DNA from: Sphagnum magellanicum
Lineage: Eukaryota; Streptophyta; Sphagnopsida; Sphagnales; Sphagnaceae
Reading direction: 5' to 3'
Assembly (NCBI GenBank): GCA_021904315.1
Contig: CM038907.1
Location: 1,798,001 to 1,862,000 of the forward strand
DNA: 64,000 bases
Part shown: in pieces, positions 1-64,000 of the stretch
How the letters are laid out: every line of letters begins with the position of its first letter
Position numbering within the stretch: position 1 is the first letter of the stretch
Notes under the pieces: generated by a model
What the model saw: the letters and a program-made list of their open reading frames with translations, nothing else
Told to the model about the DNA's origin: nothing
Database searches by the model: none
Made by a program: the position numbers and the translations under genes

Positions 1-2931
1 CTTATGACCTAATGGGAAAGTATTGGTTCAACCAAAGAAGAGAAAACTGGAATGCTCAAGCATTACCTGTAGTATGAGATCCTTTGCTAATAAGTGCTTG
101 GGCATCTCTCCATCCAGAACAAATCTCAGCATAGGGGGCACCTGACTCATGGAATAGGAGAGAGCACAACCAAGACTGAACAAGCAGAATTTCTCACTGA
201 GACTTCTGAAAGAGAAAGGAAAAATATACAACAGAGATCTCAAGATTCCATTTTACACTTCTCAAGTGAATTGGAGGTACCAGGGGCCAGCACAAAAAAA
301 CCTTAATCAGAAGCTGTCCAGTGCCCATAATAAAGCCTGCATCAGTGTTTCCTATGCCAGTGGCAAATTGCCCAAATGCACCAGCACTGCATGTGTGTGA
401 ATCCGTCCCAAATAATACCTAAACAAACACAGATTTCAAATCCTCACAACCACAGTTCGGACTCTAGACTACCAAGCTGCATACTTGAACAAATTGGACA
501 GATGTGTTCCCCAATGAGAGAAAGAGTCACAAGTCAAGAAGCACACAAAGTACAGAAGTACTGCAAAAAAAATTTCGAAGTACCTCACCAGGGCGACAAT
601 GACCCTCTTGAGCAAGTGCCACATGGCACACCCCCTTATAATCTGGATTTGCCTACACCACATCTCTTCTTTCCATCATCACACTCTTGGGATGTTCTAA
701 ACTCATAAAGATTTGCTTTTGCAGTTTACTCATAGTATAATCCCTTGGATCAAAAGATACTAACTTTTATCTAGCTTCTGATATTGTCCACAATTTTGTC
801 TACAGTAGAATAGCTTCAGTAGTGGACAAAAAAATGTAGATGCAATATCTAAGAGGTAAAACGGGGAGATAGAACACCCTAAAGTTGCTGCGATCCTTGA
901 TATCATAGAAGTATTTGATGTCTTGCTCCAGTGCAAATTCACGCAGAATGTCCACATTTCTGTTTGCCCGCTCATCAGCTGTAAAGATGTAGTGGTCAGG
1001 TATAAGCACCACCTTTTCCCGATCCCATACCTGCTGACCATAGGCCAACATATGCACATAAATGCATTGCAACAAGCCCAATATGATGTCTTCACACCAT
1101 AAACATCTCCCAGGTTTAGGGTGGACCAATCAGGGCACCAAGGAGATGTGCAATCTGCATTAAGAGAATATTTGTCTTTCTGCAGTTTAAACACAAGGTT
1201 ACGGGCCATAATAATCTCTCTCACTTGTACCCTCTAAGAGCATCTCCAACGGTGCTCAGTATGTGACCCTGCAAAAATATTTCTCACATCCAAGTTTAGT
1301 TATTTAATTTTTTCCAAGCCCACCCAAACAACTAAAACTGGGACTGCAAATAGGTGGGCACTACTGATAGCAAACCGCCTGGACCAATCATTCTTATTGG
1401 CCAATCAAAAACAGGGAGCAGTAGTCAGATTATATTTATTACACTCTTCTGTAATTGGTGTTAGGCTTTGCTGTGACATCTATACAGTATGTGCCATTTA
1501 CAAACTGTGCAAAAATGTTGGGCCAAAACCACTTTCCTGAGCCAAACCAGCATGTTTTGACTTTTCTTCAGCAAATTTTAATTTACAAGGTCACATACTG
1601 AGCACTGGTGGATTTGCTCTAAATACACCAACCTCTTCATCTGCACTACATTGATTAACATGTGAGACAAATGCCTAGACAATGCAGTGTGCTGGGATAT
1701 CATGGGGTTTCTCTCTGCTCATGCATTTATTGAATAAATACAAATAGCTATGTATGTGTAAAAACCCTAAACCCCTGATTTTGATTGGGTGAACCTTTGC
1801 ATCTTTGCCGAATTCCCTTTTGAAGATACCAATTGTTCCAGGGGCACCCACATCATGAGTCATGAGAATGTCAGCCTTCACCCAGACATTCTCTCCAGGT
1901 ACAAGCTGTGTTTTCTCGGATGCACGTGCTAACATTTTCTCAGTAGCTGTCAGGGCATGCTTCACCTGCATGCAGATTGAACAGATCCTTAAACCTAATT
2001 CTGGCAAAGACTCAGCAGCAGCTGGGGCTGGAAACAAAAATTCTATTTCATTTCTAGCCTAGGATGTGTCACATACACAATCCTTGAATCCTGACTACTC
2101 ACAAAGATGTTGATCCTCAGACAAGCATAAGGATAAGCGAAACAAATTGCAACATGTGCTATATACTATTCAAAAAACTTGAGATCAACAACAATCACAA
2201 GATCATCATTCAAAAGCATTGAAATGACTTGAGGCTTTTGGTCCACCACAATTGGGAGGGACTTACAATTCCTGAAGAGGCAGGGGACCGTTGCTGCTGT
2301 GGCTGTGGAGCGCCATTACAGCACGCACAGATGCATTTCGCTGTGTGCAAGTTGGAGAAAACTCACGTACAAATGCCACTCGGGGCCCAAAAAACCTTGA
2401 ATCTAACACTGGCAGTGATCCTCCATCTCCCTGAGACCAAAATTCAAAACCCCACCCCTTTTTTCCCAAATTACACGCAACCGTGCTGTAGATCATATGC
2501 CACTCTGTTCCCCTACTGGCTCAGGATTGACCACTATACCATGGAAAATTTCCTTTTCCCATTGGCAGCAGCAGTGGTGGCCACATTGCCTATGATAACA
2601 AAGAACAGCAAAGAGCTAATTGCTTTGTAATTTCAACCCTATCATGTACATCATCCAGACACATCCCCTTTGAACCATAAATTCCCATGAAAGTTCCATT
2701 TGGCCAAAAAAAAAAACTACAAAACTCTATTCTATCAAAACTTATAACACAAATTCAACTAAAAAAATTCTTTTCTTGCAAAAATCTCTTCCCCAACTTC
2801 TGTCCTCCCCTTTCCAAAGGACAAAAAGAAACCCTAATTCTAGGGTTTCGGAGCTGAAGAAACCAAAAAAAACCCACCTTCGGCACAAGAAGGGCTGCAT
2901 TATGCCTAGCAGCAGCAGCGACTGTGGCCAT
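1..2931 (-). CDS. IIL1: 3-isopropylmalate dehydratase large subunit, plastid form (5' half, runs off the left edge)
   Basis: Large subunit of isopropylmalate isomerase, which interconverts 2- and 3-isopropylmalate in leucine synthesis in the plastid and pairs with a separate small subunit. Seven exons are visible: 2931-2878, 2430-2320 (or 2267), 1965-1795, 1030-878, 652-584, 418-302 and 141-67. All have GT-AG borders and all introns are phase 0. They give about 250 residues, roughly half of the usual length. Signature stretches are [50 protein letters not shown] and GTDSHTC; the last supplies the first cysteine of the 4Fe-4S cluster (about residue 196). The start ATG at 2931 opens an Ala-rich plastid targeting peptide. 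Introns are short except 1031-1794, which holds a MITE. Exon 2 has a frame conflict at its 3' end, described under findings. Identity is well supported; the symbol is by family only. Confidence 0.93.
1238..1619. mobile_element. Tourist/PIF-Harbinger-like MITE in intron 3
   Basis: A 382-bp element with 31-bp terminal inverted repeats: 1238-1268 begins GAGCATCTCCAACGG, and 1589-1619 read in reverse begins GAGCAAATCCACCAG. The inner 16 bases are identical and four mismatches lie in the outer part. It is flanked by the 3-bp duplication TAA (1235-1237 and 1620-1622), as expected for PIF/Harbinger-type elements. It has no coding capacity. It sits between exons 3 and 4 of the isopropylmalate dehydratase gene and leaves the splice sites intact. 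Confidence 0.85.
2829..2848. promoter_or_regulatory. Inverted pair of telo-box motifs in the first intron
   Basis: AAACCCTA at 2829-2836 faces TAGGGTTT at 2841-2848 with four bases between, inside intron 1 of the isopropylmalate dehydratase gene. Telo-boxes near plant 5' ends are known sites for Telobox/Myb-type factors. That this pair works here is inference. Confidence 0.4.
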
Positions 2932-3894
2932 TTCTCCTCCTCGACCTGCCACTGCGCTCCAAAATCCGCAACAGCAAAATTTCCCAACAAGCAAATTCAG
3001 GGGCGCAACACCAACAACAAATCAGGGCAGAAAACGAACAAAAGAGATGCAAATGTCGAGAGCAGATGTCTAAACCCTAAACCCTAAACCCCCTCTACAC
3101 TAGGAGAATAAGGATGTTTTTCGTCCAAGGTATTTTCATCCAGAAGATATCATCCTCACTGCACATTTACACTCCCCTGTGAGGATGGTAGGAAGGTTTT
3201 CCATCCAAAAGCTTTCATCCCAATTTTTACTTCCTCCTATTTTTCATCCAGCACATATCACCTGATTTGTCACTGGCCTGATCATTTCAACAAGCAATTT
3301 TTGAAGAATATATTCTTTTGTAAGAGTAGAGAAATCTCCATTCTCTCAATGAAGAAGAATTTTTTTGAAGAAGGTTAATCTTGTGGCAATGCTCAAATTC
3401 AATGGAATGAAATTCAAACCAATTTTTAACGACAAAATGTTTAACTTGATTGAGTGAAATTGTGAAAAAAAAACTAAACTCAAAAAAATGAAACCTACAT
3501 TGGAAAACTGAAAAAAACCAGACCCAGACATTTGCATTCAACAATCTCGTCTTGAACATTTGCATTCAACAGTCTTGAGGAATCTTTGATTGTTTTGAGT
3601 ATAGACTCCAAGATATCAGACTAAAGCTGTGCATTGGATATGAGAACCACGGTTGTCCATGGAGTTGGATAACAGTTCAAATATTCATACACAAAAATGC
3701 TTAATGGGAAATTTTGAAACGTACAAGAACCCGTTGTCAAATCCAATCAAGTAGTGCACATTTCCATTTCTCTTTGAAATACAGAACTTTGGGATCAGCC
3801 GCAGCTGGACAAAAAAAGGCCAGATATTGGGGGAGAAGCAATTTTAAGAAATGTACAACCACTTAACAAACTAGTTAAGAGTACCGTCCATCTA
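2932..3894. other. Intergenic: dehydratase promoter side and 3' side of the Y3IP1-like gene
   Basis: No gene is visible. It holds the telo-box array and, at about 3110-3270, a cluster of TTTCATCC/GTCCAA motifs. Those resemble pieces of the 70-bp repeat array found near 31 kb. The rest is AT-rich, with no convincing ORF. Confidence 0.6.
3072..3092. promoter_or_regulatory. Telomere-type (telo-box) array upstream of the isopropylmalate dehydratase start
   Basis: Three head-to-tail AAACCCT units lie about 140 bases upstream of the predicted start codon, in the promoter or 5' leader. The motif is the plant telomere repeat and is also a common element in promoters of housekeeping and translation genes. 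No TATA box could be assigned. Confidence 0.5.
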
Positions 3895-6287
3895 TCACTG
3901 GAGGGAATTGAAGAAGAGGATCAACACTACTGTCACCCCAATGATGATAGGGATGAAGCTCACAACATACAGTAGACTAAAACCCTGCAACCCAACGCAA
4001 ACAAAGCTTTTTGTGTGTTAGTTAATGACTAAACCCCAAACCCAGACAAGTATAATTAGAGGTGATGCAACCAACCGGTTTTTATTTAGTAGGATTAACA
4101 TATACCCAAAACCAATTTGCAAGGGATGCTATCCAGCCTAACCCACTTACATGCTAAAAGAAAGATGACAACCTTAATGGAAATGGGTTTAGGATAGGAG
4201 AGTGGATAGACAATTTTTTTTACCACAGCAGGAGGCACCATGTCAGTGAGTTCCTTTTGCTCTGCCCCAGGTTGAATCTCTGCTGCTGCATCCCAATCTA
4301 TGCGAGCTCGCTGGGCTGCCAATTTTGGGTCCACACCAGTTGGAGTCACTTTTGCATATGGGCTGGCTGCAGGGTTCAACTCTTGAAGCTCATCCTTGAA
4401 GCACAGACAACACAATCCAGTGTTCAAACTTTGTGGATTGAATGAAGAACAACACATATAGCATAACAAAAATTTTGGGGCCACAAAGAGAGGAGTGCTT
4501 GGCCAAAAGAAAGAAAGAATCAATCCAAACCTCCAGGTTTGGCCATGCAGTCATTTCTTTTGCGAGCTCCCTTAACACAAGTCTATCAGCTGGCATTCTC
4601 CCTTCATTGATCTGGATTGCAAGCAAACCACCCATCATCTAGAGTTAGTAAGCAAAGAAACAAAAGAAAAACAAGCTGTTGTGATTTCGATAGAAAGAAA
4701 AACCCACTTGAATAGTGAATAAGATATTTGCAGTATTCAGTATCTTTTAAAATTCAAGTTGAAAATTATGATCAAAACAACAATGCAAAGCATACACTAA
4801 GATAAGAAGAGCATTTTCTCAGAGAAATGATAACAGTCATGTTCCTGTCACCTCTACAAGAGCATTTGCCAGATCCTCACGAGAGCAGCCACGGCCATCT
4901 TCAATATCAAGCTCCTGGCGCCGCTGAACCTCACGTGGATCTTCAATCATAATTGTCAACTTGACCTGTTCAGATGGAAAAACAAAATGCAATAGAAAGA
5001 CCAAATCTCAATAAGGCAACCCAAACCCAAGGAAAAAGAGGAAAAAAACATTGCCATTTTTATGAAAGATTATGCATTTGAAGCATCAAACTGCAGAAAT
5101 GGTTATTGCCATCAATCAAATGATGTTTCCATTTAGGTTAAAATGCTGTTGCAGGTTCTAGAAAGCCAAAATTGCAATAGCCACAAATCCACAGAGAGAG
5201 AGAGAGAGAGAACCCCACTTCTGCGAAGCTCATGTCTCGCTTCTTCTTCAAAAGATCCAGAACCTGCAGCAAACCCCCAATCTCAAATTAGACCCCCCAA
5301 AAAAAGAAAAAATCTGACTTCAATTTCTGCCCTGTGGGTTGCATCCAGAAACCCATGCCTTTTTTTCCAATGGCCAACTATCAGAAAACAATTGCAACAA
5401 CAAACACAGCAATAAAAACAACCATCACACACTCTTTCTACTCTTTGAAACCAGAGTACATGTAAGAGGATGTGCTCATTGAAGCTATCCAAGACGAGAA
5501 AGTGCATGCGTGCTCAGGATGGTAACTGAAAACAAACAACAAGAAAGAAAGAAAGAAGCAGATGGCAATTTCCTAACATATTAAGTGATGATGATGATTC
5601 TTTCCAGCAGCATTGCAATCTGTTTGTGGATCCAAGTTTAGTTTATGGCCAATGTCCAAATTGCAGAGAGAGATAATGAAACCCTAAAATATGAAACCCT
5701 AAAAATTAGAATAAAAGTTGATGAAGAATCTGAACTAGTAAGTAATTTCCTGCCTTTCTCAATTTGCTGTAAAATACCTACAAGGAAAAGAAATTCTTGT
5801 GAGAAATTTCTTTGTGTTGGGTGGTGGGTGATTCTGAGAAGAGGAGTGAGCTCACTCTAAAAATTTCTGATACATGTGCTTGATCCTCCTCTTCCTCTTC
5901 AGCACTGAGTTTGTCTGAAGTAGTAGTTGCCACAGCAGCAGCAGCAGCACTACCACCACCACCACCTTCTGCTGCACTTTCTTCTGTCATTGCTCTCATG
6001 CTTGATGAATCCCAGGGAACCCTCTCTGAAAGCAGCAGCAGTCTCCTTCTATTGCTCCTGCTTTTTCTCCTGCTCCTCTCCTGCCATTGCTCATCTCTAC
6101 TACTCTTCAGTTGCAACAGACCCAATTGAGCAAAAAGCTGCTGCTTCTTATTCTTCTGCTGAGAGCTTGCAGGCCCAAATCTTCCTAGCGTTACTCGCAA
6201 GCTTTGATAGCTGGAAGGGGTAGTGGAAGAGGCGACAGGAAACACATTCGTGGAACAACTCAGTGCACTAGTAGTGGTAGCAGCCAT
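3895..6287 (-). CDS. Y3IP1: YCF3-interacting protein 1-like (photosystem I assembly factor, chloroplast)
   Basis: Probable homologue of Y3IP1, a thylakoid protein that works with Ycf3 in photosystem I assembly. Exons, with all junctions phase 0: 6287-5856, 5263-5219, 4965-4852, 4611-4531, 4394-4224 and 3984-3895 (stop at 3895-3897), giving 310 residues. The N-terminal 144 residues are Ser/Ala/Gly-rich with an acidic Glu run and look like a plastid transit region plus linker. Then follow VLDLLKKKRDMSFAE, a VKLTIMIEDPREVQRRQELD segment, EGRMPADRLVLRELAKEM and TPTGVDPKLAAQRARIDWD. A single C-terminal membrane helix runs from GFSLLYVVSFIPIII to the end FFNSLQ. The helix and tail fit my memory of the family. 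Family assignment is from memory and not searched. The join of exon 1 to exon 2 is the weakest part of the model. Confidence 0.68.
5197..5212. repeat. Short (GA)n tract in an intron
   Basis: About eight GA units beside the donor side of the 15-codon exon 5219-5263 of the Y3IP1-like gene. An ordinary microsatellite. Confidence 0.7.
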
Positions 6288-6339
6288 AGCTCAAAAACCC
6301 CACTCCCCTTCTGCAACAACAACAGAGAAAAACTCAAAA

Positions 6340-6745
6340 CCAAAACCAAAACCAGACATGTATGGTAGTAGCAAAATCCAGAAACCTAAAAGACCCCTTT
6401 TGCAACAACAGATGATGAGAAAACAAATCAAATTCAAGACCAGACATGTATGGCAGCAAAATCCAGAAACCTCAAAGACCCATTCCCTTTCACAACAACA
6501 CAGCCAAAAATATCAAAACCAAAAGCAAGACATGTATGGTAGGTAGCAACATCCAGAATTCTCAAAAACCCAAATCCAGAAACCTCAAAAAACCCCAATT
6601 CCAGAAACCTCAAAAACCCATCTTGCCTTTTGCAAACAAACAGATGAGATTTTTGTAATTTTTATTTTTATTTTTATTTTTCCCACAAATTAAAACCAGT
6701 CATGTATGATAGATAGGAGCAAAATCCAGAGAAACCTGCACTCAT
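6340..6745. repeat. Degenerate ~86-bp tandem repeat just upstream of the Y3IP1-like gene
   Basis: Copies carry the core GACATGTATGG followed by AGCAAAATCCAGAAACCT. Cores start near 6354, 6443, 6527 and 6699, a spacing of about 86 bases or twice that. The array begins some 50 bases upstream of the predicted start codon, so it may lie in the promoter or 5' leader. It produces chance ORFs that are not genes. Confidence 0.65.
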
Positions 6746-8524
6746 TTAAGTGCCTATTGTGGCAACAGAAGAAAGAGAAAGAAACCAATACACTGATTTA
6801 TAATAATTATTAAAATTAAGAATTTATAATAATTATTAAAATTAAGAATTTTTTATTTTTTTATTTTTTTATTTATTAAAAAAGAAAAGGGCACCCCAAA
6901 AAAAAAAAAAAAAAAACACTCATTTTATCCACAATACCCCAAACCCAACAATCTGGCCAATCTGGGACCAGAGCACTCCAACCAGTGCAGCAGCATGAGG
7001 GATGAATGATAAGTGAACTGGAAACAGTTTTCTGTTAGGGTTCCAATTCCCCTACTTAACCATAGTGGTTAGCTCAGTTGCTGTTTTTAATGTTTTGTGA
7101 TGGGCTGATCAAAGATGCCCATCACAAAAGAAAGAAAATAAATAAATAAATAAATAAATAAATACAACTTAGAGAGCTCCCCCAACAACTAATTATATCA
7201 TGTTGAATAATTGATTAATTATATTAAAATTTATCATGCCATATAATATAATATTTTTCAAGGCTTTTTTTTGGCTTTATATATTTTGAAAAATGTATAT
7301 TTTTTTCGGCAAGTGAATAAGATGTCAAGTAATGTCTTGTTTGTAATGCTTCAAAATTCTTTCACCTTTTTAATTCTCGTTGATACAATGAATTTGCACT
7401 AGGGATGCATGGAAGATTTATGCTCTTATTAATAAAATTAGTGAGAGCTTTAATTAGTGATATTTGATCTATTTTTTAAAATCAAAAAAATCTTGTGTTA
7501 ATTTTTTATATTTAAACAATAATATTCATCAAACATTTTGCACCCACAATAATATCCCATTTTTCACCAAAGAAAGATCAAATGCTTTTTTATTATTGAC
7601 AAAAAACAATGTGTGTACAATTGTGACACCGACCAAAAAATAAATAATTCAAAAGCACAATAGTTTGTGAAGGAAAATAAACAATCTTGTAGAATACTCT
7701 GAAGTATTCTATTTTCCAACATGAAATCTTTAAAATAAAATTATTACCATAGCACCTTTACCATTCTGGCATCTTCTTGATGAAAAAATATTTTTTTATA
7801 TTTATATTTATTTATTTTTCACTCTGCAAATCAAAATAAAAATTTCCTGAAATTCCTATGGTTGAGGTGGGGAAAAAAGAAAGAGTAATTTTGCACTACT
7901 TAGGCACAACACACCACCAAGCTTCTGATGCATGAAGAAGAAATTGCACTTCCAACATGAACCCATATGCAAATGGAAACTAGGATTGGACCCCAACAGC
8001 ACTGCAGACAAATATTTGTAAGTGTTCTTATGAAGAGAGAGTGCAACTTATGAATCAAAGATGAATCACTTCATGTGCTGAAAGTACTTCAATGGTGGTT
8101 CAAAGAACATTTACCTTCTCCTCCACCAAATGACCCTCTGAAAGGAATGAACATAAAATACTTCATGATTTGTGTATGAATCCATGGAGACTTGATTTCT
8201 TCATCCCCCTTCCCAAAGCATTACACCGCAATGTGAGATAGATAGCTTGTGAAGTAAACTGGATGTGATTATATCATATACTGCTTGCAACCTGCTAGCT
8301 GCCACACACAAAGAGCCTTGTTGTGGCAAATTTTGAATGCAGAAATATATGTAAACTCTATGATCAAGCAATATGTTGAACACCATGAAACCTCAGATGA
8401 GCTGATCTCTTTGCAGGATGTTTTGTGCTGCCTGCCTGCTTTTAGAGAGCTTATACAGCCTCTGTGTCTCTCTTACTGCACAGTACAAGCAATTTGCTTT
8501 TGGAGGCTCCTTGCAGATGCGGAC
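6746..8524. other. AT-rich intergenic stretch, no gene seen
   Basis: Lies between the upstream side of the Y3IP1-like gene and the stop codon of the hydrolase gene. It holds homopolymer runs near 6840-6920, an (AAAT)n tract near 7135-7165, and otherwise unremarkable AT-rich sequence. The hydrolase 3' UTR and poly(A) region should fall in the last few hundred bases. Confidence 0.6.
6796..6850. repeat. Direct repeat of a 26-bp AT-rich unit
   Basis: TTATAATAATTATTAAAATT plus AAGAAT occurs twice head to tail, followed by T-rich and A-rich homopolymer tracts up to about 6920. Confidence 0.7.
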
Positions 8525-11500
8525 TCAAAGTGGACTTAATTGGAAATAAGACGTTTGTGGAGCCTGAGCTCTGGCATCTTCCTGCTGTAGTTCTGCACCT
8601 TTTACCACAATAACATCTGGTGATCCTGTCTTCTCCAGTTCTTCAGGATTAGAACCCACATGCTCTGTAGCTCTGCTGCCTCCGGAAACCCCGAAAAGAG
8701 TTGTCAATGTCTCACGGTGAATCTTATCATTGTAACAGAATGCAGACAAATGACCCTCTCCTGGCAAAGGATGGAGGTGAACCAGCTCTGGAATCTGTTG
8801 GCCATCCACATAAGAAACAAGACATGATGTAAGGAACAACTCTCTGGCTCCTCTCCCTTGCCACAGTGCACAAATCCCTTCCCCCAGCTGGTTTCATAAT
8901 CATGAGCTTTAAGTACATCACAAATTTGCCTTCATACTGAACTCTGACACATGTTACACTAAGCAACAAGAGAAACAGCTGCTGACCAGTTTTTTTATGC
9001 ATTTCTGGAGATTGATTGGGACAAGCGAATCCTCATCGCCATTCCAGATATGCAATGGACCATGAAACATTTTTGGCACATCAGTGATCTCGAAGCCCCA
9101 ATGATGCGTAATAAGATACAGATCATGACCAAACCCAAAGTACTTCTGCTTGGCGGACTCAATGTTGTCCCTGCAAAACAGAAAACTTGACATAAATTGA
9201 TGATTCTTATGATCATATCCTGTAAGAACACACTTTTACTGGTTTGACAAATTCAGTGGCACAAAAATGCCCTTGGTACGATTTAAAATCAGCAAACACT
9301 TTGCAAGGTGACAGCTAAACAAAAATGAATTGGAAGGTTTTCTATGAAGTCCAAAGTCCAAACCCATGCTGGAATAGAGCTATCTGGTCTACTGAGACAT
9401 CTGCAGATCATACAATCATATTCTTTGCAAAAGAATTGAGCTTCATATTAGTGCAGCACTCAATTGACCAATTGAGCATATTAGCAGCACTCAATTGAGT
9501 GCAGAGAATCAGTGCTGCAAATATTGAGTGCAGCTAATATGAAGCTCCAAAGAATTGAGTGCAGCTAATTGCTAATATTGAGCAAATTAGTGCAGAGATC
9601 AGTAAAGAAAGGGCACAAGTGCCACATTACGGCATAAAAATTCCAAGTGAGTTTACCAGCACACAGAGAGAGACAGAGCAGACTTTCAGGAAGATCTTCC
9701 TTTGAAGTACCTGATAATACTCTCATATGCTAGAGGCTTCTCTAGATAGCGAATGTCTGGGGGTGAGAGTTTGGCACTTGCTGCTTCAACATGTTTTGGT
9801 CCCACTGAACGCAAAAGAACATGACGTGCATACATATGTAGAACCCATGGAGGCAACTTTCTGATGATGGAAAGCTCCCTCCTCGAGTCTTTGTTAAGAC
9901 TTGATCCAAACACAATGCTTCTGTCAGCCTCTGATATGTCCTACCCCCACAGACAGACAGACAGACAGAAAGAGTTTAAGAGTTTTTCTTTAAAAGTTTT
10001 TGTAGTCAAGTTTGTGTTCTTGCTGTGTTGAGATTTCTCTGCATTGGATTCTTCTCATAGAAATGATAAATTGCAACTGAGAGAAAAAAGATTACAATCA
10101 CGAGAAAAATTTCTGATTTTCATCCACTCTGATATTCCCACAGCTCGCAGAAGTAAAAAATTTCTCAGCGCCCAAACAAACAGAACTACTGTAGTTGATT
10201 GATGAACATGAGCAAAATTATTGTCATTGTGAGAAACAATCAGAAAGGACTTAAATTCCAAACCTTCCACCAGTAATTGCCAACAGGTGCCCACATTGCA
10301 ATTCCAGCAATGCGATGAGGAATATAATATGCAGCTCCCCAGCAATAAGCACCACCACACGAATAACCTAATAGCCAGATTCTTTCTCCAAGCTCCAAGA
10401 GGTCAGCAAGTTGAGCAATGTCGGCTGCAAATGTTGCAAATGTTTGTATCGGATGTTTGTCACTTCTGCCATAACCAGGCCGGTCTATTGCCACCAGTCT
10501 CACACTCAGTTCCCTCAGCAAATCCTCATCCACCCCTGCATTACATTATAACCACCAAAAAAATAATCAGACACCAATTTTTGATAAACTTTCACCAGTT
10601 GGGCAAGAAAATTTCCATGCAAGGAAAAAAGGTTGAAGTTTTTGGACCTCTGAAGGACTCCTGAACATGGATCGAAGAATCTCTGAATAATAAAAATAAT
10701 AAGAGGAATAGAGCATTGTTGTTGGATTCAGTAGTTAAAAATTTGCATTGCTCATCATCATCACTGAATCTCTATCACATTTTCCCCCAATTTCGGTTCA
10801 ATTGCAATAACGTTTTCTTCAGAATTTGCAAGCAATATTCTCTATATCCTGATTCCTTCCCCATGTGATACAGGAGGGAAAAAAATATCATCAGTGTCCA
10901 CATGCAGCTGTCAAGATTCACACAACAACAACCACCACAGCGATAACAAAAAAAAAAACAACAAGAACAACCGCAACAATAACAATTACAAGAAACATAC
11001 AATAATAATAACAAGAACCGGAATAACAATAACAATAGCAACAACCAGTAGGAGCTAAATTCCAGCAACAGGAAGAACAAGCAAACAAACAATCAAACGG
11101 AAGAAGAATGGCAAGAAAGATGGAAACGATAATCGTTGGCATCGTCATCATGATATTGCAGCAAACTTGAGAGAGATGATGAGGAGGATAGGAACTCGTT
11201 CCTGTATGTAGAGGGATTGTTGTTGGATTCATGCAATTTTAGTGTGTTGGGATTGTTGTTGGATTCATGCAATTTTAGTGTGTTGTGATTGATTACCAGG
11301 CATGCCTGCGAGACGAGACGAGGCGATTCCATGCAGCACCAGCAAAGTGCGGTGCGCTACTTCCGGCGGCGTCACTCCTTGCTCCCGGTATGCCAATCTT
11401 CTCCCATCCTGCAGCGTTATGAACTTCGCCTCTTCCTCCGGCTCCATCACCACAGGTCCCCTCTTCCTCCTGCTCCTCTTCCTCCTGCTGCTGGTAGTTC

Positions 11501-11586
11501 TGCGGTAAAACAAAATTAGCAACAAGCAGTAGCTTGTCAACCCCGCGCGGAGACACACAATCGCACGCAGCGCCACAGACACACGC

Positions 11587-11623
<37 letters not shown>

Positions 11624-11660
11624 AATGGGGCCGAGCGGGGTTGCCTTCTTGCAACAACAT
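8525..11660 (-). CDS. Alpha/beta-hydrolase of the plant membrane-anchored family
   Basis: Serine hydrolase fold protein of unknown substrate. Five exons: 11660-11297, 10535-10264, 9940-9711, 9170-8987 and 8794-8525 (stop at 8525-8527). Phases are 1, 0, 2 and 0, giving 439 residues in one frame. A hydrophobic segment near residues 41-52 (LTSYCLLLILFY) is followed by a basic stretch, suggesting a membrane anchor. Family marks in order: LQDGRRLAYREQG, LLVLHG (oxyanion loop), AIDRPGYGRSD, nucleophile elbow GYSCGG (Ser about 180), YIPHRIAG, APVGNYWW, GDEDSLVP (acid, Asp about 336) and LPGEGHLS (His about 365). The catalytic triad looks complete. A (CT)n tract codes for a Ser-Leu run near residues 14-25 if translation starts at 11660. 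An internal Met at about residue 72 would remove the anchor. Confidence 0.88.
9440..9600. repeat. Interspersed ATTGAGTGCAG motif copies inside a hydrolase intron
   Basis: Within intron 3 the words CAATTGAGTGCAG, ATTGAGTGCAGCTAAT and close variants recur several times in about 160 bases, in both orientations. Looks like local duplication. No function is assigned. Confidence 0.5.
10920..11100. repeat. AAC/CAA-rich low-complexity tract in hydrolase intron 1
   Basis: Plus-strand run of AACAAC, CAACAA and AATAAC triplets. It creates long chance ORFs on both strands but lies between two well-supported exons of the hydrolase gene. Confidence 0.8.
11213..11284. repeat. Perfect 36-bp tandem duplication next to a splice donor
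   Basis: Two identical 36-base units beginning GGGATTGTTGTTGGATTCAT, at 11213-11248 and 11249-11284. They end about 12 bases from the donor GT (11295-11296) of hydrolase exon 1. Identity suggests a recent event. Confidence 0.85.
11588..11612. repeat. (GA)n microsatellite inside the hydrolase first exon
   Basis: On the coding (minus) strand this is (CT)n and reads as alternating Ser-Leu codons near the N-terminus if the start at 11660 is used. If translation starts later it is in the 5' UTR. Confidence 0.8.
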
Positions 11661-14600
11661 GCGAGCACGAGAGATCAGCCGCTAAATTAGAGACGGGTGC
11701 CGCTAAATTAGTTGGAGAGACGGTGGATTCAAGGACCCTGTCAACTGACCCACCTCTGACGACCGACCCTCCCCCCTATTTTTCTACCTACCTAATTACC
11801 TACTTACTTACCTACCTACCTACCTACCTACCATCTCAATACCAATGTTGGGTGGGTATTTTTTTATTTTGTTAATAAATGCTAGTTCTAGTTTTTTTAT
11901 ATCGATAAAAATGTTTTAGAATTTGATAACCTTAAACCCTAATCTTCTTGGAAAAGAAGCCATAATGGAAGAACCACTAATAACACAATTATTTCAAAAC
12001 CCTTGAGAAATAAGGTCCTTTTTTTTTCTTTTCTTTCTTTTTTCCTCTTAAGTTTAGGGTTTAAGGTATCAACTATTGACTGGTGTTGGGCAAGTATTCT
12101 TTTATGTAACGACCACTAGTTTTGGGTGAGAACCATTAGTTTCAATTTTTTGGGGGAAAAAAAATAAAATAAAAATCTACTGCCTTTAAAAAAAATTTAA
12201 AAAATCTTTTTGCCTCCTTTTTTATTATTATTATGTTTATGGTATTGATTATCTATCATTGTTGGGTGGACATTTGATTTTGTAAATTAACCATTAGTGT
12301 TGATTTTTTTATGATTATAAATCACAAAATTACTAATTGAAGTTTTTTGAAAAAAAATTGAAATCTCAAAACCTTCAATGTTGTAAAGTGAATGCATGGT
12401 ATGGTGGCTCAATTTGGTGATTAAAAAATTTCATAAAAATCCATTTGGTAGTGTTAAAATGGTCATCTAGTATTATATGATGAATTAAATAAGGGATCAC
12501 ATAGTGGTTTAAACTAATAAACTCAATATAAAGGGTTGCCAACCCAGATATTTTAACATCATTTTTTATAAGGGGAAAAAAAAACTAAAAAAATTGCAAC
12601 TTATAGGGACTTATGAGGAAAAATCTCAATTTCGATCATTCAAAAGTCCATAACTTGATCTTCACTTAGGTTTTTGAAGCAAGGATTCCACATATGAATT
12701 TATTATGTCAAATTATATCATTGCAATAAATGTCCCTATAAATGGTTGAAATGAAATTCAATGTCTAGATCTCAATCTTATTTCATTCCAATTAGTTGGT
12801 TAGTCCATAATTTTAACTTTGAAAGTTCATTATTAAAAATGAATGTATAATTTTTGAAAAACAATTGTACATATCCATTAATAATCAAGTTGTTAACCTA
12901 GATATGATAACCAATTGACAAATCTAAACTTTTTTTTTTGTCATAAGTGTTCAAACTAATGGTACCCTTCAAAAATCATGTGCGAGACATACAAAGTGAG
13001 CCACCATACCTTGCATTCACCATGTAGTTTAGGAAAGGTCCAACCTTATGAAGGTTAATTTTGAATTGCTATTTTTAAAGTCCTATTATTAAATCCCTAT
13101 TGTCACATAAGTAGGTTGCATTATTAAAGTCATGTGAAGAATACAAGAGATAAAACTTACATACTTTTGGGCTAGGATCACCGATGTGTTTAAAACTTGG
13201 TCTCTATGTTGACTAAACCCAATGGGGAGCTCATCACATGCATTTAAGGACTTTGTTTTATGAGGATCGCTCACCAAAAACACATATGTTTGTTTTTTGT
13301 GAACACTATCATAATAAAAAATAACATGTAAGTTTATTGTGGCATAGGTTTATTACACAAAAGGACTCAATTATTTCAAAGGCTTAACACAAAATAACAT
13401 GAAATTATGAATATGAGAATATGAGATTGAAGCTCCACCCAAAACGACTTAAGTTAAAAAGATAAACAAATCAATTATTAGTTTCATTTATTTACATCTA
13501 TTAAACATTCTCATTCATAAACTACAAGGCAATAATATTATGCCACATATTATCATTTTAAATATATCATCATTCCTCTTTAAAAGTCATTAAATTATGT
13601 GGAATATTCTTCTTTCTAACTCAAAATAATTAATTAAATTATTCACTTGAGTTCAAGCTCATGTCCCTAGTCAAAAATCTTCAAAATAAGGCCCATAAGT
13701 TGAATTATTTATTTCCATACTTACCCATCCTTTTACCCATATGCCATAATTTATTGATACTTGCAATTCTTACCTTTAGTACCATTCTTGGTGCTATACT
13801 TCTATTTGTTTGGGGAAAATTTTAGAATTAAAAAAAACCGTTGATATTAATTATTTATAAACCTTTTAAAAAATTACATTTTTCTGATAATTTTTCTTCC
13901 TTCTTTTTTTTGTTTTTAAAGTTTACAATTTAATTATCTACTATCTATTAATGTTGCACATCTACTTATAAAGAGATAGGAATAGATAATAAATCATTAA
14001 CGATCATCATGGAAGAATTTAGAATTCATAAACACAACTCTCAAAAAATCTATATAACCATTGTCCTCATTGTCTTGAAAAAAATCAAAAAATCAAATAT
14101 AAAACTACAAGTTCATTGCTAATTCTTTCATGAAAACCATCAATTTTATAAGGGTTTGGAATAACCATTACTAATTAACCAACAATTTTTTTCATGATTT
14201 TCAAAAATTGGAATCCATAGCTTTTATATTTTGAAATATTCTTTAAATTACAATTAGCAATTCTTTATAAATTTAAACCGAAGTTCATGGTTTAATGTAA
14301 GTAGTTTCTTTACCCCTTTTATTGAATTCAAGGTTGGAATTTTAATGTATCTAGTTTTTTCCCCATGTTTTGGGTTCATGGTTTATTGTTGAAGGTATAT
14401 AATTTTTCTTCCCCCAAATATTTGGCAAGGTTTGTTTTTGGTTTTTTGGTTTTCATTGTTGTTGTTGTTTTTCTTTTTCCAATTTTGTGATCTCAAAACC
14501 TTTGTGAATTTGTTTGAATTTTTTTTAATGTTAAATTTTACACTGTTAATTTTTTTTTAATGTTAAAATAATTGTTTTTTAAATCTAAAAAAGAACAAAA

Positions 14601-17600
14601 CTTATTGAAAAAAACACTAGTATTAAGTTCAATGTATCATGGTATGTAGTTGTGTTTTCCTCATGTATTGGGTTCATGGTTGAAGCTTTGTAGTTTGTAA
14701 TTTATACATATTTTTCCTTCAAGGAAATGGTCACATTACAATGGTACTCAATGAATATTCAACAAAATAATGGGGAGATTTTTGTGAAAAAAAAAAAGTT
14801 TCAACTAATTTTACTAAATTTTTGGGAAAACTCGCCAAATTCTTAATAGCACAAAATTGAAATAAAAAACCATGGTAGTACTAATTCACTTTATATAGTT
14901 AAAAGTGGGGGCCTAAAGATTTTTTTAATGTGAATCAAATTGTGAAAGCTTGAATTAGAAATTTTCATTAAATTCAATTTTTCAAAATATGATTGATTCA
15001 TGTTTTTATTTGGGAAAATCTTTTCAAATTTTTTACCTAAATTTTTTGATGTCAACTTACATTGTAAGGATTTTTCCAACAAACAAAAGATTCAAAATTC
15101 ACTAGATTTTTATCGTAGTTTCCAATTAATAACCAATAATGTTAAGGGATGAATTTTTTTTTCATTTAAAAAAATTTTATGGTCAAATTTACTTAAATCA
15201 TTTTTTGGATGGTCATAATTTCAACTTAACACATGACAAAATTGAGAAAAAAACATTCATTTCCAACTTGCAACCATTTTGCATTACGAATTTTATAGTG
15301 GTGGGGCTTTTACCTTGCACATAATTGAACAAAAAACATCATATACCCATAATTAACTTTATTTGAGTGTCAAAAAATATCAAAAAAATAGAAAAAATGT
15401 GTGTGACACCCTGTGCAAAGCTTTGTGGTTCTACCATAGGATTTGACTACGGCAAGCTTAGTTAGAAGTGAAATAAAACATGGCACATCTTGCTTTCAAT
15501 GCCCAAAACTATGATATTAATTAAATTCCTAAATCTTTTGTTAGAGGTTGTGGGTTTGAATTTTTTGTGGGATGACAAAACATGCGGGACAAAAAAAATC
15601 AATTTCTATGTTATGTTTGTAGAACAAGTAGTATTACATGGTTTTGCACATGGCACCAAAAGACAAGCTTGTGTAAAACTATGCATGGCACCAAAAAAAA
15701 AACTCCAATAGAACATCAAATAGAGCAACTTTTTAGAGGATGTTTAACATCTCACTAACCAAACAATACACCAACATCAAGTAATAGACCTTTTTTTCAA
15801 CTTTAACTATTGTGTAACTAGTGAGCCACCCAAGGTGGTATGTATCCAAAATAATCAATCATATTTTTTATCAATTAGACACGCATAAATCACACAACAA
15901 TTAGTATTTGACCTTTTTTATTTTTTCAAATGTTTGACACAATTTGTTCATTGCATGTTACCAATTTTGATTCTTCAAAAACACAAAGCCAAGTTAATTA
16001 CAATATAAGTTACATCACAACAACAAATTAATAATGAAAGCATGCAAAGTTTGTTCATTCACAGGTTCATACAGTTTACACATAAATATTATGTGTTAAA
16101 AAGACATTTGACACACGGATAAATGTGTTGATGAGAAGTATGACCTTATGAATGAATGAATGTCACATGAATTTTACATCTTCCTATAAATCTATGTTTC
16201 AAACTTGTTTTCAATACACAATATCAATGTGCAAAACATACGAATTATGAATGAACAAATTTTGCACGATTTCCATTAAACTAAATTGTGAAATGCTAAG
16301 TTTGCAATGTAGTTACAACATTTTTACACTTTGGTTGCTGAATAAAATTTTAAGAGTTATAACATTAATCCCTCCCTTGTATTTTTTTCTAAGATCTTGC
16401 TTTTCTCATTCTCAACAATTTCTTTCAAATAAAACACAATTTTTTTACCTATACATACTACATCATCTTTCCATTAGTTGATTAATTTAATATTGATGTC
16501 ATTGTAAGATTAACCTACACATCTTAGCTCGTTGCAAAACTTAATGAAATTACGTATTCTTGAAAAGTTATCATTAGAAATAACACCACATGACATCCAT
16601 TACAAACCTACAACCTGGATATGATCAATATAACACCCCACACATACCCAACAAACATGTGCGTGTATATTTTTGTTTTTAATTTTTGCATTCAAATCCT
16701 ACAAATGCCAAATTGTTTATTGAAACAATGGACATGGAAAACTACATGTAATCTATTACAGCTTTTGCCAAGCATCACACACACATTCTAATTTTTAACA
16801 ATATTTTGATTGGAAATACAATTTATGAATTAACATTGGTTCTTCAAACCATTCTTACACAATTTTTTTTCCCACCAATCTTATAAGATTTTTAAAAATA
16901 ACATAGAATTTTCATCATGTGTCATTCCTCCTTTATTCATTCTTGGGGAGGTCAATTCCATATTAATCTAAATGGGGTGCAAAAAAATATAGGTTCAACT
17001 TATTGAAAGAAAGTCAAACTCATAATTTACTTAAATGTAAATAAGGTGTTTATAATTCATTAAATGAAAATTTATTTTAAACAGATATTTTTAATATTTT
17101 TAAATATAAATAAAATATATTTAAAATATGCAATTATTTCATATCAAACTCAAAAAAAACCTTTTATCTCATTAGAAACCTATAAAAGATTGAATTGTGT
17201 AAAAGAAATCAATTAATCTTATATTAGCTTTTATACACAACCTAAACCAACAAAACAACTTAACACAAGACCAAAAACACTCCATGTTCATGAAAAGTCT
17301 ACCTTCACTAGAATGTTGCACTTCTTTTTGCATGCACTCTACATCGAGTCTTCATCATTTGTAGCCAAATACTACAATAAACATCTAAAATTTCAGCTCA
17401 AAGACCAACTACAAGTTCATCAAACACACTATAAAATGTCACAAGAACATCCATAATTTTTGCGTTCCATAAAAACAAGAATTGAAACATCTTTCACATC
17501 TTTAACTCCTTTGCATTGGACCCATCCTCCATACTTCAAAATGATGAAATCAACTTCCAAAGCATTCCAAAAAGTTAGAAGTTGAAAAATGGTTTATTCA

Positions 17601-18180
17601 CTTAGCAAAACCTAATTAAAATCCAAAGAAAAAATGAATGACTTTTTTTGTCATCCCAAAATTCTTTAAGGTCAATGATTTCTAAGGTTGATCATTTTTC
17701 ATGTTGCAAAAACATTTTTTATGATCTAAGTGTAAATATATGTAATAACTAATTTGTATTTTACATGTCAATTTGTTTATAAAAACTTAATTTTACATTA
17801 TTAACATGAGTATACACACATGATGTAGGTGGTTGTTATGAATAATTTACAAAATTAAAATACCTATGGATTTTTAAAATGAAACTCATGGATTTGTTGC
17901 CTTGAATAACAAGTTTCATACATGAATTTCAAAGTGGTCCAATATTTGATATTATGATTATTAAGGACTCAATTTTCATTAAAAGTTTTTTGGATTTCGG
18001 AGCATGTCAATTAAATAATGTAAAAGCCATATCTCAGTTTAATTTCTGTACAGAGAATGGGACCTTATGTGTAAGCTTTGTTATAATTAATTAATTAATT
18101 AATTAATTTCTTTTTTAAAAAATCTTCTCAAATGAATCACAGTCGTCCATTTAAGAAAGAAAATTTTGATCGATTCTTTG
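11661..18180. other. 6.5-kb AT-rich stretch without a recognisable gene
   Basis: The hydrolase promoter should be at its left end, next to a (CTAC)n tract near 11786-11833. Three degenerate segments beginning TGTTGGGTGG or TGTTGGGCAA lie at 11844, 12082 and 12259 and look like decayed transposon ends. A (TTAA)n tract sits at about 18088-18108. No ORF between 12.3 and 18.1 kb resembles a known protein on either strand. Confidence 0.55.
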
Positions 18181-18189
18181 CACCCGGTG

Positions 18190-18460
18190 CGGTTATTTGA
18201 AGTTGAAGAGAACCGCCGATTCCGGTTATTTCGAACCGCCTTTTGAAGAACCGACGATTTTCATCAAAGAACCGGAAAAGAACCGGATGTTCTTCGGCCG
18301 GTGCTTTGATTATTTCCATGTGTTTGAGAACCTGCAGTTATGCACCAAAATCAGTGCTTTGCAAACTTTTGAGATCCGGCAGGTAAGTGGATGGGTAGCC
18401 GGGATGATAACCGGAGGGTGTATCTTTCTCGAATTCTAAGAACCACCCAACACTGACTGG
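18190..18460. mobile_element. Possible right end of a hAT-type element with CCGG/AACCGG-rich subterminal region
   Basis: A GC-rich patch in AT-rich DNA with repeated AACCGG, CCGGTT and GAACCG words, ending at AACCACCCAACACTG (18441-18455). Read in reverse, that end begins CAGTGTTGGGTGGTT. CAGTG-type ends with clustered subterminal motifs are usual for hAT elements. No matching left end was found, so this is a solo terminus at best. Confidence 0.4.
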
Positions 18461-18469
18461 TCAGGATCT

Positions 18470-18762
18470 TAAAAGGGGCCCTTCTGCGAATGAGTGCCGG
18501 TAAGCGCCTGAAATGGGGCTGTTCTGGGAACGTGAAGGGCCCCATTACGGACCTCAAATTGGGGCTGTTCTGCGAATGAGGGGCCCCAGTACAGATCTCA
18601 AATGGGGCTGGTTCTGTGAACTAGGGCCCCCAGCAAGGAGCTCACATGGGGCTGGTTCTGGGAACGAAGGGCCCCAGTAAGGACCTCAAATGGGGCTGTT
18701 CTGGGAACGAGGGCCCCAGTAAGGACCTCAAATGGGGCTGGTTCTGGGAACGAGGGGCTCGT
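18470..18762. repeat. 44-bp GC-rich tandem repeat, about seven copies
   Basis: Units begin near 18470, 18511, 18556, 18600, 18643, 18688 and 18730, spaced 43-45 bases. The core is AAATGGGGCTG, then GTTCTGGGAACGAGG, then GGCCCCAGTAAGGACCTC. The array lies about 1.4 kb upstream of the SppA start codon. The unit is not a multiple of three, and the ORFs across it are frame artefacts. Confidence 0.85.
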
Positions 18763-18941
18763 GCGAGGTGGGAAGTACCCCTACACACATTCTTCACTTG
18801 CTTGTGTCGATAAGAAGCGCACAAACAGTGCAAATCCAAAACCAGTGGACATACCCTTCTTACAGCACTTTCAAATTGGTGCATGCCAAATTGCGAGAAG
18901 TGTTGTTACATAATTTTTATGGCTATTTCAGACGCTAGTGT

Positions 18942-18992
18942 GATGATGCTGCTGCAGCAGCAGCAAAAGCTTCTTCTGCAGGACAGGATCTA
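18942..18992 (+). other. Short upstream ORF in a possible SppA 5' leader exon
   Basis: ATGATG followed by Leu/Gln codons gives a 16-codon peptide that ends in TAA. About 27 bases on, CAGCAG|GTAATA at 19018/19019 looks like a donor site. An acceptor ATACAG at 20125 precedes the SppA start. A leader exon with an intron of about 1.1 kb is therefore possible, with this small ORF in it. Inferred from motifs only. Confidence 0.35.
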
Positions 18993-20174
18993 ACTCATTT
19001 GCAGCGGAAACCCAGCAGGTAATAATAATAACAACAATAATAATATGTTGTTGTTGTTGTTGTTTTTGTTTTTGTTGTTGGTGGTGTTGTCAGTAGTGTC
19101 ATACACTTGTTGTTCTTTGCTTGTTTGAACTTCGTCTTACTAGTTGAAGAAGAAATTTGGATACCCAACATTTCGTGGATAATTTTAAAGTTTTCTCTCT
19201 GTTTTGTTTTTGTTTGTAAAAGTTTTGATTGTGTCTTCAGTAAATGTATGACTTGGTTTTGGATCTTTGGAGTCATGGAGAAGAGGAGGAACATAAATGG
19301 AAAATTTGTGTAAATGGGTTATGTGAGTACCCTTTTGCTTGATTCCATGTTAGGACATTTAGGGGGGAAATTGTGGTTTTGGAATTGCAACAAAGAATTA
19401 GGGGTTCTATATATTTGTGCAAACCCTACCTGTGGGTTTTGCAGAGAAGCGCTATGGACGTCAATGGATCTCTTCTTATGCTTCTTTTTTTCTCTCCCCC
19501 TACTATTCTTTCTTGACTGTCAGCTGCCTAGTGTTTTTCTTGCAGATAAATCTTGAATTTTTCTCCTGCTACAATTCTTATGTGCGTTAGCCCTGTTGTG
19601 CAGGTTTTTGGAAATCCAAAGCAGCAATTTCTAGCTTAGGGTTTTCCAGTGGTTTTTCAGTCTTTCCAACTCATTAAAAAATTGCTTCATTTCTAGAAAA
19701 CATGGCAAAAGTAATTGATGCTTGTCATGTGGTATTTGGGTTGTTCTGATAGAGTATGGAGCTTGTTGATACTCTTGGGGTCTATCTATCCTTCACATTC
19801 TTAAATGGATTGATGATACCAATTACTTATGAGATGACCCGCATTGAAGTGTATGTGAATTAGGGTATGTGAATTTGTGTTTCAAAATTTTGAGATTTGT
19901 TGCTCTTGGGTCTTTTCTATCCTTCACTTTCTTAAATTGGGTTTATACCATTTACTTATGAGATGGCCCACATCATGAGAGTGTATATGAATTAGGGTAT
20001 GTGAATTTGTGTTTCAAAATTTGAGATTTAAGGCACTCAGGGGATGTTTACTTTCTCAAGTGTCCACTTTGTATGATTTCTTCCAAACGTGGGTAACATT
20101 GTTTTTGTTTGCTGGCATGATACAGGATTTGTTGTGAAAACTTTGGTGGAAATCCCGCACCATACCCACACACC

Positions 20175-23100
20175 ATGGCAACCATGGCTGGCATCTTGCC
20201 ATGGCAACTCATGATGCGGGGTACTCGCCTCCGGCCAAGATATGGAAGCCTCCATGTAGATATCCTTAGCTCATTGAAATGTGGCCAATTGAGCTGCCTG
20301 GCCATCACGAGGATGAGCATGCATAGATATAACATGGGTCATCATCATCTGAGATTGATCATGAGACAAGCCACGTCTTCTTTTGATGGTTCAAACTCAA
20401 CAGAGGCTCCAAGTGGTGATGGAGCCGCTGCCATCCCTGCTGCTGATGAAGAAGAAGTGATCCTTCCGTCAGACACAGAGATGATTGTAGATCCTAGCAG
20501 CATACAGGGATTGGCAGATGCCAATGGTTCTGCCAAAAAAGAGGAGGCATATCCATCCGGGGATCTTGTGTACAAGAGGAAAGGAGGGTGGGAATCTTTT
20601 GTGGTGAAGTGCCGCATGTTGATTGCATGGCCATGGCAGAGAGTGAAGAATGGCAGTGTGCTGAAGCTCAAGCTGACAGGCCAGGTAATGAAAAAGAATC
20701 AAACTGGTTCTCCTTTTTTCTGTATGCTAATTTTTATCTGTACACAGAGAAGGAAGTTTTGGGGATGGGTTTTGGTCAGAGTTGGATTGGAGCAGGATTG
20801 AAAAATCTCTAAGAAGCTCGTCAACCAGTCAGCTTCTCATTGCCCAGAAATTTCCTGCAATGAGAAGCAGTTCCCCTAAAATACAAACATCTGCCCTCAC
20901 AAGATACAACCCATATTGGGTTTTCTGGAGACTCACTGCCTATATGTCATACATGGCTGCAATCAAGGATACTCTTTATCAACAGTGGCTTTGTGTTGAT
21001 CTAGGTCAGAGAGCAGTACCAAGGCCGGTTTATGCAAGGGCTCTCGCTACCACAGATATGTGAGAACTTGATCAAAGCAGCTCATGACCCCCGCATATCT
21101 GGTGTGATCCTCCAAGTTGAGCCTCTGAGCTGTGGATGGGCAAAAATTGAGGAAATCCGCCGACATATTGAGTATTACAAGGAGTCAGGTGAGTGTGTAG
21201 TAATCTATTGGATTGATAAAAAGCCACTTCACATATCAAAACCACATTAAAGCAATGGGTATTCTTGGAAATTCTTTGGTCAAGGCAAAATCAACAGGCA
21301 AGAGATTTCTTGTCAGAAAAAGCATGGGTTTTGGATGGATGTGAGAGCAGCAAGTTTGGGTGGGTGGGTGTGTGCGCTAATACTATTTTTTGTGTTGCAG
21401 GTAAGCCCTTAGTGGGTTACATGCCAGTAGGTGGGGAGAAGGAGTATTACTTGGCATGTACCTGTAAAGAGCTCTATGCCCCACCAGGAGCTTACATCTC
21501 TCTCCTAGGTCTTAAAGTTCAAGCTCAGTTCCTTGGAGGTTGGATTTTCCATTTCCTGTTCTGACCCAATGTTCCATTTTGGAGTTTGAATTTCATATGA
21601 ATTTTTTTTTCCCTGGCTAAGGTGGTAGTTTCTGTCTTCCCGTATGTTTGATTTCAGTGTTTTGTTATTTGTTTTATATGGATTGTATTATATTTGTGTT
21701 GTCAGTATATTGACAAGTGTTATGGGTGTTTTTTTTGCTTCCAGGAGTGCTGGAGAAGGTAGGCATTGAGCCTCAAGTGCAGCGTATAGGCAAATATAAG
21801 AGTGCTGGGGACCAACTCTCCCGAAAGGAGATGTCAGAAGCCAATCGAGAAATGTTGACAGCATTATTAGATGACATCTATGCTAACTTCTTACAAAAGA
21901 TCTCTTCCTCTACAGGTTACTGAAAACCCTAGCTTTCATCAGCTCAATAAATCAGCTATTTGCAAATCTTAAAACTCCAATAAAAGTAGTAGTAGTAATG
22001 AAAGAACTTGTATGTTTCTCCTTTTGTCTGTCTGCTGTGTGACTGAACTTCAGATTTAAAAACCATTTGTGTGCTGTGCATTGTTGGTAGAAAAAAAAAA
22101 TTGTTCATTGTAGGGACATCTGTTACAACTTGAGCATCTTCAGCAGAATCATTTCATGTGTGAAAGGAAAAAAAAAGAAAACAGTTGTGTGTGGGTACAT
22201 ACAAAATGCCTATACAAGTTCAGTTGTCTTTGGAGAGATGATGATGTGTGTTTCATCAATCTGTTTGGCGAGGTGCACTTGCAGGCAAGTCAACAGCGGA
22301 AGTGGAGGCATTACTGGATAAAGGTATCTATAGCATGGAGAAGCTGAAAGAGGGTGGCTGGATCACCGACATCAAGTATGCTGATGAGGTTTCCCATTTG
22401 ATGAAACCTTAAACCCTGGTGTGTTTTTTTTTGCCTGGGTTTGTTTTCTGTCTCCTATCACCACTTGGAGAACTAGCCTTTTTTATGCAGAAAATATTTG
22501 GGTGGAAACCAGATTGAGGAGATGCTGAAGAAGAGAATCGGGGCTAAAGAGGACAAACCTCTTCGAACAGTTGACTACAGGTTAGACCAACCAACAAATA
22601 TACTGTTGTAGTAGCATCACTTGGATGATGTTCCTTCTGGTCACTGCTTGATTCATCACCGGCCTCAAAGAGAAAATTGCTCTATTGCTCTAAGAGAAAT
22701 TTTGAGCTTAGAAACATATGTTTTCTTTTTCCAGCTATTGTCTCTCTTTGAGTGCTCACCAACATCATGACTGAGTCTTCCCATTGCTTCCAGAAATGCA
22801 ACAGAGACTCAGCATGCAGAGTAGATTTGTGTAATGGGTTTGCCCACATTCTGGGCTGATTATTAATTATATGCTTATCTACACCCACCTTCAGGAGACA
22901 ATGCAGTCAGTGGGTAGTCATGGCAGATATGTCACTGCTGTTCACAATGAAGGTAATGATGGTATAACACTGTGAGCAATTCTCATAATGTTATTACGAC
23001 TGCACCCATTGTCCTCTTTGTGGGTCAGTCTCTAAACCTGTGTGTATAGACTGGCACAAAAGACTGGCCTCTTTTTTTGCTCTAAGATCTGAAACAAATT

Positions 23101-25423
23101 GTTCAATTTTTATGGCTTAAACTTGAGATCTTTTTTTGGTTGTGTGAGAGCAGGAAATACTCAAGGGTCAAGTTATGGACATTAGCTCTATCAGGGGGAG
23201 GGGACTGTATTGCAGTTATAAGAGCAGCAGGGAGCATTAGTCGGCAGCAAGGCAGTGGCCTTGCAGCTGCTGGAGAGGGTATTGCTAGTGATACATTCAT
23301 CGAAAAGATACGGCTAGTACGAGGTTGGTTTCTTTCCCTGGTAGTCCCATCTGTTTCAACAGTCCTGTTGGAGTGAAAACAGGGAAGTGAGTGGAAAACT
23401 CTGTTGGAGTGAACTGAATTTCTAAACCCCTCTTTGCATTTTGTGTTCCTCTTTCTTTTGCAGAATCTAAGCAGTTCAAGGCAGTAGTTCTCCGCATTGA
23501 TAGCCCTGGTGGTGATGCACTTGCTTCAGACTTGTGAGTCTCTCTTGACTTGCTAGTTGTATCATAGAGATGGCGGTTGTCATTATTTACAGTGTTGACA
23601 TGTCTATCTGACTCTACATCTGGTCAAGCTCTCAACACAAAAGTAGCATCTCTTGGTGGTTCTTCCATCACAAAGAGAGTATGAGAGATGCTTATGGGTT
23701 GTGTCAGTTTTTAGGATGTGGAGGGAGATCAAGCTTCTTGCAGAGAAAAAACCAGTTGTGGCTTCCATGGCTGATGTTGCTGCGAGTGGTGGGTACTACA
23801 TGGCCATGGCTGCGGGTGTTATTGTTGCTGAAAGCCTCACACTTACAGGGTCCATTGGGGTTGTGACAGGTATGTGAATGCTTTCTTCTTCTTCTTCTTT
23901 GCCTCTTTATATCCCCTCTCTTTGTTTTGTTGTGTAAGTTTGGTTGTCAGTTCTTTCCCATTTCCAGAACCTGATATTGTACACTTGTGCATGGACAACC
24001 AGTGAAATTTAACCTTGGAGAACTTTATCAGCGAGTGGGGTTTGCCAAAGAGATAATCTCAAGGGGCAAGTATGCAGAGCTTGATGCAGACCAGCGTGCT
24101 TTCAGGTACAGTTTGCTGATTTTTGGGTATGCACATTTCCCCTTTTGCACTGACTAAAGGGTCTAGGGTTTTGCCCAGTAAGACAGGATTTTGTGCACCC
24201 ACCCATGTGATTTTATTGGTGTGCTCATAGTGTTGAGGAGGAACAAGTGTTAATAGCTAGCAACTGACACACTGAAACTTTGTGGATCTTGACAGACCGG
24301 AAGAGGAAGCCTGGTTTGCAGAATCAGCTATGAATGCATACAAGTCATTTCGAGATAAAGCTGCACTGTCAAGATCCATGAAGGTTCGTTGCAAAATTGC
24401 TTTTGGCATGGTCTTACCAGAAGAACTATTTAACTTACTTTGGAGCTTGAAGTTTAGGGTTTAGGGTTTAGAGCCTATTGCAGAGGGCAAAGTACTCTTA
24501 ATCACGGCTCAGTCTCCATCCAAACATAAATGCAGTCTGTGTTCATGGCTGTATTAGTATGCCTCTGGTAAATCTGACATGATTGTCTGGCAAGTTTTCA
24601 CAACTGGAGTGAAACCTCTGAACCCATCTGCACCATCATACCAATTGCACCACTCTTCTCATCTTTATTCAAAGTGCATAATTTCAAGTTGTCACCAATC
24701 GTTACCTTCATGAATTAGTTGTGTATGTGCAATCATCCTATCTTTTACCTTCTCCTCTGTAGCAAAAAGTCCTCACCCCTGGACTCTTATGCAGATTGAA
24801 ACAATGGAGAATGTAGCTCAAGGGCGAGTATGGACAGGAGTGTCTGCATTGAGTCAAGGATTAGTGGATACAATTGGTGGATTTTCCAAAGCTGTTGCTA
24901 TTGCAAAGCAGAAAGCTGGCATTCCAGATGATAAGCAGGTATTTTCCTAGTTTTCTAATGCAATATGGCTGTGTGCAAGGTGACCTTTTTTCAAGGTGTT
25001 GAGCTGGTGGTAGTTTTACCCAGACAATATCTCTTGTTAGCAATAAACTGGGTATTGATGCTTTTTCACTAAATGAAATGTTGAGACAAAATCTTTCATA
25101 GCTCTTGTTTTCAAACTTGTTGTGCAACATGTGCGCACTCAATTGTGTAGGTTTCCCTTGTGGAGCTTTCAAGGAGACAACCATCACCTCTATCATTATT
25201 ACAAGGTGGAGCATCCTTCATTTCTCTAGTCAATGAGTTCTTCCAAACAGAGATGGGATCACAAATTCTCGACACATTAGTACGAGGCGTTCGTGCTTCC
25301 AATGATATCTCCGCACTATCATCGAGTGGAGTGCAAGCACGAATAGATCCAATTAGCATTGATGGGTTAGGAACGGAGCTCGTAGAGAAGATTCGCAACA
25401 AAGAGACAACAACTGGTTCATGA
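20175..25423 (+). CDS. SPPA: Chloroplast signal peptide peptidase A (SppA, S49 serine protease)
   Basis: Membrane-associated plastid protease of family S49, with Ser-Lys chemistry and two repeated domains. Thirteen exons: 20175-20684, 21005-21188, 21401-21538, 21745-21915, 22285-22388, 22513-22580, 23154-23323, 23464-23533, 23715-23869, 24003-24105, 24296-24383, 24795-24938 and 25151-25423. Every phase agrees and the product is 725 residues. Roughly 65 N-terminal residues look like a transit peptide, followed by an acidic linker. Family marks: PQICENLIKAAHDPRISGV, CGWAKIEEIRRHI, GGEKEYYLA (catalytic Lys about 245), GIEPQVQRIGKYKSAGDQLS, LRIDSPGGDALASDL, ADVAASGGYYMAMAA (nucleophile Ser about 496), TGSIGVVT, RGKYAEL, DKAALSRSM and VAQGRVWTG. 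Both catalytic residues are present and no stop or frameshift is seen. For exon 6 I chose the acceptor AACCAG|ATTGAG, because the upstream CAG breaks the frame. Confidence 0.96.
24452..24471. promoter_or_regulatory. Telo-box repeat inside an SppA intron
   Basis: Two to three TTTAGGG units in the intron between exons 11 and 12. Probably neutral; recorded as another example of short telomere-type repeats near genes in this window. Confidence 0.4.
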
Positions 25424-27838
25424 GTCGGAAGAACAGAAATCTGTACCTATTTCCCTTCTTGCGCTGCTGACAAAGACACTTCTGTGAGGTGATGATGGTT
25501 CAACTGTCAACTAAGGTTGGACATGAATGGGTTTGTCAATCCAGTGCAGAAGTGAACTTCAGTTACGAGTGAAAAAAGAGCAGGAGTGAAGGATCTCATC
25601 TTTAGGTACTACCAATGATCACAATTTGTCATAAGAATTTATTGAAGAAATAATATTCCAACAGATGTTTTATTTTGTTGCACGCTGTACCTGTCGCTGA
25701 TAATTGGCAGATTTTGTTGAAATATTTGATTTCTTCAACAAAAAATTGAATAATAATTTTGGGGGTGGGGTGAGGCGGGGGTGGCATCAGGAATGTAATT
25801 CTTACTTTTGGAACATGTTTCAAGTACATTGTTCATTGGTTCAATTCTTAAAGATTCTACTAGGATCAGGTTGTGTCTTTTTTTTTCCTCACCTAGCCCC
25901 CCGTGAGAATTAGTTAATACCAAACATATGTCACATGTACTATATATTTTCTAGGATGTATGAACGAACCCAAGATTAATAATGGCTAGAGTGAAGGTGA
26001 GAAATCTAAAATAGTTTTGAAATCTGTTCAAGGACACAAGATATGATCAAGATGATTGCCAATCTATCATATTCAAGATACTACTATCACTACTATTCTT
26101 CTAGGGTGGATATTGAAGATGAAAAAGAGTGCTACAAGGCCTTTGAGAAGGTGATTGGGCTTTGGACGCCAATGCCTTTGGAATCTTGTGCTATGGTTGT
26201 TCACATGGGTGCAAACCAGTGTTGGCTAGATATACATGGGTGTGCCAATTATCAACATGCATAATGTCCTGATTATCAACAATTCATATCCAAATTTTAC
26301 CCATCTTTCATATTTGAAGTTGTAGGTAACCGGAAATTGTAGGTCCAAATGATATCCTTATGTTTATACATATTTACATTATATGCTTTTTCATCATGCA
26401 TATTCATTATTATTATTTTATGAGATCTTGGATATGTATAGCTATGTTATACATATATTTTATATAGTGTTTAGGAGTTTGAATATGCACATGCATATCT
26501 TTGTTAAGGGTTTAGGGTTTCCAAGGTTTCTTTTACAATTGCATCAAAGCCTTTTTGAAGAGGATTTTTAGTGCATTCAAGGACCCAAGTGTTGAAGCAC
26601 TTAAGTGCACAAATGAACTTTTGTAATAGGTATGAATTTCATTTTCTAGCCAAGTTGTTTGTTGTAAGTCAAAGGTCAAAGGTTATTGACAATGTTAAGC
26701 ATTTGAGCATTGGTTTGTTGAGTGTTTATGGTTGTTTTGTTGTAAATCGAAACAAGTTTTGTTACATATGCTATAGGTCTATTGTCGTTCATCAAAGCTT
26801 GAACTTTATTGTTGTTCGTCGAAATCTTATTATGGTTCATTGATTCATCAAGTTGAACTTTGTTACAACTCATTACAAATCTATTGTAGGTCATTGGAAT
26901 GAACTTTTTTCTAATTCATCGAAGTTCTATTGTAGTTCCAAAAGTAAAAGTTTTGTTGAACATGTTTGAAAGATATTTGAGATTTGAATTATTTTGTTGT
27001 CGGACGTTGTCAAAGTTCTGTTGTAATTTGCAAGTCATTTTTTTATAGGTTAGACCTAAAGGTTCAAGTGTAACCAAAAAAGGGAGTCATGTAAAGTTTA
27101 TATAGACACCAGTTTCATCACTTACTAACTATGGGCTTGATATTCAATTCAACACACACACCTTCATTATGAATGATCAACAAGAATTACATACCATAGT
27201 AATAGACCCATCCTTGATCTTAAACCACAATAGATGATGGATCAAAATACTTTGAACTCCTTTCTATGGTTATCATGGTCACCAAGTTATGAAGTTCAAC
27301 AAATTGACTTATGAACCCTTGATTTCCCAATTTTAGGCTTAATCAAAGTTTGAAAAAAGAGTTTGACAAGTGAGGATCCCTTCCTTCATAGAGCTTTAGA
27401 AATCTTCATAGAAAACACCCAATCTTCCCATGAAGAGATAACCATTTGGAGTTCTTAGTAAAAGATATTCATCCATCCTTAGCAATGACTAATGTTTGAC
27501 TCAAATGTACCAAATTTAAAAAATGAACTCCACAACATACCATGCACTTAATCCTCTAGAGCCTCACATCATTTTCATCATCTACTTCTAAATTCTTGTT
27601 ATCAATTGACATTTTGTTACAAACTCTAACGTAGTGGAATTGTTGGAGGCAACAAAATGTACTTTACAACCCTTGGTCATTCTTCTTGAAAAGCCCACTT
27701 ATACTAAGCAAAGAAAAACAACCAAGCATTGACAATTGAAAACAAAAGAATGAAAGCATCTTGAGCTTGGAAATCTTGACGTCCTTAGTAGTCCCACACT
27801 TTATCTAGCTCCATCCTTCGCATAATTTTCCACCACCA

Positions 27839-27877
<39 letters not shown>

Positions 27878-28700
27878 ATAATACTTATCCCTAATTTTCA
27901 ACACCATCTTAATAGCAAAATTATCCTTGGCAAAAAATTGCTCCATGCTTAAGTGAGTGACTATATGACAAAATACAGGTCAATTTACAACGCCAAAACA
28001 ATAACAGTGAATATCCCTTTTCATAGAGAAACCCTAAATCCATATTCTTTTGCCACACAAGAATTGTGTTGCTTGCAATATGCACCATGCCTCTAGAAGA
28101 AAGAAATGTTGTTGATAGCTTTGTTGGATTTGATGGATCACACATGTGAAGATGTGGTCACAAACAATTTAAACATGGAAAGTGCACATTTAAAACTTGA
28201 CAATTTGTTTGAAAATGAGGTTTTGCAACTTGTAGTTATACAAGTTCAAGTTGCACCTCGGAAACCACACCAATGAACTTCAATTTGTTAAGGTTTCTCT
28301 ATTGTGAATGATGATTTAACTATGGATCTTAAAACTTCACAAATGGTGTGATGTATTTTTTGTACATAAAAAAAACATTGGGTAATTTTCTATCCCAAAG
28401 TTTTGTTTTGAGACAAAGCTTGATTAAATGAATGGGATTATTACCATAAAAATTCATGTTGATTTTGCATATCCCAGGTTGTTTGTTCAAAGAAAGGCAC
28501 AACTTACAAAAAATACAACTGCGGGTGACACAATTCATTCATGGCAATGGGGGGAAAAAAGGGTGGGCCCTCTAGTTCTATAATCACCCCTTATTTTGGA
28601 TTCACAAACTTTACAAAAAAGACTAATGAAACACAACAAATGTTTATTGAATATTTAGTGTTCTACATTTGTAAAGGTTTGTGAGCACTTTCCACTATTA
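25424..28700. other. SppA 3' region and AT-rich spacer, no gene supported
   Basis: The first few hundred bases should carry the SppA 3' UTR. From about 26600 to 27060 short words such as TTCATCGAAATCTTATT and GTTGTTCGTCGAA recur in diverged form, suggesting an old tandem array. A poly(A) run of nearly 40 bases lies near 27837-27874. The few ORFs present resemble nothing I know. Confidence 0.5.
27837..27874 (+). repeat. Long poly(A) tract
   Basis: Nearly 40 consecutive A bases after CCACCACCAC. It could be the tail of an old retroposed copy or simple slippage. No flanking target-site duplication was recognised. Confidence 0.6.
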
Positions 28701-28859
28701 AAAACATTTGATTAAGGAGGTTAATTTTATGCTAGTGTCCTCAAACTTCATTTCCTCCTTCAACTATTTTAAAGGAAAAGTGTTTCCTACAATGGAAAAA
28801 AAAAACCTTAAATTTGCATGTATTTCAAAACCTTGCATTTACAATCATTGTTTTTGCAA

Positions 28860-29480
28860 AATCTTTGGATGTCTAAGGGGAGCATGGGCAATTTTTTCCT
28901 TTGTGATAAACTTTTTAATCCTAGACACCTATGACACCTATGCATGTTACTTCGGGCTTATTTGAAATGAATGAAATAGGTGGGCAGAGTATGGCTATCA
29001 ACTCAAATCATTGTTTTTAAAGTTTGGGTTAATACATCATATGATTTCATTTGTGAAACATGAATACAACAATTTGATAACCATGGCATATGCATTGGGC
29101 TCCATCATTGATTGTGAACCTTTAAAGCTTATCAAGGTTTGTGAAGGTACATGTTTTGGGCATGTGATGTATAAAACATGTAAATATGTTACTAATGATG
29201 ACAAAATTCCTAATGGTTTAATGCAAATGAATGTGAAGGATGCACAAGTTACTTTACAAATGACAATGGCATGGATGATAAAAATCAAAGAACAAAAAAC
29301 AAGAATGAGAAAAGGCTTACATTGAAATTGGGATGGCACCTCAAAAACTTAAAGTCCCTATTAAAACCAAATTTACATCCAAAGTCGTCATGTTTGAAAG
29401 ACCTTAGAATTCAAACAAACCATCACCACTTGTTATGGAAGGTAAATAATTATCATTTTATAGCAAAAAAGTTTTGAACA
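28860..29480 (+). pseudogene. Decayed hAT transposase fragment (central region)
   Basis: Translation in shifting frames gives hAT-family features in order: a WAIFSFVINFL-like catalytic-domain stretch, LKFGLIHHMISFVKHEYNNL, CEPLKLI, GTCFGHVMYKTCKYVTNDDK, and after a frame change MAPQKLKVPIKTKFTSKVVM, which ends at a TAG. These correspond to the GLFE, VKDEGSN, CFGH and KTRFASKV blocks of plant hAT (BED-finger) transposases. The fragment lacks the finger and the C-terminal dimerisation domain and carries frameshifts and stops. It is an inactive relic of an element, not a host gene. Confidence 0.75.
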
Positions 29481-30059
29481 AATGTGGGTTATTGCAAAGA
29501 TAGTCACATTATGTTTGAACCATGTGGTCATGGCTTGTATTATGAACCAATCCTACAATCATTAGTTATTGTTTGATGTTTTAACTACTATCATCACTTT
29601 AATTAGCAAATTGCAAGCTAAAATGGTTAAAATGGTGTAATTTTCAAATGGGACAAGAATTTTGGACCTATTTGATTCTGAACTCCTATTCCAAAAAAAC
29701 CATGCATAAAGAAGTTGTGAAATCTTTTCTCCAATTTTATTTTTTTGGTAAATTTAGACCAAATTCATAACATGTTTGTCATAATGTTGAATTCACAATT
29801 CAAATCATTACAAGTTGTGGAAAATTTGGTGGGGATGCAATTTTGCTTGCTTTCAAATATAATTTGAAATTTGTAGTTCTCATTTTCATGACATGTCATT
29901 AATACAAAAGTGAGGTGTAGTCCATTAATTTAAATCACTATGGGATTTTAAAAGTAAAATAGGTTCACCCCACCTTAATCATTTCATTTTGATTAAATTT
30001 ATTTCATTATAAAATCATTATGTAATCATCATTTTTCATTATTAGTTAACATAATTTTT

Positions 30060-30720
30060 TATTAATTGACATAATTCACTATTAATTAAAGTAATTCATT
30101 ACAATAAATAAGTTTTTTTTTATGTTGTTGTTTTAAATATCTTACGTTATTGTACCCTAAATTATACCATAACCTATTAAAGTTATACCTTAGATTACTA
30201 TGAGTTATTTTACCTTAGGATATGGCCTAACTTATTGTAAACTATTATAGTCTATTATACTTTAGTTATACCTTAAGTTATTCTAAAATATTATATTTTA
30301 AACTATTTTACTTTATACTCTAAGACTATTTTAAATTATTATACCCTAGGTTATGCCTTAAACTATTTCAAATTATTTTAGGTTGTTATAAGATATATGT
30401 TAAATTATTATACCTTATGTTTTTTCAAACTATTTTGAATTATATTATTCTAAATTCTTCAATGATATGTAAGGTCATTATATTATATCTTATTTTAAGT
30501 TATTCTACATAAGATTATTTTAGGTTACTTCAGAATAGGGTATAATGGCGTAAAATAACATAGACCAAAACAATTTAAAATTAAACTTTGAATAAAATAT
30601 AATAATTTTAAATAACATAAAATTATTTTAAATAAATTTAGGTGAAATAACCTAAAGTAAACCAGAATAGCCTAAGGTAGAATAATATAAAATAACCTAA
30701 AATAATTGGAAGTTTAAGTG
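30060..30720. repeat. AT-rich array of TTATTTTACCTTAGG-like words with strand switch
   Basis: From 30130 to 30530 the plus strand repeats words such as TTATACCTTAAGTTATT. From about 30540 to 30715 the complementary words (AATAACCTAAAG, CCTAAGGTAGAATAA) appear instead. This makes a large imperfect foldback. The same words recur at 47336-47540. Confidence 0.55.
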
Positions 30721-30726
30721 CAATAG

Positions 30727-31507
30727 AGTATTTAAAGGCCAGCACTGGCTATGCCAATCATTGTGGCTGGCCAACCAATAGCCAATCATCGTGGCTGGTT
30801 TTACACTGGAATGTGTCCTGTGTACACATTCAGAAATCCAACCCTCAACAGTTTCACACTATTTGAACATTGGATGAACTTCATCCAGAGTACACTGTAC
30901 AGGTCATGGCCCAAACTCAATTTTCACACTATTTGAACATTGGATGAAGTTCATCCAGAGTACACTGTACAGGCCATGGCCCAAACTCAATTTCACACTA
31001 TTTGAACACTGGATGAATCTTCATCCAGAGTACAACTGTACAGGCCATTGGCCAAACTCAATTTCACACTACTTGAACACTGGATGAACTTCATCCACAG
31101 TACACTGTACAGGCCATGGCCCAAACTCAATTTCACACTACTTGAAGGCGGGGTAAAGTGCTTTCATCCTAAAAGTACAGTGTTGAGGCCATGGGTCAAA
31201 CTTAGTTCCACAACATTTGAAGAATGGATGAACTTCATCCAGAGGACACTGTACAGGCGAGTTTACTGTTGGTGGGCTAAGAAGAAGAGCATCAGGGCAT
31301 GGGCCAAATTCAAATTTCACCGTATTTAACTCTGTAAGTACTTTCATCCAAAAGTTCTGTGCCCGGCCCATGGCTCAAACTCAGTTCCACACCATTTGAA
31401 GAATGGATGAACTTCATCCAATATTGTAACCATTTGTGAAGAATAGATGAACTTCATCCAAAGTACATACAGGCCATGTTACTGCCGGGTGGGTGGAGAT
31501 GCTCTTA
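30727..31507. repeat. ~70-bp tandem array with GGATGAA/TTCATCC palindrome upstream of SDH6
   Basis: The unit starts TTTCACACTATTTGAACA, continues with the 15-base palindrome GGATGAACTTCATCC, and ends near CAGGCCATGGCCCAAACTC. Copies begin near 30853, 30923, 30991, 31062 and 31131 at 68-71 base spacing, with diverged copies to about 31470. The region ends in GGAGATGCTC followed by TTA (31505-31507), the same end sequence as the Harbinger-like MITE at 1238-1619. The array may therefore be the expanded inside of such an element. A matching left end was not certain. It lies 0.4-1.1 kb before the SDH6 start. Confidence 0.75.
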
Positions 31508-31792
31508 AAGAAGAAGAAGAAGAAGAAGATAAGTAGAAGAGAAATCTGGTTTTGTTCTTCTTGTTTCTCTCTTTCTATTCTGTTTTGGATGTGTTGGGTG
31601 TTCATAAAACTCTTTTGTTCCATAGCTCTAAAGTTTGGCAACTCAGTCTGGAAGAAGAGGGAGTAGTAGTAGGAGTAGTAGTAGTAGTGGATTGATTCAG
31701 GCAAAAAAGGAGCAGTTTTGTTCAGTTTTTCTAACATTTTTCTGTTTTGATTCTCCATTGCTCTTCAGTTTTGCGACTCAATCTGCAAGAGG

Positions 31793-31820
31793 CAGGGAGG
31801 GAGGGAGGGAGGGAGGGAGT
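31793..31820. repeat. (GGGA)n microsatellite in the SDH6 5' leader region
   Basis: Six to seven GGGA units ending about 45 bases before the SDH6 start codon. Confidence 0.8.
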
Positions 31821-31864
31821 AGCGGATTTTAAGGTTTGGAGGAAAAGAAAAAGAGGGGAGAGGC

Positions 31865-33185
31865 ATGGGAGAAGGTGATGGGTACAAGCCATGGTGGGCG
31901 ATCGACAAGGCAGCATGGCGCGAGAAGTTTGCGGTTGTTTATAAGCTCAAAAGCATAAGCGAAGGCCGCGATCAACCGTTACCTCCTTGGAGTGAGAAAG
32001 ATGTGGAAGAATTCCAGAACTCGGATCCAGTGTATGGTCCCCAGCTGAAGCTGGTACTTACCACTTTCCTTTGCTTCCTACATCATCGTTGTTTCTTTCT
32101 TTCTTTCTTTTCATTTAGATTTGCACCCATTTGAGTTTATAAGCTCCGCAGAGAGACCTGTTCTCGGCTTTTAGGGTTTTGACAACAATTTAGGGTTTTG
32201 AAGACTGAGTTACAAGGTGTTGAGTTTTGCTGCCCCAGAGTTGATGATGTCAGTCCTACTGGTATCCCCTTTTTCCTCTGTTAAGTCACCAAAAAAATTA
32301 GGGCTTTTTTTTGTTGCTGCTGTTTCTTCTTACCCAAGGTGATGTAGCTTCTGCAGCTTCTTGATCAATCGATCTGGGGATGTGTTCATCTCTATGTATC
32401 CAAATGCAGGATCTGCCTCTCTCCTATGGGCAGATCTAAAGGTTTCTTGTTTTATGAAACTCCATTTCTAATCAAAGCTCCCAATTCTGGTGTCTTTCCT
32501 GTCATCATGGTACTTGGGGAGCAAAAGGCCTAGAAGCTGAAACTTGTTCAAAGCATGTTCTGATTGGCCCCAGAACTTTGCCAGAATCTGGCTTGCAATA
32601 GCACCCAAAATGATCACCAAGGTGTATGGGCAGAAAGAAAAAAGCCAATGCTCTGACTGTTTTTCATGAGACTCCACATTCTGTTCAGACTCCATGGCTG
32701 CCTCCTCTTGTGTGCATGATCAATCAACAACTGAAGAATAGGATCTCAACACTAACTTCCCACTATTCAAATCAGAGTTGTCTCTCTCTACAGGCCATGA
32801 AGAAAGAGTTTGAAAGATTTTGAAACTTTGCAATGATTCTTTTTCTGCTATTGAACACGCATTCAGTTAACAAGGGTTTTCTGGTTTGAAGAATCACCAA
32901 GTTGTTCCCTTTTTCTAAAGCTGTGGTGGTTCTTCTTCTTGGCAGGTGAGGCAGGGAGCCAATATTGCCAATGTTGGAGCTGTGGTTGGAGGGCTGGCAA
33001 CAGCTGCCATTGCATTCAAATACTCACGCAGTGCAGTTGGGGCAATTGGTGCATTTGCCGGTGGAGCAGTAGTGGGTTGGGCATTAGCCGAAGAAGGTGC
33101 AAGTCTGGGCTTAGGTCTTTACAAATTCAACTGCATGGATACGAATCTCAAATTTTTGGATTGGTGGGAGAAAAAGCACCGCTGA
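31865..33185 (+). CDS. SDH6: Succinate dehydrogenase subunit 6 (plant-specific complex II subunit)
   Basis: Plant complex II carries extra small subunits besides SDH1-4; this matches SDH6 of the mitochondrial inner membrane. Two exons, 31865-32053 and 32946-33185 (stop at 33183-33185), join in phase 0 at CTG|GTACTT and GGCAG|GTGAGG. They encode 142 residues, the length I recall for the family. The N-terminal half is hydrophilic with KAAWREKFAVVYKL and PLPPWSEKDVEEFQNSDPVYG. The second exon has Gly/Ala-rich hydrophobic segments (VGGLATAAIAF, and IGAFAGGAVVGWALA) around the conserved KYSRS, and ends LKFLDWWEKKHR. Family identity is from recalled similarity. The 892-bp intron is plain. Confidence 0.85.
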
Positions 33186-35725
33186 CCACAAAGTTCTCAG
33201 TAGCAGCAGCATTGTGTCAGTCAGCCCTTGTTGGTAAGCTCTTAAAATATGGGATTGTCTTTTCATGTTGCTTGGAAGTCCCTTCAGCAAGAAGTAGGTT
33301 GAGATTAAACTTTTGGCACTGAATATGATTTTAGATTAGCACATATGTAGTAGATTGGATATGGCTTGAAAAGGACAGACTGTTGTGTGTTGTATCAAGA
33401 AGAATGTATTGTGTAAAACAACTAGGCAAAAAACATATTGCTCTATAATGATGCCATGGACCTTGGCATTTGTTTTCTCCTTCAACAACATTTCTTTCTG
33501 TCTTTTCCCTTGAGGCCAGATTTAATAATCAGGTTGTCTGGAGAAGGAAGGGGAAATCGAACAACCCAAGTCAAAAATCATGCTGACGACTCTCAAACGT
33601 GCAAGTAAAATGATGAGAATGCAATACCTGGTATGTTGTGATGATTTCCAATTGTGGTGGCATTGGCTAGGTCCAGAGCCAGCAAAACCACCCACTGTGA
33701 GCATTTGGGTGTTGTCTGTTGTTCCGCAGCCAAGCGTTAATAAAATCTTCTGGACATGTCTTACCGCCTTACGTCTTGTGCTCAAAATCTGTTGACTCCA
33801 TGCCAACTAATTTGCCTGGATAAATACAATTGTAACACATAACAAGCAGTCTTGTTGATTCTAACAATGTATGGGAAGCTCACTCTCTAGAGATACAAAT
33901 TCAAATGTTGGAATCTGTGCCTATGCTACTGAATCTAGTGAGGTCTGTATCTGTAATCTGGTGAGCAAAAACAGTCTACAAATTTGGTGGTAACCACAAA
34001 GTAAGCATGAGACAGAAAACAGGGTTAAACACCCACCCAAACTAGGCAGGATTTTGATTAGGAACGCATAATAATAAAAGATATATATTGTTAGGAGAAT
34101 GTATATATGTATAATTTGCCAAAGGGTTATGTTTTAACCAGAACGTGATTTTGTTAAGGTTGGATTTTGGGCATTTTGCTGAGACATGTGATAGCTCTCC
34201 TTTGTATGTCTTGAGAATCTTTTCTTAAAGTTCAGATGATTGAATAGCATTATCAAGGCAACCCAAGTTGAAGTTTAGCCAACAATCTCCAATAGCCAAG
34301 CAATCCACTTGAATTGCACACTTGCTTTTGTCAGCACAGACAACATATGGATGGGGGTACTAGTCATTTGAATCCAAAAGGAAAACATTAAAAAAAAAAG
34401 GGAGTAGTTTAACATTGCTGAAGCTTTGCATATTATTATGTTCTGAGATGAGGAATTTTTTGGCCAACAAAATACAGTTTCTGTCAGGACTCAAAACTGT
34501 CTTTTTACTAGTACACTCTGCAGAGCATAGAGTCAGAGAAGGGAATTGAACCCCAGAAATTTTCTTCAATCCCTTACACCAAGTCTGCATATTCATGTTA
34601 TCGAGAGAAATTTTCATCCTCAAAAGGAGCATGCATTTGGTTTTTTGAAATACCTCACCTCTCTTTTTTCTTCTTTCTTTTTTCTTTGTCCTATGATACC
34701 CACCAAGTATCACAGTTATATATATATATATGTAATTTGAGCTCCACGTTGCTATGCACTACCAATGACAATGATTAAATTATTTTGTGTGGACATAATA
34801 ATTTTTTTATTAATTTTTTTCCAAAAGATAAAATTTTGTAAATTATATGTCATTTTGATCAGTTAATCTTCTCTTACATTCTTGATTTGGTAGACAAAAT
34901 GTGATTGAAAGTTCAATTCATTAGAGAAATTCATAACAAGATACAAATAGACCCCAAAAAAATAAACATTGAAAGGGTCTAAGATAAACAACAAGAAATG
35001 ATTTTGAAATGAAATTCAATCTACAACAAATTATAATTTGAAATGACTCTGGAATTGTCATGGAGACAATCACAAAAATACCCATCCTACAAAAACAGGT
35101 TCTGACAAAACATCGTCACTGGAATATATATCTATATGTGATTTTCTGCTGGTGCTATATGTTGGGTAATGCTTAAGGAGCAAGGTGTTCCCGAAATAAA
35201 TATTTATTATTTTTTTCTTTAATTTTTTCTCAACATAACTCTTTGAGTGAAAATGCATGATCAATTTGGATTACTAATGATAAATCAAATATCTCTCGTA
35301 TGGAATAGAAAGTTAATATTTATAATTTATAAATCACACATCATAAAACAAACCCACAATGAATTCGAGAGCAATCTCTCTAATGTCATACGCACTAGAA
35401 ATATTATGTAATGGGCAATTGGGAGGACTGAATGAAAAGGCAGATGGCCATAAGCCACATCCGACTGAATGGCCGTTATCTGACATAATCGGCACTCAGG
35501 AACATTCTGTCACAATCATTAAGGAATTCCTAGATGGTTTGCTTTGACCTCACACCATGATGTTTTCTCTATGTGCGGGTTGCCCTGCATTTGAAAGAGC
35601 AGTTGACCCTTGGAAGTTTAGGGTGAGGTTGGAGTTTCTCATAAGTGAAAATTCACATCTCTGGAACAGAAATTAGTAGTTGTCGGATTATTTCATCCCA
35701 GAAATCATTGTTTCCGATATCACCA
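33186..35725. other. SDH6 3' region and gene-free spacer
   Basis: The SDH6 3' UTR should lie in the first several hundred bases. Nothing else is recognised: ORFs of 60-120 codons overlap each other on both strands and have no family resemblance. A short (TA)n tract occurs near 34717-34732. Confidence 0.5.
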
Positions 35726-35729
35726 TTAA

Positions 35730-36000
35730 TTTGTTGTCTAGAATTAGGAGCTTGAATTGCAATTTCTGCATGAATTTGTTGTGTAGAATTGAGGAGCTTG
35801 AATTGCAATTTCTGCATGAATTTGTTGTTTAGAATTCAGAGCTTGAATCGCAATTTCTGCATGTATTTGTTGTCTAGAATTGGGAGCTTGAATCCCAATT
35901 TCTGCATGAGTTTGTTGTCTAGAATTAGGAGCTTGAATTGCAATTTCTGCATGAATTTGTTGTCTAGAATTAGGAGCTTGAATTGCAATTTCTGTATTTG
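35730..36000. repeat. 45-bp minisatellite, six copies
   Basis: Copies of GAGCTTGAATTGCAATTT followed by CTGCATGAATTTGTTGTCTAGAATTAG begin at 35748, 35794, 35839, 35884, 35929 and 35974. Spacing is 45-46 bases. As 45 is a multiple of three, both strands show periodic 15-residue ORFs (minus strand IQAPNSRQQIHAEIA), but nothing else marks a gene. Confidence 0.85.
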
Positions 36001-36303
36001 CCACACAAGAGATCTGTGAACCCTTGTTAGGGTTTAGTTGACAACCCGAAAAGGTGACACCCAATCATCCAATTCTACTCTTTTGGTTTTTGTTGTTGAA
36101 ATCCATTGGGTGTTGGAGTGTATTGTTTCATTGTTTGAAAATACACACTCCAGTTATGAGATCAACAATTTTGGGAAGGCTATATGTATGGTGAGACAAT
36201 TGTGCAAAGGCTTTGTTGTTCCATCCAGAAACCGTCCACAGACTCAATCAATCCGACATCATGTCTCCTTGAACCAATTGCAAGTTTTGTGGTTATTGTA
36301 ATA

Positions 36304-36344
36304 ACACTGGGGTTAGGGTTTGGCCCTAACCCTAACCCCAGTGT
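36304..36344. repeat. Inverted repeat with telomere-type core
   Basis: ACACTGGGGTTAGGGTT is followed after a few bases by its reverse complement, ending CCCCAGTGT. It is a near-perfect hairpin of about 17-base arms containing TTAGGG-like units. Confidence 0.8.
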
Positions 36345-37824
36345 ACCTACTATTTCCTTCAAGTAGGAAGTGATGACAGCATGAGTGAGTGAGTTGCATG
36401 TGTTGCTCGATTTCATTCCTGAATGCCACAAGATCTTTGCCAGGGCTGGTGGCGACAATGGGTGGGCAATCAAGTGTGATGGAGGTCATGTTGACATCCA
36501 GTACGGGTCTGCTTGGAAACCCCTAATTGAATTGTATAATAATCATAAAAATAAAAGCTTTTTCCTTCACAATTTCCAATTGGATTATATATATTCAGAA
36601 AGCTGATCTTTGTTGGGACTTACAAAATATGCAAGTACTAAAGCCCGCCCCATCTTGACAACAAATCGTTCAAAGGCATTTTTCTCAGCTTGGGTGAACT
36701 AAAAAGAAGGTTAACTTAGGAGTATTTCAGAGCAGCAATGTAGGGATTTTATTGGCCTAAGGACATTGTGTTTAGATTCGTTATAGAGGATAGTAGCTTA
36801 AGGGATTTTGGCCCCTAGGTAATAATAATAGGTCTATTTTTATATGAGGATTTTTGAAAGATGATATTTTGGCGTGTGTTGAAACTTGAGACTAGTTATA
36901 GAGTTATAATATCTTGAAGGATTTTGGTTTATTTTAGGGGGTTTTTGGAAGATTATATTTTTGCATGGTGAAATATTTGAGTTCTCATAATTCCTCTTTT
37001 GCCTTAAGATACTTTTTAGCAAGGCCACAGTGTGACATACCCCTTGTTAAATTCTAAGCACTGCCATGTGCAGCCTAATCTGCTTTGAGAGCTGGTGTTA
37101 ATCTTATCATCTAATCACTATATTTTCACAGGGCCAAATTCCATGTATTGCCTTATTATGTAACCAGGATGGATTCAGCAATAGAAACCCCATTAATCAG
37201 TCACTCATCCATCATTTGCAATTTAATCTTGAGTCAAACATGAAGGGATAACTGGAAGTGATTGCAATATACCTTAGTGCATTTTCAAGTTTAGCAGCAA
37301 TTAAATTATTTTTGGAAATGCCAAAAAAATAGAAATTATCTGTTTGAAATGTCCCAAAAAAAATCATAATACAAGGGAGGGAAAAATACAAAAATTGGTG
37401 GAAACTTGGGAGTTTCTTCCAAGGTTAATTCACCATTACAAAGGAAGTATCCTATGATTGACAATATTTCTCGACCCTATATTTTGGTAGAACAATACTT
37501 CTCCCCACTTTTACACAAAATAAATAAATACATATATTTTAAAAGAAATCTCTCTTTGTAAAAAGCCTCAATATGTTAGAGGTTCAGAGTCCAAAGAACT
37601 TACCAAAGAAGTTGCTTATATTTATTGCCAAATTTTCATAAATTATTTTATTTACTGCCAAAGTGAATTTTGAACAATAAAATAATTATTCAACACCCAA
37701 ATGCAAAAAACAATACTACGGGTATGTATGGTAAGTGTTCATTGGTGAGTGTGGTATGGTTGAGATTCCTAACCCTATGGGCCAGGCTTAAGGTTTCAAA
37801 AGATACAATGATGAGTTATATATT

Positions 37825-38060
37825 GGGTATTTTGTAGCTTGGGTTAGGGGTGTATTGGTAACATGTGATATGGGTATTTTGTAACTTGAGTTAAGGGTGT
37901 TTTTGTAACTTGAGGTTAAGGGTATTTTGATAACTTGGGTCAATGATATTGGGGTAACTTAGGGTAAGGGTAATTTGGTAACTTGGGTCAATGATATTTG
38001 GGTAACTTGGGGTTAAGGATATTTGGGTAACTTGGGGTCATGGGTATTTTGTAACGTGGG
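37825..38060. repeat. Short tandem repeat GGTATTTTGTAACTTGGGTTAA, about nine diverged copies
   Basis: Units of roughly 22-30 bases with the recurring core GTAACTTGGGT. No ORF is maintained. Confidence 0.75.
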
Positions 38061-38324
38061 CTGTTCTGACACATCTCTTAATATATGTCAGAGACAACAT
38101 GACCCCTAGGTATGTGGTACACTAGCTAGTGGACTAAAGTTAAAAACTAGTGGGAGAAATCAACTATGGTGAGCATATTTTAGAAACGTTCCAATTTCAA
38201 GGACGACAGGCTTCTGTCTGACAAAGCTGCATGGTCTGGTTAGGTTTGTGTATGGTTCAAGTCACACACCCTAGACTATATAGCTCTTGTTTCATTCTAG
38301 GAGAGAGGTTGTTAAAAACTCAAA

Positions 38325-38375
38325 GCACCTCCTCCTCCTCCTCCTCCTCCTTCTTTTCTTCTTCTTTTTCTTCCT
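38325..38375. repeat. (CTC)n / polypyrimidine microsatellite
   Basis: Run of CTC units grading into TTC and TTTTC. It codes for poly-Ser only by chance. Confidence 0.7.
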
Positions 38376-38679
38376 TTTTTTTCTGGGGGAAATTTAACAA
38401 AGATTTCCCTAATAAATCATCATTCACATCTTTCACAAACATTTCCCAAAATTAAAGAAAGAGAGAAGGGAAATGGGGAGAGGGAATTTTTTGGGGAATG
38501 AACTTCACCATTTTTAATATGTGTAATACAAGTGTGGGGTTGGGGTACAGCCTCTTTTTTTTTTACTGGTGAGATTTTTCCAAAATAAAATATTTTCCAA
38601 AAAAGTAAATTTGAGGATGAAGTGATTTAGGAGAGTTTCCAATAGTCAAAAAGAGAGGGAGAGAAAAAAGAAGAAGTAG

Positions 38680-38880
38680 AAATCACCAAATTTTTATGTT
38701 TGATTTTTGGTGTGTAGCCATAAATATAGAAAGTTGATTAAAAAAATTTGTACTTTTCATCTGATTTATAGCCAGATTCCTAGGGATGATTGCCACTTAG
38801 GCTACCCAAAAAAAAAAAAAAAACCTAAAAATAACATTGGTTGGGTAGTTTACATAGCCTAAGTTATAAAATCAGCGTGT
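38680..38880 (-). mobile_element. Interspersed repeat, copy A of a CAGTG-ended family
   Basis: In reverse orientation it carries the family words GGCTAC, ATCTGGCTATAAATCAGATG, then TTAATC, then GGCTACACACCAAAAATC. These are shared with copies at 40936, 46032, 59790 and 60027. No coding capacity. Confidence 0.5.
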
Positions 38881-39431
38881 GATTGGGAAGCAGGCTTCAT
38901 GGTGTGGGGCACAACTATGGTTATGAAAAAATAGAGTTGCACACTAACAATAGCTGCTTGAATTTGAGATCACATAAAAATTGGAGATCTGTTTTAAAAT
39001 TGCAATAGGCTATGTGATCTCTCAAACAACTATGTGTGAGAAGGATATGAATAGGCTTGGAGAGTAATTTAATTGTTGCAAAGTATTGTGACCTAAAAGG
39101 GGGGTTATTTTAAAACAAACTTACTCACTTTTTTCCTTTGTTGCCACACACACAGTTCACAACCCCCAGGCATCTTGGAAGTGGTCAGGGCTGCTGTCCA
39201 AAGTTCCATACTAGATAGATGGATAGATACTCCAGACTCTAGCAGACCCCATGCACATCAAGAAGGATAGATAGGTAGGAGGAGCTTGGAGGAGGAGCAG
39301 GAGGCAGGAGAGACCCCACTCTTGAAAAAATCTCTCCCTCCCTGTTTGCTTGTTGCAGCCTTTGTCTGAATGAAACTTGACTGGGGAGTGGGAGGAGGGG
39401 AAGAAGCGCAATTTAATATCTCTCCCTGGCT

Positions 39432-39483
39432 CTGGGGTGTGTGTGTGTGTGTGTGTGTGTCTCTCTCTCTCTCTCTCTCTCTC
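39432..39483. repeat. Compound (GT)n(CT)n microsatellite
   Basis: About a dozen GT units followed directly by about a dozen CT units. Confidence 0.9.
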
Positions 39484-39599
39484 GGCCTCCTCCTCTCCTC
39501 CTCTTTCATATTTTCAGCAACCCAAATGGGTTGGGGTGAAAAATTGGGGAGTTTGGAGACTGTGAGTAGAGAATTGGGGAGCTCTAAATAAGGCCGTGA

Positions 39600-39756
39600 T
39601 CATTGCTATAACAAAAGGTGTCTATATGTTAAGGGATTTCACTAAAATTTTGAGTGAATTCATTAGTTTTAATAAACTGGGACTAGTTGAAGAATAGTGA
39701 ATTCATTGATCTAGTGAATAGAAACCAGTGAATTGCACACACCTTTTATAATAATT
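39600..39756. mobile_element. Diverged CACTA-like MITE relic
   Basis: Shares with the element at 43794-43923 the words AACAAAAGGTGTC at the left, GATTTCACTA and GTGAATTCATT in the middle, and GTGAATTGCACACACC at the right. The ends are too eroded to define target-site duplications. Confidence 0.5.
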
Positions 39757-39883
39757 TAATAAAATATTTTTAAAATATTCTTGATCTTTGAACCTTGGCA
39801 TTGAGAATATTTCATTACCAAGGGTCAAGTAATTCAGGCTTTTGAAAATATTTTTCATAACTAGGCTAGTTATGGGAAATTTT

Positions 39884-40290
39884 GGTGTTGGGTGGTTCTT
39901 GACTTTTATGAAAAACCTTCTGAGTTTTGGTTCTTTTTTTAAAACATTAAAATAGTTTTGGTTTTGGTTCTGGTTTGGCTCTTGAAAAAAATACAATTCT
40001 GGTTTTGATTCCGGCTTTCGACTCTAGAATCAGATTTGTTTCTGGTTCTGGGTAGACTGGTCTGAAACCAATGGTTATCAGCCAGTTAACCAGCAGTTCC
40101 AGAATTTTTTTTCCCTGGGTATTTTCAAAAATTCTGGTTCCAGTTCCAGAACCATGTCCGGGTTCATTTCTGGTTCCAGAATTGGATCCAATTTTAAACC
40201 CGATTTTGATTTCCAGTTCCAAAAATCAGACCCAGTTCTGGTCTGGTCTGGTCTGGTTTGGTTTGGTTTGGTTTATGGCTCTCAGCCAAT
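39884..40290. mobile_element. Possible solo hAT-type end with GGTTCTGG subterminal repeats
   Basis: Begins GGTGTTGGGTGGTTCTT and then, for 350 bases, repeats GGTTCTGG, GGTTCCAG, CCAGTTCC and finally (GGTCT)n(GGTTT)n at 40230-40275. The terminus resembles those at 18441 (reverse), 42993 and 43199. No partner end or 8-bp duplication was found. Confidence 0.4.
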
Positions 40291-40935
40291 AGGATTGCTC
40301 TATTTCATTGGACTCTGGACCTTGGAACTTGGACCTTCATCTAAAGTGGCCCTAATTATGGGCACTCTAGACTCCACTTGGGTCCTATGGTAACTACCCA
40401 AGAATGTATCATCATGGTACCACACTTAGATATGGGCCAAATTTAATGTATAGGTACTGGAATTTTCCCTATGCAAATATTGGCTATATATACAAATAAA
40501 TACACGAGTAATTGGAAAAGAGGAAATTTGTGGTGTGAATTATTTTTGTGAGAGATAGAAATAGAAACACAATCAGGTGTTTTTTTCCTCAATTGACTGG
40601 TAATTATCCCCTTCATTAATTAGCATTAAATGGCAATTGTCCTAGGTGGGCTGTAGCATTTTTACAAAAAGTGTTGCTACAAGTGACAACCTAGGAAGCG
40701 CCGAGCTCTAGATGTGGCTAATTTAATTGTTTTTTATTTCGGAAATGGCCCAAAAAAATCTATTCGATTTTTAAAATTTTCACTTTTCTTATTTTCTGAA
40801 AAAATAATTCGCCAATAAAAAAACATTAGACACAATACTGGTTAACTAGGGAGGGAGGAAAGTGAGGGCACACATTAACTACTTCGCTCAATAATGCAAA
40901 TGAGACACCTGACGGACACCAACTGAAATATACAG

Positions 40936-41115
40936 CAGTGTTTTTCTGTCAATTTTGTGATGTAGCCAAAGTGGCTATGATCCACATGAAGATTTAGCCA
41001 AATTTGATTACAAGCTAAACATGAAAGTATAATTTTTTTAACATCCTTCCTTAATTTTTGGCTACCCTACATGAACCATGAATTAAAAATATGGGGGAAT
41101 CTTCTTAAATTTTGG
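40936..41115 (+). mobile_element. Interspersed repeat, copy B of a CAGTG-ended family
   Basis: Starts CAGTGTTTTTCTGTCAATTT and contains GATGTAGCCAAAGTGGCT and GATTTAGCCAAATTTGATTA. It aligns by eye with the reverse strand of 59790-59907. It may be a non-autonomous hAT-like element, given the CAGTG end. Confidence 0.5.
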
Positions 41116-42649
41116 TCAAATTATGGCTATTGGAAAAATAAATTAAATCACTTGATTTTAGCACTTTCAATTTTCTAATATAGCTTTATATATTGCCAGC
41201 AAAAAAAAAAAAAAGAGGCTGATGATAATAGCAACAAAACCACTATCAAATTTTTAAGGGTACTCCAAGCTATTCTTGTTTTCCCTCCCTTTTGCATTGA
41301 AAGGTGGGCAAACTATGAACATGTGTTCTTTGCAAGTCATTTAAAATCTAAAAACATGAAACAAAATCTAAAAACCTAAAAGAGAAAAAGACAAATGAAT
41401 GTAAAAATAATCAGATTCCAAAAACCCTCCATTCCTGGGATGAGTACAAAGTTCATGTTGAAGTCCAAAAGCCCTAGTCAACATTTTTTGGGCTTAATAT
41501 TGGTCACTAAGAGGCCTCTCTCAAAAAGGTGAAGGTATCAACCAATGTGGGGGCAAGTATTTGATTTTTTAAATAATAGTCAAAAAAATGATACAGGTTT
41601 TCAAAAAATAATAATAATTTAAGAATAGATCAAGAAAATTTTGGCATTTTTACCATGATACCAATGAAATATCATAGTACAAGGGCAGCTTCAACATTAA
41701 TTATATTATTTTCAGAAATGTTGAAATTCTCCACCAAAATAAAATTCAAAAAACCAAAATTTTGAGAAGGAAATTAAAGAATCTTTGAGAATATCCTGAA
41801 AATATTCTATTTTCGACCCTAATTAATTAATTAATTAATTGATAGGCATGCATGTACTACCGTGGTACTATGATATCCATCCCCCAATTCTTTTCCTAAT
41901 TTTAGTTTAATTCTCTCAAGACCACATCCAAACCCTCACATAAACACACACACACCATTCAATGTTCCAATGAGGGGGGTGTATGTGGAGGTGGAACTCA
42001 AGATGATGAAAGGTTTCAATATTGAGTTCTTATTATGTCTTTGAGAAGATCTTAGGTTGGGGGATGATGATGGATGAGAAGCTTGTTAACCGAAGGATGA
42101 TAATGGACAAGAAAATTCTAGCTGGGGATGAGGATGGATGAATTTTTTGTTCCATGGTCGAACACTATTTTCCCTCCATTAAACTGGATTTTGTGTCCCC
42201 AAGAGTCTCCACTAGTGCTGGCTGGATTGTATGAAATCCAATGAACGGGCAACGTAACCTCTCTTGTAAACCCTCCTACTTCTCACTCACACTACCTAGG
42301 TCACTAAACACTACCACCTATGTAAATATTGAGTAAGTATCCTAAGTAAGAAGTTCAGGAACATAAGTGATAGGTAGGTAAGGCACTTTGGTGACCACTA
42401 GGTAGGTAGATGCATGTGGATGGTTAGTGTAGAGGTAACCACCATGGTTAATTGTAGGACAGGAATACAATGCAAAAAGTATTTCTTGTCAACACATCAT
42501 CCAATCAAACATCATCCATCAAGGAGCAACAAGCTAGTCTAGCTAGCTAGTAGCTACACTCTTAGAGTCTCCAAACTCTCCATGCTTGAAGACACAACAG
42601 GCCTCATCCTAAACATCAAAACTGGGAACACGTGAAGAAAGGATTGAGT

Positions 42650-42726
42650 GGGTAGGTAGGTAGGTAGGTAGGTAGATAGGTAAGTAGATAGGTAGGTGAG
42701 TGAGTGAGTAAGTAAGTAGGTAGGTA
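42650..42726. repeat. (GGTA)n microsatellite with variants
   Basis: Runs of GTAG/GGTA units mixed with GTGA and GTAA. A poly(A) run of nearly 30 bases follows near 42790-42817. Confidence 0.8.
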
Positions 42727-42992
42727 TCTTCTGACAGGATTCAAGATCTCACACACACTGTCACTCACTGCAGCAAATATCTTGAAATTCAAAAAAAAAA
42801 AAAAAAAAAAAAAAAAAGACTTGCTGGGTTGTGTCAGATCTGCTGCAACTGGATGGGTGCTTATAAGAGGTCCAACTTAGCAGAGATTTGACCATGGGTT
42901 GAAAAGAAAGGGTTGGTCATTCACTCATTAACTCCCCTTTGTTCCCTCAGGTCAGGTGCCCTAGGTAGGGGAAAATCCTAGTACCTAGGTAC

Positions 42993-43400
42993 CAGTGTTG
43001 GGCGGGTATCTATCTACTTTTGAACATACCAGCTGGTGCTGGTATTGAATCTTTTTCTCTTGTTTTTTAATTCATACTTAGTAGGCAGGTACTTGTATAG
43101 AAAATAAATAAGTAATAGTCAGTTCTTTGATACCCGGACCACTATCCGTCTATATATCAGGACTTCATTGATATACCCGTCTGACACCCTTCCCTACCCA
43201 TGTTGGGTGGTTCTCTGTGCTTCTTCAAAGAAAGAGTTGACGGGTATAGGGACTGGGTTCAGGTTGGTATCCAGACCAATGAGTGGAGGTTCTAAAACAA
43301 CTTACAACAACACCAGTCTTGAACCTTGACTGGCGGTTCTCAAAAATCATAGAACCAGTTCTCACCCTTAACCCGAGTTCTCAAAATTTGATGATAAGGA
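42993..43400. mobile_element. Two nested hAT-type ends
   Basis: CAGTGTTGGGCGGGTATC at 42993-43010 and ATGTTGGGTGGTTCTC at 43200-43215 begin two similar segments in the same orientation. The second is followed by GGTTC-rich sequence to about 43380. Same end type as 18441, 39884 and the cluster near 12 kb. Boundaries on the other side are not seen. Confidence 0.4.
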
Positions 43401-43793
43401 GGGGCGGATGAAACCCTAGATAGATGGAACAACGCTATCAATCATCGAAAGTTGAATAGGACAAAACTTTTGGCAGTTGATTGTGATGTGAAGTACAAAT
43501 TTGTCTTTCCGGGACATTTGTGTTCATGGTTTTTGTTTCTCGCTTGTTATAAGAAAGGCAAGGATTCACTCTTGACAACACTTGCTAAATCATGGGACGC
43601 TCTCTTTAGGTGCATCTTTTGTGGTGTGGATGCTTCCTCATTGAAACATTGATGTATTGTTTGTCGAGTTATGGAGCTCGTGTTAGAAATAAAAACGTGC
43701 GATTGTTTCAAGGATACATGTAGAGCTAAATTGAATTGTGCAGAATTAGGATTGAGGAGGTTGTTTTTTTGTGATTTGGTTTGTTCATAGATT

Positions 43794-43923
43794 CACTACA
43801 ATAAAAGGTGTCCCCTATACGCTGAGTGATTTCACTAGATTTTGAATGAATTCATTGATTGTAATGAATTCAATGGTCTAGTGAACATGGACTAGTGAAT
43901 TGCACCCACATTTTGTAGTAGTG
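43794..43923. mobile_element. CACTA-like MITE with 3-bp target duplication
   Basis: A 130-bp element whose ends are CACTACAATAAAAGGTG and, in reverse, CACTACTACAAAATGTG. It is flanked on both sides by ATT (43791-43793 and 43924-43926). CACTA at the tip and a 3-bp duplication are the marks of the CACTA (En/Spm) superfamily. It has internal copies of TAGTGAA and GAATTCA. No coding capacity. Confidence 0.8.
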
Positions 43924-46031
43924 ATTGCATCCTTGAAAAGAAATAATATTTTGCTACGCTTTGTATCTCTATAGGAAGGATGCATTGTAGTAGAGATGGG
44001 TTGATGATAGGAAGGTGATGAAAGTTTTAAGGATCTCGAGAGCAATCATGAAGCCTATCATTAGTGTGTGGGATTGGTTGTTTTGTTTGGTTTGTCAATT
44101 CCTTAGTCACTAAGAGAGAGAGAAGCACCTAGTTTTTTGGGAACTTTGAGGGAGCATGGGACTTCTGTAGTAAGTTATGCTTTGATGGGATTATTGAGAA
44201 GTGTCAACTATTCCTTGTCCAACTTTCTGAATTGATCGTAGGGGTTTTGATATTTCCTTGTTGTGCAATGGTGTTTGTTTTGAGTTGATCAAAATGTTAA
44301 ATTACTATTAAAAAAAAATTGTCTGAGTTTTGTCAAATTGTGCATTATGTGTTGTGTGTGAATGTTGTATGTGTGGTAGTTGGTGGGTTTGTGACAAAGA
44401 GATACATGGTCATGATTTGCCGATGTTCAAGAGAATGAGGTCAGAGGGTTCTAATTCTTGGAAACCCACAAAATTAAAGTTAGCAGTGACATAGTTGTTC
44501 TTGGAATCAAAATCTTTATGATCATATGATATCACTCATATGTTGTAAAATTCAATTCTATTTTGTTGAATTATTTGTCATAGTAAAACCGTTTTTTTTT
44601 TTTTTTGTTATTGAAATTTTAATAACTAGGGGTTAGAAAAAATTGTTGCAACCTCCTTGTCAATTCTTTTATGAAACCTTGACAATTCATTGAAAACTTT
44701 CAAAAACCTGGAACCAGAGGTTCTTTGGATTTTCAAATTCTTCAAAAACCTAAAATTGGTTGTTTTAATTCTCCAAAAAAAAATAGCCTAATGAGTTTTG
44801 AGTTTATGATTTCTAGAATTTTCAAATTTTGGATTTTCGGGGGAAAATTTTAACATTTAGGTGATTTTTCAAATTATGGGTGAAAATTTTCAGAATTCCA
44901 GTGATTTTTCAATTTTTGGTTAGAAAATTGACACATGTGATGTTCCTTTGATTTCTAAAAGTTTTAAAGTACCAAAACCAAAGGTTATTAGCAACATCAA
45001 AGAACTACACAAGACTAGTTTATTGTTTATTCCCACTTCCATAAGGTAATTGTTGTTTATTTTAATCTTCATGGGTTCAAAATCCCATAGGGGTTTAAGG
45101 TTTAAACAATATGGGCTCTTGATGAAATAAAGTTTCAAATATGGTGCTAGTATGTATATGGCTCACCCTTGTGCCCTTAATACTATGTACATAATTTTGT
45201 CCACTATTGATTTTTGCAAATTGTTTATTTATTTATTTCTTTGTTTTGTTTTAGCGGGGGCACAAATGAACAAAATATATTTCAAAGAAGAAATAACAAC
45301 ATTTTTTCTTTCTTTCTTGAATTGAGAATAAATTATGACTTCCTTTTGTGCAAAGTGGAGGGTTTAGAACTTAAGAGATAAAACTTCAAGACCAAAGGGA
45401 GGAAAAAAACCACCTCAAGCACCTAAGGCTAGTGTAATTGGTAGGCATATTGCAACACAATAAAAACTAAATTGTCAAATGATCAACACAATTGGCTACC
45501 GTTGTAAAAGAAACAAATAATGAAGACTTATGTAGGCCATACAACTCAATTCTATTTAGTGGTGAACAAAAAACCATGTTGTTGATTTTTCCTCATGTGG
45601 AAAAACTGTATTAGAAAATAGAATCTCATCCATTAGACAATCTTACAATTACATAGGGCAAGAATGGCCTTTATCTTTTGTGTGGTTGGAATTTTTCATC
45701 TAAAAGATGAATGTGTCTTTCTATAAGCTCAAATTACTTCCAATAAACTTGGTTTCTGAAACCCTAATCTTAACCCCCCCTAATCCTTTGATTTCACTTG
45801 ATTATCATTGAAATTTTCATCCATAGTAGAAACTAATTTTTATTGAAACCTAATATGTGTGAATCAAAAATCAAAATTTATTAACATATTTGTCACTATA
45901 AAAATGTACAAATTTCTTTAAATCCTCACAACCAATAAACATCATTACCCAAGTGTTTGATTTTAATTTCCTTGCTATAAGTACATCTCCTTAATTGTGG
46001 ATATTCTCACCATGGTTTATTCCATCAAACC

Positions 46032-46160
46032 CAGGGTTTTTTTTTCCAATTTTGTGATATAGTTAAAATGGCATTCATCCATAATACAATTTAGCCAAAT
46101 TTGATGATAAGAAAATATGAATTGTTTTAAAAAAATCTAGCATGGACTTCTATATTTTTA
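46032..46160 (+). mobile_element. Interspersed repeat, copy C of a CAGTG-ended family (diverged)
   Basis: Begins CAGGGTTTTTTTTTCCAATT and carries AATTTAGCCAAATTTGATGA, matching copy B in order and spacing. More eroded than copies B and D. Confidence 0.45.
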
Positions 46161-47335
46161 GCTACCTTTTGGAACTTATGATAGATTATGACAAAAAAAA
46201 TTATTGGATTATTTGAAAAAATTGGCAACTTGATAAATTCAAAAACCTTAATTTTCATTAAATTGAAAAAAAAACCTTCATTTGATGAAATTTTGCCCCA
46301 AATTTTTTTTTGATCACACCTATCCCATTTTTGTACACAAAGTACTTAACATTTCATTTTTCTCTTCCTTATAACACATTACAAGACGTTGAAATTCTTG
46401 GCCATATAATAATTAGCTCTCCATTGATATGGGAACTACAACTATTTTAGGTTCAATTTCTTTCTTTTTGGTCCCACTCATATTTAATCTCCTTCTATCT
46501 TCATTTTGCACCATAGTTATTAATTATGTAGATAAATTCAATTTAATGTCACATATTTTCTTAAGGAAACATTGAAAACCCAAAATTTGGAAACATGACA
46601 AAAGTTGGTTCATTTCACATGGTTTTGATGTTTCTAATGTTTCTAATTCTTTTGCCTTGCATGTTTCAACATACCACACTCAACCCCAATTCCTTGATAT
46701 ATCAATTTCAAAATTAGGTTTTGGATAATATATAGTTGGGAACATTATGAAAAATCATGAATGAGATCTTTTTGGAAGGATTATAAATTATGAGTGAAAA
46801 GACCCCTCATCTATAATCATGTTCCAGTGGTCCATGGACATGAAAAACCCACTCATTTCTTTAATGGTAATTTTACGCAATGCTATACATATATATTCTA
46901 ATGGTGTATATTAATATATATTATAACGTTGAATTTTTATTAATTTTCATATTTAGTACATTCAGAAAATTTTCCTAGTTAATGTATTTTTTTAAAAAGA
47001 AAGGAGCTTACACCTACCACTTGAGAGTGAAGAGAAAATATGTCTATTTACAAGTGTAAGATCCTTCACGATGTTATGGAGTAGGTGCAAGATCATATTT
47101 AAACGTTTTCCCCAATGTCTCGTGATCTATGTGTATATTTAAGTTTGTGATAATATTTGCCTGATGTTTTCATGATTTCAAGTGGAGGACATTTGAAAAC
47201 TTAGGGCCAAACTTGGCAATGGCCTTATCCTAGGGCCTTTATTTTGGGAAGACCCACCTTAGGATTCTATGGTCCATTTATTAGGTGTTTGATGATGCAA
47301 ATTTCACCCCCTTTGTTAACAAGGTATTATAAATA

Positions 47336-47540
47336 GGCTACTTTTAGTTATTTTAAACCATTCCACCCTAGGTTACTTTTGATTATTTTAAACCATTCCA
47401 CCTTAAGTTACTTCCAACTTATTATAGGCTATTCTAGATAGGCTATTTTTGGTTATTTTAAACCATTCCACCCTAAGTTACTATTAACTATTATAGGATA
47501 TTATTGGTTTTTTTAAGTTATTCAACCCTATGCTATTTTT
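47336..47540. repeat. Tandem TTTTAAACCATTCCACCCTA units
   Basis: Three recognisable copies of a unit containing GGTTATTTTAAACCATTCCA begin near 47336, 47375 and 47445, with further GTTACT and TATTATAGG words. They resemble the array at 30.1-30.7 kb. Confidence 0.6.
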
Positions 47541-47939
47541 TAATTTTTAAGCTATTTTTTACTATTCACATTTTTACTAGTGTACTAGCCAACATCAATG
47601 TAATATTGTGACCAAAAATCCATATTGGGTTTACATTTATGTGACATAAACCAATTAATGGCATTGAAACACCATTTTGGGTTGCAACAAAAACAAACAC
47701 CTATATATCTAATTTTTTCAGTTGCATAGCCCATTTGTTTAATAGTTGTAAAATGTCTCAAGTTAATTAGGTCCAAAACATAGAGTCCCAATTCAACTAT
47801 GAATGGATTATATAAACTACATAATGAATTGGGTCCATTACATACTGAACCAATTCTATTATAATAGATTCAATGAACTATATAGTGAAATAAGTCTACT
47901 ACATAGTGACCTAGTTCACCTATGGTGGATTGACATTTA

Positions 47940-48018
47940 GGGTTAAGTAAAGTTATTTCACTATGAAAGCCCCATAGTGATTTAGGTTAATGAATTGTGC
48001 CCACATTTTGTACTATTG
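47940..48018. mobile_element. CACTA-like MITE right end abutting the mitochondrial insertion
   Basis: GAATTGTGCCCACATTTTGTACTATTG matches the right end of the element at 43794-43923 apart from a few bases and stops about ten bases before recognisable large-subunit rRNA sequence. The left end is not clear. It may have interrupted the rRNA copy. Confidence 0.5.
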
Positions 48019-48028
48019 TTTAAAATAT

Positions 48029-49260
48029 GGTTGCTTCTGAGCTCACCTCCTAGTTGTGATTGCTCAATTATTTATTTTTCTACTAAGTACTTGCTTAAGG
48101 ACCTTAGCGTACAATTTGGGTTGTTTCCTTTTTGACTTTGGATCTTAGCACCCAAAGTCTATGTGTACAAAACCATGATTAGTATTTAGAATTTCTTTGG
48201 GGTTGATCAAGCTTTGGGCCACCCTAACCCATTTTGTGTTTTGCCTCAAGCCATAAACATTATACACTCTACTTCAATAGATTCATAAAAAACCAACTAT
48301 CTCTAAATTTGGTGGGCCTTTCACCCCTAACCACAAGTCATCCCCATATTTTGCAACATTCATGAATTTGGTCTTCCAAGGCCCATTAAAGTTCTCTTCA
48401 ACTTATTCATGGCTAGATCATTCAATTTTGGGTTAAATAGAAAACAACTACATTATTTATTTACTTTCAACTACATTGCACTTACATTTAATGGCTTAAG
48501 TTTGTTGTGTTCATTTACTCACTAACCCAATATGCAAAAGGTGCATTGTTAGAGTGGAAAGTTAAATAGCAATACAAAGAAAAAAAATAAAAATTTAATG
48601 ATTTTAAAATTTAACTTGCTTTGTCCTTCGACTAATTATTTGCATTGGATTTCAAGTTTTCTATTGCACTCCCTTTCTTAGGGTTATTTTCACCTTCTTT
48701 CACAATACTTATACATTTCAATCAATGAGGAATATTTAGCCTTAAAAGGTGGTCCCTTTTGGTCACATAAAATCAATCATAATTCAAATATAGTATTTGC
48801 ACTTTACTTATCAAATCAAACCAAAGGAACAAATTTAAACAGCTATCACCTTCTTTGGCAAGATTTTTCAACCTTTTCACAATTCCTCAAATGGTTTTTC
48901 CATCATGCAATTTTGAACAAATTAAATATGAAAAAAGAAGGTTGAAAAAACACTTGCATTGTACGTTTTCTCAGCCTTCTCAAAAAGCCTAATCTAGGTT
49001 TGTTTGTCGTTACTAAAAAAGTCTTGGTTGATTTCCTTTCCATTACTTATTTAAATGTTTCATTTTATTAAGTTTTGAAAATCCAAAGTGGAGTGCAACA
49101 CACTAATGTGCCACTTCACTCAAATATGATTTCCTGATTGCAGATCCATGGATCACAAATGTTATCTACCCACTACATTTCACCTTTAAAAGCATCCTTC
49201 TTTCCCAATGTTTAGGCATCCATGCAATACGTTTTTTTGGATACAATAAAAATTGCACCT
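48029..49260 (-). pseudogene. rrn26: Mitochondrial large-subunit rRNA (rrn26), 5' third, decayed nuclear copy
   Basis: On the plus strand the complement of conserved bacterial-type 23S rRNA is readable: GGTTGCTTCTGAG, CTTAAGGACCTTAGCG, GGGTTGTTTCC, TTAGCACC, CCTTTCACCCCTAACCACAA, CAAGTCATCC, GGCTAGATCATTC, ATGCAAAAGGTGCA, GAGGAATATTTAGCC, TTGGTTGATTTCCTTTCC and GGCATCCATGCAATACG. The order matches the 5' third of the molecule. Differences from the conserved sequence are mostly C to T or G to A. The 3' two thirds are absent at the left, where a CACTA-like end abuts. This is a nuclear mitochondrial insertion, not a functional rRNA. The mitochondrial rather than plastid source rests on the linked 5S rRNA. 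Confidence 0.85.
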
Positions 49261-50101
49261 ATGTTGCAACTCACTACCAAAATATTCGCCAATAAGGTTT
49301 TTTAAATGATGGACATGCCTTCTAGTTAGGTGATTTATTATAATGCCTTTGAAGGTGCACTAGGGCTCAAAAATGAGGATTTACGCACAAAATGCATACT
49401 CTTCCAATAAAAAGGATGAAGGTTTATGCACAAAGTGCTTTTTTTTCAATAAAATGACAAGGAAAAAACCTGATACTTATTAAATTTCAGGCTAACTAAT
49501 AGTTTTTTCTATTACATTAGCAAACTTGGCCACTAGTGGGCACAATTTGGGAAACAAACATTTGTTTCCCAAATTTACCACTATTATACCCAAACAAATT
49601 GCACATAAGTTGGTTGTGGGCAATTTCATAAATCTAATTATAATTAGCATAAAAGGAGTTCTATTAGCTAGGAAATTATTCATTTTCAATTTGCATGTTA
49701 ATTATTGATCCCCAAAAATATTAAATTGACATTAATATAATTAAATGGAAATGCATGCAAAAAACCAAACCATTATAAATACTTAACCAATATACCTTTT
49801 TTTAATCCTATGAATGAACATTCAAGATCATCAATGTAATAAAAATCCATTATATGTATGTTATATATATTTACATGTCATTTTGTTTACATTACAAGCA
49901 AAATCTAGGTTTCATTTTGCTTAAACCCAATAGATAATTTAACATTTTAAACTACACCATTAATGATATAAATAAACATATTCATATCTTTTATACCCGA
50001 TTGATTTATTGTTTGAAAAAATGAATAGTGCACAAAATTGAGCAAATAACAAATGCACTACTTTCTAGATTCCATTATTTACCAAAACATTTATAACATT
50101 T

Positions 50102-50171
50102 GGTGGGAATAGGATTTGAACCTACAACATTTAGATTATGATCTTGACGAGTTACCAATTATTTTATCCCA
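50102..50171 (-). pseudogene. trnfM: Decayed initiator-type tRNA(CAT) in the mitochondrial insertion
   Basis: On the minus strand the 71 bases begin TGGGATAAAATAATTGGTAA and end with the T-arm GGTTCAAATCC, then TATTCCCACC. The anticodon loop ATCATAA reads CAT. The layout resembles plant mitochondrial trnfM, with GC pairs turned to AT. It lies between the 5S and large-subunit rRNA copies on the same strand. Confidence 0.7.
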
Positions 50172-50800
50172 CAAGCATAATAAAGCTTATTCAACTACAA
50201 AAGAAGAATTATTTGACCAACTTTAAGTATAACCTTTTTTTATAATTCTCGCATTTTTCTACCAAATTTTTTTATGGTAGTTCATCTATCAACTAAAGTC
50301 TTACATAACAATACTTTGGGACTTAACTCCCAAAGCAAGAATCATCAAGCAATTTTTTATTTATCATTATTTTTTGTAACTTTATTTAATGAGCAAATTG
50401 TGGAGCCAACTAAACAAGTCCTTTGGCTTGCTTAAAAGATAGTTGCGAAGTTGATTTCTTTGAAGATATTTGTAGATGTTTCATAGCCCAATTCATCATC
50501 ATAGATGGTCAATATTATATATGTTAATGTCATTAATCAACACATTCCTAAAAAAATTCTTTGTTAGGCTTGCTACATTTTCATCCTTTGCATTTGATTT
50601 TAGGAAGCCACATCCACCCCCCTACTACCCCCACTTTGTACCCTCTATAAGCTTCGTCAAAGTCACTCTTTGGATTTTATTTATCAAAGCCTTGACTTGA
50701 TTTGGTGCCTACAAAAAAGGCCCACCCAATCAATTTTACAAAAAATGTTTTTTTTTACTATATATGCACATTAGAACTTTAAATTATATTAAATATGTTG

Positions 50801-50922
50801 TCTAGGCTTCTACCATGTCTCCTAAAATTCATAACTCAATACATATGGCGTAAGATGATTTCACATTTCAAGGTCGAAATGGGATTGGGTGTTTCCACAT
50901 CTTACCATAGTGCCTCGAGCTA
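50801..50922 (-). pseudogene. rrn5: Mitochondrial 5S rRNA, decayed nuclear copy
   Basis: The minus strand shows the plant mitochondrial 5S layout across its full length: GGCACTATGGTAAGATGTG, AACACCCAATCCCATTTCGA, AATCATCTTACGCCATATGT, then ACTGAG-like sequence, and GGAGACATGGTAGAAGCC. About 120 bases, the expected length. Substitutions are again mainly C to T. Plastid and cytosolic 5S differ clearly from this pattern, so a mitochondrial source is well supported. Confidence 0.88.
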
Positions 50923-52310
50923 CATAGCAATTAATGAATAGAGTAAAGAATCTACCTGCCCAATCGTAGGTTTCCTTTGTTCACCAAGGCATGCTACATC
51001 GGTGTTTTTTGAACTATGCTAAATAGTGGCCCATCACACAACATTCTAACTTGACTTTTTTCGAATCTTTTATCAACCTACCTTAAGCTATTTTTAAAAA
51101 GTGAGTTGCTTGTCAAAATGTCTTGCTAAAGAGCCCACGAGGGAGATGATGGCACAATAGGCTACGACAAATAAAACTCGTCTAAGTGCTTAAGAGCTTA
51201 TTGCCACCTTGACAAATGTATAGATCCTTTTTATCTTGCTTAGTGCCACACTAGGAAATTTACAAACTCATTCCATGCAAAATGGAGATTTTCATTTTTA
51301 CCTTTAAGAAAAAGACCATGGGCTCCTCTTCAACACTTTTATATTATTAAGTCCCTTTCAAGTAGGCAAAACCTCTTATTTCCAAGGTGCAAAACACACT
51401 TTCAAAAAAAGAACCTCATTTTCATTGTTATTTCTGGCATAGCTTGTCCAATTGAACACCATGCCCAATGTTATAATATTTTTTAGCATTTTGTCTTTAG
51501 TAACATGGGTAATTTGCTATACATTGAATTCTACTTTTCGTATAAATGAGTAGATTGACAATAAGCCCTTATGACCTAGTCAATTTATCCTACAACAAGC
51601 ATAGAGTAAGCAACATACATTGCACATGTTTTCATTTGTGGAATTAAGGTGTCAATGCTTGGTTGCTATGTAAAAGGCCCTAAAAGATTTTATAATTTTT
51701 TATAACATTAAATCATATTAGTATGATAAGCAAGCTAATTTCATGTTGTTGAGTTATTTGCTTTCAAAATGGTAACCTTTCCCTCCTCCCTTGAAGGAAG
51801 CTTCTCACATGTGCTTTGGTATGCATGTTTGTTACCATATTAAATGAGTGTAATGCCTTTTATATAAATTTGAACAATACAATTTTTCATGCATGAACTA
51901 AATTGTGCACCCTTCATTAATTATTTGGCTAGGGCACATTTTTTTGGTTCTTTTATTCATACTTATTAAAAGGCCTAAATAAAAGTAAAACATAATATTA
52001 GTGCATAATTGCACATGCTTTCTTTGATTAAATGCATCAAAAAAAATATCAATAGTAAATTATGATAGTTTATAAGTTATTAACATTACAAGTAATTATC
52101 TGCACTTTGTTAGTACAAGTCTGTAAAAATGAGAGTATAGTGATGGTTTATGTACTTTGTGAAGTGTAAAATGAAAATGTATTATATATGATCAATTTTT
52201 TTGTCTAAAAAACATCCATTATGTCAAATATTGTACTTATGTCGAAAAACATCATAAATATTTATTTACTACAACCTATCGCAAAAGGAGAATTGGGGCA
52301 AGGTTAATGA

Positions 52311-52313
52311 CCA

Positions 52314-52341
<28 letters not shown>
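52311..52341. repeat. (CA)n microsatellite
   Basis: About fifteen CA units inside the spacer of the mitochondrial insertion. Confidence 0.9.
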
Positions 52342-52344
<3 letters not shown>

Positions 52345-52385
52345 CATGCCACTAAGCTATAGGTCAAATCCTTATTAAAAAACTC

Positions 52386-52459
52386 CTATCTAAAAAGAGA
52401 TTTGAACCTTCATGTGCAAATTATGACATGGTTGTTCTAATTTATTAAACTACTGTGAC
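52386..52459 (-). pseudogene. tRNA-like relic within the mitochondrial insertion
   Basis: The minus strand has a D-arm-like AGTAGTTTAATAAATTAGAA and a T-arm-like AAGGTTCAAATCTC at tRNA spacing. The anticodon loop could be read GTC or CAT. Stems are poor. It lies between the small-subunit and 5S rRNA copies, which fits a linked mitochondrial tRNA. Weak call. Confidence 0.3.
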
Positions 52460-52980
52460 ATGCATATTATAATTTTTCTATTCTACTAATTTGCTACTTC
52501 CTAAGTTTTTTTTGTGAAAATTTACTTTATGCCCAACTACAAACTAGGGTCATAAAAAAGAATGGATTTGCCATTCTAAAGGATAAAATTAATTGTGTAT
52601 GTATCAAGTTTAAACAAAATTAAAACACCTTGTGCCATTGTATTTTTAATTGCAACTAAGCTTGTAAATGTTTTTATTATTAGGTAAATAATGACATTTA
52701 TAAGCATACCTAGAGAGGTGTAAAGTATCAAGCACACCATTTCCACTTGCCATAGGCCAACAAGCCTTTAAAGTCTAATAGTGCATCCTTCATATAGGTT
52801 GTTTTGCAAGCCATGCAACCTTTGAAAAATGAAAAGTGCAAAACAAAGCTACATTTTTCAAAAAATCCATATATATATAAGCTTATTTTATCATTTGTTC
52901 CATTATGAGAAATAATTTTAAAAATAATATATATGTGTTTTCAACAAAAATGAGACAAGAACAAAAATTATTTATGGAAT

Positions 52981-53135
52981 AAAGGAGTCGATCCAAACAC
53001 AAGTTCCCCTATGACTACCTTGTTACAACTTCACCTCAATTAAAGGACCCACCTTCGTATCTTACATTAAACCACCAATTACTCCAATAGACCACACTCA
53101 ATAACAACATGGAACATTAAAGTAATGGGTGAGTG
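52981..53135 (-). pseudogene. rrn18: Mitochondrial small-subunit rRNA (rrn18), 3' end, decayed nuclear copy
   Basis: On the plus strand: AAAGGAGTCGATCC, GTTCCCCTATGACTACCTTG, TTGTTACAACTTCACCTCAA and GGACCCACCTTCGTAT, the complement of the 3' end of a mitochondrial small-subunit rRNA. Similarity fades after about 53135, where the insertion seems to end. The orientation agrees with the 5S, tRNA and large-subunit copies. Confidence 0.82.
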
Positions 53136-53749
53136 GGTTATTTACTTTAAATGTTTTACTAATCACACCTTCATTAAGGTATCTAAAACATGATGAAGAT
53201 GATTGATTTCTTCCTTCACTTTTAGACACATTCTTATGGATGCATGTAAAGCATTGATCAACAAGCAATGGCCACCTGATTGGTTCAATTTGCAAACAAT
53301 GACAACGAAAAGACAAATAATTTATAATAAGTTGAAAAAATGCCATGTGAAAGGAGGCAGTACATGGCCAGTGACTCTAGGCCCATTTTGTTTATTGTAA
53401 GAAAAGGTAATGGCTTATTTGAATTGTAAAACCTCCTATAACATAATAACTTTTCTTCCAACATGCACCTATTAAAATTTTGCAAATTAGAAAAACATTT
53501 TTCAAAGAAATAAAAAAGATCATAAGCAAAAATAGACTTGAAAATGGTTGAAAATATTAAACCTTGTTTTGATTAAGGTGTTTAATTTTTGTGGGTGAAC
53601 ACTTACATCATGCATGTTTTCATCCATTTTTGTTACCCTTTGCTTGACTTCTTAAGCCACATCATGCATTTTTCCAAATAAGATTAGTAGATTTGATAGA
53701 AACATATCTTAACCTCCTATAAACTTTATCCTCAATAGTTGCATACTAA

Positions 53750-54420
53750 TTAATAGGTTTTAAAATATACATGTCCAAAACAAGTCCTTTGAAAACTTTC
53801 CTCCAGGCTCAAAATCTCACAATTTACTACTAACTTGAAAACTATTATTGAACCTTCATCTTTCACATAAGCAACAATCTTTTTCCTCAACCCATATTTC
53901 TCTAAAAGATCTTGTAAATTTCTTGTCAAAGTTTGGCCTAAAGTTTGAACTCCATCAAATAACCCAATTGTGATATGTTTTGTCATTGAATCTACTCTTA
54001 ATCATGAATTGATGACCAAAGCAAACACATCATGGACATCCAAAGGTCAAAAATAGTTCCTAACAAAATGTTTTTTTGGAAGGAAACACATCACTAGGGC
54101 ACAATTGCATTATCATACAATTAAACCAAATGTTTTCAACAAATTGAATGGGCAAACAATACTTGACAACAAGATGACTTTGATAATGTAAGAACTATTT
54201 CTATTGCACATTATCCTTCTTAAAGAGATTGTCATACCCAAAAAGTTACAGATTGCATTTGTAATTATTGTTGGCCTTTTTTTTGTAGATTGCCTTTGCA
54301 TTGGAATTTTCATGGGAATGTTTATTCCTTCCTCAAATTTCTTTGCAATTAATCAATGTTCTCCACTTGCATGTTCTTTCAATGTTGTAATCCCATTACT
54401 TCAAAAAATATGACACTAAA
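53750..54420 (-). pseudogene. Decayed hAT transposase fragment (central region), second copy
   Basis: Reading the minus strand in order: a stretch with SSIVCPFNLLKTFGLI (compare the FN-hydrophobic block before the catalytic core), TIFDLWMSMMCLLWSSIHD, then KHITIGLFDGVQTLGQTLTR, LQDLLEKYGLRKKIVAYVKD, EGS, CEILSLEESFQRTCFGH. These are successive hAT transposase blocks. Stops and frame changes separate them, and the C-terminal part is missing. It starts about 600 bases beyond the mitochondrial insertion. Confidence 0.75.
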
Positions 54421-55429
54421 CCTTTCCTACACCTTATTCATTGGTTGAGAATTGCAAGACCAATTCAATTGTTATGACAATCAATACAAACTATCATTTT
54501 TGAATTTTTAAAATCCACATATATGTCATCATCACAAAAGAAAACCCAAGTTAGAGACTTTTTGTCATGAGATTTCCATTTTCTTCTTTATTCATGCCAT
54601 TTGCAAAGGGTTGATTACAATTCACCTTCATTTTTTAATATAAAATGTGACAATGTTTCAAACATTTCATCTACACTTCTCCCCCAATTCAAATCTCACT
54701 TTCATTCATGAAGAAATCACATGCTTCATCAAGACATCTATATATGTTGGTAGGAATTTTATCCATTTTTAGCATGCCTTGTTATCAAATCAAGGTAGAA
54801 AGTGCCAAACAAACATTTTCCAAACTAATTGTATCTTATTTTGTAGTTTGTAGATGAATTTATGTTGTTAATTTTTATTCTTGCAATTTAACAATGTTGA
54901 AAGATGCAAGTGATGTAAATAATTAAAAACATTTACATGTCCAAAACTCAATCTTCCCTTGAAAATGCATGATGCAATTTGTATCTCAATAAATATTGAA
55001 ATATAAGTTTAAAGGTCATGAATAAAAAGATGCAAATTATTGTGCATTGTAACTTCATTTCAAATTAGATAAAATTTGCAATGTACAATTCTTGTTTCTA
55101 CATGACATAATTTAAAACAAAAATTTATTAGACATTATACATGAAACAAAAAAACAACAAAACAAAACATACAACATACAAATAGGAATATATATATATA
55201 TTTAAAACCTAGAATACAAAAATGCAAAACAAGAAAATTTTAAATTTTGTTGAAATAAACATGCAAAAAGAAAACATACGTAAATATAGAACTCAAACAA
55301 AAAATTTAAACAAACACACAAAAGGAAAGATAAATTTTTAAAAAATGCAAAACAAGGAAACATAAAACCAAAACACATACAATCAAAAAAAAAATTTTAA
55401 AAGGAAACAAAGCTTGTTCAAAGTGGAAT

Positions 55430-56050
55430 GTTGATGTTCGTAGCAACATCAATAGGACACGCAACAACATGAAGATTTTCAACAACCTTTTTGTGCACAA
55501 CAAAGGCAAGGAAGAATATTAGCAACACAAAATCAGGAAGAAGAACACCATGAGTAACATCGCAAGCAAAAGCACAAAGGAAGAGAGTGGTGGTATCTAA
55601 ATGCAATTGCAACACAAGAAACACCATGGAGAAAAGTATGAAATTAAAAAAAAAAATCCACAAACAACATTGTGAATAAAAGCATAAGAGGAAAAATAAT
55701 AGTCATAAGTAACATTGCAAAAAAAAACACAACAAAAGAAAAAACACCACAATGAACAACACTTCAAATAAAATCACAAAAGAGAGTAGTGTTGTGAATA
55801 TAAGCCTAGAGGAGTAGAAAACACTACCATGAGCGATGTTATGGACAAAAGCACAAAGGAAGAGATAACAAGGATGAGCAACATCACAAATAAAAACGCA
55901 AAGGAGAAAAGAACAAGCATGAGTAGTGCCAAGGATAGAAACATGGAATAGGAAATATACCACCACAAGCAATGTCATGGATTGAAGCAAGGAAGAGGAG
56001 AAAGCAACACCATGGGTAACCTCCAATAAACATAAAAGTAGATAGGAAAG
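55430..56050. repeat. Degenerate 45-48-bp minisatellite
   Basis: Copies of ACCATGAGCAACATCACAAA followed by TAAAAGCACAAAGGAAGAGAA recur at about 45-48 base steps, clearest at 55824, 55871, 55916 and 55961. The minus strand gives overlapping hydrophobic ORFs of 60-107 codons. These follow the repeat and are not taken as a membrane protein. Confidence 0.7.
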
Positions 56051-59000
56051 AAGACATGAAAAATATCATGGGGCAAGTTTGAGAAGCTCAGCTTTTTTTA
56101 TTAAGCTCAAAAAATATTTCCTACAAAATACTTGCCACAACTCCTTGCTACTTCAAACCTTAAACAATAGCCATACCTAGCTTAAACCCTACTAATAGGT
56201 TACCTATAGTTTAGATTCTAGACCCATGTGTGTTATGTCCTTAGACCTTAAACTTTAGTTCATAACTAGACATGTGGGGGGGGGATGGGGTGGTGTTACT
56301 TATATTAACCTACATTGGCAAATATTGAAAGGAACATAGTTCTTTACCAACTAATTTTGTAAACATCTATACTCAATAGTTTAGTTTTCAACCATGTATC
56401 CTTCTATTTGATAATCATCAAGGTTCTTTCTAAATAATTGAACTAAAACTGTAACTAAGTATGAAACTATTTTTAATACCCATCCAACATTGAAAAATGC
56501 CTAATAACCCAAACAATAGAAATAGATGACAAACTTAAATCCAATATTTTTCCTCCATTAATTGAAGACGATTGGTCATGTAAGTTTATTAGGGTAAACA
56601 CTACACCAAAGCATGGCATCCATGACTATTCCTTTTAAATTAGACATGTCATTTATGTGTCATTTGTAGTCAAATTAGATTTGTTGCTTATGCCAAATTT
56701 GTAATCATGTAACATTGGTCATGGGTGCCTTGTTCTAATGTAGTGGAGAGAATGCCCCTTGAAACAAAATATATTTTTTCTATATTACTTGGAATAAAGT
56801 TATCAATGAATTATGTTTTATAACCTATTAACTTTAAGTCAAGGATAGTTTTTCTTTTGCAAAGGAGTGGCTTGTGTGCAAGCAAACATTAAACAAATGC
56901 AAGAAATTAAATGTAATTCACTCTCCAATACAAAATGTACACAAGTTTGGGTATGCCTCATAATAGTACCAATTGCCCACAACCAATTATTAGTTTTGGG
57001 AGTTCTTAATTTTTCAATCCTTAGTGGAACTTTCCTTCACAATTTGCAACCTCCCTTCCTTTTGACCTTAGTATGTCATTTGAGTCAAACATGTCCTAAA
57101 ATGTAGCACCTTGATAAATGGCGCTACCTCTCACTTAAAATTTTCAAAAAAACTTGTCAAATTTGCAAGAGATTAGAATTACCAAGTATTGCTTTCATGA
57201 ATAATTTTATTAGATTTGAATAACCGACTATTGCGAGTCCAATAACAAAACCAGGACACCCATAAATGTAATTCTGAATTTCAATTTTCCTAAATTGTCC
57301 ATCTTTGCCAACTTAGATATCATCCAATGTGTATCTTTCACACATCCCATATTTTCGAATCAACTCCATTTCAATCCATAGTTCATTTTTCACAATTTCA
57401 TCTCATTTATACCATCATATTTCCTAGATTTACTTTTAAAAAGCTTTCAATTTTCTTTGTTTCTATTTATTCATTATTTTACCCATGTTTTTTTAAAAAA
57501 TTCCTAGCCTCCATTCCAAGCACTTTCATTCCTCATGTTGTCCAATATATAATTTCACCAATTCTCGTGATTTTTTACATTTAGCTCCTTACATTGGGTG
57601 ATTAATATTTCCCTAATCATTAGCCATTTGACCCTTGAATTTGACCATTTGCCAAGTTGACAAACTTTACACCCATGCAAGAGATTGATACTTTCTCTTT
57701 TCCTAAAATGAAGCATCAAAAACATGTTATTTGTGTCCATTATATGTAATAATGGATGTAACTTGTAAGTTTCAACCACAATTTAAAGATTTGGAAACAA
57801 AATTTTAAAACAAGAATAATTACTTGCAAAAGTTTAGTTGTCCAACCTTGTTTCAAAATAAATGTATAAACTTGCCATACATATCTTCCAATTTGACATC
57901 ATGCAAATGTGGCCATCATATAGTACATTTCAATTTTTCACAATGTCATGGATGTGCATGTGAAGGACAATTTAGAAAAAAAATAAAATCAATGAGAAAT
58001 AATGTGCAATTACCTCATCAAAGCATTCCATATGTAAGTTGTTTTGATGCATATTCAAAGTTTTATGTTTTTGTAGCATGACCTTGGCATTCTTAGTTTA
58101 TGGTCCACTAATTATTATAGTCACTATATTGCTAAAATTTCAAGATGTTGAATATGTTGCCTTATTCATGACAATATTGGCATGGTTTTGATATTTGCTA
58201 CCTAGATTATGTTGATTACTTGACCATGAGTGATGATATTGAAATGACAAAAACTTGTTAAAATAATCCAATTTGGATAGGAGAAACGTGGTCGGCTATT
58301 GTGATAGACATTTTTTGAATGAAAAGATGTATCTATTGTTTACATTGTTTCTCAAATGTAATCACATTTGTGGTAAATATATTGGGATTGCTTTAGTTCA
58401 ATTCCAAATGTTATTTAATTTGTTACATACATTACTGTGAAAACATCATAAGATGAACTATTTAATTTGTTGCATGACATTTGCATACTTGTACATTATG
58501 TGTTCAACTTGGATCAATTAAATTACTAGTTGGGATGCTCAAGGTTTCGTATCTATATAAATGTTTCATACTTATGTCCATATCTAGAACCATTTCAACA
58601 TGACCCTCATGGTCTTTGATAATGATCTTGATCAAAACTAGGAACCATGAAACATGATGCAAGGTTTAGAAGGAAGAAGGGACATTTCCTTTTTGTTATT
58701 TTTATCAATTCTAGTCGTACTATGACCAAATGTTTTCATTTTCTAGCATTGTCAATAGATTCACCAACATGCATTATGCATTGAACCTTGAAAGTATTGT
58801 CAATTTGGCATTTTTGAATTGATATCCAAGCTCCTTATAATAAATACAAGCCCATTTAGTCATCATCATTTCTTTTCTTGGGGTACAAGGGACTTGAATG
58901 TGTTGCATAAGTTTTTATGGCAACATCTCAAACATTTAAATGATATTAACAAGTTGGTTTGGACTTGGAAGGTGTAACTACTAATAAATATAGATTTTCT

Positions 59001-59789
59001 TGTAAATTTACTTGATTATTTCTATTGACATCTTTCAAATGATTGATTGCCACATGTTATAATTTGTTAACATATTCATATTAAATGTTGACATGGGATA
59101 TTGTCAACATGAAGTTTAAAAATTTGATCCATAAACCCTTTCCTAATTATTATTGGTTCATGAAGTTTTTTTGGGTCCAATACATGTCATGAATTTCATA
59201 AGCTTGGGATTTGGTGTCTCCACCTTCATGAAATCACACTAACACTCTTTTAATAAAAATGACAAGTACCCTATACAACCCCCTCTATTGTAGGTTACTT
59301 CTACATAATATAATTGTCATCAACAAAGGATCTTAAAAGGGAAGGGGAAGTGAAGGGGAGGGAAAGGTAGGTTGTGGAGTGCTCACACACAAAAGACATG
59401 CCAAAGATGTTCAAAAGAGCTTGAATTTTGGAAACCCAAACAAATTTCCTCATATAAGTCCAAAACGTTTCAAGGTTGTGTTCACTTGCAATAAAGTTTC
59501 TAGGGTTTCTTTAGGGTTTAAGGTTTATTGGGTTATTAGGGCTTAGAGTTTTTTGGGGCGGGGGCAGGAAGGGTTTTTAAAAGAAAAATAAAAATTGCAA
59601 GGCAGTTCAGAAAATGGAACATTTGCTTGCCGCAGTGGATGTTCTGTTTTTTGAAATGCCCTTGTGAACAAATGGAAGAAAAAATATGCCATATATGGAG
59701 CTCTCCAAGTGCACCAGAAAAAAATAAAGTCTAAATTGTTGCAAAAATTTGACAACCAGGTTCCAGCAAGCAGCCAAAATATACAAGGA

Positions 59790-59907
59790 TTATTATTTTT
59801 AATTACTTTCATATCTGGTCTATAGCCAAATTTGGCTAAATTATTCTTGTGGTTCATTGTTAGTTTGGCTATATGGCATAATTGAGAAAAGGGAGAAAAA
59901 AACACTG
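59790..59907 (-). mobile_element. Interspersed repeat, copy D of a CAGTG-ended family
   Basis: In reverse it starts CAGTGTTTTTTTCTCCCTTT and runs through CATATAGCCAAACTAAC, TTTAGCCAAATTTGGCTATA and ACCAGATATGAAAG. It is collinear with copies B and E. Confidence 0.5.
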
Positions 59908-60026
59908 GTTGAGACTCACCCAGATCCCATAATTTTCTGGGACAACTTGAGCTGAATAAACAACTGCTGTGGTTTAAGTGGAGGGAGGAGTGCCATCACC
60001 CCTGCTATGGAGCAAGAACTCAGGAC

Positions 60027-60215
60027 CAGAGTTTTTAACCAATTTTTTAATGTAGCTAATTTGCCATTATTCATCTGATGATGTTAAAAAAATGGGGATC
60101 ATCCATCCCTATGAAGGATTAGCCAAATCTGGCTATAAACCAGATATGAAGTACACATGGTTGATCAACCTTTTGGCTACACACTGAAAACCAAATATAG
60201 AAATTTGAGAATTTT
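60027..60215 (+). mobile_element. Interspersed repeat, copy E of a CAGTG-ended family
   Basis: Starts CAGAGTTTTTAACCAATTTT and continues with ATGTAGCTAATTTGCC, ATTAGCCAAATCTGGCTATA, AACCAGATATGAAG and GGCTACACACTGAAAACCAA. A partial second copy of its right part begins near 60690. Copies D and E lie only about 120 bases apart in opposite orientation. Confidence 0.5.
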
Positions 60216-61859
60216 TAACCCTTTTTTCCCTCTCTTCTGGCAAATTGAAAACCCTCTGGAATCACTTCATTTTTCAATTTTTGATTTGAATTTCTCTTTT
60301 TGGCAAAAAAAAATCCAGTTGAAAAAAAGGCTGTGAACAGTGAAAACTCCTCTCTCTCTCTTTCATTTTTGCCTTGAATTGGTGGCTTTTCCCCTGAAAT
60401 GGTAGTAGCATTGCAAGTTCAACATTTCAGCCTTGAATAATTATTTTGAAGATTCCATGTTGAAAATAAAATATTCCAACATATTCTAGAAAATTTTCCT
60501 TCACAGAATTTTTTTTCTTTGAAAATAAAATACTTACAAATTTTCAATGTTTCTAAAAATAACTTAGTTATTGTCAAATTTAGTGATATTTTTTTCAATT
60601 TTTGGCGATTTTTCTCTCAAAAAATCATATAATTTGTGACAAAAAATTTCCAAATATTGCGATAGTGCAAAATAGGCGCCTGCTCCACACTGAAAATCAA
60701 ATATAAAAATCTGATGGTTTTTACTATTTTTGTTCCCTCACTTTTGACAATTGAAAATCATTTCTTTTATGAAATTTTGAATTTCACTTTTTTGCCAAAT
60801 TTTCACCTGGAAAAAAGGGTCTGCTCCTCATCATGTCCCTTGGACAATTGAAAAGGAACCCCCAAAAAAAGGGCAATCAAAACTAGCATTCAAAGTGTAA
60901 CATGATTGTCATAAAGAAACAATTGTTCACCCCATAGCACAATACAAAAAGTTAGGGGTCAATGTACTAAAGAGTAAGCAAGAACAACCCATGAAACATT
61001 CTTAAGAACTCAAAATCTCTTTGGTTACAAAATAGGACTACTCTTTTTGTAAGGAAAAGGGCCAAGGTCCAAGCTTATAATCCTAGAAACTAGAAAATCA
61101 ACATTGACATAAAAAAACTCTAATCTACAAGGTTTACGGCCATCCACATCAGATACACAATAGCTCCTCCATGGTAGAAAACAAAAAGTTCTTCCTTCAT
61201 CACCTACTTTTTTCTTGTAACATGGAACCCAACCCACAACCCTTAAAGAAAAAAATGGTGGGCCATCTGGATTAGATAATCCCTCAATGGTAGAAAAAGT
61301 TGTCACATTCACTCTATTATACAAGGCTAACTCCCCCAAACATCACAAAATCCCTAAAAACCCCACATCTTCTTGTGAAGAATCTTGAAACAGCACAAAA
61401 TCCCAAAACACCATAGAAGCTTACTACCATGCCCTCTAATCTACCACAATCCCCTTATCAAACCCAGAACCTGAAATCGACAAATTTTAACTAATTTCTA
61501 AAGTATACTTAACATTAATGTGACAACTTTGCATGCCTCCATTGTTTCATCAGTTTCCAAATGCCCACCTTAGCTTAGTGCACAATGTAACCAAAAAGAA
61601 AGGAAAAACATGAAGACCTTTTGTCCATCAACCAACAACTTAAAGCTACCACCTCCTCATCATACTTGCAAATAATCGAAAAAAACCTAAAGTTTAATAA
61701 TGTTATCATCCACTTCCAAAAGCCCAATGTAACCCCTATCATCTTCATTTTCTTCCATCAACATTCCTTCCATTTCAATGAAGTTTTCCATGGACATTAT
61801 ATGACGCACCCCAAGCTCCTTAATGGACTCAAAAGTGAATCCGAACTGAAGACAATGGA

Positions 61860-62720
61860 AAAGCAAGGAGTTGGGGCACGCTCCTTAGCTCGTAGCACTT
61901 TAAAGGGGTAGAGGGGCGTGCTGGAGCTCCGGGATGGGACTAGGAAAAGTGACAAACATCAACTACTCACACGGACCTGCACAAACCAACACAATGTGGT
62001 TAGTGCATAATTGGAGCACTTTTGGTGCTAGGATGAGCCACAGGCAAACTCAAACTCACAAGACTCACCATGGCCCGGACTTGGGGGAAGCCACCACCTT
62101 CCCCCTTATAGTATACTTTGTGCCTCTCCACAAGGCTCACATCCAAATGGCTTTTTGTCTTGGGACTCCCAAGTGGGAATCCCGAAATTGCCAAAGTTGG
62201 GACTCTTGCAACTTTGGGGCCCCATAACTTTGTGTGCAGACCTCCAATTGAGATGAGGTCTAAAACAAAGTTATAGCCCTCATCGAGAGCTTTGCAACAA
62301 TATGTTGCACACCACCTGCATGCAAGGAAATCGAGGTGATTCTTGACTTTTAGTGGTTGGGAATCAAATCGCCAACTTGACTCTTGGCCCTTCCTTTGGC
62401 CATAACTTGTGTTTCAGATGTCCAAATGTGTCATGCGAGCCCATTTTAGACATTTACGTTTCAATAGCTTTTTAATGGTATGAAAAACTCCTTGAGCCAT
62501 TGGGTTTTGACCCTTGCAATCCTTCTTTGAACATTCGGGAATCCACTGGGACTCCAACTCCCAACATGGGAGTTCACTTGGGAGTGTGAAGGTTCTTTCC
62601 CTCACACTCTTTTGCACTCCCGGGGGCATGAAAATGCAACTCCCGGGCTTAGTCTTGGCCCGCACCCTTGTAAGCCTTTTTCTTTAATCGCGAGCCCAAG
62701 GCTAGGGTTGCGACATTATA
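61860..62720 (-). mobile_element. GC-richer insertion, possibly a solo LTR or element end
   Basis: An 860-bp island of higher GC with sharp edges. On the minus strand it would begin TGTCGCAACCCTAGCC, and it contains paired words such as ACTCCCAAGTGAACTCCCAT. It lies directly next to the hAT fragment at 62741. No primer-binding site, tract or coding region was found. The LTR reading is a guess from the TG start and edge contrast. Confidence 0.3.
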
Positions 62721-62740
62721 CCTGCCCAAACATTATTTAA

Positions 62741-63530
62741 TCAAATTTTATAAATGTTCACAAGCATCTCTAAATTTTGTATGCCCCATATGGACCATTG
62801 CATGTTTGTGCATATACCAACAATGTTAAATACCCTTTCACTTTCAATTTGTGACCCAACAATCCCTAGAATATGTCGGGCTACAAAAACAACATAAGAA
62901 AATTGTGATTCATGAACTTTCCACCATGCAAGCAAGTTTTTGCATTCCTCATCACTTACCTTCCTAATTCTATAATGTTTTAGATGTTCCTTGACCACTA
63001 ATAAAACCATTTCTTTGTTAGTTTCCATTAGGTTATACAATGACCCAACTCTAGATTTATTCGCTTCAAAATTAATCATTATAGAAACAACAATAGTTTC
63101 ACTTGTAGCATAATGGTTCAAAAACTTATAAACATGAACCAATAACAGAAATAAAACATACATGTCATATTCACCTACAATTAAAGCATCTTTTTCCTTC
63201 CCAACATACTAAACGACCAACCCTAAACCTTTGAAACGTGGGTCTAACATCATATTCAACATATTATGAACTTTGCATTCTTGAAAGGATAACAAAAGGA
63301 AAGGAAGGCCAAAAGAACAATTACCACTTGCTTTTGCATCAAAATCCTGAGTTTTCGAAGAATCAGGGACCAAACATTGTACTTGCATTTTGATGACTAA
63401 AGAAATTGCAGCAACAAGTGCATCAAATAATAACTGATAGCCTTGGTTTTGGTTAACAACACACTGGATAACAATGGGCCCCAATGTATTAAAAATAATT
63501 TGGGCAGTGTGAGGTGACTTCTCGTCCCTC
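62741..63530 (-). pseudogene. hAT transposase C-terminal half with one in-frame stop
   Basis: Minus strand, one reading frame from about 63505 to 62741: AQIIFNTLGPIVIQCVVNQN, LLFDALVAAISLVIKMQ, NMMLDPRFKGLGLVV, a TAG stop at 63209-63211, then YVGKEKDALIVGEYD, LLAWWKVHESQFSYVVFVAR, ILGIVGSQIESERVFNIVGI and NLEMLVNIYK. This covers the end of the catalytic domain and the C-terminal dimerisation (hATC) domain, with its WW and SERVF marks. Apart from the stop the frame is intact, so this copy is younger than the ones at 28.9 and 53.8 kb. The N-terminal half is not adjacent. Confidence 0.85.
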
Positions 63531-63775
63531 TACTCCCGGTTCTACAAGGTGATTATGCATGGAAGCACAAATGCTACTAATGAAGGACAATTACAAATGT
63601 AATTTTGGAAATTAGATTGCGTTTGTAGTTGAAGTTAAGTAACCTACCTCCTATGCATTATTTATGATTAAAACTGATAGATATATTTTCCCAAGCTCAC
63701 CCACTACACGTTCTAGGACTTTGTGCCAAATTGTCATTCATCCAAACCAATGTTTAAGGACTTAACACCATGTCC

Positions 63776-64000
63776 AACCTTGCTGCAGACCACTAGTCAC
63801 TTAAAATGTTGTTTCTCACACATAGATTATTCAAATCCGGCTTGCCATAACTCTCTAGAAAGCTAACAACAAGGCGCAACTACCTACCAAATCTCATGGT
63901 CTGCAGCTACGACAGTAATGAGTTATACTACCAAACCCGAGAGGGTTTTACAAAGGTGATGATCAAACCTTGCTGCAGACCACTAGTCACTTAAATTGTT
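63776..64000. repeat. Direct repeat with 190-bp period at the right edge
   Basis: AACCTTGCTGCAGACCACTA followed by GTCACTTAAA occurs at about 63776 and again at about 63966, differing by one base in the last positions. It may be the start of a longer tandem array that continues outside the window. Confidence 0.7.

Follow-up and report, generated by a model that had tools for sequence, protein, structure and literature searches.

Four rRNA and tRNA relics in the window

The window, i.e. the whole 64-kb stretch of DNA that was analysed, contains four rRNA and tRNA relics, all on the minus strand and arranged 5'->3' as the SSU rRNA 3' end, 5S rRNA, tRNA-fMet(CAT) and the LSU rRNA 5' portion, in a block that runs from position 53059 down to 47917 (~5.1 kb). 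A preliminary description had listed four relics on one strand in the order SSU-5S-tRNA(CAT)-LSU, and all of them were recovered with Rfam models and our own profiles. Its outer limits (48029..53135) need two corrections: support for the SSU covers 78 nt and stops short of 53135, and the LSU continues 112 nt beyond the low coordinate, to 47917. The parts of the block are as follows, the spacers being defined by position:

52982..53059, minus strand: mitochondrial SSU rRNA 3' end, last 78 nt, truncated upstream (nhmmer E 2.5e-12)
50918..52981, minus strand: SSU-5S spacer, 2,064 nt, of putative mitochondrial origin
50801..50917, minus strand: decayed 5S rRNA (RF00001, 35.2 bits, E 3.5e-4, model 1-120 of 120)
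50174..50800, minus strand: 5S-tRNA spacer, 627 nt, of putative mitochondrial origin
50101..50173, minus strand: decayed initiator tRNA-fMet(CAT) (RF00005, 28.2 bits, E 0.022)
49231..50100, minus strand: tRNA-LSU spacer, 870 nt, of putative mitochondrial origin
47917..49230, minus strand: decayed LSU rRNA 5' portion, truncated downstream (RF02541, model 17-1230 of 2925)

Over the 64 kb, the SSU, the LSU and the 5S are each significant at a single locus, and only the LSU was detected when the entire window was searched with Rfam at the gathering threshold. The RF02541 match falls into three pieces (E 1.7e-27, 3.9e-22 and 6.2e-19) and our own profile recovered the LSU at E 9.3e-71 (nhmmer); LSU sequence past 47917 was sought by both methods and not found. 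In a blastn search of a collection of plasmids only, with taxonomy taken mostly from genus names, 38 of the best 40 of 397 records matching the LSU were alphaproteobacterial, the other two being Aliarcobacter and Stammera. The 5S falls slightly short of the RF00001 gathering score of 38, and was also found by our own profile at E 2.6e-4, the next matches in the window having E values of 3.1 and 3.2. The tRNA is likewise slightly below the RF00005 threshold of 29, in a search that went this low in 44-58 kb only, and ARAGORN reported no tRNA over the window, hence neither Ile nor Ala. Compared with Azospirillum tRNA-fMet, 52/73 aligned bases are identical, and the count rises to 70/73 when C>T/G>A changes are allowed; the latter count is 55/68 for E. 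coli elongator tRNA-Met and 49/72 for E. coli tRNA-Ile-CAU, and fMet fits better than either.

For the SSU, the profile combined the sequences of E. coli and seven alphaproteobacteria with L003, a mitochondrial SSU from a metagenome bin, where it lies on a mitochondrial contig with cox1, nad7 and other ORFs (ORF names recognised by eye). The match covers model positions 1406-1483 of 1484 and is the sole significant SSU place in the window (next E 5.1, nhmmer); Rfam at E<=1 within 44-58 kb returned no SSU match, and SSU sequence upstream of 53059 was found neither by Rfam nor by our own profile. The SSU 3' terminus, GGATCGACTCCTTT, is identical over 14 nt to that of L003, whereas the eight bacterial SSUs end in GGATCACCTCC, and the ending GGATCGACTCC is common to the window and L003 and absent from the eight bacteria. 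The likeness to L003 is partly selected, since L003 was retrieved by a search for an SSU ending in GGATYGA; the CTCCTTT that follows is likewise common to both and played no part in the selection. The search pattern GGAACCTGCGGCTGGATYGA, used to seek plant mitochondrial DNA, had three matches in a genome-contig collection, among which L003 was the only rRNA, and 0 matches in a viral-contig collection. The other two matches, L001 and L002, had no Rfam match at the gathering threshold and were taken as chance.

The three spacers (2.06, 0.63 and 0.87 kb) sum to about 3.6 kb, and as they are long, portions of the 5.1 kb may be non-mitochondrial. No Rfam model matched the SSU-5S spacer at E<=1, and this spacer contains a 29-bp (AC)n tandem repeat at 52314-52342; the tRNA-LSU spacer ought to contain the initial ~16 nt of the LSU. 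A search of the window for additional mitochondrial sequence with seven L003 ORFs (tblastn) returned two weak matches only (E 0.18 and 0.85).

The same window contains an intron-bearing chloroplast SPPA gene, in 13 blocks, which groups with mosses and matches the Logan protein P0001 at 98% over 500 columns, as well as a hAT transposon fragment, and its CpG observed/expected ratio is 0.13-0.43 throughout. These features bear out the nuclear location claimed earlier and support placing the block in nuclear DNA, taking the contig as assembled; the host, as judged from sequence, is a moss, at a guess Sphagnum or some other early-diverging one.

Loss of conserved bases

At 753 LSU columns that are invariant among E. 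coli and seven alphaproteobacteria, the window keeps 477/702 aligned bases (68%), as against 87-94% in three functional controls (711/753, 657/752 and 674/751); five shuffles keep 310-323 of 672-698. At the columns invariant in 11 functional rRNAs, 29% of bases are lost. The core bases conserved in functional rRNAs are therefore poorly preserved, as expected from the earlier view of the relics as decayed, and from the truncation of both ends together with this retention the copy is judged non-functional. Heavy decay also explains why much of the block is visible by profile methods only. Decay is unequal among the pieces, as the SSU end keeps 51/63 and the 5S 34/51 of the bases at columns invariant in eight bacteria, with C>T/G>A accounting for 6/12 and 9/17 of the changes, respectively. 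In the Rfam alignment some helices are still able to pair and conserved loops survive. Such helices and loops would suit rRNA genes still at work in a symbiont or in an AT-rich mitochondrial genome, on a contig that is not nuclear; this is almost certainly not the case, given retention far below that of the functional rRNAs at columns invariant in eight references, the truncation of both SSU and LSU, and the nuclear-type gene in 13 blocks in the same window.

The preliminary description took the loss of C and G at conserved positions as a sign of decay under cytosine methylation. The raw loss is not diagnostic by itself, as shuffled sequence aligned in this way yields C>T/G>A counts just as high: 133 such changes in the window compare with 131-148 in five shuffles and 103-155 in five unrelated segments, and the raw excess was rejected as proof of deamination. 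What stands of the claim is a modest, controlled effect of context. When transitions were scored by context, as had been proposed, loss at CG (33/72) and CHG (37/83) exceeded that at CHH (63/209; chi-square p 0.013), with contexts taken from an alphaproteobacterial consensus. The gradient recurred at the 11-reference columns (CG 27/54, CHG 24/59, CHH 47/161; p 0.015) and in their well-aligned subset (23/43, 21/52, 38/138; p 0.005); for CHG against CHH alone, p was 0.021 with all columns and 0.11 with the well-aligned set. It was absent in 20 shuffles (CG/CHG/CHH 0.39/0.37/0.39), nine unrelated segments (0.40/0.37/0.36) and Stammera (0.06/0.10/0.08); two functional controls, Mesomycoplasma (0.10/0.13/0.05) and Ilyobacter (0.12/0.07/0.07), do have small context differences themselves. 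These comparisons support a decay driven by cytosine methylation, with a modest context effect.

Gene order

The order SSU-5S-fM-LSU agrees with that implied for living mosses by passages of two papers, which give trnfM-rrnL in mosses and rrnS-rrn5 as ancient (PMC3646698) and an rrn5-rrnL spacer as present in mosses (PMC4664403). The block seems to have an order that living mosses still have, as far as the text of these papers conveys it. Passages elsewhere fit this order badly, namely the cluster r5-r18-t9-r26 given as conserved in Chara and bryophytes in the Huperzia paper (PMC3325193) and the rrn18-trnMf spacer mentioned for hornworts (PMC3187804). According to PMC3187804 (section 7) and passages of PMC4035505, Anomodon, Physcomitrella and Tetraphis have one and the same mitochondrial gene order, and for this reason the block alone leaves knowledge of moss mitochondrial gene order unchanged. 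The proposal that an ancestral order is preserved is weaker than claimed: the host is a moss, and the passages imply this order for living mosses too, so that the block adds little that is new.

In the plastid operon the order is rrn16-trnI-trnA-rrn23-rrn4.5-rrn5. It is extremely improbable that the block is a nuclear copy of rRNA genes from a plastid (NUPT) or a bacterium, even though homology to rRNA cannot by itself tell one organelle from another and alphaproteobacteria too have 5S followed by tRNA-Met(CAT) in 6/7 loci. The comparison covered gene order for plastids, and gene order and SSU end for bacteria. In the plastid order and in the bacterial loci, the LSU lies between SSU and 5S, whereas in the window 5S and fMet separate the SSU from the LSU; the SSU end GGATCGACTCC is of the mitochondrial type.

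Origin of the block

The best explanation, held with high confidence, is a single NUMT, cut inside SSU and LSU and decaying under cytosine methylation. Mitochondrial homology was found for the SSU 3' end, LSU and fMet, with L003 and bacteria as references; the mitochondrial-type SSU end, alphaproteobacterial-like LSU and fMet tRNA uphold the mitochondrial origin proposed at the outset. One linear fragment of moss mtDNA, its ends broken within rrnS and rrnL, would have been captured long ago in a chromosome, probably when end joining repaired a double-strand break. After insertion, C>T and G>A changes would have accumulated at CG and CHG over CHH, as methylation-driven deamination predicts, and indels, perhaps with later insertions, may have altered the spacers.

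It is very unlikely that mitochondrial pieces entered by separate insertions, or as a single mosaic, and fell in order by chance. Such assembly would accommodate spacers without demonstrated mitochondrial homology (Rfam) and the uneven retention between pieces, and complex insertions assembled from several fragments are described (PMC6215612); on the other hand, the pieces share one strand and an order matching that implied for living moss mtDNA, and the SSU reaches its natural 3' terminus while the LSU starts near its natural 5' end, as in a continuous mitochondrial stretch. Co-linearity on one strand within 5.1 kb supports the earlier preference for one insertion over separate events, and under the single-NUMT explanation we infer that the entire stretch, spacers included, arrived in one piece. 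At a neutral rate of several 1e-9 per site per year, the extent of loss would point to an age of tens of millions of years, which is no more than a guess.

In kind the block appears to be an ordinary example of a familiar process. It illustrates that a heavily decayed NUMT remains readable through profile methods and that in a moss C and G loss tracks methylation context. On an unlikely reading, the insertion is of sufficient age, and enough of its spacers is mitochondrial, for it to preserve as a fossil the intergenic mtDNA of a sister lineage of the sampled Bryopsida among mosses, predating the compact moss mitogenomes. If so, it would record mitochondrial spacer sequence gone from living mosses, and orthologous copies across species would date the insertion.

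Comparison with known systems

The alphaproteobacterial rrn operon (16S-Ile-Ala-23S-5S-fMet) resembles the block in having 5S followed by tRNA-Met(CAT) in the same 6/7 loci, but its LSU lies between SSU and 5S whereas that of the window follows the tRNA, and no Ile or Ala tRNA was found in the window (ARAGORN). The moss mitochondrial rrnS-rrn5-trnfM-rrnL cluster shares the order of the block, as implied by passages of PMC3646698 and PMC4664403; that cluster is known here from text only, and the spacers of the window total about 3.6 kb. Plant NUMTs are similar in being non-functional, decaying fragments of mtDNA, with both breakpoints in genes and with a nuclear-type gene and a fragment of a transposon on the contig that carries them; compared with them, the copy in the window is very decayed and has long spacers.

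rRNA and tRNA relics

We read the feature, with high confidence, as a single old moss NUMT (a nuclear insertion of mitochondrial DNA) that was cut inside rrnS and rrnL and is decaying with a methylation-type context bias. Among the literature matches listed (titles and starts of abstracts) there was no survey of moss NUMTs, and one may be in print. The insertion comprises four relics:

53059-52982, minus strand: SSU rRNA 3' end, final ~78 positions (own profile, E 2.5e-12)
50917-50801, minus strand: 5S rRNA (Rfam, 35.2 bits, E 3.5e-4)
50173-50101, minus strand: tRNA (Rfam, 28.2 bits, E 0.022)
49230-47917, minus strand: LSU rRNA (Rfam, three pieces, model positions 17-1230 of 2925)

The homology that the preliminary description had assigned to these segments was borne out, by Rfam for the LSU, 5S and tRNA and by a profile for the SSU end. 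The 5S and tRNA matches come from an Rfam search of 44-58 kb with relaxed thresholds and both score slightly under the curated cut-offs; the same search returned no SSU match at E 1 or better, and ARAGORN reported no tRNA across the window. The SSU profile, which combined the mitochondrial SSU of the reference contig L003 with those of E. coli and seven alphaproteobacteria, found its segment as the single significant place across the whole window. Our own profiles scored the LSU at E 9.3e-71 and the 5S at E 2.6e-4, the remaining matches listed having E 3.1 or higher.

Compared with six alphaproteobacterial tRNA-Met(CAT) genes downstream of 5S, the window tRNA is identical at 50-56 of 73 aligned bases, and 67-70 of 73 are identical or differ by C>T/G>A. 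The corresponding counts are 50/73 and 68/73 for E. coli fMet, 45/68 and 55/68 for E. coli elongator Met, and 39/72 and 49/72 for E. coli Ile-CAU; judged by its sequence, the relic fits an initiator tRNA. As tRNA-Met(CAT) lies downstream of 5S in six of seven alphaproteobacterial loci (L009, the other locus, yielded no tRNA whatever), the 5S-fM adjacency was probably inherited from the bacterial operon.

Decay and methylation context

LSU retention was scored at 753 columns invariant in eight references, of which 702 aligned and 477 (68%) were kept, with retention of 88% for A, 74% for T, 58% for G and 47% for C. The functional controls Stammera, Mesomycoplasma and Ilyobacter (LSU G+C of 41%, 45% and 50%) kept 711/753, 657/752 and 674/751, while under the same alignment five shuffles of the window sequence kept 310-323 out of 672-698. 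For five unrelated segments the range was 294-316 out of 628-718. Decay is unequal among the pieces, since the 5S kept 34/51 invariant columns and the SSU end 51/63.

The proposal that C and G were lost under cytosine methylation has modest support, from sequence context. The LSU count of 133 C>T and G>A changes (with 76 transversions) is not evidence by itself, as shuffles yield 131-148; the window is set apart from shuffles by its reversed changes (16 versus 44-64) and by context. Losses in CG and CHG run above those in CHH: 33/72, 37/83 and 63/209 for CG, CHG and CHH (p 0.013), 27/54, 24/59 and 47/161 at columns invariant in 11 references (p 0.015), and 23/43, 21/52 and 38/138 in the well-aligned part of the latter (p 0.005). 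CHG versus CHH alone gave p 0.021 for all columns and p 0.11 for the well-aligned set. No such gradient appeared in twenty shuffles (0.39/0.37/0.39), in nine unrelated segments (0.40/0.37/0.36) or in Stammera (0.06/0.10/0.08); small context differences were seen in Mesomycoplasma (0.10/0.13/0.05) and Ilyobacter (0.12/0.07/0.07).

Mitochondrial source

The SSU terminus GGATCGACTCCTTT is the same in the window and L003, and the eight bacterial references end GGATCACCTCCTT; the match to L003 is partly selected, because this contig was obtained by scanning for GGAACCTGCGGCTGGATYGA. That scan (one genome per species, 84,980 species) recovered L003 as the sole rRNA, and the mitochondrial-type ending is therefore not a bacterial habit. 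L003 (NHEP01000057.1) is filed under the metagenome bin bacterium TMED88, yet it is a mitochondrial contig, with ORFs read by eye as cox1, nad7 and mitochondrial ribosomal proteins. When plasmid records were searched by blastn with the LSU, 397 matched; 38 of the 40 listed were alphaproteobacteria, the other two being Aliarcobacter and Stammera.

Nuclear moss setting

The window also carries an apparently intact gene:

20361-25420, plus strand: chloroplast serine protease SPPA, 13 matched blocks

Its top protein match, P0001, is 98% identical over 500 columns. Among the best 120 of 7,409 matches, those with species names include Ceratodon purpureus and Physcomitrium patens (69%), followed by liverworts (62-64%), a club moss (62%) and Selaginella (66% over 89% of the query). 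A tree of 19 proteins (the window's plus 18 hand-picked from those 120) pairs the window protein with P0001, and their sister group is made up of five further proteins, two of them from named mosses. The resulting seven-member clade has support 99/98, a position that makes the host a moss outside the sampled set. CpG observed/expected is 0.13-0.43 in all sixteen 4-kb blocks.

Other elements include a hAT transposase dimerisation domain fragment (62744-63208, minus strand, PF05699, E 1.5e-6), a stretch transposase-like by eye at 53753-54001, with no hAT match in Pfam, and an alpha/beta hydrolase match (10243-10545, minus strand, PF00561, E 1.6e-13). Minisatellite-like arrays lie at 35702-36017 and 30827-31437 (spacings of ~45 and 70 bp), and a 35/70-bp tandem repeat at 47334-47502, ~400 bp past the LSU breakpoint.

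Gene order in living mitochondria

Passages in PMC11965612, PMC6902596, PMC5798402, PMC6082510, PMC5575236, PMC11202921 and PMC6627324 leave the order undecided. Tobacco has trnM-rrn26 and rrn18-rrn5 clusters (PMC7100274), and in Marchantia atp4 and rnl flank a second trnMf (PMC1894977). Contrary to the window's order, r5-r18-t9-r26 is given as conserved in Chara and bryophytes (PMC3325193), and an rrn18-trnMf spacer is described in hornworts (PMC3187804). For mosses, PMC4664403 describes a spacer between rrn5 and rrnL with a tract ~200 bp from the rrnL 5' end, and PMC3646698 gives trnfM-rrnL in mosses and treats rrnS-rrn5 as ancient. The two sources combined imply the order rrnS-rrn5-trnfM-rrnL, the same as in the window.
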